The notes under the pieces: generated by a model
What the model was told of the DNA's origin: nothing
The model's input: the letters and a program-made list of their open reading frames with translations, nothing else
Database searches by the model: none
Shown: positions 1 to 33,318 of the stretch, piece by piece
Numbering within the stretch: the stretch's first letter is position 1
Layout of the letters: each line of letters opens with the position of its first letter
Made by a program: the position numbers and the translations under genes
DNA from: a virus
DNA length: 33,318 bases
IMG/VR virus record: IMGVR_UViG_3300037156_000203
Location: 1 to 33,318 of that record
Direction: 5' to 3' (one strand)

Positions 1-131
1 GGCTGCGGCCCCGGCTGCGTCCCTGGCTGCGGCCCCTGCGGCCCTGGCTGCGGCCCCGGCTGCGTCCCTGGCTGCGGCCCCTGCTGCGTCCCCTGCGGCC
101 CTGGCTGCGTCCCTGGCTGCGTCCCTGACCG
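1..131. repeat. Low-complexity 6/12-bp tandem repeat in Imm5-like gene
   Basis: The stretch is built from alternating GGCTGCGTCCCT, GGCTGCGGCCCC and CTGCGGCCCT units. On the minus strand it codes for the Ala/Arg/Asp/Gly tail. Such sequence is prone to slippage, so copy number may vary or be mis-assembled. Confidence 0.8.
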
Positions 132-426
132 TCGAGCAAGCCCTGGCGGACGGCGCATCGAGCCAAGCTTGGGTCGCGTCGAGGGCGGCTTGGACGCGCG
201 GGTCCGGATTGAGGTAGGCGACTCGTTGCGCCGCCAGCAGGGTGAATTGGACACATTCGCGTTTCATGCCGAGGCGCCCCGCGACCCACAGGAGGTCGGA
301 GACGCTCGCGCCGGCCGCCAGGGCTTGCTCGACGGTCAGGGACTTGCGCTTGCCGAACAGCTTCAGCCGATCGTCCAAGCCGCACGGATCGAAGGCGATC
401 AGTTGATCGCGGGTGATACTAAGCAT
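1..426 (-). CDS. Imm5-like putative immunity protein, partial (C-terminus beyond left edge)
   Basis: Reads leftward from ATG at 426 with AGGAG ten bases upstream and stays open to the window edge (142 codons). The first ~95 residues are an ordinary globular sequence (starts MLSITRDQLIAFDPCG) with the EQALAAGASVSDLLWVAGRL and LLAAQRVA segments I associate with the Imm5-like proteins that phages and bacteria often carry. After residue ~100 it turns into a low-complexity Ala/Arg/Asp/Gly tail of repeated AARDAAG-type units, also usual in that family. The tail begins exactly at a 29-bp inverted copy of an earlier part of the same gene (see 121-343), which is odd. Family assignment is from memory of the pattern; the molecular role in phages is not established. 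Last gene seen in the left leftward block. Confidence 0.6.
   Translation of the reverse strand, partial: MLSITRDQLIAFDPCGLDDRLKLFGKRKSLTVEQALAAGASVSDLLWVAGRLGMKRECVQFTLLAAQRVAYLNPDPRVQAALDATQAWLDAPSARACSTVRDAARDAARAAGDAAGAAARDAAGAAARAAGAAARDAAGAAA
121..343. repeat. 29-bp perfect inverted repeat within one gene
   Basis: Positions 121-149 are the exact reverse complement of 315-343 (29 of 29 bases), separated by 165 bp. In the minus-strand gene the right arm encodes SLTVEQALAA and the left arm, read backwards, encodes part of SARACSTVRDA. The low-complexity tail starts straight after the left arm. Confidence 0.9.
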
Positions 427-502
427 TGCCGGTTTCTCCTGTTCAGGTCCTTAAGCGCCTGTATCAGCCGACCGCTTGCGGACGATCGGCTGTCAGAGGG
501 AC

Positions 503-820
503 TTAGGCGAAGGAAGGCGGGACGATGGTTCCGACAACCGCGTCATGCACGATTTTCGGAACCACGGTCCCGTCGACCGTGTAGTATCTGCGCGCCTTTA
601 GCTTGGCCTCGTAGGCGCGTTGCTCGGCGCCGCTCATCCGGTTGAATTTGGTGCGCGACCAATCGGCCATACCGTCCCACTCCCGCTTGACGCCTTCGGA
701 CGCTTCGATTTTCTCGCGTAGCGTCATGACAACTCCGTCAAAGCGGTATCGCTTATCCAACGCAATGTTGAGGCGCCCTAGCTGCATGGGCGAAAGATTG
801 GACGTTTGAATCGTGGCCAT
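503..820 (-). CDS. Hypothetical protein, 105 aa
   Basis: Unknown function. ATG at 820 is preceded by GGGAG at a good distance. The product has a basic, mostly helical middle (VKREWDGMADWSRTKFNRMSG, residues ~40-60), followed by an AEQRAYEAKLKARRYY helix and a hydrophobic, Val/Pro-rich C-terminus. No signal peptide, membrane segment or metal-binding cysteines. It lies three bases downstream of the 824-1171 gene in the same direction, so the two are almost certainly co-transcribed. Coding status is supported by the ribosome-binding site and the tight spacing rather than by any recognised domain. Confidence 0.65.
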   Translation of the reverse strand: MATIQTSNLSPMQLGRLNIALDKRYRFDGVVMTLREKIEASEGVKREWDGMADWSRTKFNRMSGAEQRAYEAKLKARRYYTVDGTVVPKIVHDAVVGTIVPPSFA

Positions 821-823
821 GGT

Positions 824-1171
824 TTAGGCTCCCGTCGAAAGCATGGCGGCTGTGACGATCTCTTCCATGCGGGCTCTCTTGTCCGCCAGCGTCGGCGCCT
901 GAAACGGGACGCGCGCCCTTGCCGCGCCGGTTAGCTCACGATCTGCCATATGGAAGCTGGCGGATCGCAGGAGCGTCTCCTTTTCGTCTAGCGCCAATGC
1001 GGCGCGGCCGACCGCTTGGCTCGCGTCGATGAATCCTTGCTCGGCCGAGAAGCGGCCTTTGTGCTTGGCCAGCCGCTCGCGGGCTTTGCGATAGTTGTCC
1101 CATGCGCGGTCGCATGTCGCCGCTACGCGATGGTAGTCCGCGCGAGCCTTAGCGAAGTCAGGGGTTTTCAT
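824..1171 (-). CDS. Hypothetical helical protein, 115 aa
   Basis: Unknown function. ATG at 1171 has GAAGGAAACCGCC directly upstream, a variant of the leader shared by several genes of this leftward block. The sequence is rich in Ala, Arg, Lys and Glu and reads as long helices (CDRAWDNYRKARERLAKHKG, then ASQAVGRAALALDEKETLL), so a small coiled-coil or helical-bundle protein is likely. No recognised catalytic motif. Part of a run of five leftward small genes, typical of phage early regions. Confidence 0.65.
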   Translation of the reverse strand: MKTPDFAKARADYHRVAATCDRAWDNYRKARERLAKHKGRFSAEQGFIDASQAVGRAALALDEKETLLRSASFHMADRELTGAARARVPFQAPTLADKRARMEEIVTAAMLSTGA

Positions 1172-1247
1172 GGCGGTTTCCTTCTAATCAGAGCTCTAGC
1201 CGCTCGGCGAAGTCCCTGGCGCAATGGCCAGGGACAAGGCGGAAAGG

Positions 1248-1472
1248 TTAGGCTTGATCGGATGCAGCTTGTTCGCCAGCCGTGACCGGCCAGCGGATTT
1301 GCTTTGCGCGGCGCCCCCATTCATCGTCATCCATGAACACGCCAGCTCCGACAGGCAAGCCGGCCATGGCTTCCTCGTAAACCGCTCGCAAAAGACGCTT
1401 CGCTTCGACCACGCTGTCAGCTTCGACAGCCAAGCGGAGCGGAATTTCCAAGTGATACATCTTCGTAACCAT
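1248..1472 (-). CDS. Hypothetical small alpha/beta protein, 74 aa
   Basis: Unknown function. ATG at 1472 follows GGAGAACCGGCAAA, almost the same leader as the Imm5-like gene, and this decided the start against a longer reading in another frame. A predicted strand (YHLEIPLRLAVEA) is followed by a helix (VVEAKRLLRAVYEEAMAGL) and an acidic segment, the order found in many small phage alpha/beta proteins with a strand-helix core. No catalytic residues stand out. The same DNA is also open in other frames on both strands, but only this frame has a ribosome-binding site and protein-like composition. Confidence 0.6.
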   Translation of the reverse strand: MVTKMYHLEIPLRLAVEADSVVEAKRLLRAVYEEAMAGLPVGAGVFMDDDEWGRRAKQIRWPVTAGEQAASDQA

Positions 1473-1561
1473 TTTGCCGGTTCTCCAAGGGCCAAGCGCC
1501 CTGCCCTCATTCTCTAACTCTACACATATGCGGTTGTCAATGCATACACATAGGATTTTCG

Positions 1562-1900
1562 CTAAGAAAAGATATCGATCTCTTCGTCCGGCTCATCCGC
1601 CGCGTAGAACTCTTCCTTGTGTGATCGCGCCTCTTTCAGGAGTGCGGCTGCCGCTCGGATCTCCGGGTTGTTCGGCCAGGTCGGATAACTCACGCAATTC
1701 TGACGCTCCGCCAGTCGGCCCTTGTGGCTCTTCCCCATGACCATCCAAAACGTTGTGTGCGTCAGCCAATCCTCGTCGTCGATGAAGTGCATCGGCCCGC
1801 CAAGCGGATTGGGATGGTCGCCCGTGCTACGCCAGGGAAAGACGCGCTTGGCGTGGGCTTGGTTCTCCGGGCTTAGTTTGTTGCCCCTGCAGCGGTACAT
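1562..1900 (-). CDS. Hypothetical protein, 112 aa, acidic IDIFS tail
   Basis: First gene of the leftward block. ATG at 1900 has AGGAGAAACCGCC upstream. The N-terminus is basic and the middle is rich in Trp, His and Pro (FPWRSTGDHPNPLGG; WLTHTTFWMVMGKSHKG), suggesting a compact folded domain. The last residues are strongly acidic and end in EEIDIFS, nearly the same tail as the unrelated small protein ending at 27845 (EEVIDIFS). An acidic tip with a hydrophobic end is reminiscent of protein-docking tails such as that of single-strand binding protein, but that comparison is only an idea. Function unknown. Confidence 0.65.
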   Translation of the reverse strand: MYRCRGNKLSPENQAHAKRVFPWRSTGDHPNPLGGPMHFIDDEDWLTHTTFWMVMGKSHKGRLAERQNCVSYPTWPNNPEIRAAAALLKEARSHKEEFYAADEPDEEIDIFS

Positions 1901-1965
1901 GGCGGTTTCTCCTATAGGGAACTTACCCTTGTTCGCTTATCGGCCATGGTCCGGCCGTCGTCAAG

Positions 1966-2145
1966 GGCGGGTAAGGCGGGTAATAGGCGGGTAATGGCGG
2001 GTAATTTACCCTCCCGGTTCCAGGGTGGGGTGCGGGTAAGAGACGGGGTAGAGGGATACTAAGGTTCCCTACCCGGTCTTACCCTCCCCCTGTACCCGCC
2101 CTTTTCTACCCTAGCTGTGAAGAGGCTTTTCGGTGGTGCGGGTAA
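1966..2145. repeat. Iteron-like array of GGCGGGTAA
   Basis: Four copies of GGCGGGTAA start at 1966, 1975, 1986 and 1996, about one helical turn apart. Further GCGGGTAA copies are at 2032-2039 and 2138-2145, and inverse TTACCC / TACCCGCC copies lie at 1923, 2006, 2080 and 2093. Helical phasing suggests cooperative binding on one DNA face, as in origin iterons or tandem operators. Confidence 0.7.
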
Positions 2146-2258
2146 AAGTCGATTCGATAGACCTGGCCGGATAGGTGGACGGCCGCAGCGTAACCCTAGG
2201 CATAGCGAAGCGGCGATGCAGTGTGTAGGGTTGTAGCCGGGTCGCGCGTGGCGCATAG

Positions 2259-2287
2259 CTAATCCCTACTCACTGACTAGGGATTAG
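2259..2287. repeat. 10-bp perfect inverted repeat, 9-base spacer
   Basis: CTAATCCCTA (2259-2268) and TAGGGATTAG (2278-2287) are exact reverse complements. It could be an operator for a dimeric regulator or an RNA hairpin; there is no T-run to make it a terminator. The right arm lies inside the first copy of the 19-bp direct repeat. Confidence 0.7.
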
Positions 2288-2327
2288 ATCTTCCACGTAT
2301 CTCCTACCCACTGACTAGGGATTAGAT
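2271..2327. repeat. Two 19-bp direct repeats
   Basis: CACTGACTAGGGATTAGAT occurs at 2271-2289 and again at 2309-2327, starting 38 bp apart. Upstream bases (CCTACT / CCTACC) also match closely. The second copy lacks the partner arm that makes the first one palindromic. Confidence 0.85.
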
Positions 2328-2564
2328 ATCACCTATAACCCTATGCATATCAAAGCCTTAGCCCCTCTCCCCGGCGGAAAGGCTAGGCAGTGGTTCGGGG
2401 AAAACGGGGGATAGGCCGGCTGCGAAAAATTATTTGACCTCGCTCCCAGATTCCGGCGAAATATTGGAAACTCAATAGCTTAGCACCTAAAATCCATATC
2501 GCTTGACCAGCCTCTCCAACCTGCTAGCCTGATCTCGTTCCTCCGGCCTCCACCGAAGAACCTG

Positions 2565-2600
2565 CCCCGCATCGGTCGCTTGCCGGTTCCCGATGCGGGG
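2565..2600. terminator. 11-bp GC-rich hairpin upstream of the rightward module
   Basis: CCCCGCATCGG (2565-2575) pairs perfectly with CCGATGCGGGG (2590-2600) across a 14-base loop. The downstream CTTGACTTCTT is only weakly T-rich, so it is a poor intrinsic terminator; an mRNA leader structure is the alternative. Confidence 0.35.
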
Positions 2601-2667
2601 CTTGACTTCTTCCCGAGCCAGTGGCCATCCTCAAGCCTCAACGCCGAACCGAGCAGGACCTTCACCC

Positions 2668-2946
2668 ATGGCCACCCGCAATCTGACCGTCGCCGAAGTC
2701 ATCGACCAGGCCCTGATCGCCGCGGTGCGTATCGCCTCGGGCATGGGGCCGGTCGGCCATCATGAGCTCAGCGCCGTGGTCACCAGCTTCCGCACCGCCC
2801 TGCTATCGGTAGCGACCTACGATGCGGCCAACCCGCCGACCGTCGAGGAACCCGATCCGGAACCTGTCGAGCCCGAAGGCGCCGGCGAAGTCGTCACGGC
2901 GGAAGCTCCCGCTGCGGGGGTTGAAGCCGAGAACCTGTTCGCCTGA
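2668..2946 (+). CDS. Hypothetical protein, 92 aa
   Basis: Unknown function; first gene of the rightward module. I start it at ATG 2668 (MATRNLTVAEVIDQAL) rather than the in-frame upstream ATG at 2593, because the intervening residues are not protein-like and overlap the 2565-2600 hairpin; CAGGAC lies just upstream of 2668. The N-terminal ~50 residues are helical and Ala-rich; the rest is an acidic Pro/Glu/Val-rich tail (EEPDPEPVEPEGAGEVV). Its stop overlaps the next start (TGATG), implying translational coupling with the putative holin gene. Confidence 0.6.
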   Translation: MATRNLTVAEVIDQALIAAVRIASGMGPVGHHELSAVVTSFRTALLSVATYDAANPPTVEEPDPEPVEPEGAGEVVTAEAPAAGVEAENLFA

Positions 2947-3206
2947 TGTCCGAAGCGGGGGCCCCACCGACCATCCCTCCCCTGGCCGAGCGGCTGCTGC
3001 ACGACTTCGCGCAGAAAGCCCTGACCACGGTGGCGGTGGGCCTGGCCTCCCACGGGGCGCTGTCCAAGCCTCAGGAACCTCAGTTCGTCGAGATCGGCGT
3101 GGCCTTGGTCCTGTACCTGATCGGTTGCTTTTGGACGGTCGCCGCCGCATGGTGGCGACAACGCAGGGAGCATACCCTGCAGAACGCCGCGCCTCCCGCG
3201 CCCTAG
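2946..3206 (+). CDS. Putative phage holin (Pam3-gp28-like)
   Basis: A small 86-residue membrane protein that would sit in the inner membrane and open it for the lysozyme at 18425-18883. A short amphipathic/hydrophobic stretch (KALTTVAVGLASHGALS, residues ~24-40) is followed by a clear transmembrane segment (GVALVLYLIGCFWTVAAAWW, ~51-70) and a basic cytoplasmic-type tail (RQRREHT). This two-segment order with a GALS-type turn matches the Pam3-gp28 holin pattern as I remember it. It overlaps the upstream stop by TGATG. The lysozyme lies 15 kb downstream, which is unusual but not excluded. It could also be another small membrane protein. Confidence 0.5.
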   Translation: MSEAGAPPTIPPLAERLLHDFAQKALTTVAVGLASHGALSKPQEPQFVEIGVALVLYLIGCFWTVAAAWWRQRREHTLQNAAPPAP

Positions 3207-3215
3207 GAGACCATC

Positions 3216-3566
3216 ATGGCCGTCAATGTCCTCACCTCGTCGCTTGGCGATCTCGGCAAGTTCCTCACGTCGGCCACCACCGATCCCAATGCGCCCGCCT
3301 CGGTCAAGACCGCTCTGGCGGATGTCACCACCGCCGTTCATTCCGTTGAGGCCGCCCTGGGCGACGCCATTGATCTGCTGGTCGACACCGAGATCAATGC
3401 CCTGATCTCCAGCATTCCAGGCCTCAACCTGGCGCAGTCCGAGATCGACGCTCTGGCCAACAGCATCGTGTCCGCCGTTCTGGCGCTCGTCTATCCGAAG
3501 CTCGGCATGGCATTACCGGCGGCCGACCCCGGTGTGACGGCGGCCATGTCCAACGCCCAACCCTAG
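3216..3566 (+). CDS. Hypothetical helical protein, 116 aa
   Basis: Unknown function. ATG 3216 follows AGGAGACCATC. Residues ~25-100 form long amphipathic helices with regular Leu/Ile/Val/Ala spacing (SVEAALGDAIDLLVDTEINA; SEIDALANSIVSAVLALVYP). No signal peptide and no clean transmembrane segment. It is arranged in series with 3576-3881, whose leader is almost identical (CCTAGGAGACC), and both have the same length range and helical character, so the two may be distant duplicates or partners. Position next to the putative holin leaves a membrane-associated role open. Confidence 0.65.
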   Translation: MAVNVLTSSLGDLGKFLTSATTDPNAPASVKTALADVTTAVHSVEAALGDAIDLLVDTEINALISSIPGLNLAQSEIDALANSIVSAVLALVYPKLGMALPAADPGVTAAMSNAQP

Positions 3567-3575
3567 GAGACCGAC

Positions 3576-3881
3576 ATGCCCATCATCTCGTCCATTGGAA
3601 CCGTGCTCGGATTTCTCGGCGAAGCTGTCCACTACGGCCCCGCGGTGCTGACCTTCATCCACTCCACCGTCACGGCGGTCGAGGCCACCGGCAAGTCCGG
3701 CGCCGACAAGCTGACCGCCGTGCTCAACGCGGTGGGTGTGTTCGCATCGGCGATCCTGCCTTCGGAGGCCGCGGTCATCCAGTCGTTCATGACCGCCGTC
3801 GAGGCCCTGGTCAACGATCTGGTGGCCCTGTGGAACGAAGCCGGCGTGTTCCTGCACGGCCCGGCCCCCGTCGCGGCCTAG
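3576..3881 (+). CDS. Hypothetical hydrophobic helical protein, 101 aa
   Basis: Unknown function. ATG 3576 is preceded by CCTAGGAGACCGAC, the same leader as the gene before it. The N-terminus (IGTVLGFLGEAVHYGPAVLTF) and the middle (AVLNAVGVFASAILP) are hydrophobic, with few charges, so association with a membrane is possible although no segment is a textbook transmembrane helix. The C-terminal helix (SFMTAVEALVNDLVALWNE) is amphipathic. It lies in a set of very small genes with 9-10 base gaps, expressed as one unit. Confidence 0.65.
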   Translation: MPIISSIGTVLGFLGEAVHYGPAVLTFIHSTVTAVEATGKSGADKLTAVLNAVGVFASAILPSEAAVIQSFMTAVEALVNDLVALWNEAGVFLHGPAPVAA

Positions 3882-3891
3882 GGAGATTCCC

Positions 3892-4014
3892 ATGAAGAAA
3901 GAAACCTCCAAGCATCCCAAGCCGAAGGCGGCCATGGGCATGTCGAAGGAAAAGCCCAAGATGCCACCCAAGCCCCCGGCGCCGTCGAAGGGCACGAAGG
4001 GCCGCAAGAAGTGA
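3892..4014 (+). CDS. Lys/Pro-rich basic peptide, 40 aa
   Basis: A short gene starting at ATG 3892 behind GGGAGATTCCC. The product is about one third lysine, with prolines and a terminal KGRKK, and has no hydrophobic core; it is probably disordered and could bind nucleic acid or a negatively charged surface. Its last codons overlap the alternative GTG start (4011) of the KTSC gene. The good ribosome-binding site and the fit between neighbours are the grounds for calling it; no homologue can be named. Confidence 0.55.
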   Translation: MKKETSKHPKPKAAMGMSKEKPKMPPKPPAPSKGTKGRKK

Positions 4015-4016
4015 CC

Positions 4017-4232
4017 ATGGTCACCGAGACCTTCGTCTTCCGCAATTCGTCTAATTTGCTGGACGCAACCTACGATCCGGACGTCGAGAACCTGACGATC
4101 ACCTTCTCGGACGGGTCGCAGTACGAATACTACAATGTGCCGGCCTCGGTGTACCGCGCCCTGACGCAGGCCTCGTCGGCCGGGCAATACTGGAACCGGC
4201 AGAAGGGCTCCTACTCCTACGAGAAGCTGTGA
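4017..4232 (+). CDS. KTSC domain-containing protein
   Basis: A 71-residue protein consisting of one KTSC domain, a small beta-rich fold frequent in phage genomes and of uncertain function. The diagnostic parts are [20 protein letters not shown] near the N-terminus, [21 protein letters not shown] in the middle, and the closing GSYSYEKL. The start is either ATG 4017 or GTG 4011, the latter overlapping the upstream stop (GTGA); both are in frame and differ by two residues. The stop overlaps the next start as TGATG. Confidence 0.8.
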
Positions 4233-4363
4233 TGCCGCTGAAATCCGGGAAGTCGAAGAAGACCGTGTCGGATAATATCCGCACCGAGATCAAGGCCGGC
4301 AAACCTCAGAAGCAAGCCGTGGCCATCGCCCTTTCCAAGGCTGGCAAGAGCCGGAAGAAGTGA
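4232..4363 (+). CDS. Lys-rich small phage protein, 43 aa
   Basis: Starts at ATG 4232, overlapping the KTSC stop. The product is basic, and its core ([20 protein letters not shown]) resembles a widespread small phage protein with the pattern [16 protein letters not shown], usually annotated as hypothetical. One predicted helix followed by a KAGKSRKK tail suggests nucleic-acid binding, which is inference. Its stop overlaps the next start by TGATG, so translation of this string of small genes is probably coupled. Confidence 0.65.
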
Positions 4364-4623
4364 TGGCGGACAACGTATCCGCTTTCCCCGGACTGGGCCT
4401 CCCCCTGGATCACATCGAGGTCCAAGCTGAACTTGTGGAGCGGCTGGAAGGCCTCCTAGAAGAGGCGCGTAGTGGGCAACTACTGGCTCTCGCCTATGCC
4501 GGGGTAGCGCGCAACGAAATGATAAAGACCTCCTGGGCCGGAGACGTTCAGCGGTCCATGATTGGCTACGCCATCGCCAAGCTACAGCATGAGTATTTCA
4601 GCGCCGTCACCGAGAATGACTGA
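4363..4623 (+). CDS. Hypothetical protein, 86 aa, upstream of terminase
   Basis: Starts at ATG 4363 in a TGATG overlap and ends eight bases inside terL. The sequence (VERLEGLLEEARSGQLLALAYAGV ... TSWAGDV) resembles a small family often found in phages, with a two-helix start, a strand and a conserved tryptophan-glycine turn. Its place directly before the large terminase would suit a small terminase subunit, but there is no helix-turn-helix and the length is short, so I do not assign that role. Function unknown. Confidence 0.6.
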   Translation: MADNVSAFPGLGLPLDHIEVQAELVERLEGLLEEARSGQLLALAYAGVARNEMIKTSWAGDVQRSMIGYAIAKLQHEYFSAVTEND

Positions 4624-6664
4624 TCTGACGCCCCTCCAGCAGACCCAGGTCAAGCTGGGCCTCGATCGGCCCCTGGCCCATGCGGTGCTGTTCGCTCACC
4701 GCCGGCCGAACAAGACCCCAGCCTTCCACCGCGAATTGATCCTGGACTGGCATGATCCGGCTAGCTCTTATCTTGACTTAGTTTTTCGGGGGGGAGCGAA
4801 AAGTACTCTTGCGGAAGAGGCCATCGTCATCAAGGCCCTCAATCGGGAGTTTAAGAACTGCCTGATCGTCGGCGCCGACTTCGATAGAGCGGCCGCCCGT
4901 CTCCACGCGATCCGCATGGAGTTCGAGAACAACGAAATGATCCGACAGATCTACGGCGATCTGATCGGCTTCCCCTGGGGTGAGGACCGACTGGTCACGT
5001 CCACCGGCATCAATATCCAGGCTCTCGGCCGTGGCCAGTCCCTGCGCGGGATCAAGTTCCTGGACACCCGGCCGGACCTGTTGTTCGCCGACGATCTGGA
5101 GGACTACGCCGACGTCATCAAGCCCGAGGGACGAAAGAAGATCCACGACTGGTTCGACGGCGAGCTGCTGCCTTCCCTTGAACCGGGGTACATGGCTCGA
5201 ATGGCGGCGACGCCGCTGCACCCCGAAGCCCTGCCCTACCACGTCATGCAGGACCCCTCCTGGAAGGTCCACCGGTTCCCTATCAAGTACCGCGACGAGA
5301 CCACCGGCGAGTGGCAGTCCTCCTGGCCCGATCGGTTCCCGCTGACCGAGGCCCAGGCCACTATCCTTCGCCGCACCAATCCCAAGGTCGAGAGCATCGA
5401 GAAGATCGAGGGCGGCCTGGTCAGGAAGGGCCAGATCCACCTGTTCCAGTGCGAGTACATGTGCCAGGCCGAGTCGCCCGAGACCAAGGCCTTCAAGGCC
5501 GAGATGTTCCGCGTCGAGCCCCAGGTCCGCTCCTATCAGGCCGTCTATTCGATGCTCGATCCCGCTCGTACCGTGGGCGCCAAGTCGGCCACCACCGGCG
5601 CGGCGGTGTGGTCATGGACCAAGGGCAAGCTCATCATCTGGGACGGTTGGGCCAAGAAGATGATGCCCGACGAGATCGTCACGTCGCTGTTCGCCACCCA
5701 CGACGAGCACCACCCGGTCTGGATGGGGTTCGAGGAAGACGGCCTCAACCAGTGGGGCCTGCAGCCGATCCGCCAGGAGATGGCCCGCCGCGGCCAGGCC
5801 CTACCCCTGAAGGCCGTCCGCGCCCCGCCGGGCAAGTTCGACTTCATCCGCGGGCTGCAGCCCTTCTTCCACGCCCGCGAAGTGATCTTCGCCAAGGAAC
5901 TGCCCGAGCTCAAGCAACAGCTCCTGGGCTTCCCGACCGGGGAGATCGACGCCCCGAACGCCCTGGCCTACTGCCTTAAAATGCGCCCCGGCGCGCCCAT
6001 CTACGCTGATTTTGGAGGACGTCATGTCGCCGAAGATATCGAGCCGCTACAGGGCCGTCCTGTTTGGCTCTGCCTCAATGCCACCCGAAGCGCGGTATCC
6101 GGATGCGCGGTACAAGTCCTTGATGGTGCGATCCGCGTGTACGCGGATGCTGTCCGAGAAGGCGACCCCGCCCAGGTCCTCCCCGGCCTGATCTCGGACA
6201 TGCAGGCCGATCTTGGCCGCGAGCTTCGGCTGACCGCCGGCCCGCTGCACTACGACCGCTACAACAACGTCGGCCTGGTCGCCGCCGCGGCCAAGCTGCC
6301 GATGCGCGTCACCCCTGGCCTGCCGCCGGAGCGTGGCCGGGCCCGCATCGTCGACATGCTCCAGCGCGAGAAGTCGTCGATGCCGATGCTGATGGTGTCG
6401 TCGCGGGCCCTATGGACCCTGAACGCCTTCACCGGCGGCTATAGCCGCGTGCTCCTGAAGCAGGGCCAGTTGGCCGACTATGCCGAGGAAGGCGCCTACC
6501 GCACGCTGATGGAGGGCCTAGAGAGCTATATTGGCTTGATGGAACTCGGTTCGACAGATGAGCTAGGACAAGCTAGGCTGAACGCTCTGAGCCCCAACGG
6601 ACGCCCTTATAGGTCGATTATCGACTCTTCGTCGGCGCCGCTCCCGAGCAAGGATAACTGGTAG
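4616..6664 (+). CDS. terL: Terminase large subunit
   Basis: The DNA-packaging motor: ATPase that pumps DNA through the portal, plus a nuclease that cuts concatemers. 682 residues, usual for the family. Walker A-type FRGGAKST is at residues 57-64, the coupling-region sequence RGQSLRG near 140, and Walker B with catalytic acidics (LLFADDLED) at about 155-163. An RNase H-like nuclease core follows, with a candidate metal-binding Asp315 (SMLDPAR) and FEEDG near 380. I start at ATG 4616 rather than 4562 because this gives the usual short overlap with the previous gene and avoids a non-protein-like N-terminus. It is followed two bases later by the portal gene. A second reading frame is open inside it at 6024-6191. 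Confidence 0.9.
   Translation: MTDLTPLQQTQVKLGLDRPLAHAVLFAHRRPNKTPAFHRELILDWHDPASSYLDLVFRGGAKSTLAEEAIVIKALNREFKNCLIVGADFDRAAARLHAIRMEFENNEMIRQIYGDLIGFPWGEDRLVTSTGINIQALGRGQSLRGIKFLDTRPDLLFADDLEDYADVIKPEGRKKIHDWFDGELLPSLEPGYMARMAATPLHPEALPYHVMQDPSWKVHRFPIKYRDETTGEWQSSWPDRFPLTEAQATILRRTNPKVESIEKIEGGLVRKGQIHLFQCEYMCQAESPETKAFKAEMFRVEPQVRSYQAVYSMLDPARTVGAKSATTGAAVWSWTKGKLIIWDGWAKKMMPDEIVTSLFATHDEHHPVWMGFEEDGLNQWGLQPIRQEMARRGQALPLKAVRAPPGKFDFIRGLQPFFHAREVIFAKELPELKQQLLGFPTGEIDAPNALAYCLKMRPGAPIYADFGGRHVAEDIEPLQGRPVWLCLNATRSAVSGCAVQVLDGAIRVYADAVREGDPAQVLPGLISDMQADLGRELRLTAGPLHYDRYNNVGLVAAAAKLPMRVTPGLPPERGRARIVDMLQREKSSMPMLMVSSRALWTLNAFTGGYSRVLLKQGQLADYAEEGAYRTLMEGLESYIGLMELGSTDELGQARLNALSPNGRPYRSIIDSSSAPLPSKDNW
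6024..6191 (+). CDS. Candidate overprinted 55-aa ORF inside terL
   Basis: ATG 6024 is out of frame with terL (+1) and is preceded by GGAGGACGTC, a near-perfect ribosome-binding site at ideal spacing. The 55-residue product (MSPKISSRYRAVLF...) is basic, with no known domain. By hand count about 44 of 54 codons end in G or C, against about 36 of 55 in the terL frame over the same bases, where codons such as GGA, CGA, GTA, CTA and CTT cluster. That reversal is what overprinting produces. It may still be chance; no function is proposed. Confidence 0.35.
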   Translation: MSPKISSRYRAVLFGSASMPPEARYPDARYKSLMVRSACTRMLSEKATPPRSSPA

Positions 6665-6666
6665 CC

Positions 6667-8784
6667 GTGGCTGACGAACCGGAAGAGATCGATGACGACG
6701 AGCCTGAAGACCCGGTAGCCGGCAAGCGGTCTGCTGAGTTGGCCACGACCGAGAAGGTCAAGGCGAAGCTCGCCGATCTCTACAACGACGTGTCCAAGGG
6801 CTACGAGAACCAGCGTGGCCGCACCGACGACATCCTCGACAATTGGGACCTGTACAACTGCCAGCTTGGCGAGAAGCAGTTCTACTCAGGCAACTCCAAA
6901 ATCTTCATCCCGTTCGTCAAGGACGCGGTCGACGCGCGGGTGACCCGCTTCGTCAACCAGATGTTTCCCAACAACGGGCGCTACGTCGAGATCACCACCG
7001 GTGAAGGCGACCCGCCCTATGCGACCCAGGCTCTGATCGAGGGCTACATCCGCAACTGCCGGATGCGGACGCGGGTGATGCCGGCGCTGATGCGCAACGG
7101 CGACGTCGAGGGGCAGTACACGATCTATGTGTCCTGGAAGGACACCAAGCGCGCCGCGATGTACCGGGTCAAGAAACAGCCCATGACGGACGGCCTGCCC
7201 AACGAAGCCGCCGATCCGGTCGATGACGTCGAAGAGGAAGTCATCGTCGACTCCAACCCCGATGTGGAGATCATCAGCGACGCCGATCTACTGGTGCTGC
7301 CGGTAACCGTCGACAGCATCGAGGAAGCACTGGACGTCGGCGGGTCCGTCACCGTCATGCGCCGCTGGACCAAAGGCAAGATCAAGGCCCTGATCGCGGC
7401 CAAGGAGATCGACGAGGAGGCCGGCGAAGACCTGATCGAGGCGATGTCCGCGATCAAGAACGAAGACAAGGTCGATACGTCCAAGCAGCAGGCCGACGCC
7501 GCGGGGATCAAGAAGCAGGGCAAGGAAGCCCTGGTCTACGAGACCTGGCACATGATGAAGGTCGGCGACGATATCCGCCTGTGCCGTATCTTCTTCGGAG
7601 GCGAGGACCGCATCTTGTCGTGCCGGCGCAACCCTTACTGGAACGACCGTTGCCCGGTCCTGTCGGCGCCGGTGGACAAGATCGCCGGAGTGTTCAAGGG
7701 CCGAGCGCCGGTCAGCGACGTGGCCGATCTGCAGATATTCGCCAACGACACCATCAACGAGGGAGCCGACACCGCCCACTTCTCGGCTATGCCGATCATC
7801 ATGTCCGATCCGCTGAAGAACCCGCGCGTCGACACCATGATCTTGTCTCTGGGGGCCCTATGGGAGACCAGCCCGAACGACACCAAGATCGTTGAGTTCC
7901 CCGAGCTGTGGCGTTCGGCCCTGGAGAGGGCGGGCGCGATCAAGGAGCAGATTTTCCAGACCCTGGGCGTCAACCCGGCCATGGTCCCGCAGCAGACCGG
8001 CGGCGCCAAGAAGCGCAACCAGGCCGAGATGGCCAACGAGCAGCAGGTCGATATTCTGACCACCGCCGACGCGGTGACCAACGTCGAGCAGGAAATCCTG
8101 ACACCGGTCGCCCAGCGGTTCGTCGAGTACGATCACCAGTTCCGCGATGAAGAGATCACCATACGCGTCTATGGCGAGCCGGGGATGCGCGCCAACATGG
8201 AGCAGGTCGAGCCGATCCAGCTCAACAAGCGGTTCGATATCAAGTGGTACGGGGTTCAGTCCGCGCGCAACGCCGCCCAGATGCAGCAGAAGATCGCCTG
8301 GGTAAACGTGGTGATGAAGCTGCCGCCGACCGCCTACCCCGACTACACCTTGGACCTGGCGCCGATGATCGTCGAAGGCACCGAGGATCTGTTCGGGGCC
8401 AAGCTCGGGCCGCAAATCTTCAAGCGCAAGAGCATCATCAGCGTCGATCCGCACATCGAAGATCAGATGATGGAGCACGGCTTCCGCACCGCGGTCCATC
8501 CGGCCGACGACGATATGGTCCATATACAGGACCACATCGCCGCCGTTCAGCAGGACGGTGATCCGCACGGGACCTTCCGCGAGCACATCGAGCTTCACCA
8601 GCACCAGATGCAGGACAAGGCCGCAGCGGCGGCCAAGACCCAGCAGCCTAGCGGTGGAGGGGGCGGTGGCCCGCCGGCCGGCGCCATGCCGACCATGCCG
8701 CGCCAAGGCAAAGGCCCGCCAGGAGGGATCAGACCCGATTCGATGCCTGCGGCGGGCGCCGTGACGATGCCGAGGAAAATGTAG
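6667..8784 (+). CDS. Portal protein
   Basis: Forms the dodecameric ring at the capsid vertex through which terminase loads DNA and to which the tail attaches. 705 residues starting at GTG 6667, two bases after terL; an acidic N-terminus (DEPEEIDDDEPEDP) precedes the core. The region YENQRGRTDDILDNWDLYNC ... FIPFVKDAVDARVTRFVNQMF is typical of podoviral portals, and the central ATLAFSAMP-equivalent helix-wing part lies around residues 340-470. The last ~70 residues are a Gln/Gly/Pro/Met-rich, probably disordered extension. Assignment rests on these patterns and on position between TerL and the scaffold/capsid genes. Confidence 0.85.
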   Translation: MADEPEEIDDDEPEDPVAGKRSAELATTEKVKAKLADLYNDVSKGYENQRGRTDDILDNWDLYNCQLGEKQFYSGNSKIFIPFVKDAVDARVTRFVNQMFPNNGRYVEITTGEGDPPYATQALIEGYIRNCRMRTRVMPALMRNGDVEGQYTIYVSWKDTKRAAMYRVKKQPMTDGLPNEAADPVDDVEEEVIVDSNPDVEIISDADLLVLPVTVDSIEEALDVGGSVTVMRRWTKGKIKALIAAKEIDEEAGEDLIEAMSAIKNEDKVDTSKQQADAAGIKKQGKEALVYETWHMMKVGDDIRLCRIFFGGEDRILSCRRNPYWNDRCPVLSAPVDKIAGVFKGRAPVSDVADLQIFANDTINEGADTAHFSAMPIIMSDPLKNPRVDTMILSLGALWETSPNDTKIVEFPELWRSALERAGAIKEQIFQTLGVNPAMVPQQTGGAKKRNQAEMANEQQVDILTTADAVTNVEQEILTPVAQRFVEYDHQFRDEEITIRVYGEPGMRANMEQVEPIQLNKRFDIKWYGVQSARNAAQMQQKIAWVNVVMKLPPTAYPDYTLDLAPMIVEGTEDLFGAKLGPQIFKRKSIISVDPHIEDQMMEHGFRTAVHPADDDMVHIQDHIAAVQQDGDPHGTFREHIELHQHQMQDKAAAAAKTQQPSGGGGGGPPAGAMPTMPRQGKGPPGGIRPDSMPAAGAVTMPRKM

Positions 8785-8788
8785 GGTT

Positions 8789-8919
8789 GCTTCGCTTTTA
8801 GGTTCTGTCAGCTACCGTGCTGTACCGGAGGGAGCACGTCGGGACCGTCAAACCCGTTCTCTCCACCTAAAAGGCAGGTGCTATTCGGCGAACTAATTCC
8901 GGTTCACTAAAAGCGAAGC
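8789..8919. other. Structured intergenic segment closed by a 13-bp inverted repeat
   Basis: GCTTCGCTTTTAG (8789-8801) is the exact reverse complement of 8907-8919. Between the arms there are smaller hairpins: CGTGCT/AGCACG around an 11-base loop, CACCT/AGGTG around a 7-base loop, and GAAC/GTTC. No gene fits. Could be an RNA element at the end of the portal message, a processing site or a weak terminator. Confidence 0.55.
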
Positions 8920-8940
8920 CCTTGAAGTTTAGCGAACCTT

Positions 8941-8969
8941 TTGACAAAGCCAAGCCTGTGTGCTGAAAC
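8941..8969 (+). promoter_or_regulatory. Candidate sigma70-type promoter for the capsid operon
   Basis: TTGACA at 8941-8946 matches the -35 consensus exactly; 17 bases later TGAAAC (8964-8969) is a partial -10 match. A start about seven bases downstream would place the tandem hairpins at the very 5' end of the scaffold/capsid message. The lone -10 is weak, so this is tentative. Confidence 0.4.
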
Positions 8970-8983
8970 TACCTGTGCAGAGT

Positions 8984-9025
8984 GACGGGCGTTACCCGTC
9001 TGACAGAGTTGTGGGCGTTACCCAC
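8984..9025 (+). promoter_or_regulatory. Tandem hairpins with identical CGTTA loops in the scaffold leader
   Basis: GACGGG-CGTTA-CCCGTC (8984-9000) and GTGGG-CGTTA-CCCAC (9011-9025) are perfect stems carrying the same five-base loop, ten bases apart, ending 14 bases before the scaffold start. The stems differ but keep pairing, as expected for a selected RNA structure. Confidence 0.65.
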
Positions 9026-9038
9026 TGAAGGGGTACAT

Positions 9039-9815
9039 ATGTTCCGAGCCATGCTCTCTGGGCCGACGATTTCTCGCGCTCCGGAAAACGACGAAGGCCA
9101 TGACGCCGACCTCGATCTGGACGAAGACTTCTCCCTCGACGAGCCGGACGACGAACCGGATGAACCCGAAGACGACGATACCGATCTCGACGATGTCGAT
9201 GACACGGAAGTCGACGAACCTCCCACCCGACAATCCCGTGGCGAAAGCCGCGTAGCCACTGCGACCAAGGTCGCTGCTGAAGCCAAGCGGGAAGCCGCCG
9301 AGCTTCGTGAACGGCTCGCGGCCCTGGAAGCCCAGCGCAATGCACCAGCGCCGGAACCCAGAGAGACCGCAGCCCAGCGCGAGCAGCGTCTCGCCAATCT
9401 GGAGCCTTGGGAACGGACGGAGGCGCTTCGACAAGAAGATTCCGCCGCGATGCGCCAGCAACTGGCTCGCATCGAGTGGGAGAGTAAGGAAACCGCCGAC
9501 AAGGCCGCCTACGAGTCGTTGTGCGCTCGGGCGCCGGTGGCGGCGAAGCTGAAGGACGAAGTCGAGACCCGCCTTGCCGACATGCGCAAGGCCGGGACGA
9601 CCGCTCCGAGGGAAACGGTTTTACGCTGGGTGATCGGTGATCGGGCCCTGGCGAACGGAAGCAAGGCGGCAGGCAAGGCGCGGACCACCGCAGCCGGCAA
9701 CCGCGAGAGACAAGCCACCCGTCCCGCCAGCGGCCGGGGCGATGCGGCGCCGGAAGGGCGACGCGGCACCACCGATCAGGCGCGGTCGAAGCGCCTGGAG
9801 ACGTATCAACTCTGA
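9039..9815 (+). CDS. Putative scaffolding / capsid assembly protein
   Basis: 258 residues starting at ATG 9039 behind AAGGGG; an earlier in-frame ATG (8982) would translate through the tandem hairpins and is rejected. Residues ~20-60 are extremely acidic (DADLDLDEDF, DEPDDEPDEPEDDDTDLDD), residues ~65-165 are coiled-coil (AAEAKREAAELRERLAALEAQ), and the C-terminus is strongly basic and Gly/Arg-rich. That acidic-helical-basic order and the position between portal and capsid genes are characteristic of phage scaffolds, which line the procapsid and leave before DNA packaging. There is no protease domain. Sequence alone cannot exclude another internal capsid protein. Confidence 0.7.
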   Translation: MFRAMLSGPTISRAPENDEGHDADLDLDEDFSLDEPDDEPDEPEDDDTDLDDVDDTEVDEPPTRQSRGESRVATATKVAAEAKREAAELRERLAALEAQRNAPAPEPRETAAQREQRLANLEPWERTEALRQEDSAAMRQQLARIEWESKETADKAAYESLCARAPVAAKLKDEVETRLADMRKAGTTAPRETVLRWVIGDRALANGSKAAGKARTTAAGNRERQATRPASGRGDAAPEGRRGTTDQARSKRLETYQL

Positions 9816-9828
9816 CGGGGTAGCCACC

Positions 9829-9853
9829 GCTTCCCCGCCTTAACCGGGGAAGC
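9829..9853 (+). promoter_or_regulatory. Hairpin sequestering the capsid gene Shine-Dalgarno
   Basis: GCTTCCCCG (9829-9837) pairs perfectly with CGGGGAAGC (9845-9853) across a 7-base loop. The right arm contains GGGGAAG, the only ribosome-binding site for the capsid ATG at 9857. Folding would block initiation unless opened by an incoming ribosome or a protein. Confidence 0.65.
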
Positions 9854-9856
9854 CAA

Positions 9857-11203
9857 ATGGCCGTCAACCAGTCCAGTCAGTTCCAAGCTGACATCGAAGG
9901 CTATATCGCCGACAAGACGCTCCCTCTGGCGCGTCGTCAGCTTGTCGCCTTCCAGTTCGCAGACAAGTCCGAGGGCATCCCCAAGGGTCGCGGCGTCACC
10001 TACACCGCCACGCGCTACCAGCGCCTGCCGCTGCCCTTCGCGCCGCTCTCCGAGGGCGTGCCGCCGAGCGGCGAGACCATGACCATCCAGCAGGTCACGG
10101 CCACCGCGCTCCAGTGGGGCGACAAGGTGACGATCACCGACGTCGCCGAGATGACCATCAAGCACCCGCTGTTCAAGAAGGCGACCGAACTGGTCGCCCT
10201 GCAGCTCTCCGAAACCCTGGAGCGCAACACCTTCCTCGCCCTGATGGGCGGCACGCAGGTCAACTACGTCAACAGCCGCGGCTCCCGCTTCGCCCTGGCC
10301 GCCGGTGACGTGCTGGACGGCCAGACCGTCATCCGCACCGACATGGCTCTCGAAACCCTCGGCGCTCAGCGCTTTATGGGCGACGAGATGACCGACACCA
10401 AGATCGACGCCGGCAAGCCGGCCAAGGCCTCCGACAACCCGCGCTCGATGCCCCACTACGTCGCCATCTGCCACCATGCGGTGGTCGCCGACTTCCGCCA
10501 GCAGTCCGACGTGAAGCTGGCCTGGACCTACTCGGATCTGAACCGCCTCTACAACTACGAGGCCGGCGAGTGGTCGGGCATCCGCTTCTGCAAGTCGAAC
10601 ATGGTTCCGTCGTTCACCGGCGTCGCCCTGATTACCGGCACCGCCGGCACCGCCGGGGCCCTGGCCACCAGCGCCACCTACAACATCATCATCACGGCGT
10701 CCGACACGCAGAACCAGTACGAGAGCCGCGTCTATCAGGTCTCGGGCAACATCAGCGTGACCGGCCCGAACGGCTCGATCTCCGTGGTTCTTCCCGCCCT
10801 GGTCGGCTTCACCTTCAACGCCTACATCGGCACCACCAGCACGCCGAACCAACTGGCGCTCTCGGCCTCCGGACCTACGACCGGCCCGATGCTTGGGCAG
10901 GCGGTGCAGATGGCTCCGGGCCAGACGGTGATCCTGACCGGCCTCGGCCTGGCCCAGGTTCCCCCGGCGCCGGCCGCCACCGGCCTGACCGTGTACCCGA
11001 CCTTCATCATCGGTCGCGGCGCCTACGCCCAGGTCGAACTGGACAACGTCAAGTTCACCTATCTGAAGGACGCCGATAAGAGTGACCCGTTGAATCAATT
11101 AAGAATTGTAGGATGGAAAGCGTTCTATGGAACGCTCTTGAGTAATGTCATGTTCATGGCAAGAATTGAGAGCGTCAGTGCATACTCAACTTCCTTCGGA
11201 TAA
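9857..11203 (+). CDS. Major capsid protein (N4-gp56 family-like)
   Basis: Builds the icosahedral head. 448 residues, ATG 9857. The N-terminal DKTLPLARRQLVAFQFADK and AKQ-like GDKVTITDVAEMTIKHP segments, then ITDV/ELVALQLSETLERN, and the closing DPLNQLRIVGWKAFYG ... FMARIES match the N4-gp56 capsid family as I know it. Residues ~250-370 are a Gly/Thr/Ala-rich beta insertion (TGTAGTAGALATSATYN ...) that is probably a surface decoration. The last ~40 codons, from about 11085, change abruptly from GC-ending to AT-ending codons while keeping conserved residues, right beside the endonuclease gene at 11212. Start hidden in a hairpin (9829-9853). Confidence 0.85.
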   Translation: MAVNQSSQFQADIEGYIADKTLPLARRQLVAFQFADKSEGIPKGRGVTYTATRYQRLPLPFAPLSEGVPPSGETMTIQQVTATALQWGDKVTITDVAEMTIKHPLFKKATELVALQLSETLERNTFLALMGGTQVNYVNSRGSRFALAAGDVLDGQTVIRTDMALETLGAQRFMGDEMTDTKIDAGKPAKASDNPRSMPHYVAICHHAVVADFRQQSDVKLAWTYSDLNRLYNYEAGEWSGIRFCKSNMVPSFTGVALITGTAGTAGALATSATYNIIITASDTQNQYESRVYQVSGNISVTGPNGSISVVLPALVGFTFNAYIGTTSTPNQLALSASGPTTGPMLGQAVQMAPGQTVILTGLGLAQVPPAPAATGLTVYPTFIIGRGAYAQVELDNVKFTYLKDADKSDPLNQLRIVGWKAFYGTLLSNVMFMARIESVSAYSTSFG

Positions 11204-11211
11204 AGTATAGT

Positions 11212-11691
11212 CTAGCCATAAAGGAATAGGTAACTCATAGCCTTCTTCAGTATTTCGATGTCGTGCTTTAAGTTACCTATTCCTACATTGCAGTTACCGC
11301 ACAGCAGTCCTCTAACCTTCTTGGTATCGTGACAGTGGTCAACATGCAGGTATTGAAACCGATCAGTTGGGAGAGGTTTGTGCGGTTTTTCGCAAATCGC
11401 GCACCGGCCTCCCTGATCGGCGAGCATGCGGTGGTAGTCTGCAAGAGTGATGCCGTAGTTACCTTTGAGCTTCGTGCTACGAACTCGATCCGGGTGCTTT
11501 TTGACATAGGCGCGCATAGCTGCAGCACCTTTCCCCGGATTAAGTTCATATCGTTTTCTTCGCGCGGCTTCCTGGCAGTCAATGCACTGCGAGGACTTTC
11601 CATGAAGGCCGCGGAGTTGAGCGTGAAATCTACTGAGTGGTTTGACGGTGTCGCATTTGCGGCATAGCTTCTCGGTCGGTAAGTAGTCCAC
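11212..11691 (-). CDS. Free-standing HNH homing endonuclease, endonuclease VII family
   Basis: Encoded against its neighbours. Near the N-terminus, a zinc ribbon (CRKCDTVKPLSRF ... SSQCIDCQEAAR) with two CxxC pairs; the C-terminal nuclease core has CAICEKP, then LHVDHCHDTKKVRGLLCGNC and a final helix, the recombination endonuclease VII pattern, with the DH pair catalytic. I start at GTG 11691, preceded by CGGAGA; the reading frame stays open to GTG 11733, which lacks a site. The gene is AT-rich compared with the phage, and so is the adjacent capsid 3' end, indicating recent arrival. It would cut cognate capsid genes lacking the insertion, driving its spread. 159 residues. Confidence 0.85.
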   Translation of the reverse strand: MDYLPTEKLCRKCDTVKPLSRFHAQLRGLHGKSSQCIDCQEAARRKRYELNPGKGAAAMRAYVKKHPDRVRSTKLKGNYGITLADYHRMLADQGGRCAICEKPHKPLPTDRFQYLHVDHCHDTKKVRGLLCGNCNVGIGNLKHDIEILKKAMSYLFLYG

Positions 11692-11751
11692 AATCTGTCT
11701 CCGCTTACATAAATCGTCTGTGTAAGCTGACACAACATAGGAGATGGGTCA

Positions 11752-11997
11752 ATGGCCTACGGTTTGAAATACACGCTGGACGTGGTCTGGCTTCCCGATG
11801 GCGCCGGTCCAATGACCGTTCCCGACGCGCAGCGGATCAAGTTCCAGCAAGCCAGCATCGTCCTGGTGCCCGGCGGCGACGCCCCCTCGGCCGCCAACTT
11901 CAACACGGCGATCTCGGGCGCCATGGTCACCGACCTGGAAGCGCAGGTCCTGGCCAATCTCGGCCAGATCCAAGGCTTCGCCACGGGCGGGGGTTAA
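11752..11997 (+). CDS. Hypothetical virion-region protein, 81 aa
   Basis: ATG 11752 follows AGGAGATGGGTC. The protein opens with a strand-rich segment (YTLDVVWLPDGAGPM), then IKFQQASIVLVPGGDAPSAANFNTAISGA, and ends in a Gly-rich tail. This arrangement is familiar from small proteins that sit just after the capsid gene in podoviruses, but I cannot name the function. GC-rich codons show it is native to the phage, in contrast to the endonuclease on its left. Three bases separate it from the next gene. Confidence 0.7.
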   Translation: MAYGLKYTLDVVWLPDGAGPMTVPDAQRIKFQQASIVLVPGGDAPSAANFNTAISGAMVTDLEAQVLANLGQIQGFATGGG

Positions 11998-12000
11998 CCG

Positions 12001-12303
12001 ATGGCGGTCCTCACGCTCGGAACCACGGCCAACAACTCGATCGCCAAGGCCCTTCCGTATCTGCCGGGCTACGGCTCGGGCATGGCGGCGGCCGATATCG
12101 CCACGCTGAACAACGCCATCCTCAACGATCAGAACCGCCTGGCTCGAGTCGGCGGGGCTTTCTCGTCGTCCGGCCAGTTGTTCATCCCGAACCGGGGTGT
12201 GCTGCAGGTCCTGCCCGGCGATTACGTGGGGGTGGACACGCGAGGCTGGCCCATTCTATTGTCGGCGGACACCATCGCCAACGGGCTCTGGGTCCATTCG
12301 TAA
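12001..12303 (+). CDS. Hypothetical virion-region protein, 100 aa
   Basis: ATG 12001, three bases after the previous stop. The first half is Ala/Asn-rich (TTANNSIAKALPYLPGYGSG); the second half is strand-rich and ends with VLQVLPGDYVGVDTRGWPILLS, which resembles small beta-structured capsid-decoration or completion proteins, though this is only a compositional impression. No transmembrane segment or signal peptide. Between capsid and connector genes, so a head-associated role is likely. Confidence 0.65.
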   Translation: MAVLTLGTTANNSIAKALPYLPGYGSGMAAADIATLNNAILNDQNRLARVGGAFSSSGQLFIPNRGVLQVLPGDYVGVDTRGWPILLSADTIANGLWVHS

Positions 12304-12313
12304 GAGAAGCACC

Positions 12314-12784
12314 ATGGTCGACGAACCGGAAGACATCGACGCCGCCGATTTCCTTGGCGTGTCGGAGGCAGAAGTCCCGGAAGACATCCGCCTGCACCCG
12401 ATCCTGACCAACGCCGAATACCGCGAGGCCCAGGCCAAGGCGCGGGTCAAGATGGACAAGGAGCGCCGGCTGGCGGCCATCCGCGATGTGGAGGAGCGGG
12501 AAACCGTTCGTCTGCGCAACGAGGAAGGCCTGACCTCGGGCATCACCAACGAGGACGAGCTGGTGTCGATCGTGATCGACGTCCCTGACTGGGTTCCGTG
12601 GTGCTCGATCAACGGCATCGCCTACCATCACGGCCATACCTACCCGGTGCCGCGGCACGTCTACCGCTCTCTGACGGAGCAGATGCAGAACTGTCAGCGG
12701 ACCAATGACCTGGCGGACGGCAAGTCGACGCTGGATATGTACCGCGCTCGCCGGCACAACGTCCTCGACGGCAAGGCGGCCTGA
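12314..12784 (+). CDS. Hypothetical protein, 156 aa
   Basis: I start at ATG 12314, because the in-frame upstream extension overlaps the previous gene out of frame and is not protein-like; AGAGAAGC precedes the ATG. An acidic N-terminus (MVDEPEDIDAADFLG) leads into a long charged helix (AEYREAQAKARVKMDKERRL ... DVEERETVRLRNEEG) and then a folded C-terminal part with Trp, Cys and His (PDWVPWCSINGIAYHHGHTY). The C-terminal part, with PVPRHVYRSLTEQM, resembles small phage proteins found near tail or head genes, but no function is known to me. Confidence 0.7.
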   Translation: MVDEPEDIDAADFLGVSEAEVPEDIRLHPILTNAEYREAQAKARVKMDKERRLAAIRDVEERETVRLRNEEGLTSGITNEDELVSIVIDVPDWVPWCSINGIAYHHGHTYPVPRHVYRSLTEQMQNCQRTNDLADGKSTLDMYRARRHNVLDGKAA

Positions 12785-12785
12785 C

Positions 12786-13511
12786 GTGGCCAGGGACATG
12801 AACGAGTCCGAAGAAGTCGTGAAGGCCATCGCCACCGGCGTCACCTTCACCGTGGGCCTGTCGGACGACCGGCAAATGACCTTCCAGTCCGGTTTCGAGG
12901 GCGATGAGACGGATGAAGCCGTCAACGCGCGCTTCGACCGGTTGATGAACCTTGCCGACCGGCAGCAAGCCCGATATCAGGTCAAGGGCGCCGAGAAGAA
13001 GTTGGCGCAGCATCGCCTGACCGTGGCCCAGTTCGAGATCGATGAAGTCGATCTGGTGCAGCGTCATGCCGTGCAGCAAGCCCAGCGCCAGATCGAGCTC
13101 GACGAGCGGATCAAGGAACGCGGCACCGAACGCAAGAAGTTCCAGGCCGAGATCGACGGGGCGATCCTGTCCATGCAGGATCGCAAGAAGCAGGTCTGGG
13201 ACAACGGCGCCGAAGCGCACGCGGCGTCTGGCCGGCTCAGTTCCTACCAGCCCAAGGGCGATGTCCTGGTCAACATCAACCGCATCCAGCAGGCCATCAC
13301 TGAAGCGGGCGAAAACCGCGATAAGGCCCTGGCTGACTTCGACGATACGTACGCCGAAGGCATCGAGACCGCCAAGGCCGAGATCGAGAAGTCCGAAGCG
13401 ACTTTCGCCGACGTCCTCAAGAGCCGGGCGCTGACCCGGTCCAAGTGGGACGACATCGCCGCGGACCTGGAAGCCGATATCAAACGGTGCCGTGATCTGA
13501 TCGGAGTGTAA
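12786..13511 (+). CDS. Hypothetical coiled-coil protein, 241 aa
   Basis: Begins at GTG 12786, one base after the previous stop, with AAGGCGG upstream; a second in-frame ATG is at 12798. After a short N-terminal domain (VTFTVGLSDDRQMTFQSGFEG), residues ~50-240 are almost entirely heptad-like coiled coil rich in Lys, Glu, Gln and Ala (QQARYQVKGAEKKLAQHRLT; ETAKAEIEKSEATFADVLKS). No enzymatic motif. It may be a structural rod or an assembly chaperone; its place between head and connector genes makes an assembly role plausible. No homologue named. Confidence 0.7.
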   Translation: MARDMNESEEVVKAIATGVTFTVGLSDDRQMTFQSGFEGDETDEAVNARFDRLMNLADRQQARYQVKGAEKKLAQHRLTVAQFEIDEVDLVQRHAVQQAQRQIELDERIKERGTERKKFQAEIDGAILSMQDRKKQVWDNGAEAHAASGRLSSYQPKGDVLVNINRIQQAITEAGENRDKALADFDDTYAEGIETAKAEIEKSEATFADVLKSRALTRSKWDDIAADLEADIKRCRDLIGV

Positions 13512-13514
13512 CCC

Positions 13515-14321
13515 ATGCCCCTGGCAGCGCAGGACATCTGTTCGCTCGCTCGCCAGGACGCAAACTGTCCTGGATACACGACGCAGAGCGGCCAGTTTCT
13601 CAACATGATCCTCGGCGACCTGTGCCGGACCTACGACTTCGAACTGGCCGCCAAGACCGCCTACTTCAACTTCCAGCCGGGGCTGATCGCTCCGGTTGGG
13701 AATAGCCTGTTCGGCTCGGGGCCCTATCCCCTGCCCGCCGACTTCCTGCGGATCAAGGACGATAAGTCGGCCTTCTGGACCTTGCAGGGCGTGCCCTACC
13801 CGCTGATCCCCTGCGATCTGTCGGAGTTCGACATGCTGGTGCAGCAGGCCGGCACGCAGTCCTATCCCTACATCATCGCCACGGACATGAGCCTGGGCGA
13901 CGAGACAGCCGAAGGGCAGACGACTCCGGTGGCATATTTCTATTCGCCGCCGAGCGGGGCCTATCCGGTGACGATCCGCTACTACGCCCAGATGCCGGAC
14001 ATCGTCACACCGGAGACCAGCGCGACGGTCCCGTGGTTCCCGCACCAGGGCTATCTACGCAAAGCCCTGGCCGCCTGCCTGATGGGTACGACGGACGATG
14101 ACCGTGAAGGCGCCTGGATGGCCGGCTCGGATGAGATGCTGCGCAAGTACCTGATGCTGAAGGACAACCGCAGCAACCGGGTGTCAACCGTGAAGCTGGA
14201 CCGGCGCCGGTTCGGCTACGCCTATTCCGGGTTGAGAAACACAAAAACGGTGGGGTGGAGTTGGGCTTTTGCTGTATTGGGCGCAGCTATACTTGGTAAC
14301 ATCAGCCATTTGGTAAGCTGA
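13515..14321 (+). CDS. Putative head-tail connector (adaptor) protein
   Basis: 268 residues, ATG 13515. The N-terminal helices with LARQDANCPGYTTQSGQFLN and GDLCRTYDFELAAKTAYFNF, then YPLPADFLRIKDD and a beta part, match adaptor-type proteins that join portal to tail in podoviruses (family from memory). The usual end of such proteins is a short RNTKTVGW-like peptide; here it is followed by 18 more hydrophobic residues (AFAVLGAAILGNISHLVS) written in AT-rich codons, which looks like a read-on or acquired extension. Stop overlaps the next start as TGATG. Confidence 0.65.
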   Translation: MPLAAQDICSLARQDANCPGYTTQSGQFLNMILGDLCRTYDFELAAKTAYFNFQPGLIAPVGNSLFGSGPYPLPADFLRIKDDKSAFWTLQGVPYPLIPCDLSEFDMLVQQAGTQSYPYIIATDMSLGDETAEGQTTPVAYFYSPPSGAYPVTIRYYAQMPDIVTPETSATVPWFPHQGYLRKALAACLMGTTDDDREGAWMAGSDEMLRKYLMLKDNRSNRVSTVKLDRRRFGYAYSGLRNTKTVGWSWAFAVLGAAILGNISHLVS

Positions 14322-16144
14322 TGACCCTCCGAAACAGCACGCCCTATACCTTCAAGCCTACCGGGGTGTCGGACACGGCGGATGCGTCCAATGCTTTTCC
14401 AGGGGCTATGCAGTCCTTAATGAATCTGATCCCCTCGGCCGACACTGACAAGGCCTGGGTTCCCCGGCCCGCGGCTGTGCAGGTCAGTTCGTTCGCCGGG
14501 TTCAACACCCCCGGCTTCGTGTCTGCGGCCCTGGTTATCGGAAATCTTGAATACGGTATGGTCGCCAGCGCCCGTAATTCGGGTCACGACGAACCCTATG
14601 CCTACAACATCCTGACCGGGAATTTCCTGACGGTCACGGGCATCACGGCGGGCAATACGCCGACCAGCCCGGCCACGTCGGGGGCCTGGGTTCCGCCAAT
14701 CATGGCGGTAGCCGGAACCCGTGTCATTGTGACGCACCCCGGCTTCCCCGGAGGCGCTATCAAGTTCGGTTGGTTCGATATCTCCAGCTTCAGCTACACC
14801 GGCACGACGACCACCAACAGCACAACGACTCTGACCAGCGCCACCAACCTTCTTCAAGCCGGTGTGCAGCCTGGGCAGGTCATCACCAAAGCCGACGTGC
14901 CCGCCGGGACGACCGTGGTGTCCATAGCCGTTGGCGGGCTATCCTTGGTCATGTCGGCCGCCGCTACGGGTAGCGCGGCCGGCGCGACGACCATTGCGGG
15001 CGGGACGGCGGCCTCGCCGTTGTGGGCGGCCGGTGACACCAACATCAACAACCTGGCCGCCGTTCCGGTCAGCGTGGCCCAGTTCAACGGGCGGGCCTAT
15101 TACGCCGTGCTGAACGGGGTGGTGTTCTCTGATTCGCTGCAGGCCTGCAACGTGACCAACGCCAGCCAGGCCTTGACCTTCGCCAATGGGCTGCTGACGA
15201 CGGCGCTCGGAGCTTTGCCGCTGTCTTCACCCATCACAGGCGGCATCGTCCAGTCGATCATTGCCTTCCAGGGCGTATCGGCCATGCAGCAGATTACCGG
15301 AGACCAGGCCACGACCAACCTGGCCGTGAATCTGATGAACGTGGCTACCGGCACCTTCGCGCCTCTATCGATCACGCCGACTAACTTTGGCCTGGCCTTC
15401 ATCTCGCCTGAAGGGATGCGCGTCGTTAATTTCTCCGGGGAAGTGTCCGATCCAATCGGCGACCACGGGACCGGCGTGACCGTACCCTTCATCTACGCTG
15501 TGCAGCCGCCACGGATCTGCGCGGCGTCCAATGCCGATTCGATCCGGATCAGTGTGCAGAACGGCTCGGCGGTAGGCCAGCCCTTTCAGGAGTACTGGTT
15601 CGACATATCCCGGAAGACATGGAGTGGACCCCACAGCTTCCCCGCCAGCTTGATCCAGACGTGGAACAACACCTTCATCGTGCATCCAGTCGGGATACCG
15701 GGAACGATCTGGCGAAGCGACGCCACGGTGTCGTCAGGATCGACCTACACCGAGAACGGTGCGCAGCTGACCTTCACCTACCGGACTTCCCTGATGCCGG
15801 ACAATCAGCAGATGGCCGAGAACAGTATGGTTGAGACGACGGTCGCCGCTGGCTTTCCTGGCGGCTACAGCTTGGCGGTCGCGGCTTTGAATGAATCCGG
15901 CAGTGTGTTTGCCAGCGCCGCGATCACAACGACCGGGTCGATAACCACTTGGGGCGCGTTTCTATGGGGTCCTCCCGCTATTTGGGGAGGAAGTTCTCTC
16001 GGTCTGAAGCAGTATCAGATCCCTTGGGCGCAGCCTTTGGTGTTTAAGCAGGCTTCGTTTATGCTCACCGGCAACAGCCTGGGCGGCGTCAAGCTCGGGA
16101 ACAACTACTTCAAATTCCAGAAGCTGGGGTATCTGCTTCAATGA
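14321..16144 (+). CDS. Putative tail tube / nozzle protein
   Basis: 607 residues beginning at ATG 14321 in a TGATG overlap. The composition is strand-rich with many Gly, Thr, Ser and Ala and short repeated hairpins, as in the beta-propeller nozzle proteins that close podoviral tails. NAFPGAMQSLMNLIPSADTD and WVPRPA near the N-terminus, FNGRAYYAVLNGVVFSDS in the middle, and SFMLTGNSLGGVKLGNNYFK at the end are recognisable patterns. Residues ~160-230 contain an inserted Thr/Ala-rich beta segment. It follows the connector and precedes the fibre gene, the usual tail order. Overlaps the next gene by four bases. Confidence 0.7.
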   Translation: MTLRNSTPYTFKPTGVSDTADASNAFPGAMQSLMNLIPSADTDKAWVPRPAAVQVSSFAGFNTPGFVSAALVIGNLEYGMVASARNSGHDEPYAYNILTGNFLTVTGITAGNTPTSPATSGAWVPPIMAVAGTRVIVTHPGFPGGAIKFGWFDISSFSYTGTTTTNSTTTLTSATNLLQAGVQPGQVITKADVPAGTTVVSIAVGGLSLVMSAAATGSAAGATTIAGGTAASPLWAAGDTNINNLAAVPVSVAQFNGRAYYAVLNGVVFSDSLQACNVTNASQALTFANGLLTTALGALPLSSPITGGIVQSIIAFQGVSAMQQITGDQATTNLAVNLMNVATGTFAPLSITPTNFGLAFISPEGMRVVNFSGEVSDPIGDHGTGVTVPFIYAVQPPRICAASNADSIRISVQNGSAVGQPFQEYWFDISRKTWSGPHSFPASLIQTWNNTFIVHPVGIPGTIWRSDATVSSGSTYTENGAQLTFTYRTSLMPDNQQMAENSMVETTVAAGFPGGYSLAVAALNESGSVFASAAITTTGSITTWGAFLWGPPAIWGGSSLGLKQYQIPWAQPLVFKQASFMLTGNSLGGVKLGNNYFKFQKLGYLLQ

Positions 16145-16890
16145 CCATCATCACGGCGCTGCCGTTCACCCTGACCAACGGCCAAGTGGCCGATGCGACT
16201 CAGGTCATGGCGGACTTCAACCAGATCGTCACCCAGGTCAACACCAATGCCCTAGCCTTGGCGGGCGGGGTCATGACCGGACCTTTTAGCCTAAGCGCCG
16301 ACGCCGTGTCCGCGCTTCAAGCAACGACCTTGCAGCAAATGACCGCGGCGATTGCCGCTGCAGTGGCCGCGGCGACGGGTCTGGTCAAGATTTCTAGCGG
16401 CACAACTGCTGCGGGTTCGACTCTTCAGTGGATCACGCTGTCTGGCGGCTATTCCAAGTACCGGCTGGTGCTCGAAAACTTCGTCCCCGCTTCGGCTTCG
16501 GGTTGCGTGGCGCTTAAAGGGAGCACCGACAACCGGTCTACGACCGTTGCCTCCAACGAATGGGCCGGCAGCTTCACCAACACCGGCGGCGGTCCGGCGG
16601 GTACGCATGGAACTGGTGTCGCCTACGTTCAGATCGGCGCTGACGCCCATACCGGCGCGAGCCGGGGTTCGGAATATATAGTCGACATCACGCAGTCCCG
16701 CGCGACGTCCGAGGCTTTTGTCAGTGTCAACTCCAGCTATTGGAACTCCGGTGTCGCTTTCGAACACTTCGTGGGCGGCGGCGTCATCGCCACCACGACA
16801 GCCCTGACCGATATTCAGATACTAACGACAACGGGCAACATCGGCGTGTCGTCGCAGAACGCGACCTGGACCCTCTACGGGTATATCTAG
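16141..16890 (+). CDS. Putative tail fibre / appendage protein
   Basis: 249 residues, ATG 16141 overlapping the nozzle stop. The N-terminus LPFTLTNGQVADATQVMADF with NQIVTQVNTNA is the recurring attachment start of phage fibres, followed by GGVMTGPF, a fibre-repeat signature. An Ala-rich helical neck (residues ~58-82) leads to a beta-rich C-terminal domain from ~85 that carries aromatic and Gly/Thr residues (SGGYSKYRLVLENF ... SWTL-like NATWTLYGYI), likely the receptor- or sugar-binding tip. Rather short for a complete fibre, so it could be a small spike or a baseplate-type appendage. Confidence 0.7.
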   Translation: MTIITALPFTLTNGQVADATQVMADFNQIVTQVNTNALALAGGVMTGPFSLSADAVSALQATTLQQMTAAIAAAVAAATGLVKISSGTTAAGSTLQWITLSGGYSKYRLVLENFVPASASGCVALKGSTDNRSTTVASNEWAGSFTNTGGGPAGTHGTGVAYVQIGADAHTGASRGSEYIVDITQSRATSEAFVSVNSSYWNSGVAFEHFVGGGVIATTTALTDIQILTTTGNIGVSSQNATWTLYGYI

Positions 16891-16948
16891 GGTTTTTGAC
16901 GACGAAGACCGATACGGCTACGCTGCCAATCGACGACAGGAGATTTTG

Positions 16949-17245
16949 ATGCGCCGCCTACTCGCTGCTTTAGGAGCTCTGGCCTGGCTGCTGCTCGCGC
17001 CGTCCATGGCTCTGGCTCAGGCCGGGACGCCGGCGCAAGCTCTGACGACGTGTGCATCACCGAACAACAGCCCGGTCAATGGCAGCTATTACAGCCTGAC
17101 CACGAATCTTCTGTCCCAACTATGCGTTCAAGCAAGCGTGTCGGGCGGGACGTTCACTCTTCAGCCTGCCACGACCATCGCCACAACCGCTCTGGCATCC
17201 AACCTCGTCGTGGATGCTGCGGCAGGGACGCTCTACGGCCGGTGA
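16949..17245 (+). CDS. Secreted protein, N-terminal part (frame interrupted at 17243)
   Basis: Starts at ATG 16949 with AGGAG six bases upstream. Residues 1-23 form a clear signal peptide: RR, a Leu/Ala core (LLAALGALAWLLLAPSM) and ALA cleavage site. The mature part contains cysteines suited to periplasmic disulfides. It stops at TGA 17243 just as a well-formed continuation becomes readable in the +1 frame (17214-17438). Joined, the two would make a protein of ~162 residues. Either a frameshift mutation, a sequence error or a programmed +1 shift. The gene lies in the tail module, next to another signal-peptide gene. Function unknown. Confidence 0.6.
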   Translation: MRRLLAALGALAWLLLAPSMALAQAGTPAQALTTCASPNNSPVNGSYYSLTTNLLSQLCVQASVSGGTFTLQPATTIATTALASNLVVDAAAGTLYGR

Positions 17246-17438
17246 GGTCACCAGCGGAACCTCGGCTACCTCGGTCGTCATCAGCTTCAGCGCGACCAAG
17301 GCAAATGCTCCGTTCTGCACTGTTACGCCTCAGACGCAATTGCTGGCCTTCGCCTACACCATTTCCACAACCGCGATCACGATCACCCAGACAGCGACCA
17401 CGGGCGAGAAGATCGACTACATCTGCCTGCAGCACTAA
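17214..17438 (+). CDS. C-terminal part of the secreted protein in the +1 frame
   Basis: The frame opens at 17214, but real coding probably begins near 17238, where AGEVTSGTSATSVVISFSAT continues directly from the TLYG of the upstream part. It is strand-rich with two cysteines (PFCTVTPQ and YICLQH) and ends naturally at 17438. No ribosome-binding site precedes ATG 17214, and its first ten residues are out-of-frame translation of the upstream gene. This supports a split single gene rather than two genes. See 16949-17245 for alternatives. Confidence 0.5.
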   Translation: MLRQGRSTAGEVTSGTSATSVVISFSATKANAPFCTVTPQTQLLAFAYTISTTAITITQTATTGEKIDYICLQH

Positions 17439-17495
17439 ATTTGCAGAACCAGCGAAGCTGTGCGACTGTTCGCGCACCTTCTGGGGAGATCCAAG

Positions 17496-17957
17496 ATGAA
17501 GCTGTTCCGAGGCCTGCTGGCCGCCCTTCTGATGCTCGCGGCGGCCCCGGCCTTCGCTTCGCCGCTGGCCTACTACAACCAGCCGCTGGACACGCCCAAC
17601 TCGGCGGCCAATGCGGTCATCACCAGCATCAACGCCGGCATCTCGTCGGCCGCTCCGCTGGTGACGGCCTCGGGAACGACCACGTCCACCGCCACCGGTA
17701 CGCGCCTGCAGATTTCCGTGACCGGCCTGACCACGGCGGCGGCCGGCACCACCAGTGCCGCCATGACCGTGACCGATACGTCGGTCGCCCTGGCGTCCCT
17801 GATCCTGTGCAGCGTGAACATTTACGCCGGCACGGGCGTTCCTATTCCGACGAACATCATTCCGGCCGCCGGGAGCTTCTCCTTCACCATCACCAACGTC
17901 GCGGGATCAGGCTCGCTGAATGCGACGGTCCCGGTGTCCTGCATGGTGTTCAACTAG
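17496..17957 (+). CDS. Secreted / periplasmic protein, 153 aa
   Basis: ATG 17496 follows GGGGAGATCCAAG. Residues 1-21 are a signal peptide (KLFRGLLAALLMLAAAP, AFA site). The mature part is Ser/Thr/Ala-rich and strand-forming, with two cysteines (LILCSVNIY and PVSCMVFN) that could form a disulfide after export. It is similar in plan to the interrupted gene just upstream, so the two probably form a pair of exported phage proteins made late in infection. They could be surface or periplasmic modifiers, superinfection-exclusion factors or virion parts that pass through the envelope; nothing in the sequence decides between these. Confidence 0.7.
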   Translation: MKLFRGLLAALLMLAAAPAFASPLAYYNQPLDTPNSAANAVITSINAGISSAAPLVTASGTTTSTATGTRLQISVTGLTTAAAGTTSAAMTVTDTSVALASLILCSVNIYAGTGVPIPTNIIPAAGSFSFTITNVAGSGSLNATVPVSCMVFN

Positions 17958-17984
17958 CTTTCCTTCGGACAAAGCAGGATCGTC

Positions 17985-18266
17985 GTGGCGCAGCATGACT
18001 GGTCGAATTTCGACCCGAAGCAATGGGCCATGGGTCACGAAGACCTGTGCGGACAGAGGTTCGCCTCTGTCGAGAAGGCATTGGCCGCTATATCCAGGGT
18101 CTTGTGGGCAGGACTGACCATCCTCCTGGCCATCACCGGTTGGTCCTTGAAGGCTAATTACGACAACGCCCAGGCGCAGATCAGGGCCGTGCAGCAGGCT
18201 TCCTCAACCATTCAAACTCAGGTAGGCTCCCAGAAGCCACCCAACACAACGATACTGGTTCACTAG
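17985..18266 (+). CDS. Small membrane protein, 93 aa
   Basis: Starts at GTG 17985 with AGGATC upstream. An N-terminal cytoplasmic-type part with Trp and His (HDWSNFDPKQWAMGHED) leads to FASVEKALAAISR, one transmembrane helix (VLWAGLTILLAITGWSL, residues ~40-56) and a soluble, helical Gln/Ala-rich tail (NYDNAQAQIRAVQQASST). Such a one-helix protein just before the lysozyme could be an inner-membrane spanin subunit, a holin-like protein or a XhlA-like factor. I cannot choose between them. No outer-membrane lipoprotein partner with a lipobox was found in an overlapping frame. Confidence 0.6.
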   Translation: MAQHDWSNFDPKQWAMGHEDLCGQRFASVEKALAAISRVLWAGLTILLAITGWSLKANYDNAQAQIRAVQQASSTIQTQVGSQKPPNTTILVH

Positions 18267-18275
18267 GAGATCGAC

Positions 18276-18425
18276 ATGGACAGCAACCCGTTTAAGGGCC
18301 TGCGCGACAGCTCGCCGCCCGCCGTCGACGCCTCGCAGAAGCTGCCGGGCAAGAACATCGACCAGGACTCCACGCGCTCGGCCACCGCGCCGACCCCGAA
18401 GACCCTTGGTCCGCGCGAAGCCTGA
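18276..18425 (+). CDS. Small hypothetical protein, 49 aa
   Basis: A short gene from ATG 18276 behind AGGAGATCGAC, ending in a TGATG overlap with the lysozyme start. The product is Ser/Pro/Asp-rich with no hydrophobic core (NPFKGLRDSSPPAVDASQK), and is probably disordered. The strong ribosome-binding site and the coupling with lysozyme are the reasons for calling it. It may simply couple translation or be a small lysis-associated factor; no function can be shown. Confidence 0.55.
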   Translation: MDSNPFKGLRDSSPPAVDASQKLPGKNIDQDSTRSATAPTPKTLGPREA

Positions 18426-18883
18426 TGCCGCGCGCCGTCCCGCAGGCGGCCCTGGACCTCGTCAAGACGTCCGAAGGCTTCATCTCGGAGCGCAGTCCTG
18501 ATCCCATCGGACTGCCTACCATCGGCTACGGCCACAAGCTCAAGCAGGGCGATCCGCTCTGGGACGCCACCATCGATGAGTCGCACGCCGAAGCCCTGGC
18601 GGACGACGATCTTGAGCGTGTGGCGATCGAACTGACGTCGGTGCTCGGCCCCTCTCAAGTGTCGCTGTTCACGGACGGTCAGTGGTCGGCGTTGCTGGAC
18701 TTCACTTTCAACCTGGGGATAGGCGCGTTCGAGGGATCAACCCTCTGCGCCATGCTCAAGGCCGGGCACACCAGCACGGCCGGCGCCCAGTTCGAGCGTT
18801 GGGTTTATGCCGGTAACCCGCCGCAGAAGCTCCCTGGCTTAGTCACGCGCCGCGCTGCCGAAGCGGATCTCTGGCTGTCATGA
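18425..18883 (+). CDS. Endolysin: GH24 (T4-type) lysozyme
   Basis: Cleaves the peptidoglycan glycan strand at the end of infection. 152 residues, the usual size of a single-domain phage lysozyme. The GH24 catalytic triad is present with canonical spacing: Glu17 (TSEGF), Asp26 (PDPIG) and Thr32 (PTIGYGH). The substrate-cleft sequence LLDFTFNLGIGAF and the C-terminal FERWVYAG ... LPGLVTRRAAE are also typical. No signal peptide or SAR anchor, so it needs a holin to cross the inner membrane; the candidate is at 2946-3206. ATG 18425 overlaps the preceding stop, and its own stop overlaps the next start as ATGA. Confidence 0.92.
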   Translation: MPRAVPQAALDLVKTSEGFISERSPDPIGLPTIGYGHKLKQGDPLWDATIDESHAEALADDDLERVAIELTSVLGPSQVSLFTDGQWSALLDFTFNLGIGAFEGSTLCAMLKAGHTSTAGAQFERWVYAGNPPQKLPGLVTRRAAEADLWLS

Positions 18884-19395
18884 TCCAGCCCATCGGTTTC
18901 ATCGATCTGTCGGTCTTCACCGCCCACTATCTGGTGAAGTACAAGGAGCGGATGCAAGACGGCATCTTGGTCCTGCGGGGGCACAATGCCGACGACCCCC
19001 TGGACGACACGGTCGTCGACCATCGCATCCTCAAGGAATGGAAGTCGGCGCGCGGCGCGCTCGCCCGCATCAAGTCCGGCGCCGGCGCTATGCTGAAGAC
19101 CGACACGCCTGAACTCGGCAAGGTATGGATCGAGATGCTGCCCGGCGGGCACGGTACACCCTGGCAGCAGTTCGAGGACGACTACGCCCAGGCCCACATT
19201 CGCACGCGGACCTGCATGGTTCCGGCGCCGGACTGCTACAGCTACTCGGGCTTCCACCGGGAGCTCCTGGCGGTCGGCGTGCTCAACGTCGTCGAGCACC
19301 GCATCCTGCACTCCGAGACCAACTTCAGCGCCTACCCGCGCGTGCATCTGGTGGTCGACGTGAAGCGGCCGGAAGCCGATGCCGAAGAAGGTTGA
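18880..19395 (+). CDS. Hypothetical protein, 171 aa
   Basis: Starts at ATG 18880 in an ATGA overlap with lysozyme and overlaps the next gene by 17 bases. A folded, mixed alpha/beta sequence rich in His, Tyr and Asp (FTAHYLVKYKERMQDGILVL; DDTVVDHRILKEWKSARG), with YSYSGFHRELLAVGVLNVVEH and LHSETNFSAYPRVHLVVDV near the end. It is not a recognised enzyme; the many histidines may only be structural. Tight coupling suggests it is a late protein made together with lysozyme and the GNAT-like gene. I recall similar sequences only as hypothetical phage proteins. Confidence 0.65.
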   Translation: MIQPIGFIDLSVFTAHYLVKYKERMQDGILVLRGHNADDPLDDTVVDHRILKEWKSARGALARIKSGAGAMLKTDTPELGKVWIEMLPGGHGTPWQQFEDDYAQAHIRTRTCMVPAPDCYSYSGFHRELLAVGVLNVVEHRILHSETNFSAYPRVHLVVDVKRPEADAEEG

Positions 19396-19867
19396 TCTGA
19401 CCTTCGCTGTCGAGACGCTGGGTCAGGCCTTGGCCGATGGCCTGGAGGACCTGGCCACGTTCAACGGCATCGAGGTCAACCCCTACCAGGAGCAGATGCC
19501 GCTGCGGGTCCGCTGGGACGCCTACCAGATGGCCGAACGGCGCAAGGAGTTCGTCGGCATATCCGCCCGCAGGGGGAGCAAGCTGGTGGGCTATGCGGGA
19601 TACTTCATCCGGCCGGACGCTCAGCAGGTCGCCCTGCGGGCCGACAACACCGCCCTCTACCTGGATCCGTCCGAGCGGAAGGGTTGGAACGCCATGAAGC
19701 TCCTGCGCTTCGCCACCGAGGCCTTGCGGCCGCTCGGCGTGACCTACGTCGTTCAGGCCGTGAAGACGGTCAATTCGACAGATGCCAAGCGCCACGCTAG
19801 GATGGCCGCTCTGATGAAGCGGGCGGGGTACGTTCCCTATGAAAGCCTGTTTATCCTGGTTCTATAG
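19379..19867 (+). CDS. GNAT-like acetyltransferase-fold protein
   Basis: 162 residues, ATG 19379. The order of elements fits a GNAT fold: strand KLVGYAGYFIRPD (~68-80), the strand ALYLDPSERKGWNAMKLLRF that enters the acetyl-CoA pyrophosphate helix (~92-112), then VTYVVQAVKTVNSTDAKR and MKRAGYVPYESLFI. The R/Q-x-x-G-x-G/A loop is replaced by SERKGWN, so activity is uncertain. Phages carry such proteins near virion genes, with no known substrate. It overlaps the preceding gene and precedes the ejection-protein genes. Confidence 0.6.
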   Translation: MPKKVDLTFAVETLGQALADGLEDLATFNGIEVNPYQEQMPLRVRWDAYQMAERRKEFVGISARRGSKLVGYAGYFIRPDAQQVALRADNTALYLDPSERKGWNAMKLLRFATEALRPLGVTYVVQAVKTVNSTDAKRHARMAALMKRAGYVPYESLFILVL

Positions 19868-19882
19868 AGGGCTCTAAGACCG

Positions 19883-20935
19883 ATGGGCGGCAGCACTCAA
19901 CAAGCCCCTACGGCCTACCAACCGACCAATCAGGCCGGTGCGGATCAGTCCTTCCAGGCCGGCGCACAGAATCTGCAGAACACGGGGACGCAGCTCTCCA
20001 GCCAGGTCACGCCGCAGCTCGGCGCGATTGCCGGAAACGTCGTCAACAATCCCTACTACAGCCAGGCCCTGGCTGGGGCGCAAGGCGCCGCTGGCGCAGC
20101 GACAGGGCAGGTCGCGCCACAGCAACTCCAGTCCGCCCAAGACCTGGCCGGGTTGTCGTCCCTGGCGGCGTCCAAGGCGGGCAGTGCCTACGACACCGCG
20201 GTAGCGGGCGGGCAGAATGCCTACAACACGGCCAACAGCTATATCCCGATCACGACGAACCCGGAGCTTCAGGCCGGGCTGCAGACGCTGATGACGGGCT
20301 TCGACCCGCAGAACGCGCTCTACAACCAGCAGCAACAGCAGAACCTCGATCAGCAGAACGCCATCCAGTCGATGAGTGGGACGGCGGGGTCTCCCTATGG
20401 CGCCGGGCTGACGTCGCAGTCGAACCAGAACTTCAACATCAACTGGCAGCAGCAGCAGCTTGCCCGGCAGATCGCCGCGCTGGGGGCCTATGACTCGGCG
20501 TCGTCGACGGCCACCGGCAACCTGACCAATCTCCTGAACACCGGGACAGGGGCGTTGAACGCAGGCATCAATACTGGTGTCGGCGCGCTGAGCAACCTGA
20601 CCAACACGGCGGGCAGCGCCGCGACCACGTCGTCCAATCTGGGGACGGCCGGTCTCAACACCATGGCCACCGCCGCCCAGCTTCCCTACGACCTGTTCCT
20701 ACAGCAGCAACAAGCCGGTCTCGGCGCCCTGGGATCGCAGATCGGCGGGACCAATGCGGCCAACGCTTTGACGCAGACCGGGACGGCGGATCAGGGGACC
20801 TATCTGCAGATCGGCCAGGGCGCGACGCAGGTCAACGATCAGGCCGTGGCCGCGAACAACAAGGCCGCCGCCGACAGCGCCGCGGGATTTGGCAATCTGT
20901 TCGGCCAAATCGGCAGCATGTTCTTGTTCGCCTAG
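19883..20935 (+). CDS. Putative internal virion (ejection) protein, Gln/Ala/Asn-rich
   Basis: 350 residues, ATG 19883. Very rich in Gln, Ala, Gly, Asn and Thr, with long helical low-charge stretches (NQQQQQNLDQQNAIQSMSG; LTNLLNTGTGALNAGINTGV) and a glycine/phenylalanine end (GFGNLFGQIGSMFLFA). Proteins of this composition and position, first of three before the end of the late module, are usually the small ejection proteins that leave the head before DNA and build a channel in the envelope. Assignment is by composition and gene order, not by a recognised domain. Ten bases separate it from the next gene. Confidence 0.6.
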   Translation: MGGSTQQAPTAYQPTNQAGADQSFQAGAQNLQNTGTQLSSQVTPQLGAIAGNVVNNPYYSQALAGAQGAAGAATGQVAPQQLQSAQDLAGLSSLAASKAGSAYDTAVAGGQNAYNTANSYIPITTNPELQAGLQTLMTGFDPQNALYNQQQQQNLDQQNAIQSMSGTAGSPYGAGLTSQSNQNFNINWQQQQLARQIAALGAYDSASSTATGNLTNLLNTGTGALNAGINTGVGALSNLTNTAGSAATTSSNLGTAGLNTMATAAQLPYDLFLQQQQAGLGALGSQIGGTNAANALTQTGTADQGTYLQIGQGATQVNDQAVAANNKAAADSAAGFGNLFGQIGSMFLFA

Positions 20936-20944
20936 GGGACCGAT

Positions 20945-22111
20945 ATGGATTTCGGAGCACTCGCAGGCGGTATCGCGCAAGGGATGGACCAGGGGTCTAT
21001 CATCCGGCAGCGGCAGGACGCCGCCAAGCTTCAGGCGCTTCAACAGCAAGCCCTGGCCGCACGCGGCAAGGAAGGCCTGGCGGGCGCGGACGCCCTGGCG
21101 GCAGGCGGTGGCGCGCCACCGCCTCCGACAGCCGGGCCGCCGATGAGCGGAGCGCCGACGCAGGTTCCCATGCCCGGTGCGTCGCCGATGCCGCCAGGGG
21201 CTCCTGGAGCGCCCACCGCGGCTGGTCCTCCCCCTGGGATGCCGAACGGCGGCGCACCGCCTCCCCCGCCGCCCGCAGCGGCCCCTGCGCCCATGGCCGG
21301 GGCCCAAGGTGGCGGAGGACCTGCTACACCGGCTCCAGCGCCCGCCCCTGCCCCGCAGGGCGGCAAGCCGGGATTGTCGGGAGCCGCCGCACCGACCGGC
21401 AACTTCCAGCAGGACATCGGCAGCTCCGTCCATGCGATGTACGCCTCACTGCTGAAAGCCGATCCGACACTGAAGTCCAATCCGCGTGCGGCGGCCCTGG
21501 CCGTCGACCAGATGATCGAGCAGGCCAAGGGATTCGACAGCAGCACCCGCGTCGCCATGCAGTCGGCCAACGAGGTCATGAAGGCTCAGATCGGTCTTCA
21601 GGAAGCGACGATGAAAGCGCAACAGGCTGCGCAGACAGCCTCCGAGAAGGTAGCCGAGCAGCGCGAAACTGCCCAGGCCCGTATTCAGGCGCAGCTTCAG
21701 GAACAGACGGAAAAGCTGACCGCGCTGATCGACAAGGCCAAGATTGACGCCGGGTCGCGGGAAAAGGTGGCGGGCACCAACGCCGGCGCCCGAGTTGGCG
21801 CTGCCAAGATCGGCGCCACATCCCGCGAGAACGTAGCTCAGACGGGAGCCGGAGCGCGCACGGAAGCCGCCAAGATCGGTGCGGGGTCGCGCGAAACCGT
21901 GGCCGACAAGAACGTCGCGGGTCGTCAGGGCGTCGCCGACACTGGAGCGCAAGCGCGCGTAAAAGCCGCCCGCATCGGCATGAACAAGGCCGAAGGCACA
22001 CCGTTGCCGTCCTCGACCAAGGACCAGTGGAAGCAGGTCCCCGCCGCCAATCGCGCGGCGGCCAAGAAGCACCTGGAAGATCAGGGATACGACACCAGCG
22101 GACTGAAGTAG
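20945..22111 (+). CDS. Putative internal virion protein with Pro-rich linker and 22-residue repeats
   Basis: 388 residues, ATG 20945. Residues 1-50 are helical; ~55-140 are a Pro/Ala/Gly linker (PPPPTAGPPMSGAPTQVPMP); ~145-255 are helical coiled coil; ~255-350 contain a repeating unit of about 22 residues with AKIGAGSRE-VA and AGAR as anchors (AKIDAGSREKVAGTNAGAR, AKIGATSRENVAQTGAGAR, AKIGAGSRETVADKNVAGR). Such a rod could line or cross the periplasmic channel during DNA ejection. A short C-terminal domain follows (LPSSTKDQWKQVPAANRAAA). Function inferred from context. Confidence 0.6.
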   Translation: MDFGALAGGIAQGMDQGSIIRQRQDAAKLQALQQQALAARGKEGLAGADALAAGGGAPPPPTAGPPMSGAPTQVPMPGASPMPPGAPGAPTAAGPPPGMPNGGAPPPPPPAAAPAPMAGAQGGGGPATPAPAPAPAPQGGKPGLSGAAAPTGNFQQDIGSSVHAMYASLLKADPTLKSNPRAAALAVDQMIEQAKGFDSSTRVAMQSANEVMKAQIGLQEATMKAQQAAQTASEKVAEQRETAQARIQAQLQEQTEKLTALIDKAKIDAGSREKVAGTNAGARVGAAKIGATSRENVAQTGAGARTEAAKIGAGSRETVADKNVAGRQGVADTGAQARVKAARIGMNKAEGTPLPSSTKDQWKQVPAANRAAAKKHLEDQGYDTSGLK

Positions 22112-22118
22112 GTCAGCC

Positions 22119-24914
22119 ATGGCCGACCCTGATCTATCCCAGTTCATGGCAGCACCGGCCAAGGCCCCGCCCGCCGGGCCGGACTTGTCGTCGTTCATGG
22201 ATAAGCCGAAGGCCGCTACGCCAGTGGGACACGATCTCAGCGGCTTCATGGGCGACAAAGGGCCAACGCCTGAAGCCAAGCAAGCCCCGAGCCCGTGGAG
22301 CCCTGGCCAAGTGGTGGCCGACGTCGTGGGTCGCACGAAGATGCGCGCCGGTGAAAGCATGGACGCGCTAAAGAAGCGCAGCGACGCCGATAAGGGCAAT
22401 CTCCTGCCCAACCCGGTTCACACGGCCGAGAACATCGCTGATATCGCTGGGGTGCTGTTGAGCCCGGTAGGGGGCGCCGGTGACGCGCTTGGGACCCGCG
22501 TCGATCCGAACTACGGCAAGCCTGGGTCCAAGGGCGGCGAGGAAAAGAAGTACGGCGACCTGGCCGAGATGGTTACGCCGATCCCGGTGGAGAAGGCGGT
22601 CCGTTTGGCTAAGGGCGCCAAGACCGCGGTGACGGGCGGCATCGACGCACTGAAAGCCGGGATGGTAGAGCGGAAGGCCGCGCGTGCGGCGCCTGACCTG
22701 TCCGAGTTTATGGGCAAGCCGAAAGCCGAGGCGGCTCCTGATTTGTCGGCTTTCATGGAAGCCAAGCCCCTGCACGAAGACGCTCAGGGCCTCCATGCAG
22801 AGGGCTCAGCCGAGTCTGCCGGGCCTATCGTCGGCAACGAGAAAGACCCGGCTACGCGGACGGCCAACGCGCTCTACCGTCTGGGCGGCGGCAAGACCGC
22901 CGACGAGATCGAGATGAAGCAGTTCAGGGAAGGTCTGCCCCCGGAGATTACCGATCCGAAGGTCAAGGAAGAACTCTACCACGCCATCGAGCAGCAGATG
23001 GTCGATCCGTCCTTTGAAATACCCGAGCACCTTCAACCGGCCTATCAGGCGATCAAGCCGGTGATGGACGAGTCCCGCGATATCATCAACCGGCTGATGC
23101 AGTCCAAGGACCCCGAGGCCCGCCAGTTCGCCGAGGACTCGGGCTTCGTCCACCGCGTCGTTCCGGACGCCAAGGTCGCGGAAGACGGGTCGCGCCGTGA
23201 CCCCTTCTATGGCGGTAAGTCCCTGGTGCAGAAGGCTTCATCGCAGAAGGGCCGGAAATACTATGTCCTGGAGGGCGAGGATGGCGCGCGGACCTTCATC
23301 GACGACCCGGACAAGGACTGGAAACCCGGCGATCAGGTCCCTGGATCGTTCGACGAGCCGATGACCGTCAAGCAGGCCACGACTAAGGAGATCGAGGCCA
23401 ACACCAAGACGCGCTACCAGAAGGATGCGATCGACAATTCGATCAAGAACCTGCTGGAGCTGCGGCGGGCGGACCGCAACGTCGCCACCTTGAAAGACAC
23501 CCTGGAGGACATGAAGGCGCGCGGCGTCGCGCACCAGGAGGAATGGACCTACAAGGACGAGAACGGCGTCGAGCGCGTCGCCAGGGCAAATCAGGAAACC
23601 CCGCATGGCTTCCAGAGCCTGCACGATGTGCCACAGTTCAAAGGTTGGAAGTTCGACGTGAACGACCCGCAGGTCCAGGAGCTGAAAGACTGGCTCCCGA
23701 AGAAGGACGAGCCTTGGCTGCATCAACTGGACCGAGTGAACAATTTCATGCTGCGGTCCAACTTCCTGTCGCCGTTCATCCACCCGAAGAACATCGCCGA
23801 GTTCTGGGGGGTGTCGCGGGGCTTCGACTGGCTGCATCCGCAGGGCTACGGAACCCTGGCCAAGACGCTGCCGCGCGCGGTGTCCGAAGTCCTGACCATG
23901 GGTCCGGCCTACCGCCGGTATCTGCGCGAGGGCTCGGCGCTGATGTCCGGTGATTCGCGCGTTCAAGGCTTCCACGCTGCCCTGGTCAACAAGGGCGCCG
24001 AGGAACTGACCCAGGACCCGAAGACCGTGGCTCAGATCGTCAAGTCCTTCGGTCTGAAGGTGGGGACCACGGCCCGCGACATCTACAAGGCGGTCACCGA
24101 CGTCTCTCACAAGATGATGTGGATGACCGGGGATATCATGATGCTCCAGCGGCAACTGGAGCTGGAGGCCAAGGGCCTGCCGATCCGCGAAGCGATCAAG
24201 AAGGCCGAAGAGACCATCCCCAATTACCGGGTGCCGGCGCAAATCCTGAAGCAGCGGTGGCTAGCCCAGGCGCTCAAGAATAACCGCCTGCTATCGATCG
24301 GGCGCTACCACTACAACAAGATCAACGCCTGGGGGACGATGTTCAAGAAGATCGCCAAGGGATCTTCCGAGGAACGCAAGGAAGCGTTGGGCCAGTTTCT
24401 TGTGGCGGTGATATTGGGGTCTGCCGTGGTCCCCGTCATGAACAAGGCGGTGCAGGTCGCCACAGGGAACGACAAGGCCAAGCTGAAGCTGGGCGGGATG
24501 CTCGGCGTCCCAGACACAGCCGCTCGCTATGCCAAGGGCGATGAAGGCCTACCTCAAGCTATCGCTTCGGTGTTGGACATCTCGCCCGCCGCCACGGCGG
24601 GGATCGAGGCCATCACCCAGCGCAACCCCCGCACCGGACAGAACCTGATCGAGCCTGAGTCCACCCCGGTCGGCAAGACCGCTCAAGGCCTGGAGGCCCT
24701 GGGGAGCCAATTCGGTCCCACCAACCTTGCCATGGAAGCGGCTTCGCCGACCTTCGGCGCCGGACGTATGGCGGCTTCCCAAGTCGGCGTCGACCTGCCC
24801 ACCGTCGATCCCGACGTGCAGAAGGCTAAGCGCCAAAAATACGGGCGTCGGACGGCCAAGGGCCGCGAGAAGAAAGACCCCCTGGAAAATCTCCTGAAAG
24901 GCCTGGACCAGTGA
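22119..24914 (+). CDS. Large internal virion / ejection protein with PDLSxFM repeats
   Basis: 931 residues, the largest gene in the window. The N-terminal third carries five short motifs of the form (P/H)DLSxFM at residues ~4-10, 21-27, 38-44, 192-198 and 207-213, separated by Pro/Lys-rich linkers. Residues ~230-560 are mixed helical, and ~560-830 are long helices with Trp, Tyr and basic residues (FLSPFIHPKNIAEFWGVSRG). Near the C-terminus there is one hydrophobic segment (LGQFLVAVILGSAVVPVMNK), then a basic tail. Size and place last of three suggest the large ejection protein of podoviruses, carried in the head and threaded into the envelope. No lytic transglycosylase motif was recognised. 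Confidence 0.65.
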   Translation: MADPDLSQFMAAPAKAPPAGPDLSSFMDKPKAATPVGHDLSGFMGDKGPTPEAKQAPSPWSPGQVVADVVGRTKMRAGESMDALKKRSDADKGNLLPNPVHTAENIADIAGVLLSPVGGAGDALGTRVDPNYGKPGSKGGEEKKYGDLAEMVTPIPVEKAVRLAKGAKTAVTGGIDALKAGMVERKAARAAPDLSEFMGKPKAEAAPDLSAFMEAKPLHEDAQGLHAEGSAESAGPIVGNEKDPATRTANALYRLGGGKTADEIEMKQFREGLPPEITDPKVKEELYHAIEQQMVDPSFEIPEHLQPAYQAIKPVMDESRDIINRLMQSKDPEARQFAEDSGFVHRVVPDAKVAEDGSRRDPFYGGKSLVQKASSQKGRKYYVLEGEDGARTFIDDPDKDWKPGDQVPGSFDEPMTVKQATTKEIEANTKTRYQKDAIDNSIKNLLELRRADRNVATLKDTLEDMKARGVAHQEEWTYKDENGVERVARANQETPHGFQSLHDVPQFKGWKFDVNDPQVQELKDWLPKKDEPWLHQLDRVNNFMLRSNFLSPFIHPKNIAEFWGVSRGFDWLHPQGYGTLAKTLPRAVSEVLTMGPAYRRYLREGSALMSGDSRVQGFHAALVNKGAEELTQDPKTVAQIVKSFGLKVGTTARDIYKAVTDVSHKMMWMTGDIMMLQRQLELEAKGLPIREAIKKAEETIPNYRVPAQILKQRWLAQALKNNRLLSIGRYHYNKINAWGTMFKKIAKGSSEERKEALGQFLVAVILGSAVVPVMNKAVQVATGNDKAKLKLGGMLGVPDTAARYAKGDEGLPQAIASVLDISPAATAGIEAITQRNPRTGQNLIEPESTPVGKTAQGLEALGSQFGPTNLAMEAASPTFGAGRMAASQVGVDLPTVDPDVQKAKRQKYGRRTAKGREKKDPLENLLKGLDQ

Positions 24915-25276
24915 GAATTTTTATCGAAGCCATCCCTTTCCACCACATGCGTTACGCTACAGCCGGGGACTGGCTGTCGAACGGCGAAGGTGGGATGCTG
25001 ATCCAGGTCTCCAAACTAGGGGACTGGCGCATGGAACGACTAATTGCGATCCATGAACTGATCGAAATGACACTGTGCGAAGCCAGGGGTATCGCCGAGC
25101 CGGACGTCAAAGCGTTCGATGAAGCCCATCCGGACGCCGACGATCCGGGTTCCCTGGACGACGCGCCCTACCACAAGGAACACGTCTTCGCCGAGGCGGT
25201 GGAGAAGTGGGTATCGACGGAGCTCGGCGTCGACTGGAACGACTACGAGGCCAGGGTGAAGGCGCTGTTCGAATGA
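24911..25276 (+). CDS. Conserved phage protein with HELIE motif, 121 aa
   Basis: Starts at GTG 24911, overlapping the previous stop as GTGA. Contains AIHELIEMTLCEARGI (residues ~44-60) and ends ... APYHKEHVFAEAVEKWV ... VDWNDYEA. I recall this order (IHE(I/L)(I/V)E, then DDPG, then APYH-x-x-H) from a family of hypothetical phage proteins. The HExxE, with downstream His residues, invites the thought of a metal site, but it is not the HExxH of zinc peptidases, so no enzyme is claimed. The stop overlaps the ATP-grasp start as ATGA. Confidence 0.65.
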   Translation: MRIFIEAIPFHHMRYATAGDWLSNGEGGMLIQVSKLGDWRMERLIAIHELIEMTLCEARGIAEPDVKAFDEAHPDADDPGSLDDAPYHKEHVFAEAVEKWVSTELGVDWNDYEARVKALFE

Positions 25277-26592
25277 AGCTGCTCTATCTGGATTACTATG
25301 GAACCGATGGTGGCCTCGATTTTTGCATGAGGGCGAAGGCGGACGGGCACGACGTCCGCTGGTTCTTCAAGCGCGAGCCTCGCAACAACGACATAGGCAA
25401 AGGCCTGGTCACCCGTGTCGCCGACTGGCGCGACCACATGAAGTGGGCCGATCTCGTCGTGCTGTCCGACAACACCCACTACCTGCGAGAGCTTGACGGC
25501 TGGCGAAAGCAAGGCGTGCCGGTGGTCGGCGCCACCTGCCTGTCGGCGACGTGGGAACTGGACCGCAAAACCGGGCAGGACACCTTCAAGAAACACGGCA
25601 TCCCGGTCCCGCCGTTCCGGGAGTTCAGCCGCTACGACGACGCCATCGCCTACATCAAGAAGGAAGGCCGGGCCTTCGTTTCCAAGCCGTCCTACGACGA
25701 GAGCGACAAGTCCCTCAGCTACGTGGGCAAGACGCCGGCCGACCTGATCTACATGATCCAGAAGTGGAAGCGCCAGGCAAAGATGAAGGGCTCCTTCATC
25801 CTTCAGGAGAAGATCGGCGGCTGCGAGATGGCCGTGGGGGCCTTCATCGGGCCGCACGGATTCAATAGCGGCTGGTGCGAGAACTTCGAGGAAAAGAAGC
25901 TTTTCGCAGGCGCCATAGGTCCCAACGTCGGAGAAATGGGGACGTCTCTCGGGTTCACCGCCAAGTCCAAACTGGCAGACAAGGTCTTGAAACCCCTGGA
26001 AGACGCGATCGTCGCCACGGGCCATACCGGCTACGTCGATGTCAACTGTATCATCGACGAGGACGGAGCTCCGTGGCCGCTGGAGTTTACGATGCGGCCT
26101 GGCTGGCCGACGTTCAACATCCAGCAGGCGTTGGTGGGCGGTGACTGCGTGGAATGGCTGGCCTCTTTAGCCGCCGGGCGAGATTCGCGCCCGTTCATAC
26201 AAAAGCAGATGGCGGTGGGCGTCGTCACCGCGCTACCTCAGTTCCCCTACGGAAAGACGGCGATCGAAGACATGGTCGGCGTACCTATCTACGGAGTGAC
26301 AGAGGCCCGAAAGTCCAACATCCACCCTTGCTGCGTCATGCAAGGCACTGCACCGGTCGACCGTGATGGCGAAGTTGTCACCGAAGGCTGCTGGTTAACG
26401 GCGGGAGACTATGTGCTTGTCACCACAGGTGTCGCGGATACGGTAAGCGCTGCTGCTTCCAAGGCGCACCGCCTAGCAGAGCGGATAGCCATACCTGCTT
26501 CCGCTTTCCGTCGCGTGGATATCGGTAGACACCTAGCTAAGGACCTGCCGCTACTTCACAAGCATGGCTACGCTACGACATGGGCTTACTAA
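25273..26592 (+). CDS. ATP-grasp family ligase (PurD-like), chimeric C-terminus
   Basis: 439 residues from ATG 25273, overlapping the previous stop. The N-terminal part (YLDYYGTDGGLDFCMRAKAD) resembles the PurD N-domain; the ATP-grasp core has FVSKPSYDESDKS, FILQEKIGGCEMAVGAF, GPNVGEMGTS and WPLEFTMRPGWPTFN, where PurD has GPNTGGMG and NARFGDPE. It should join a carboxylate to an amine using ATP; the substrate is unknown, and late-module position leaves DNA or small-molecule modification open. From about 26150 codons become AT-ending, and the last ~150 codons are matched by a diverged in-frame second copy at 27091-27546. The C-terminus seems replaced along with the endonuclease, and its end overlaps that gene by 20 bases. 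Confidence 0.8.
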   Translation: MKLLYLDYYGTDGGLDFCMRAKADGHDVRWFFKREPRNNDIGKGLVTRVADWRDHMKWADLVVLSDNTHYLRELDGWRKQGVPVVGATCLSATWELDRKTGQDTFKKHGIPVPPFREFSRYDDAIAYIKKEGRAFVSKPSYDESDKSLSYVGKTPADLIYMIQKWKRQAKMKGSFILQEKIGGCEMAVGAFIGPHGFNSGWCENFEEKKLFAGAIGPNVGEMGTSLGFTAKSKLADKVLKPLEDAIVATGHTGYVDVNCIIDEDGAPWPLEFTMRPGWPTFNIQQALVGGDCVEWLASLAAGRDSRPFIQKQMAVGVVTALPQFPYGKTAIEDMVGVPIYGVTEARKSNIHPCCVMQGTAPVDRDGEVVTEGCWLTAGDYVLVTTGVADTVSAAASKAHRLAERIAIPASAFRRVDIGRHLAKDLPLLHKHGYATTWAY

Positions 26593-27031
26593 ACGGGTCT
26601 AGGTAGGCCGCGGCTTTCCTGAGCAATTCAGGTTGATGGTCAAACATCCCCAATCCTCGGTTGTGCATGTTGCACAACAGACCACGAACGGTGCCTGTGC
26701 TTTCGTCGTGGTCAACGTCTAGTGCGCGGGTTGTAACCTCGCCGCATATCGCACAGCGGCCTTGTTGGGACGCGATCAGATCACGGTATTCCTGCGGGGA
26801 CAGACCGTAGTCTCGTTTGACCTGGCCTTCACGATACCGCTCGGGGTGGGCTGAGTTCCAGGACTTAGCCTGTGCGATCTGCCGGTCCCTACGCTCGGGA
26901 TAGTTTTTCAGATGCCTCTCTGCCTGACACGTCTTGCAGTACGAGGCTAAGCCGAACTTCTTCCCCTTGTTTTTGTGGAAATCATCCGGAGTCTTTTCTA
27001 CCTTGCAGCGAGAGCATAGGATGCGTGTCAT
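26573..27031 (-). CDS. Free-standing HNH homing endonuclease, endonuclease VII family
   Basis: 152 residues, leftward, against its neighbours. Begins at ATG 27031 behind CCAGGACCG; longer starts are open but not protein-like. A zinc ribbon (CSRCKVEKTPDDFHKNKG ... YCKTC) precedes the nuclease core CAICGEV, DVDHDESTGTVRGLLCNMHN and GLGMFDHQPELLRKAAAYL, with DH as the catalytic pair. Similar to the enzyme at 11212-11691 in domain order but clearly a different member. Its 3' end overlaps the ATP-grasp stop. The site is flanked by two diverged copies of the ATP-grasp 3' end, showing how the gene entered: cut, then repair using a foreign phage copy. Confidence 0.88.
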   Translation of the reverse strand: MTRILCSRCKVEKTPDDFHKNKGKKFGLASYCKTCQAERHLKNYPERRDRQIAQAKSWNSAHPERYREGQVKRDYGLSPQEYRDLIASQQGRCAICGEVTTRALDVDHDESTGTVRGLLCNMHNRGLGMFDHQPELLRKAAAYLDPFSKPMS

Positions 27032-27072
27032 CGGATCGGTCCTGGTGCAATAATTGTGCATGTCTGTTGTAG

Positions 27073-27546
27073 CACCTAAACTCACTAAGGCAAGGGGATA
27101 GCGTCGAATGGCTGGCAAGCCTCTGCGCCGGGCGCGACTCGCGGCCCTGGCAGCTAAACAAGCTCTCGACGGGAGTGGTGATGGCCTTGCCGGGCTTCCC
27201 CTACGGCAAGACAGCGATCCCGGACATGGTGGGGGTTCCACTGCAGGGGGTCACGCCGTCGATGGAAAGAAACCTGCATCCGTGCGGGGTGATGATGGGC
27301 TCGGCCCCGTGCGACGTGGACCAGGACGTCCAAGAAAAACCGTGCTGGCTGACGGCGGGGGACTACGTCCTGATCGCAAGCGGCCTGGGGGACAGCGTGC
27401 GGCAGTCCCGCGGACGGGCGTATCGGACGCTGGAGAAGATCAAGGTCCCGGCATCCCCCTTCTGGAGACCGGATATCGGGCAGCGGTTGAAGACGCAGTT
27501 GCCCGAGATCCAGCAGCACGGCTACGCATCGAACATGATATTCTAG
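27073..27546 (+). pseudogene. Displaced C-terminal remnant of the original ATP-grasp gene
   Basis: Open from 27073 (TAG at 27070) to TAG at 27544. From ~27091 the translation parallels the end of the ATP-grasp protein: GDSVEWLASLCAGRDSRPW versus GDCVEWLASLAAGRDSRPF, FPYGKTAIPDMVGVPLQGVT versus FPYGKTAIEDMVGVPIYGVT, CWLTAGDYVLIASGLGDSV versus CWLTAGDYVLVTTGVADTV, down to HGYAS versus HGYAT. About half the residues are identical, so this is not a fresh duplication. Codons are GC-ending like the rest of the phage, so this is probably the native end. GTG 27175 or ATG 27181 (GGGAG upstream) could start a fragment, but that is likely accidental. Confidence 0.8.
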
Positions 27547-27611
27547 CGGCGGCGGACGACTTCGCCGAGTTGCTGCACGGCGCCCTGGCCGTGGCCAAGG
27601 GTATCCTGGCC

Positions 27612-27845
27612 ATGCCGATCCCGGCGACCGACGACAAGAACTTCGGCAAGGTCCTCCAGCTCAAGCAGCAGGTCGCCCAGTCGATCTTCACGACCACGGC
27701 TCGGGTGCGCGATCAGCTTCTGCGGCCGGCGCAGGACGACGGCTTCTCCAAGGTCCAGGCCGCGATCAAGAAGGCCCAGAGCAACGACGACGCGGTCGTG
27801 GAAGAAGTGATCGAAGTCGAAGAAGTGATCGACATCTTCAGCTAA
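27612..27845 (+). CDS. Small helical protein with acidic IDIFS tail; start uncertain
   Basis: The frame is protein-like from about 27543 (AAADDFAELLHGALAVAKGI) to the stop at 27845, but has no ATG before 27612. TTG 27570 and GTG 27591 are alternatives, and none has a ribosome-binding site. The original start may have been in the ATP-grasp 3' end that is now a remnant, so the gene may be damaged or translated by coupling. Helical core NFGKVLQLKQQVAQSIFTTT with RVRDQLLRP recalls small helical phage proteins sometimes annotated as terminase small subunits; that is weak. The acidic tail EEVIEVEEVIDIFS ends like the protein at 1562-1900. Last rightward gene, meeting the leftward block tail to tail. 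Confidence 0.5.
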   Translation: MPIPATDDKNFGKVLQLKQQVAQSIFTTTARVRDQLLRPAQDDGFSKVQAAIKKAQSNDDAVVEEVIEVEEVIDIFS

Positions 27846-28030
27846 GCTTCCAGTCCCCACTCGACGAGCTGCCGGACCTTCTCGGCGAAGGACACTCCGT
27901 CCTTCAGGGCCAGAGCTTTGACCTGATCGAAGGTGTCCACATCGAAGCGGATGGCGATCTGCTTGCATCCATCGCGCGGATACCCGACACCGGTACGCTT
28001 GCGGCAATAGGAGACACCGGGCGCTCTCAC
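27842..28030 (-). CDS. Ribbon-helix-helix (Arc/CopG-like) DNA-binding protein
   Basis: 62 residues from GTG 28030, overlapping the preceding stop (GTGA). The C-terminal 40 residues form a ribbon-helix-helix: strand KQIAIRFDVD, helix TFDQVKALALKDG, then SFAEKVRQLVEWGLEA. Dimers of this fold insert the strand pair into the major groove, usually at tandem or palindromic sites. It is the last gene of the leftward replication block and might act on the repeats at 1966-2327, which is speculation. Its stop overlaps the convergent gene's stop by four bases, so there is no room for a terminator between the two transcripts. Confidence 0.7.
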   Translation of the reverse strand: MRAPGVSYCRKRTGVGYPRDGCKQIAIRFDVDTFDQVKALALKDGVSFAEKVRQLVEWGLEA

Positions 28031-28398
28031 CGGAACGCATCCGCCAGCCGCGCGAGAAACGGCTTCCTGGGGACCTTCTCGCCGATGGCTCCGATCTGGT
28101 GGGCCCAGCCGTTGATCTCGGCTGAGTGGAAGGTCTGCTGCCCACAGACCAGCCGCACGGGCTTGCTAGCGGCGAAGACCCGGCAACCGGCGCCGGTGAA
28201 GTCGATCACGCTGGGGATCGGTCCGTAGGGCAGAGGGATCACGGCGAAATAGTCAGGCAGGTCCAGCACGTCGCAAGGCGTGGAGAAGGTGAACTTGCCC
28301 TGGATGGACGCCGCGTGGATAGGCTCCGCATCGATCAGCCAAGACGGTACGTCGTCGCCGATCTGAAAGCGGGTGCGGGTGATGGTTTCCTCGATCAC
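28027..28398 (-). CDS. Hypothetical protein, 123 aa
   Basis: Starts at GTG 28398, overlapping the primase stop as GTGA; a longer in-frame reading lies entirely within the primase gene and has Arg-rich out-of-frame composition, so I reject it. A strand-rich sequence (FQIGDDVPSWLIDAEPIHAA; LPDYFAVIPLPYGPIPSVID; AASKPVRLVCGQQTFHSAEI) that reads as a compact beta protein. Coupled to the primase upstream and the ribbon-helix-helix gene downstream, each by four-base overlap, hence part of the replication operon. Function not recognised. Confidence 0.7.
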   Translation of the reverse strand: MIEETITRTRFQIGDDVPSWLIDAEPIHAASIQGKFTFSTPCDVLDLPDYFAVIPLPYGPIPSVIDFTGAGCRVFAASKPVRLVCGQQTFHSAEINGWAHQIGAIGEKVPRKPFLARLADAFR

Positions 28399-30296
28399 AG
28401 CGTGATCTCCTTCCGACAGATGAGAGTGTCGCCCATGTGCGGGGCGACGGCGATCAGTCCAAGGCCCTCTGCATGGGCCTGGGCTTCGGTGAAGTAGCGG
28501 CGGCGATTGCGGGCGTCGGCCACGCCGCTGCGAATCTTGAACTGTTCCTTGACGGCTTCCAAATCGACCATCGGCACGCCGTTCACGTCGACGGTCTCCA
28601 CGTCGTCGGCGATGATGCAGTCGTCGATGCACTCCAGGAACAGCCCGGCGTGCTTGACCTTCTTCTCCCTGGTCGCCGCGGCGATGTCGCCGGTGGAGAT
28701 GGCCATGCTGGTGACGGGCCGGTCCTTGTCGTCGCGGCCGATCTCCACTTCCACCAGGGAGAAGGTCCCCAGCTTCCGCTCGGCGGCGTTGCGGGCCTTG
28801 GTCAGCGATATCTCGCGGACCTGGGCCTTCTGGTAACGGGTGATCTCCAGGACATAGTCGCTGTTGGACGGCAGGGCTTCGGCGCCGCGCGTACCTTCGC
28901 CGTGCTTAGGCGGGTGGTGCGTGGTCACGAACAGTACGCCCAACGCCCGACCGATCGTCGTCAGGTTCTCCACGGCCTGGGCGACCACGGCGTTGTCGTT
29001 CTCGTTGTCGATCAGCCCCGACGCCGACAGCGTCTCCAGGAACACCACGCGCAGCTGCACGCCGAACTTCTGGAGCATGTAGACCTGCTGGTCCTGCAGA
29101 TCGGCCAGGAGCGCGTCCAGGGCCCCGCGCTGCCGCAGTCCGGAGACCTGGGTGTAGGCCACCGGGACGGTCTCGGTTTCCTGCATGGCGGCGATGCGGT
29201 GAGCGAAGCCCGAGCCTTCGGTCCCGGCGAACAGGACGATGGACGCCCCTCGTTCTTCCGGATCGACACCGAAGAACGGCTTGCCCAGCCCCAGACAGCG
29301 CACCAGATGGGCGATGACGAAGGTCTTGCCTGCCCCGGTGGTGCCCACCAACACCGCGAAACCCGTGGCCGGCAGCAGCTTATGGAACAGCCAGTTCTGG
29401 TTGAGATGCAGTTCGTCGTCGGGATAGTGCCACTTGCGGCCGGCGCGGGGCGGCGGCTCGATCTTGACGTCCTTGAAGCCGAGTTCAGGCGACTCGATGC
29501 CCGGTGGACGCTGGCCATAGGCGTAGGCGTTGCGGACCTTCGTCTCCAACTCTTCCAGGGACCAGGGCGGGCTGCAGCGGTCGTTCCAATCGCCGGACAT
29601 CAACTCCCAGGCGGTAAACTCCGACAACCCGAAGTCCTTCAGGGTGCAGGCGACCTGATAAGCGGTCTGGTCGCCGCCGGCGCCTTCTATCGAGAGGGGT
29701 GCCTCCAGAAGGAAAGCTTCCGCCCGAGCCACCGCCGCAGGCGCGTCCAGCGGGACGGCTGGTATTGATACCCGGTCAGCATCCGATAGTTGTCGAGTTC
29801 CTTCTGCCGCCTTAAGGCTTCCGATAAGTCCTGCATCCGCTTCAGCGATTCCGGCGTTGCGCCGGATAGCATAATCTTGTCCCCCCACTGTTGAGCCCGG
29901 TCCGAGGACGTAACCGTGGTCTGATCGGACGTCCAATCCCGGCCCCAGGAGCCCAACAGAATTTCGGGCGCTTGCTCCTTTGAAATACTCATGGACCCCT
30001 CCCGAGGGCGTGTTGACGATGAAGGTGTCGTGCTGGATATCCAGGGCCTTCAGCGAGGCCAGGCCTTGCTTGCCGCCCTTGACGTCGGCGTCCAGAACGA
30101 TGTGACCGGCACAGTGGACGCCGATGTTGGCCTGCGGCCACTTCGCCCACCAGGCCTCGATGACCTTGGGATCCGTGGAAGCGCGGTTGGGCCAGTCGTC
30201 GATCAACGGCGGGAACTTGGCGCCTTCCTTGATCGGAAAGACACCGAGGCCGCGGCCCGCCATCTGCAGCGCCCATTGAAGCTTGTCCCCCGACAT
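28395..30296 (-). CDS. Primase-polymerase / RepA-like ATPase fusion
   Basis: 633 residues from ATG 30296 (AGGGG upstream). Residues ~1-190 are a bifunctional primase-polymerase (Prim-Pol) domain: the metal-binding pair in IVLDADVKGG (Asp69, Asp71), His102 in PSGGVHEYF, and LDVRSDHGYVLGPGST. Residues ~285-520 are a RecA/AAA-type ATPase with Walker A GTTGAGKT (318-325), hydrophobic strand VVFLETL as Walker B, and VLFVTTHHPPKHGEGTRGAEAL. The C-terminal part looks like a DNA-binding tail. Makes primers and probably unwinds DNA at the fork with the polymerase next door. Codon use is anomalous over residues ~102-203, where another frame is open (29687-29992). Confidence 0.85.
   Translation of the reverse strand: MSGDKLQWALQMAGRGLGVFPIKEGAKFPPLIDDWPNRASTDPKVIEAWWAKWPQANIGVHCAGHIVLDADVKGGKQGLASLKALDIQHDTFIVNTPSGGVHEYFKGASARNSVGLLGPGLDVRSDHGYVLGPGSTVGGQDYAIRRNAGIAEADAGLIGSLKAAEGTRQLSDADRVSIPAVPLDAPAAVARAEAFLLEAPLSIEGAGGDQTAYQVACTLKDFGLSEFTAWELMSGDWNDRCSPPWSLEELETKVRNAYAYGQRPPGIESPELGFKDVKIEPPPRAGRKWHYPDDELHLNQNWLFHKLLPATGFAVLVGTTGAGKTFVIAHLVRCLGLGKPFFGVDPEERGASIVLFAGTEGSGFAHRIAAMQETETVPVAYTQVSGLRQRGALDALLADLQDQQVYMLQKFGVQLRVVFLETLSASGLIDNENDNAVVAQAVENLTTIGRALGVLFVTTHHPPKHGEGTRGAEALPSNSDYVLEITRYQKAQVREISLTKARNAAERKLGTFSLVEVEIGRDDKDRPVTSMAISTGDIAAATREKKVKHAGLFLECIDDCIIADDVETVDVNGVPMVDLEAVKEQFKIRSGVADARNRRRYFTEAQAHAEGLGLIAVAPHMGDTLICRKEITL
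29687..29992 (-). CDS. Candidate overprinted 101-aa gene inside the primase gene
   Basis: Out of frame within the primase coding region. ATG 29992 has GGGAGGGGTCC just upstream, one of the best ribosome-binding sites in the window. The product is protein-like: MSISKEQAPEILLGSWGRDW, then GDKIMLSGATPESLKRMQDL, helix RRQKELDNYRMLTGYQYQPS, then a basic Trp/Arg tail (RWTRLRRWLGRKLSFWRH). By hand count roughly 75 of 100 codons end in G or C here, against ~52 of 100 in the primase frame over the same bases, while the primase elsewhere is far higher. That local reversal is the mark of overprinting. Function unknown; the basic amphipathic tail could bind nucleic acid or membrane. Confidence 0.5.
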   Translation of the reverse strand: MSISKEQAPEILLGSWGRDWTSDQTTVTSSDRAQQWGDKIMLSGATPESLKRMQDLSEALRRQKELDNYRMLTGYQYQPSRWTRLRRWLGRKLSFWRHPSR

Positions 30297-30305
30297 GGCG
30301 GACCC

Positions 30306-30572
30306 CTAGACGTTGCGCGACAGGCAGTAGGTCCGCTTCACTCGGCCCGGCACAACACGTTGCCCGTGGGCCTTCAGCCGACGATTGAGCCGGATGATGT
30401 AGGAACTGATCCAGCTCTGGGCGTAGTGACGGGTGCCGGGATCGGTGTCGTTGGCCCGCTCGGGATCGCCGCCGACCGCCAGATAGATGTCCACGAACGA
30501 CACGTCGCCGTTGCGCGCCAGCAGATCGTACAGAGTCTGCTGGATCGGGGTGAGCTTGAGGTCACTTGTCAT
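30306..30572 (-). CDS. Small winged-helix-like DNA-binding protein
   Basis: 88 residues, ATG 30572, overlapping the end of the polymerase gene by 11 bases. Helices LTPIQQTLYDLLARNGDVSF, VDIYLAVGG and SWISSYIIRLNRRLKAHGQR are followed by strand VVPGRVKRTYCLSR, the layout of winged helix-turn-helix domains (recognition helix near SYIIRLNRRL). It sits between polymerase and primase, so a role in initiation or regulation of phage replication is plausible. I see no ligand-binding domain. Could be the protein that reads the iteron-like repeats; no direct evidence. Confidence 0.6.
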   Translation of the reverse strand: MTSDLKLTPIQQTLYDLLARNGDVSFVDIYLAVGGDPERANDTDPGTRHYAQSWISSYIIRLNRRLKAHGQRVVPGRVKRTYCLSRNV

Positions 30573-33318
30573 ATCTAGGGCCTTCCCAGGCGGTGGCGGC
30601 GATAGGGACTTCGGCCAGCCACCGTGGCTTTTGTTTCAGCGTGTTCAGATAGTGCTCGACAGACCCGAAGCCATTGCGTACCTCGGACAGGGCTTCGTCG
30701 TGGATCGTCAGGACCGTGGGGTAGCCTTCGTGCTCCAGACGGAACATGGCGGCCACCAGGACGTCCCTGGCGGTCCCTGAGACGACGTGAGCGCACTGCA
30801 TCCCGCCATAAAGGTCAAGTTCACGCCAGCCTTTGTGCTCGCCCCAGTAGGACACGGTCCAGCGGTTGAACTCGACGTCGTCACCGTCGATCTTGATGGT
30901 CTTGGATTTCCACTTCAGCGACGGCGCGCAGTAGGAGATCACCCTGCCGGATGGCAGCTTGCAATAGAGGAAGGCCTTCGATCGGTCGCAGGTGTATTGG
31001 ACCTTGCCGTCGAGGGCCGAGACGATGCATCCCGGCGCACCCATGGCCTCGATCGCGGCGTCCTGAAGCTCTCGCCAGGAGGCGACGATCCGGGGGTTGG
31101 TGTCGCGCCATGCGCCGACGATCTGCCGGATGCGCTCGTCGGACAGCCGCACGCCGTACTTGGCGCCCATCTTCTTGAAGGCCCCAAGCGCCCCCTGGTA
31201 ACCGCAGTTGTGGACGATCATCGGGCCTTCTCTGCCCCAGACCATGAACCTGTTACGCGGCCCCGCATGAGCAATGTCGTAAACGATGTTCGAGTTCGTC
31301 GATCCGTCTTTGCATATCGAGGACTTTTCGACGATTTCCCTGGTTCGTCTTATGAGATACGAACCTAAGATTTCCAGGTTGGTAGCCCTCGTTGACTCGC
31401 TCTCTGTCCAGTTCCAGGCTTGGGTTGTCCCAGCCTTCCAGAGTGACGATGTACGAGAGGAAACCTCGGCGATTGCGTCGCCAAGGCTCATGGACTTCAA
31501 TTCCCCGAGCGCCGTAGTTATGGTACCCGCTGTCATTGGAGTTGTGGCACCGGTTAATACAGGCACTGATACGACCGAGAAGACGTCGTCTGTGCGCATC
31601 ATCGGCGACAATGTCTTGGTACGCCCAGTACTTTTTTCTTGTGGCTCCAGCCTTCTTGACCGCGCACTTATTGCAGCTAGTCGACGCACCTGACCGAAGA
31701 CTGGATACAAAGACTCCATATATTCGATCTTCGCTACAGTCGCAGCATACCAATACGGCCCTAAGCCCGCCTTTAGGCCCGATATTGTACCCATGGACGG
31801 TAAGCTGGCCAAACCTGTCGCCGATGTTAGGCCGAGGAAGGATGGGCTGGAGACGACCGTCTGAGCCTCTTTCCAGGTTTCTCCGTCCACCAGCAACAGA
31901 TGGTCTGGCGTCATCTCCACGCCATTCACCCAGATGATCTCCCGCAGCCCCATGGCCACGGTACCTTTGTGCTCTACCCATTCTTCCCCGTCCCACAGCC
32001 GATCAAAGATTCCTAGCTCCTTGATAGGCACAAGTCCACGATCTGTAAACACCAGGGTTTCAGGGCCGACGCAAGCGAGTTCAGGAACTTTTCCTTGTTC
32101 CTGCCGCTGGGCCTTGGACACGGCGTCCGTAGGGATGCCGATGATGTTGCCGGCCGTGACCTTGTAGAGATCAGGACCCAGGCCAGCGTCGAAGTTGCGG
32201 AAGGCCTGCAGCTTCCATTGCTCGCCCGCGAGCCAAGCGTTCAGCCGGCCTTCGATGTTGGAGAAGTCCCCGCCCATCAGACGGTGGCCATCCTCGGCGA
32301 TGATCGCGGCTCGCGTGCAAAGGGACAGAACCTCCAGCGGCGCGTCGAACATGAACTCCATCCAGTCGACGACTTCAGCGACACTGGCCGGGCTGTTGAG
32401 CATGGCTACGGTCATCCGCACCCACTCGGCTTCTTCGTCGGTGTCGACCCGCTTCATGTTGTGGAACTGGACGCCGCGACCGACCCAACGGCCCTGCACG
32501 GTTCCGTGGAAGCCAAGGGAGTCGTAGACCCGCCCGTCCTTGCACAGACAGGCCAGCATGGCGGGGAACTTGAAGGCCTTGGCTGATGCCGCCCGCAGGT
32601 GGATGACCTTCTCGACGTCGGGACGGTCAAAGAAGTCCGCCGTGACAATCAGGCCTTCGTGCTCGCCTTCGGCGATGCTCTCGCAGTGGACGCCCTGACT
32701 GTTGATCCAGTCGACGATCTTGGCGACCTCGGTGCATTTCTTGGCGGCGCCGTTGGTCAGCCGCCACATCTCACGGTCGGCGCGCTTAGTGGCCTCTGTG
32801 ACGACGGCCATGGCCTTGCGGATCATCGGCTCGTCGAGACGGATGCCACGGTCATTGATGCGTTGGTCCAGTTCCCAGACGCGGCGCTCGCGCTCGGAAA
32901 GCTGGGGGACCAGTTGGTCTATGGCGTGCTCGGTGGCGACGTCCTGGTCGCAGTAGGCCTGCAGCCGGGAGAGACGGTCTTCGTCCTCCCACCATGTGAT
33001 GTTGCCTTTGTCATCGATCGACCGGGGCAAGCACATCTGCATCATCAGACGGTAGCCCTCCTTGTCCTTCTGGACGTTGGCGCGGACCGCCGGGCCCATG
33101 TTGTCCAGGGAGGCGGGCAGGCCCATCACCCGACCGCGGGCCTGCGTACAGTGCTGCTGCTCGATCTTCAGCGGAGGGAGGGTTTCGTCGACCTGGCGCG
33201 TCAGGGTTTCGTTCCACATGCCGCGCTCGAAAGCCGCGTTGTGGTGAACCATCGGACCGCCATCGGCGACGTGCTCGATCAGATCCTGTGGGAAGGGCTC
33301 GCCTTTACGCCAGCGACG
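30562..33318 (-). CDS. DNA polymerase, family A, with intein (partial at right edge)
   Basis: Main replicative polymerase. Reading frame extends past 33318, so the N-terminus is missing; HVADGGPMVHHNAAFERG near the edge is the Exo II motif of a 3'-5' exonuclease domain. Palm motif A is GGDFSNIEGR (Asp codon 32266-32268), motif C is TIHDEALSEV near the C-terminus, and fingers motif B (O-helix) is split: QGKVPELA lies before, and CGYQGALGAFKKMGAKYG after, an intein at 31207-32073. Removing the intein restores an unbroken O-helix. The frame is open throughout, so a full precursor is predicted. Followed by two coupled genes of the same operon. Confidence 0.92.
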   Translation of the reverse strand, partial: RRWRKGEPFPQDLIEHVADGGPMVHHNAAFERGMWNETLTRQVDETLPPLKIEQQHCTQARGRVMGLPASLDNMGPAVRANVQKDKEGYRLMMQMCLPRSIDDKGNITWWEDEDRLSRLQAYCDQDVATEHAIDQLVPQLSERERRVWELDQRINDRGIRLDEPMIRKAMAVVTEATKRADREMWRLTNGAAKKCTEVAKIVDWINSQGVHCESIAEGEHEGLIVTADFFDRPDVEKVIHLRAASAKAFKFPAMLACLCKDGRVYDSLGFHGTVQGRWVGRGVQFHNMKRVDTDEEAEWVRMTVAMLNSPASVAEVVDWMEFMFDAPLEVLSLCTRAAIIAEDGHRLMGGDFSNIEGRLNAWLAGEQWKLQAFRNFDAGLGPDLYKVTAGNIIGIPTDAVSKAQRQEQGKVPELACVGPETLVFTDRGLVPIKELGIFDRLWDGEEWVEHKGTVAMGLREIIWVNGVEMTPDHLLLVDGETWKEAQTVVSSPSFLGLTSATGLASLPSMGTISGLKAGLGPYWYAATVAKIEYMESLYPVFGQVRRLAAISARSRRLEPQEKSTGRTKTLSPMMRTDDVFSVVSVPVLTGATTPMTAGTITTALGELKSMSLGDAIAEVSSRTSSLWKAGTTQAWNWTESESTRATNLEILGSYLIRRTREIVEKSSICKDGSTNSNIVYDIAHAGPRNRFMVWGREGPMIVHNCGYQGALGAFKKMGAKYGVRLSDERIRQIVGAWRDTNPRIVASWRELQDAAIEAMGAPGCIVSALDGKVQYTCDRSKAFLYCKLPSGRVISYCAPSLKWKSKTIKIDGDDVEFNRWTVSYWGEHKGWRELDLYGGMQCAHVVSGTARDVLVAAMFRLEHEGYPTVLTIHDEALSEVRNGFGSVEHYLNTLKQKPRWLAEVPIAATAWEGPRYDK
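31207..32073 (-). other. Intein in DNA polymerase motif B (289 codons)
   Basis: A self-splicing protein segment. Starts at Cys (32071-32073) with block A CVGPETLVFTDRGLVPIKEL; block B is GVEMTPDHLLLV (residues 51-62, with T55 and H58); block F is VYDIAHAGPRNRFMV, and block G ends IVHN, followed by Cys+1. All splicing residues (Cys1, TxxH, penultimate His, terminal Asn, Cys+1) are present, so it is probably active. Between blocks B and F there is no in-frame endonuclease domain: residues ~75-260 are Ser/Thr-rich and look like an out-of-frame translation, because an HNH gene is written there in another frame (31253-31981). Base composition is more AT-rich than the polymerase. Confidence 0.9.
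31253..31981 (-). CDS. HNH homing endonuclease nested out of frame inside the intein
   Basis: ATG 31981 with GGGACGGGGAAGA just upstream; GTG 31996 is also possible. The first ~50 residues are a by-product of reading block A-B DNA in another frame; the endonuclease begins near 31834 with IGDRFGQLTVHGY, then CCDCSEDRIYG and SLRSGASTSCNKC (zinc-type Cys pairs), ACINRCHNSNDSGYHNYGAR, GIEVHEPWRR, SLELDRERVNEGYQPGNLRF and KTNQGNRRK. This is the phage HNH homing endonuclease type with NYG-(G/A)RGI and LDR-N-YxPxN-RW motifs. Ends within block F. It is the mobility function that normally lies in frame between intein blocks. Confidence 0.8.
   Translation of the reverse strand: MGRAQRYRGHGAAGDHLGEWRGDDARPSVAGGRRNLERGSDGRLQPILPRPNIGDRFGQLTVHGYNIGPKGGLRAVLVCCDCSEDRIYGVFVSSLRSGASTSCNKCAVKKAGATRKKYWAYQDIVADDAHRRRLLGRISACINRCHNSNDSGYHNYGARGIEVHEPWRRNRRGFLSYIVTLEGWDNPSLELDRERVNEGYQPGNLRFVSHKTNQGNRRKVLDMQRRIDELEHRLRHCSCGAA

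Follow-up and report, generated by a model that had tools for sequence, protein, structure and literature searches.

Does the primase gene of a phage conceal a second protein-coding gene in another frame of the same strand? The question arises in a 33.3-kb record from an uncultivated phage, analyzed over its whole length and called here the window, whose primase-polymerase/AAA ATPase gene (28395..30296, minus strand; recognized by family profile matches) contains a long open reading frame (ORF) in the +1 frame. We use W for the window's own sequence or gene and L-numbers (L002, L082, etc.) for the related sequences compared with it. Our preferred explanation, to which we give a probability of about two in three from sequence comparison, is that 29687-29992 on the minus strand is a translated, fast-evolving overprinted gene, lying within a recurrent +1 overprinting site of phage Prim-Pol genes.

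A Candidate Gene under the Prim-Pol Domain

The host protein has a Prim-Pol domain (PF09250, amino acids 9-153; 29838..30272, minus strand; profile match E 2.8e-30) and an AAA_25 match at amino acids 300-466. The candidate ORF (29687..29992, minus strand; 101 codons) lies under primase codons 102-203 and overlaps the C-terminal third of the Prim-Pol domain and the linker after it. The domain is uninterrupted at the overlap, with no insertion there, and the invariant motif residues SGG-x-H and GLDVRS..GYV..GS are conserved through the overlapped stretch. The ATG start (29990..29992, minus strand) is made from the CAT codon of invariant His102 and the G of codon 103. Upstream, the sequence reads TCGGGAGGGGTCC-ATG, which places a Shine-Dalgarno (SD) core GGAGG (29998..30002, minus strand), formed by the Gly99-Gly100 codons GGA GGG, 5 nt before the ATG. 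An out-of-frame 101-codon ORF with a ribosome-binding site, as described in an earlier sequence-only reading, therefore exists.

The same reading counted the ribosome-binding site as support. The site is indeed present, but together with ORF length it is unexceptional in itself, because the window holds about 10 other shadow ORFs of at least 100 codons with a 5-nt SD match. The ORF runs without an internal stop where 2.7 would be expected in the +1 frame (P = 0.0075), and an open run of at least 100 codons has a probability of ~0.013-0.03 under synonymous resampling. Two compositional arguments did not hold. The GC-ending wobble positions of the ORF follow from a first-position GC of 0.70-0.77, which is seen in many Prim-Pol genes whatever their third-position GC (GC3); we accordingly dropped both first-position GC and the ORF's GC-ending codons as evidence, as a feature of the Prim-Pol peptide independent of GC3. 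The ORF was also said not to be a typical Arg/Gly/Ala-rich shadow, and that richness is indeed lacking, but the low GC3 of the primase frame here explains this, so it is not evidence for a gene.

A Codon Anomaly Bounded by the ORF

The primase frame has a GC3 of 0.87 before the candidate ORF, 0.51 over it, and 0.88 after it. A maximum-likelihood two-change-point fit places the low-GC3 segment at primase codons 99-204 (29685..30002, minus strand; GC3 0.51 versus 0.88 outside), with 2-lnL ranges of 96-104 for the start and 179-215 for the end. The fit gains 34.1 lnL, and none of 30 codon shuffles exceeds 10.6. The proposed shift of the primase frame to A/T-ending codons is thus real, and its proposed match to the ORF ends is borne out as well (codons 99-204 versus 102-203).

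Among the large genes of the window, an equal dip occurs only in the DNA polymerase gene (lnL 34.0; the others gain at most 22.9). There, the dip covers codons 385-662 and sits on an intein-like insert (codons 394-682; 31207..32073, minus strand) in which an HNH gene is overprinted out of frame, its core at 31253-31831 on the minus strand (PHROG E 3.6e-31). Because this equal dip sits on an overprinted HNH gene, the polymerase serves as an internal positive control for the effects of dual coding on codon usage. The same dip and stop-codon test picks up an overprinted HNH gene, in the +2 frame, in the polymerase genes of L127 and L131. Since it recovers overlooked HNH genes in phage inteins, the combination of a GC3 dip with a frame-specific stop test should be usable on other phage genes.

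Several further observations concern these inserts. The ends of the window's polymerase insert read CVGPETLVF...MIVHN, followed by CGYQG, and the insert is absent in L009 and L073. Both frames are open over 192 codons in the insert (chance ~0.01 by synonymous resampling), and the HNH frame lacks a good start codon in its vicinity. An intein with an out-of-frame HNH gene is also found in Salmonella phage Ent1 (L200, 1309-2205), L072/L120, L075-L079, and L081; the genes concerned are other phage polymerases and, in L081, a terminase-like gene, and one case is a cultured Jerseyvirus whose intein is annotated but whose HNH frame is not. Elsewhere in the window, the C-terminal part of the ORF at 26573-27241 (minus strand) resembles, by eye, a recombination endonuclease VII-type zinc-binding HNH protein (CSRCK...CKTC...CAICG...DHDESTGTVRGLLCNMHN).

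The Nearest Relative and the Case for a Shadow ORF

Polymerase- and primase-based searches yielded 113 non-identical related Prim-Pol genes; no close relative came from genome-contig scans or from 385 genomes belonging to a single bacterial class. The nearest relative, L002, has a primase 88% identical to that of W in amino acids and speaks against a gene. It carries GGGTGGGCGGCACC at the start site and hence neither the SD nor the ATG of the candidate ORF; another ATG lies upstream, preceded by AAGG only. Its low-GC3 segment starts at about codon 17-21, far upstream of W's ORF start, and ends at 203. The dN/dS of the ORF frame between W and L002 is ~1.0 over codons 102-176, the same as in the control frame +2.

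The two primase genes also form a mosaic. Along the gene, dS runs 1.98, 0.96, 0.21, 0.13, and 0.39, with 1.98 over codons 1-98, 0.96 over codons 99-150, and 0.13-0.39 beyond codon 150. When W 28395-30296 is aligned with L002 285-2186, amino acid identity is ~63-70% in the first 150 codons and ~96% after them, changing sharply in the Prim-Pol/linker region.

These observations feed the main rival explanation, which we consider unlikely: a shadow ORF in a foreign or mosaic Prim-Pol and linker stretch whose low GC3 makes the +1 frame mimic a protein, with start signals that are by-products of SGG-x-H. It is consistent with the mosaicism of the W and L002 primases, with the far upstream onset of low GC3 in L002, with an ORF frame that shows no purifying selection either between W and L002 or in pairs from the clade that carries the ATG, and with Prim-Pol modules that average slightly lower GC3 than the rest of the gene in 45 relatives. 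A verdict of shadow ORF in a mosaic gene was in fact drawn from L002 alone, on its missing start, its low upstream GC3, and its dN/dS of ~1, and was reversed because the polymerase-linked relatives L072-L074, and then L082-L087, L134, and L136, share the dip and the start. The dip recurs in lineages only 42-48% identical to W, where silent sites are saturated, which a shadow ORF would not lead one to expect.

Start Signals Kept through Minor Codons

The ATG at the His102 codon is found in W, L082/L083, L087, L134, L136, and L009, lineages 42-48% identical to W. GGAGG and the ATG occur together in all of these except L009, which has the ATG alone; both are lost in L002. In the tree, W, L002, L082/L083, L087, L009, and L136 form one clade, and L134 falls in its sister group. 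Across 133 invariant degenerate codons in the six lineages, those with a strong preference stay at the GC-rich major codon except at Gly99 and His102. These two keep minor codons (GGA in 5/6 lineages and CAT in 6/6), which together form the SD and the ATG. When codons are permuted inside the dip, SD and ATG come up jointly in five lineages with a probability of 3e-4, and none of the 111 genes outside the clade has both. A start and ribosome-binding site conserved in relatives, one of the outcomes that the sequence-only reading named as support, are present in five of six independent lineages by way of minor codons and lost in the nearest relative.

The conserved start also bears on programmed +1 frameshifting, by which the +1 frame would give a truncated primase a different C-terminus, aided by the internal SD-like sequence. 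SD-like sequences are able to stimulate frameshifting, and in W the open +1 frame extends about 19 codons beyond the ATG in the upstream direction. Frameshifting needs no ATG, yet CAT followed by G is kept via a minor codon in six lineages, and several other lineages begin a +1 ORF of their own with an SD-ATG. We judge this explanation very improbable.

Synonymous divergence (pS) gives a mixed picture: it is lower over the overlap in L082/L083, L041/L045, and L037/L042 but likewise in pairs with no dip, and the comparison of W with L002 is confounded by mosaicism.

Stop Codons and Segment Ends across the Class

The effect of the second frame can be followed beyond the clade of W. We defined dip genes as those whose GC3 falls by 0.15 or more, 23 in all, and counted stops over codons 102-198, with expectations from synonymous permutation. 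The dip genes contain 15 stops in the +1 frame where 36.5 are expected (z -5.6). Their +2 frame is unremarkable (z -0.7), and the downstream region has no deficit (z +1.9). The 78 no-dip genes have a z of -1.6 in the +1 frame, and control genes of the same phages have a weak +1 deficit (z -2.2). Over the 22 maximum-likelihood low-GC3 segments that fall at the place of the ORF, +1 stops number 49 against 88 expected (z -7.2; z -6.0 without the W clade and L134), and low-GC3 segments elsewhere in these genes show z -0.2. For the clade and the class, the deficits range from z -2.9 to -7.2. The +1 stop depletion thus exceeds composition and is frame-specific (z -5.6, -7.2), contrary to the shadow-ORF explanation.

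The depletion also tells against a DNA or RNA element (a replication origin, internal promoter, or mRNA structure) that fixes wobble bases and leaves an open +1 frame incidentally. An AT-richer stretch of a replication gene can serve as an origin, lambda O being an example. Such an element would not predict stop depletion in a single frame, and a search of 29600-30050, L002, and L087 turned up no direct repeats or iterons. We rank it as the least probable of the explanations.

The low-GC3 segments follow the open frames, again contrary to a shadow ORF. In 19 genes, the mean Jaccard overlap of the segment with the +1 open frame is 0.70 (null 0.476 +/- 0.029), compared with 0.37 for the +2 open frame (null 0.32); as in W, the codon disturbance of the host frame is bounded by the ORF. 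In L002, the low-GC3 segment is longer (21-203), and so is the open +1 frame (37-206). Segment and +1 ORF span 77-167 and 78-170 in L099, and 68-153 and 87-159 in L015, and in these two genes both stop ~45 codons before the domain end. Neither a domain boundary nor an imported segment accounts for the way segment ends follow ORF ends in L002, L099, and L015. The fit varies: the dip of L082 spans only part of the ORF, and those of L136 and L009 reach far past it. Taken together, the minor-codon start signals, the segments that track +1 frames, and the dip-specific stop depletion make dual coding, as first proposed from the sequence, the reading that best explains the codon anomaly.

Products of the +1 Frames

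The W product would be a protein of 12.0 kDa with a pI of 10.4, predicted in a low-confidence model to have a disordered N-terminus followed by helices, with a basic C-terminal helix. The structure model, built from two sequences, has a mean pLDDT of 63 and a pTM of 0.30, too weak for a fold search. The product matches no Pfam family or phage protein (best PHROG E 0.043), and codon-aligned and family searches returned no homolog and no similarity to nucleases. Between lineages, the products resemble one another no more closely than the primase alignment predicts. A two-frame substitution test on pairs from the ATG clade gives no sign that the ORF protein is under purifying selection (NN/NS 0.83 versus 0.82 and 0.66 in the flanks); these tests have low power because the pairs are few and mosaic. 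An overprinted gene that is translated and evolves fast would account for every signal described here; the lack of protein-level constraint would then mean rapid turnover of the product or weak constraint on it.

A hydrophobic segment in the +1 product is stronger than under synonymous permutation in L103, L131, L125, L095, and L009 (P 0 to 0.03). VapE-like primases have a 123-codon +1 ORF (L103 3230-3601, L095 3230-3601, and L101 2303-2674) with an SD-ATG drawn from a K-G..N-G motif. In L095 and L103, its product shares a conserved transmembrane C-terminal segment, LT.DHV..FL.LWAVFQ..VQ.IAL..IWP.L; a search for wider occurrence of this product returned the same contigs only. We regard this ORF as a second candidate overprinted gene.

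A Model for Overprinting at the Prim-Pol Locus

Under dual coding, ribosomes would initiate internally on the primase mRNA at the ATG from the His102 codon (CAT plus G), with the two Gly codons of the TPSGG-x-H motif supplying the SD site, and would read the +1 frame for 101 codons to a stop in the linker past the Prim-Pol domain. An open and useful second frame would push the primase wobble positions, which are the second codon positions of the ORF, off GC and so produce the codon anomaly. The site has probably been overprinted repeatedly, with several phage lineages holding a +1 ORF whose products differ or have evolved beyond alignment.

More broadly, Prim-Pol primase genes may be an overprinting hot spot, a view on which we are evenly divided: unrelated small +1 proteins, several of them transmembrane, would arise and turn over repeatedly where the Prim-Pol domain ends, taking their start signals from catalytic-motif codons (SGG-x-H, and K-G..N-G in other lineages). 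As to function, our best guess, held with low confidence, is that the product is small and expressed early, alongside the replication enzymes, and that it targets the host or else tethers or modulates the replisome; a significant transmembrane segment is present in the +1 product of several sister lineages. A recurrent site in so common a phage replication gene would mean an unannotated class of small phage proteins, probably early, because gene finders normally drop nested same-strand genes. With several lineages, one locus, different products, and a start lost in L002, the locus would offer a natural series for the origin of new proteins inside essential genes.

Comparison with Known Overlapping Genes

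The open-access literature searched contained no description of overprinting in Prim-Pol genes. Overprinting in viruses is well known in the form of nested, same-strand, out-of-frame genes (reviewed in PMC8227390). As in those genes, the putative younger ORF lies wholly within an older conserved gene, in the +1 frame and with its own start signals. Unlike them, the candidate has a phage Prim-Pol primase gene as its host, and its site appears to be reused by lineages with unlike products. Among phages, the nearest published case is the ShiLan domain, an HNH insertion that lies out of frame in a methylase gene (PMC11855218). That HNH gene is a mobile insertion, whereas the Prim-Pol case involves neither an insertion nor nuclease similarity; in both, a second coding frame, at the Prim-Pol locus a candidate one, is concealed in the still-open frame of a phage enzyme gene.

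Follow-up and report, generated by a model that had tools for sequence, protein, structure and literature searches.

The polA locus and its intein

The window analysed here, a virus record of 33,318 bases, carries on its minus strand a gene for a family A DNA polymerase (polA; Table 1), whose frame is free of stop codons from the contig end down to 30562 and which matched Pfam DNA_pol_A (E 1e-9) and phrog_17, DNA polymerase (E 9e-64). An intein lies in this frame with exact limits, running on the minus strand from Cys1 at 32073 to Asn289 at 31207 and followed directly by Cys+1, and it is inserted at polymerase motif B (RQEQGKVPELA/CGYQG, the slash marking the insertion point), with many polA homologues aligning solely to its two sides. 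The residues of a class 1 Hint intein are complete in the window (Cys1, T-x-x-H, terminal His-Asn and Cys+1), and C1, T55, H58, H288 and N289 were invariant among 53 aligned inteins. A preliminary description of this DNA had reported intact intein blocks A, B, F and G in the polymerase frame, and this reading held, the frame being open from 32073 to 31207 with all splicing residues in place.

Table 1. Positions of polA, the intein and the nested endonuclease gene in the window.
Feature	Position	Strand	Basis and remarks
polA, family A DNA polymerase	30562..33318	-	ORF; 5' end lost at contig end
Intein, 289 codons, polA frame	31207..32073	-	Cys1...His-Asn/Cys+1 limits and alignment with homologous inteins
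Intein block A (CVGPETLVFTDRGLVPI), Cys1 nucleophile	32023..32073	-	Sequence; invariant in 53 inteins
Intein block B (NGVEMTPDHLLLV; MTPDH; T55-x-x-H58)	31888..31926	-	Sequence; T55 and H58 invariant in 53 inteins
Host-frame filler, intein residues 101-248	31330..31772	-	Open; pLDDT <50, predicted disordered
Intein blocks F and G (VYDIAHAGPRNRF ... MIVHN/C)	31207..31284	-	D266, H288 and N289 invariant in 53 inteins; pLDDT ~97
Nested HNH endonuclease gene, 242 codons and TAA, -1 frame relative to polA	31253..31981	-	Open frame, conserved start, PHROG HNH
Nested-gene start ATG	31979..31981	-	Last base of Glu31 codon and TG of Trp32 codon (gaA TGg)
Shine-Dalgarno-like GGGGA	31985..31989	-	Precedes nested start; host codons for D-G-E-E; suggestive only
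Zinc-ribbon of nuclease, C-x-C ... C-x-x-C (C80, C82, C103, C106)	31664..31744	-	Four Cys invariant in 53 members
Predicted beta-beta-alpha nuclease hairpin (LELDR....GYQPGNLRFV)	31358..31414	-	Invariant residues and predicted structure

Structure predictions used the IMG/VR and GTDB loci only. In the AlphaFold model of the intein, residues 1 to about 90 and 261-289 had a pLDDT of ~97, whilst residues 101-248 fell below 50, and the PDB folds closest to the model in a Foldseek search were those of mini-inteins (probability 1.00, best E 1.4e-3), in line with the intein-like nature first proposed for the polymerase-frame segment. Substitutions in the poorly modelled filler disregarded the host amino acids. 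Pfam and NCBIfam gave scarcely any recognition of either the intein or the nuclease product, and a PDB sequence search returned nothing useful for the two.

A nested HNH endonuclease gene

The endonuclease had been placed in a different minus-strand frame and said to end inside block F, and so it proved: a frame offset by 2 from that of polA (that is, the -1 frame) stays open between 32002 and 31253, and its TAA at 31253 falls within block F. The extent first given for it, 31253-31834, covers the conserved core, whilst the gene itself reaches back to the ATG at 31981. The suggested similarity to HNH endonucleases was confirmed in the window (phrog_374, E 3e-31), and PHROGs named HNH endonuclease matched 53 of 53 family members, with E values down to 7e-47; no Pfam family was matched by the nuclease. 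The window gene is intact over its 242 codons and carries every invariant residue of the family, which in the hairpin are D192, R193, Y200, P202, N204 and F207 (53 members), the hairpin being predicted to consist of strands 190-193 and 205-208 followed by a helix at 210-215. The first His of the canonical HNH motif is replaced by Arg, giving D-R instead of D-H, and this D-R is itself invariant in the family. The 'full HNH motif set' of the preliminary description was thus too strong a phrase, although the zinc-ribbon cysteines, D192-R193 and N204 are indeed invariant.

The AlphaFold model of the nuclease, built with 53 sequences, had a mean pLDDT of 85.6 and a disordered N-terminus of 35-40 residues, which are those encoded over the Hint domain. 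Its matches in BFVD included viral proteins named HNH endonucleases (E 2e-11 and below), and a PDB fold search with the same model gave no significant match. Nuclease activity would be expected from family membership and from the selection described below, and is not assured given the variant motif and the lack of a significant PDB fold match.

Distribution of the -1 architecture

Relatives of the intein were found by tblastn at 38.9% identity and below and those of the nested protein at 53.1% and below, the latter being the better conserved, with matches at the same place in polA in EBPR siphovirus 2, Vibrio phage 97.13, Pseudomonas phage MR14 and >140 Salmonella phages. The frame offset was the same in the isolates inspected, including Sodalis phage SO-1 and coliphages of Dhillonvirus and Kagunavirus. 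A search for related loci with the single HNH sequence of the window gave no match and an alignment profile was required; this profile of the nuclease yielded 84 loci, the best 80 from IMG/VR and 4 from GTDB. In 84 of 84 of these best HNH relatives a longer ORF enclosed the nuclease, always with the same relative frame. Once the isolates were added, limits could be set for 95 inteins; 79 of these were distinct, and the offset was 2 in each of the 79. The insertion point was motif B of polA in every bounded intein, with a few adjacent registers in use, and blocks A/B and F/G shared one frame in all. The dual-coded layout is general and widespread, occurring in dozens of other phages; the arrangement was earlier implied to be rare, and this the 79 distinct inteins contradict.

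Selection on the two reading frames

Constraint on the host frame was assessed by synonymous shuffling of the nuclease codons, which across the nuclease core of the 79 inteins led us to expect 234.9 host-frame stops where 0 were observed, whilst the third frame held 902 stops against an expected 925. The depletion was also seen among 29 representatives sharing <60% nuclease identity (0 against 77.0 expected) and in the window alone, where the shuffling predicted 3.2 (P(0) = 0.008); across the family it goes well past what chance would give. The converse test kept the host amino acids fixed and resampled the host codons. Nuclease-frame stops between the start codon and the core then numbered 0 against 114.8 expected, whilst upstream of the start there were 137 (85.9 expected) and past the nuclease stop 44 (35.3 expected), so that openness of this frame spans the stretch from the start codon to the nuclease stop. 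The selection for an open polymerase frame that had been proposed from the window was thus recovered.

Related inteins were also compared in 17 disjoint pairs, and the differences falling on host codon positions 1/2/3 were 184/753/277 in the nuclease core (total 1214) and 31/40/116 in blocks F/G, with intermediate values of 65/82/120 where the nuclease N-terminus overlaps block B. Since host position 2 is nuclease position 3, the core pattern points to selection on the nuclease amino acids and, in the host frame, only against stops. The substitutions thus indicate purifying selection in the nuclease frame across the family. As the sequences are related to one another, neither the stop counts nor the substitution counts represent independent trials.

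The start codon of the nested gene

The start of the nested gene is embedded in a conserved Hint motif, W-D-G-x-E-W (W-D-G-E-E-W in the window). The only ATG or GTG codons in the window that would give a full-length product are the GTG at 31996 and the ATG at 31981, the latter being the conserved one; the nuclease frame has no other ATG, GTG or TTG before 31753, deep within the core. A start codon occupies the conserved position in 76 of the 79 distinct inteins (56 ATG, 16 GTG and 4 TTG), and in the three with other codons there, initiation may occur elsewhere. The 56 ATGs compare with 27.4 expected from codon use for the same amino acid in the exteins (z 7.2). In many members a nuclease-frame stop directly precedes the conserved start, the frame being open only from offset 89-92, and the automatic annotation of gp39 of Salmonella phage LPSE1 (247 aa) starts at the same position, 92 bases into the intein. 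When tested for selection, the Shine-Dalgarno-like stretch showed no enrichment beyond what the host amino acids dictate.

Further lineages in the +1 phase

A second set of loci comprises the polA of Caulobacter phage KcrB, P45 of APSE-2 and IMG/VR loci, 46 of 50 of which are nested, with the HNH in the +1 phase. The nuclease start lies here within a G-W-K-x-A motif, after block B, and the insertion is in polA, mostly at or near C/ENVVQA, whilst one contig carries it in the gene for a terminase large subunit. A third set, from streptococcal prophages (9 loci), is inserted at motif B and is likewise in the +1 phase. Host-frame stops in the two sets numbered 0 against 186.5 expected and 0 against 114.0 expected, and substitutions by host position 1/2/3 were 268/90/76 and 29/10/4. 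A peak at position 1 is what the +1 phase predicts, which counts as an independent success for the dual-coding model. We consider it probable that these loci belong to a large class of mobile inteins, so far unrecognised, whose endonuclease always lies out of frame, in one of two phases, with codons of a conserved Hint motif doubling as its start. On this view, the existence of both a -1 and a +1 phase would mean that the layout originated, or was reset, on two or more occasions.

Mobility

In Jerseyvirus, the polA genes of SETP3 and S101, two relatives amenable to experiment, differ at the insertion point by exactly 897 bases, the length of the SETP3 intein, and S101 so presents an exact empty site. 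Over 50 bases on its N side, S101 and SETP3 are only 70% identical, against 92-98% elsewhere in polA, as expected if an intein-bearing allele had carried its own flank along. In some pairs of loci (L029/L031, L030/L031 and L090/L098) the nucleases are 77-80% identical whilst their polymerases are only 28-50% identical, the L029/L031 pair combining an HNH identity of 77% with an extein identity of 28%. An empty site with a diverged flank and an HNH similarity exceeding that of the exteins are compatible with homing, short of proving it.

Proposed mechanism and alternative explanations

We regard the locus as very probably a dual-coding mobile intein, in which a mini-intein and a separately initiated homing endonuclease are carried on one DNA. 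That a single segment holds a complete polymerase-frame intein and a separate endonuclease gene, as the preliminary description had proposed, is upheld by the 79 inteins and the selection tests. Its further suggestion, that a free-standing endonuclease gene had entered a mini-intein, stands as regards the two-gene layout, whilst the direction of origin goes beyond the evidence. In the polymerase frame, two Hint halves (residues 1 to ~91 and 261-289) linked by ~160 filler residues would form the mini-intein, which would excise itself from the polymerase at motif B. One base back, a 242-aa homing endonuclease of the HNH family would be translated by internal initiation inside W-D-G-x-E-W, ending in block F. 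The free nuclease would cleave intein-less polA alleles, and repair would copy in the whole element. The filler would itself be functionless, yet no stop could arise in it if the C-terminal Hint half and the C-extein are to be made.

Programmed -1 ribosomal frameshifting from polA, which would fuse the N-terminal intein half to the nuclease, appears unlikely as the route of expression. The phase is indeed -1, and in some members, the window not among them, the open stretch of the nuclease frame begins ahead of the start, even within the N-extein. However, in-phase X-XXY-YYZ heptamers occur in only 9 of the 79 inteins and have no common consensus, many members have a nuclease-frame stop directly before the start, stops are avoided from the start codon onwards rather than from a later slip site, and the +1-phase sets would require another mechanism. 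Internal initiation is the best supported of the putative routes given the conserved start, the stops that precede it and slippery heptamers that are rare and unshared, whilst the Shine-Dalgarno-like stretch, no stronger than the host residues require, and the three inteins with other codons at the conserved position weigh against the model.

We give a similarly low probability to the view that the architecture is real but the nuclease of the window is an inactive remnant, its intein being kept by inheritance only. Homing elements often degenerate, and the catalytic motif is the variant D-R; against this, D-R is invariant in the family, the window gene has lost neither codons nor any invariant residue, and the nuclease frame of the family is under purifying selection.

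That the insertion is instead a group I intron with an intron-encoded HNH is very hard to sustain. HNH genes are frequent in phage group I introns and the record for gp39 of Sodalis phage SO-1 reads 'type I self-splicing intron', but the host frame is open throughout and has intein motifs and a predicted intein fold. Rfam models gave no group I or group II intron up to E 1 in the window at 30500-33318, nor any in seven relatives including SO-1, and on these blank searches an intron of either group was rejected.

Usual inteins have an in-frame nuclease and metagenome contigs often contain single-base errors, but the notion that sequencing or assembly frameshifts displaced an ordinary in-frame endonuclease, raised at the outset as a possible refutation, can be dismissed. 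The overlap has one and the same phase in 84 of 84 contigs and throughout the 79 distinct inteins, whose sequences are independent, and isolates sequenced separately from one another (Jerseyvirus, Dhillonvirus, Kagunavirus, Pseudomonas and Vibrio) agree. A compensating error would be needed every time, and blocks A/B and F/G are always in one frame.

Comparison with known systems

The usual view takes inteins to be single-frame elements and regards 'mini-inteins' as having lost their nuclease. Many of the polymerase inteins described here resemble mini-inteins and yet have an intact endonuclease gene invisible to protein-level annotation, at loci labelled DNA polymerase, hypothetical protein or intron HNH. 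Earlier annotations caught fragments of the arrangement, gp39 of SO-1 being described as a group I intron HNH and the polA intein of Jerseyvirus Ent1 as splicing domains only, and double-coded polA inteins have apparently been overlooked so far. Should the layout prove general, the number of inteins counted as dead, homing-cycle models and annotation pipelines would have to be revised. It also offers a clean, conserved case of two frames that overlap at length on one strand, one functional and the other kept open only as a carrier, and makes it testable how a homing gene can occupy an essential gene without being tied to splicing. If the model is true, nuclease dosage and folding would be uncoupled from splicing, and an essential host gene would be compelled to maintain a meaningless open frame.

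Within the limited literature covered, we found no out-of-frame endonuclease inside a splicing intein; related cases could stand in 10.1101/2025.01.02.630785. The closest parallel is the ShiLan domain, described together with the insertion in Pacc40 gp60; there an out-of-frame HNH lies in a methylase insertion for which the authors reported no intein or intron signature and which they judged to remain in the methylase (Arsenault, Gosselin and Gogarten, 2025; PMC11855218). These elements and the present one share an HNH gene hidden in another frame of a host gene that stays open, and a disjunct, homing-like distribution, but in the polA element the host frame codes for a complete Hint intein in which no splicing residue is missing, and the nuclease starts inside the splicing domain. 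With canonical bifunctional inteins (LAGLIDADG or HNH) it shares the combination of Hint and homing endonuclease in one element within a conserved gene, but in those the nuclease is in frame and part of one polypeptide, as in the helicase intein of Ent1, a phage that has both kinds.

Split inteins with a free-standing endonuclease gene between their halves were reportedly described as 'fractured genes' by Dassa and colleagues in 2009 (cited in PMC10448857). There, too, the splicing domain and the nuclease are separate products of one locus, but the host gene is broken in two, whereas polA here is continuous and the nuclease overlaps it. No split-intein halves were visible in Escherichia phage U1G, in which an HNH lies between two polA ORFs. 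Finally, the HNH endonuclease I-PfoP3I belongs to a group I intron in a cyanophage DNA polymerase (PMC3428280), and is likewise a homing gene inside a phage DNA polymerase with its own translation start. Group I introns are spliced as RNA and close the host frame, whilst the polA element matched no intron family and keeps its host frame open.

Genomic context and insertion sites of the nested-endonuclease inteins

The gene content surrounding the intein-containing polA (family A DNA polymerase gene) of the window is that of a phage.

Phage genes encoded in the window
Gene	Position	Strand
Terminase large subunit	4562-6664	+
Portal	6667-8784	+
Major head protein	9857-11203	+
Primase/helicase-like	28395-30296	-

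At polA motif B, related inteins are inserted in registers that differ by a few codons, namely GKA|CEL in L062, GKVA|CLA in L012 and GKVPELA|CGY in the window, and across the nuclease tree the insertion register shifts at least about six times, with site labels being approximate. A single polA also seems to harbour a pair of nested-endonuclease inteins that differ in phase (the nuclease frame relative to the host frame), a -1 intein at motif B and a +1 intein at C|ENATQA, both in contig IMGVR_UViG_3300034198_010819 (loci L035 and L136) and in the pair L036 and L137.

Short polA inteins occupy an identical site in Streptococcus phage Javan422 (L017) and Ruminococcus phage NatCom_23091 (L018). 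In the Javan422 intein the nested nuclease frame is preserved only at its beginning, apparently through an in-frame deletion that yielded a true mini-intein.

Atypical polA records

In Escherichia phage U1G (L179) polA consists of two ORFs with a related HNH gene (3498-4154) between them. The overlaps are short and no intein halves were visible, this arrangement being an alternative way to break polA. In Salmonella phage SS3e (L020) an apparent frame change in the record divides polA into three annotated genes around the HNH gene. The dual-coding intein is otherwise typical, and the frame change probably stems from a sequencing error. The Jerseyvirus-like polA intein on scaffold 22 of the Bacteroidota genome Taishania pollutisoli (L108) likely reflects phage contamination of that assembly.

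Host genes other than polA

The nested-HNH intein architecture extends beyond polA, since a terminase large subunit gene (L007/L145; C-extein match to phrog_2, E 7e-11) also houses one, in +1 phase.
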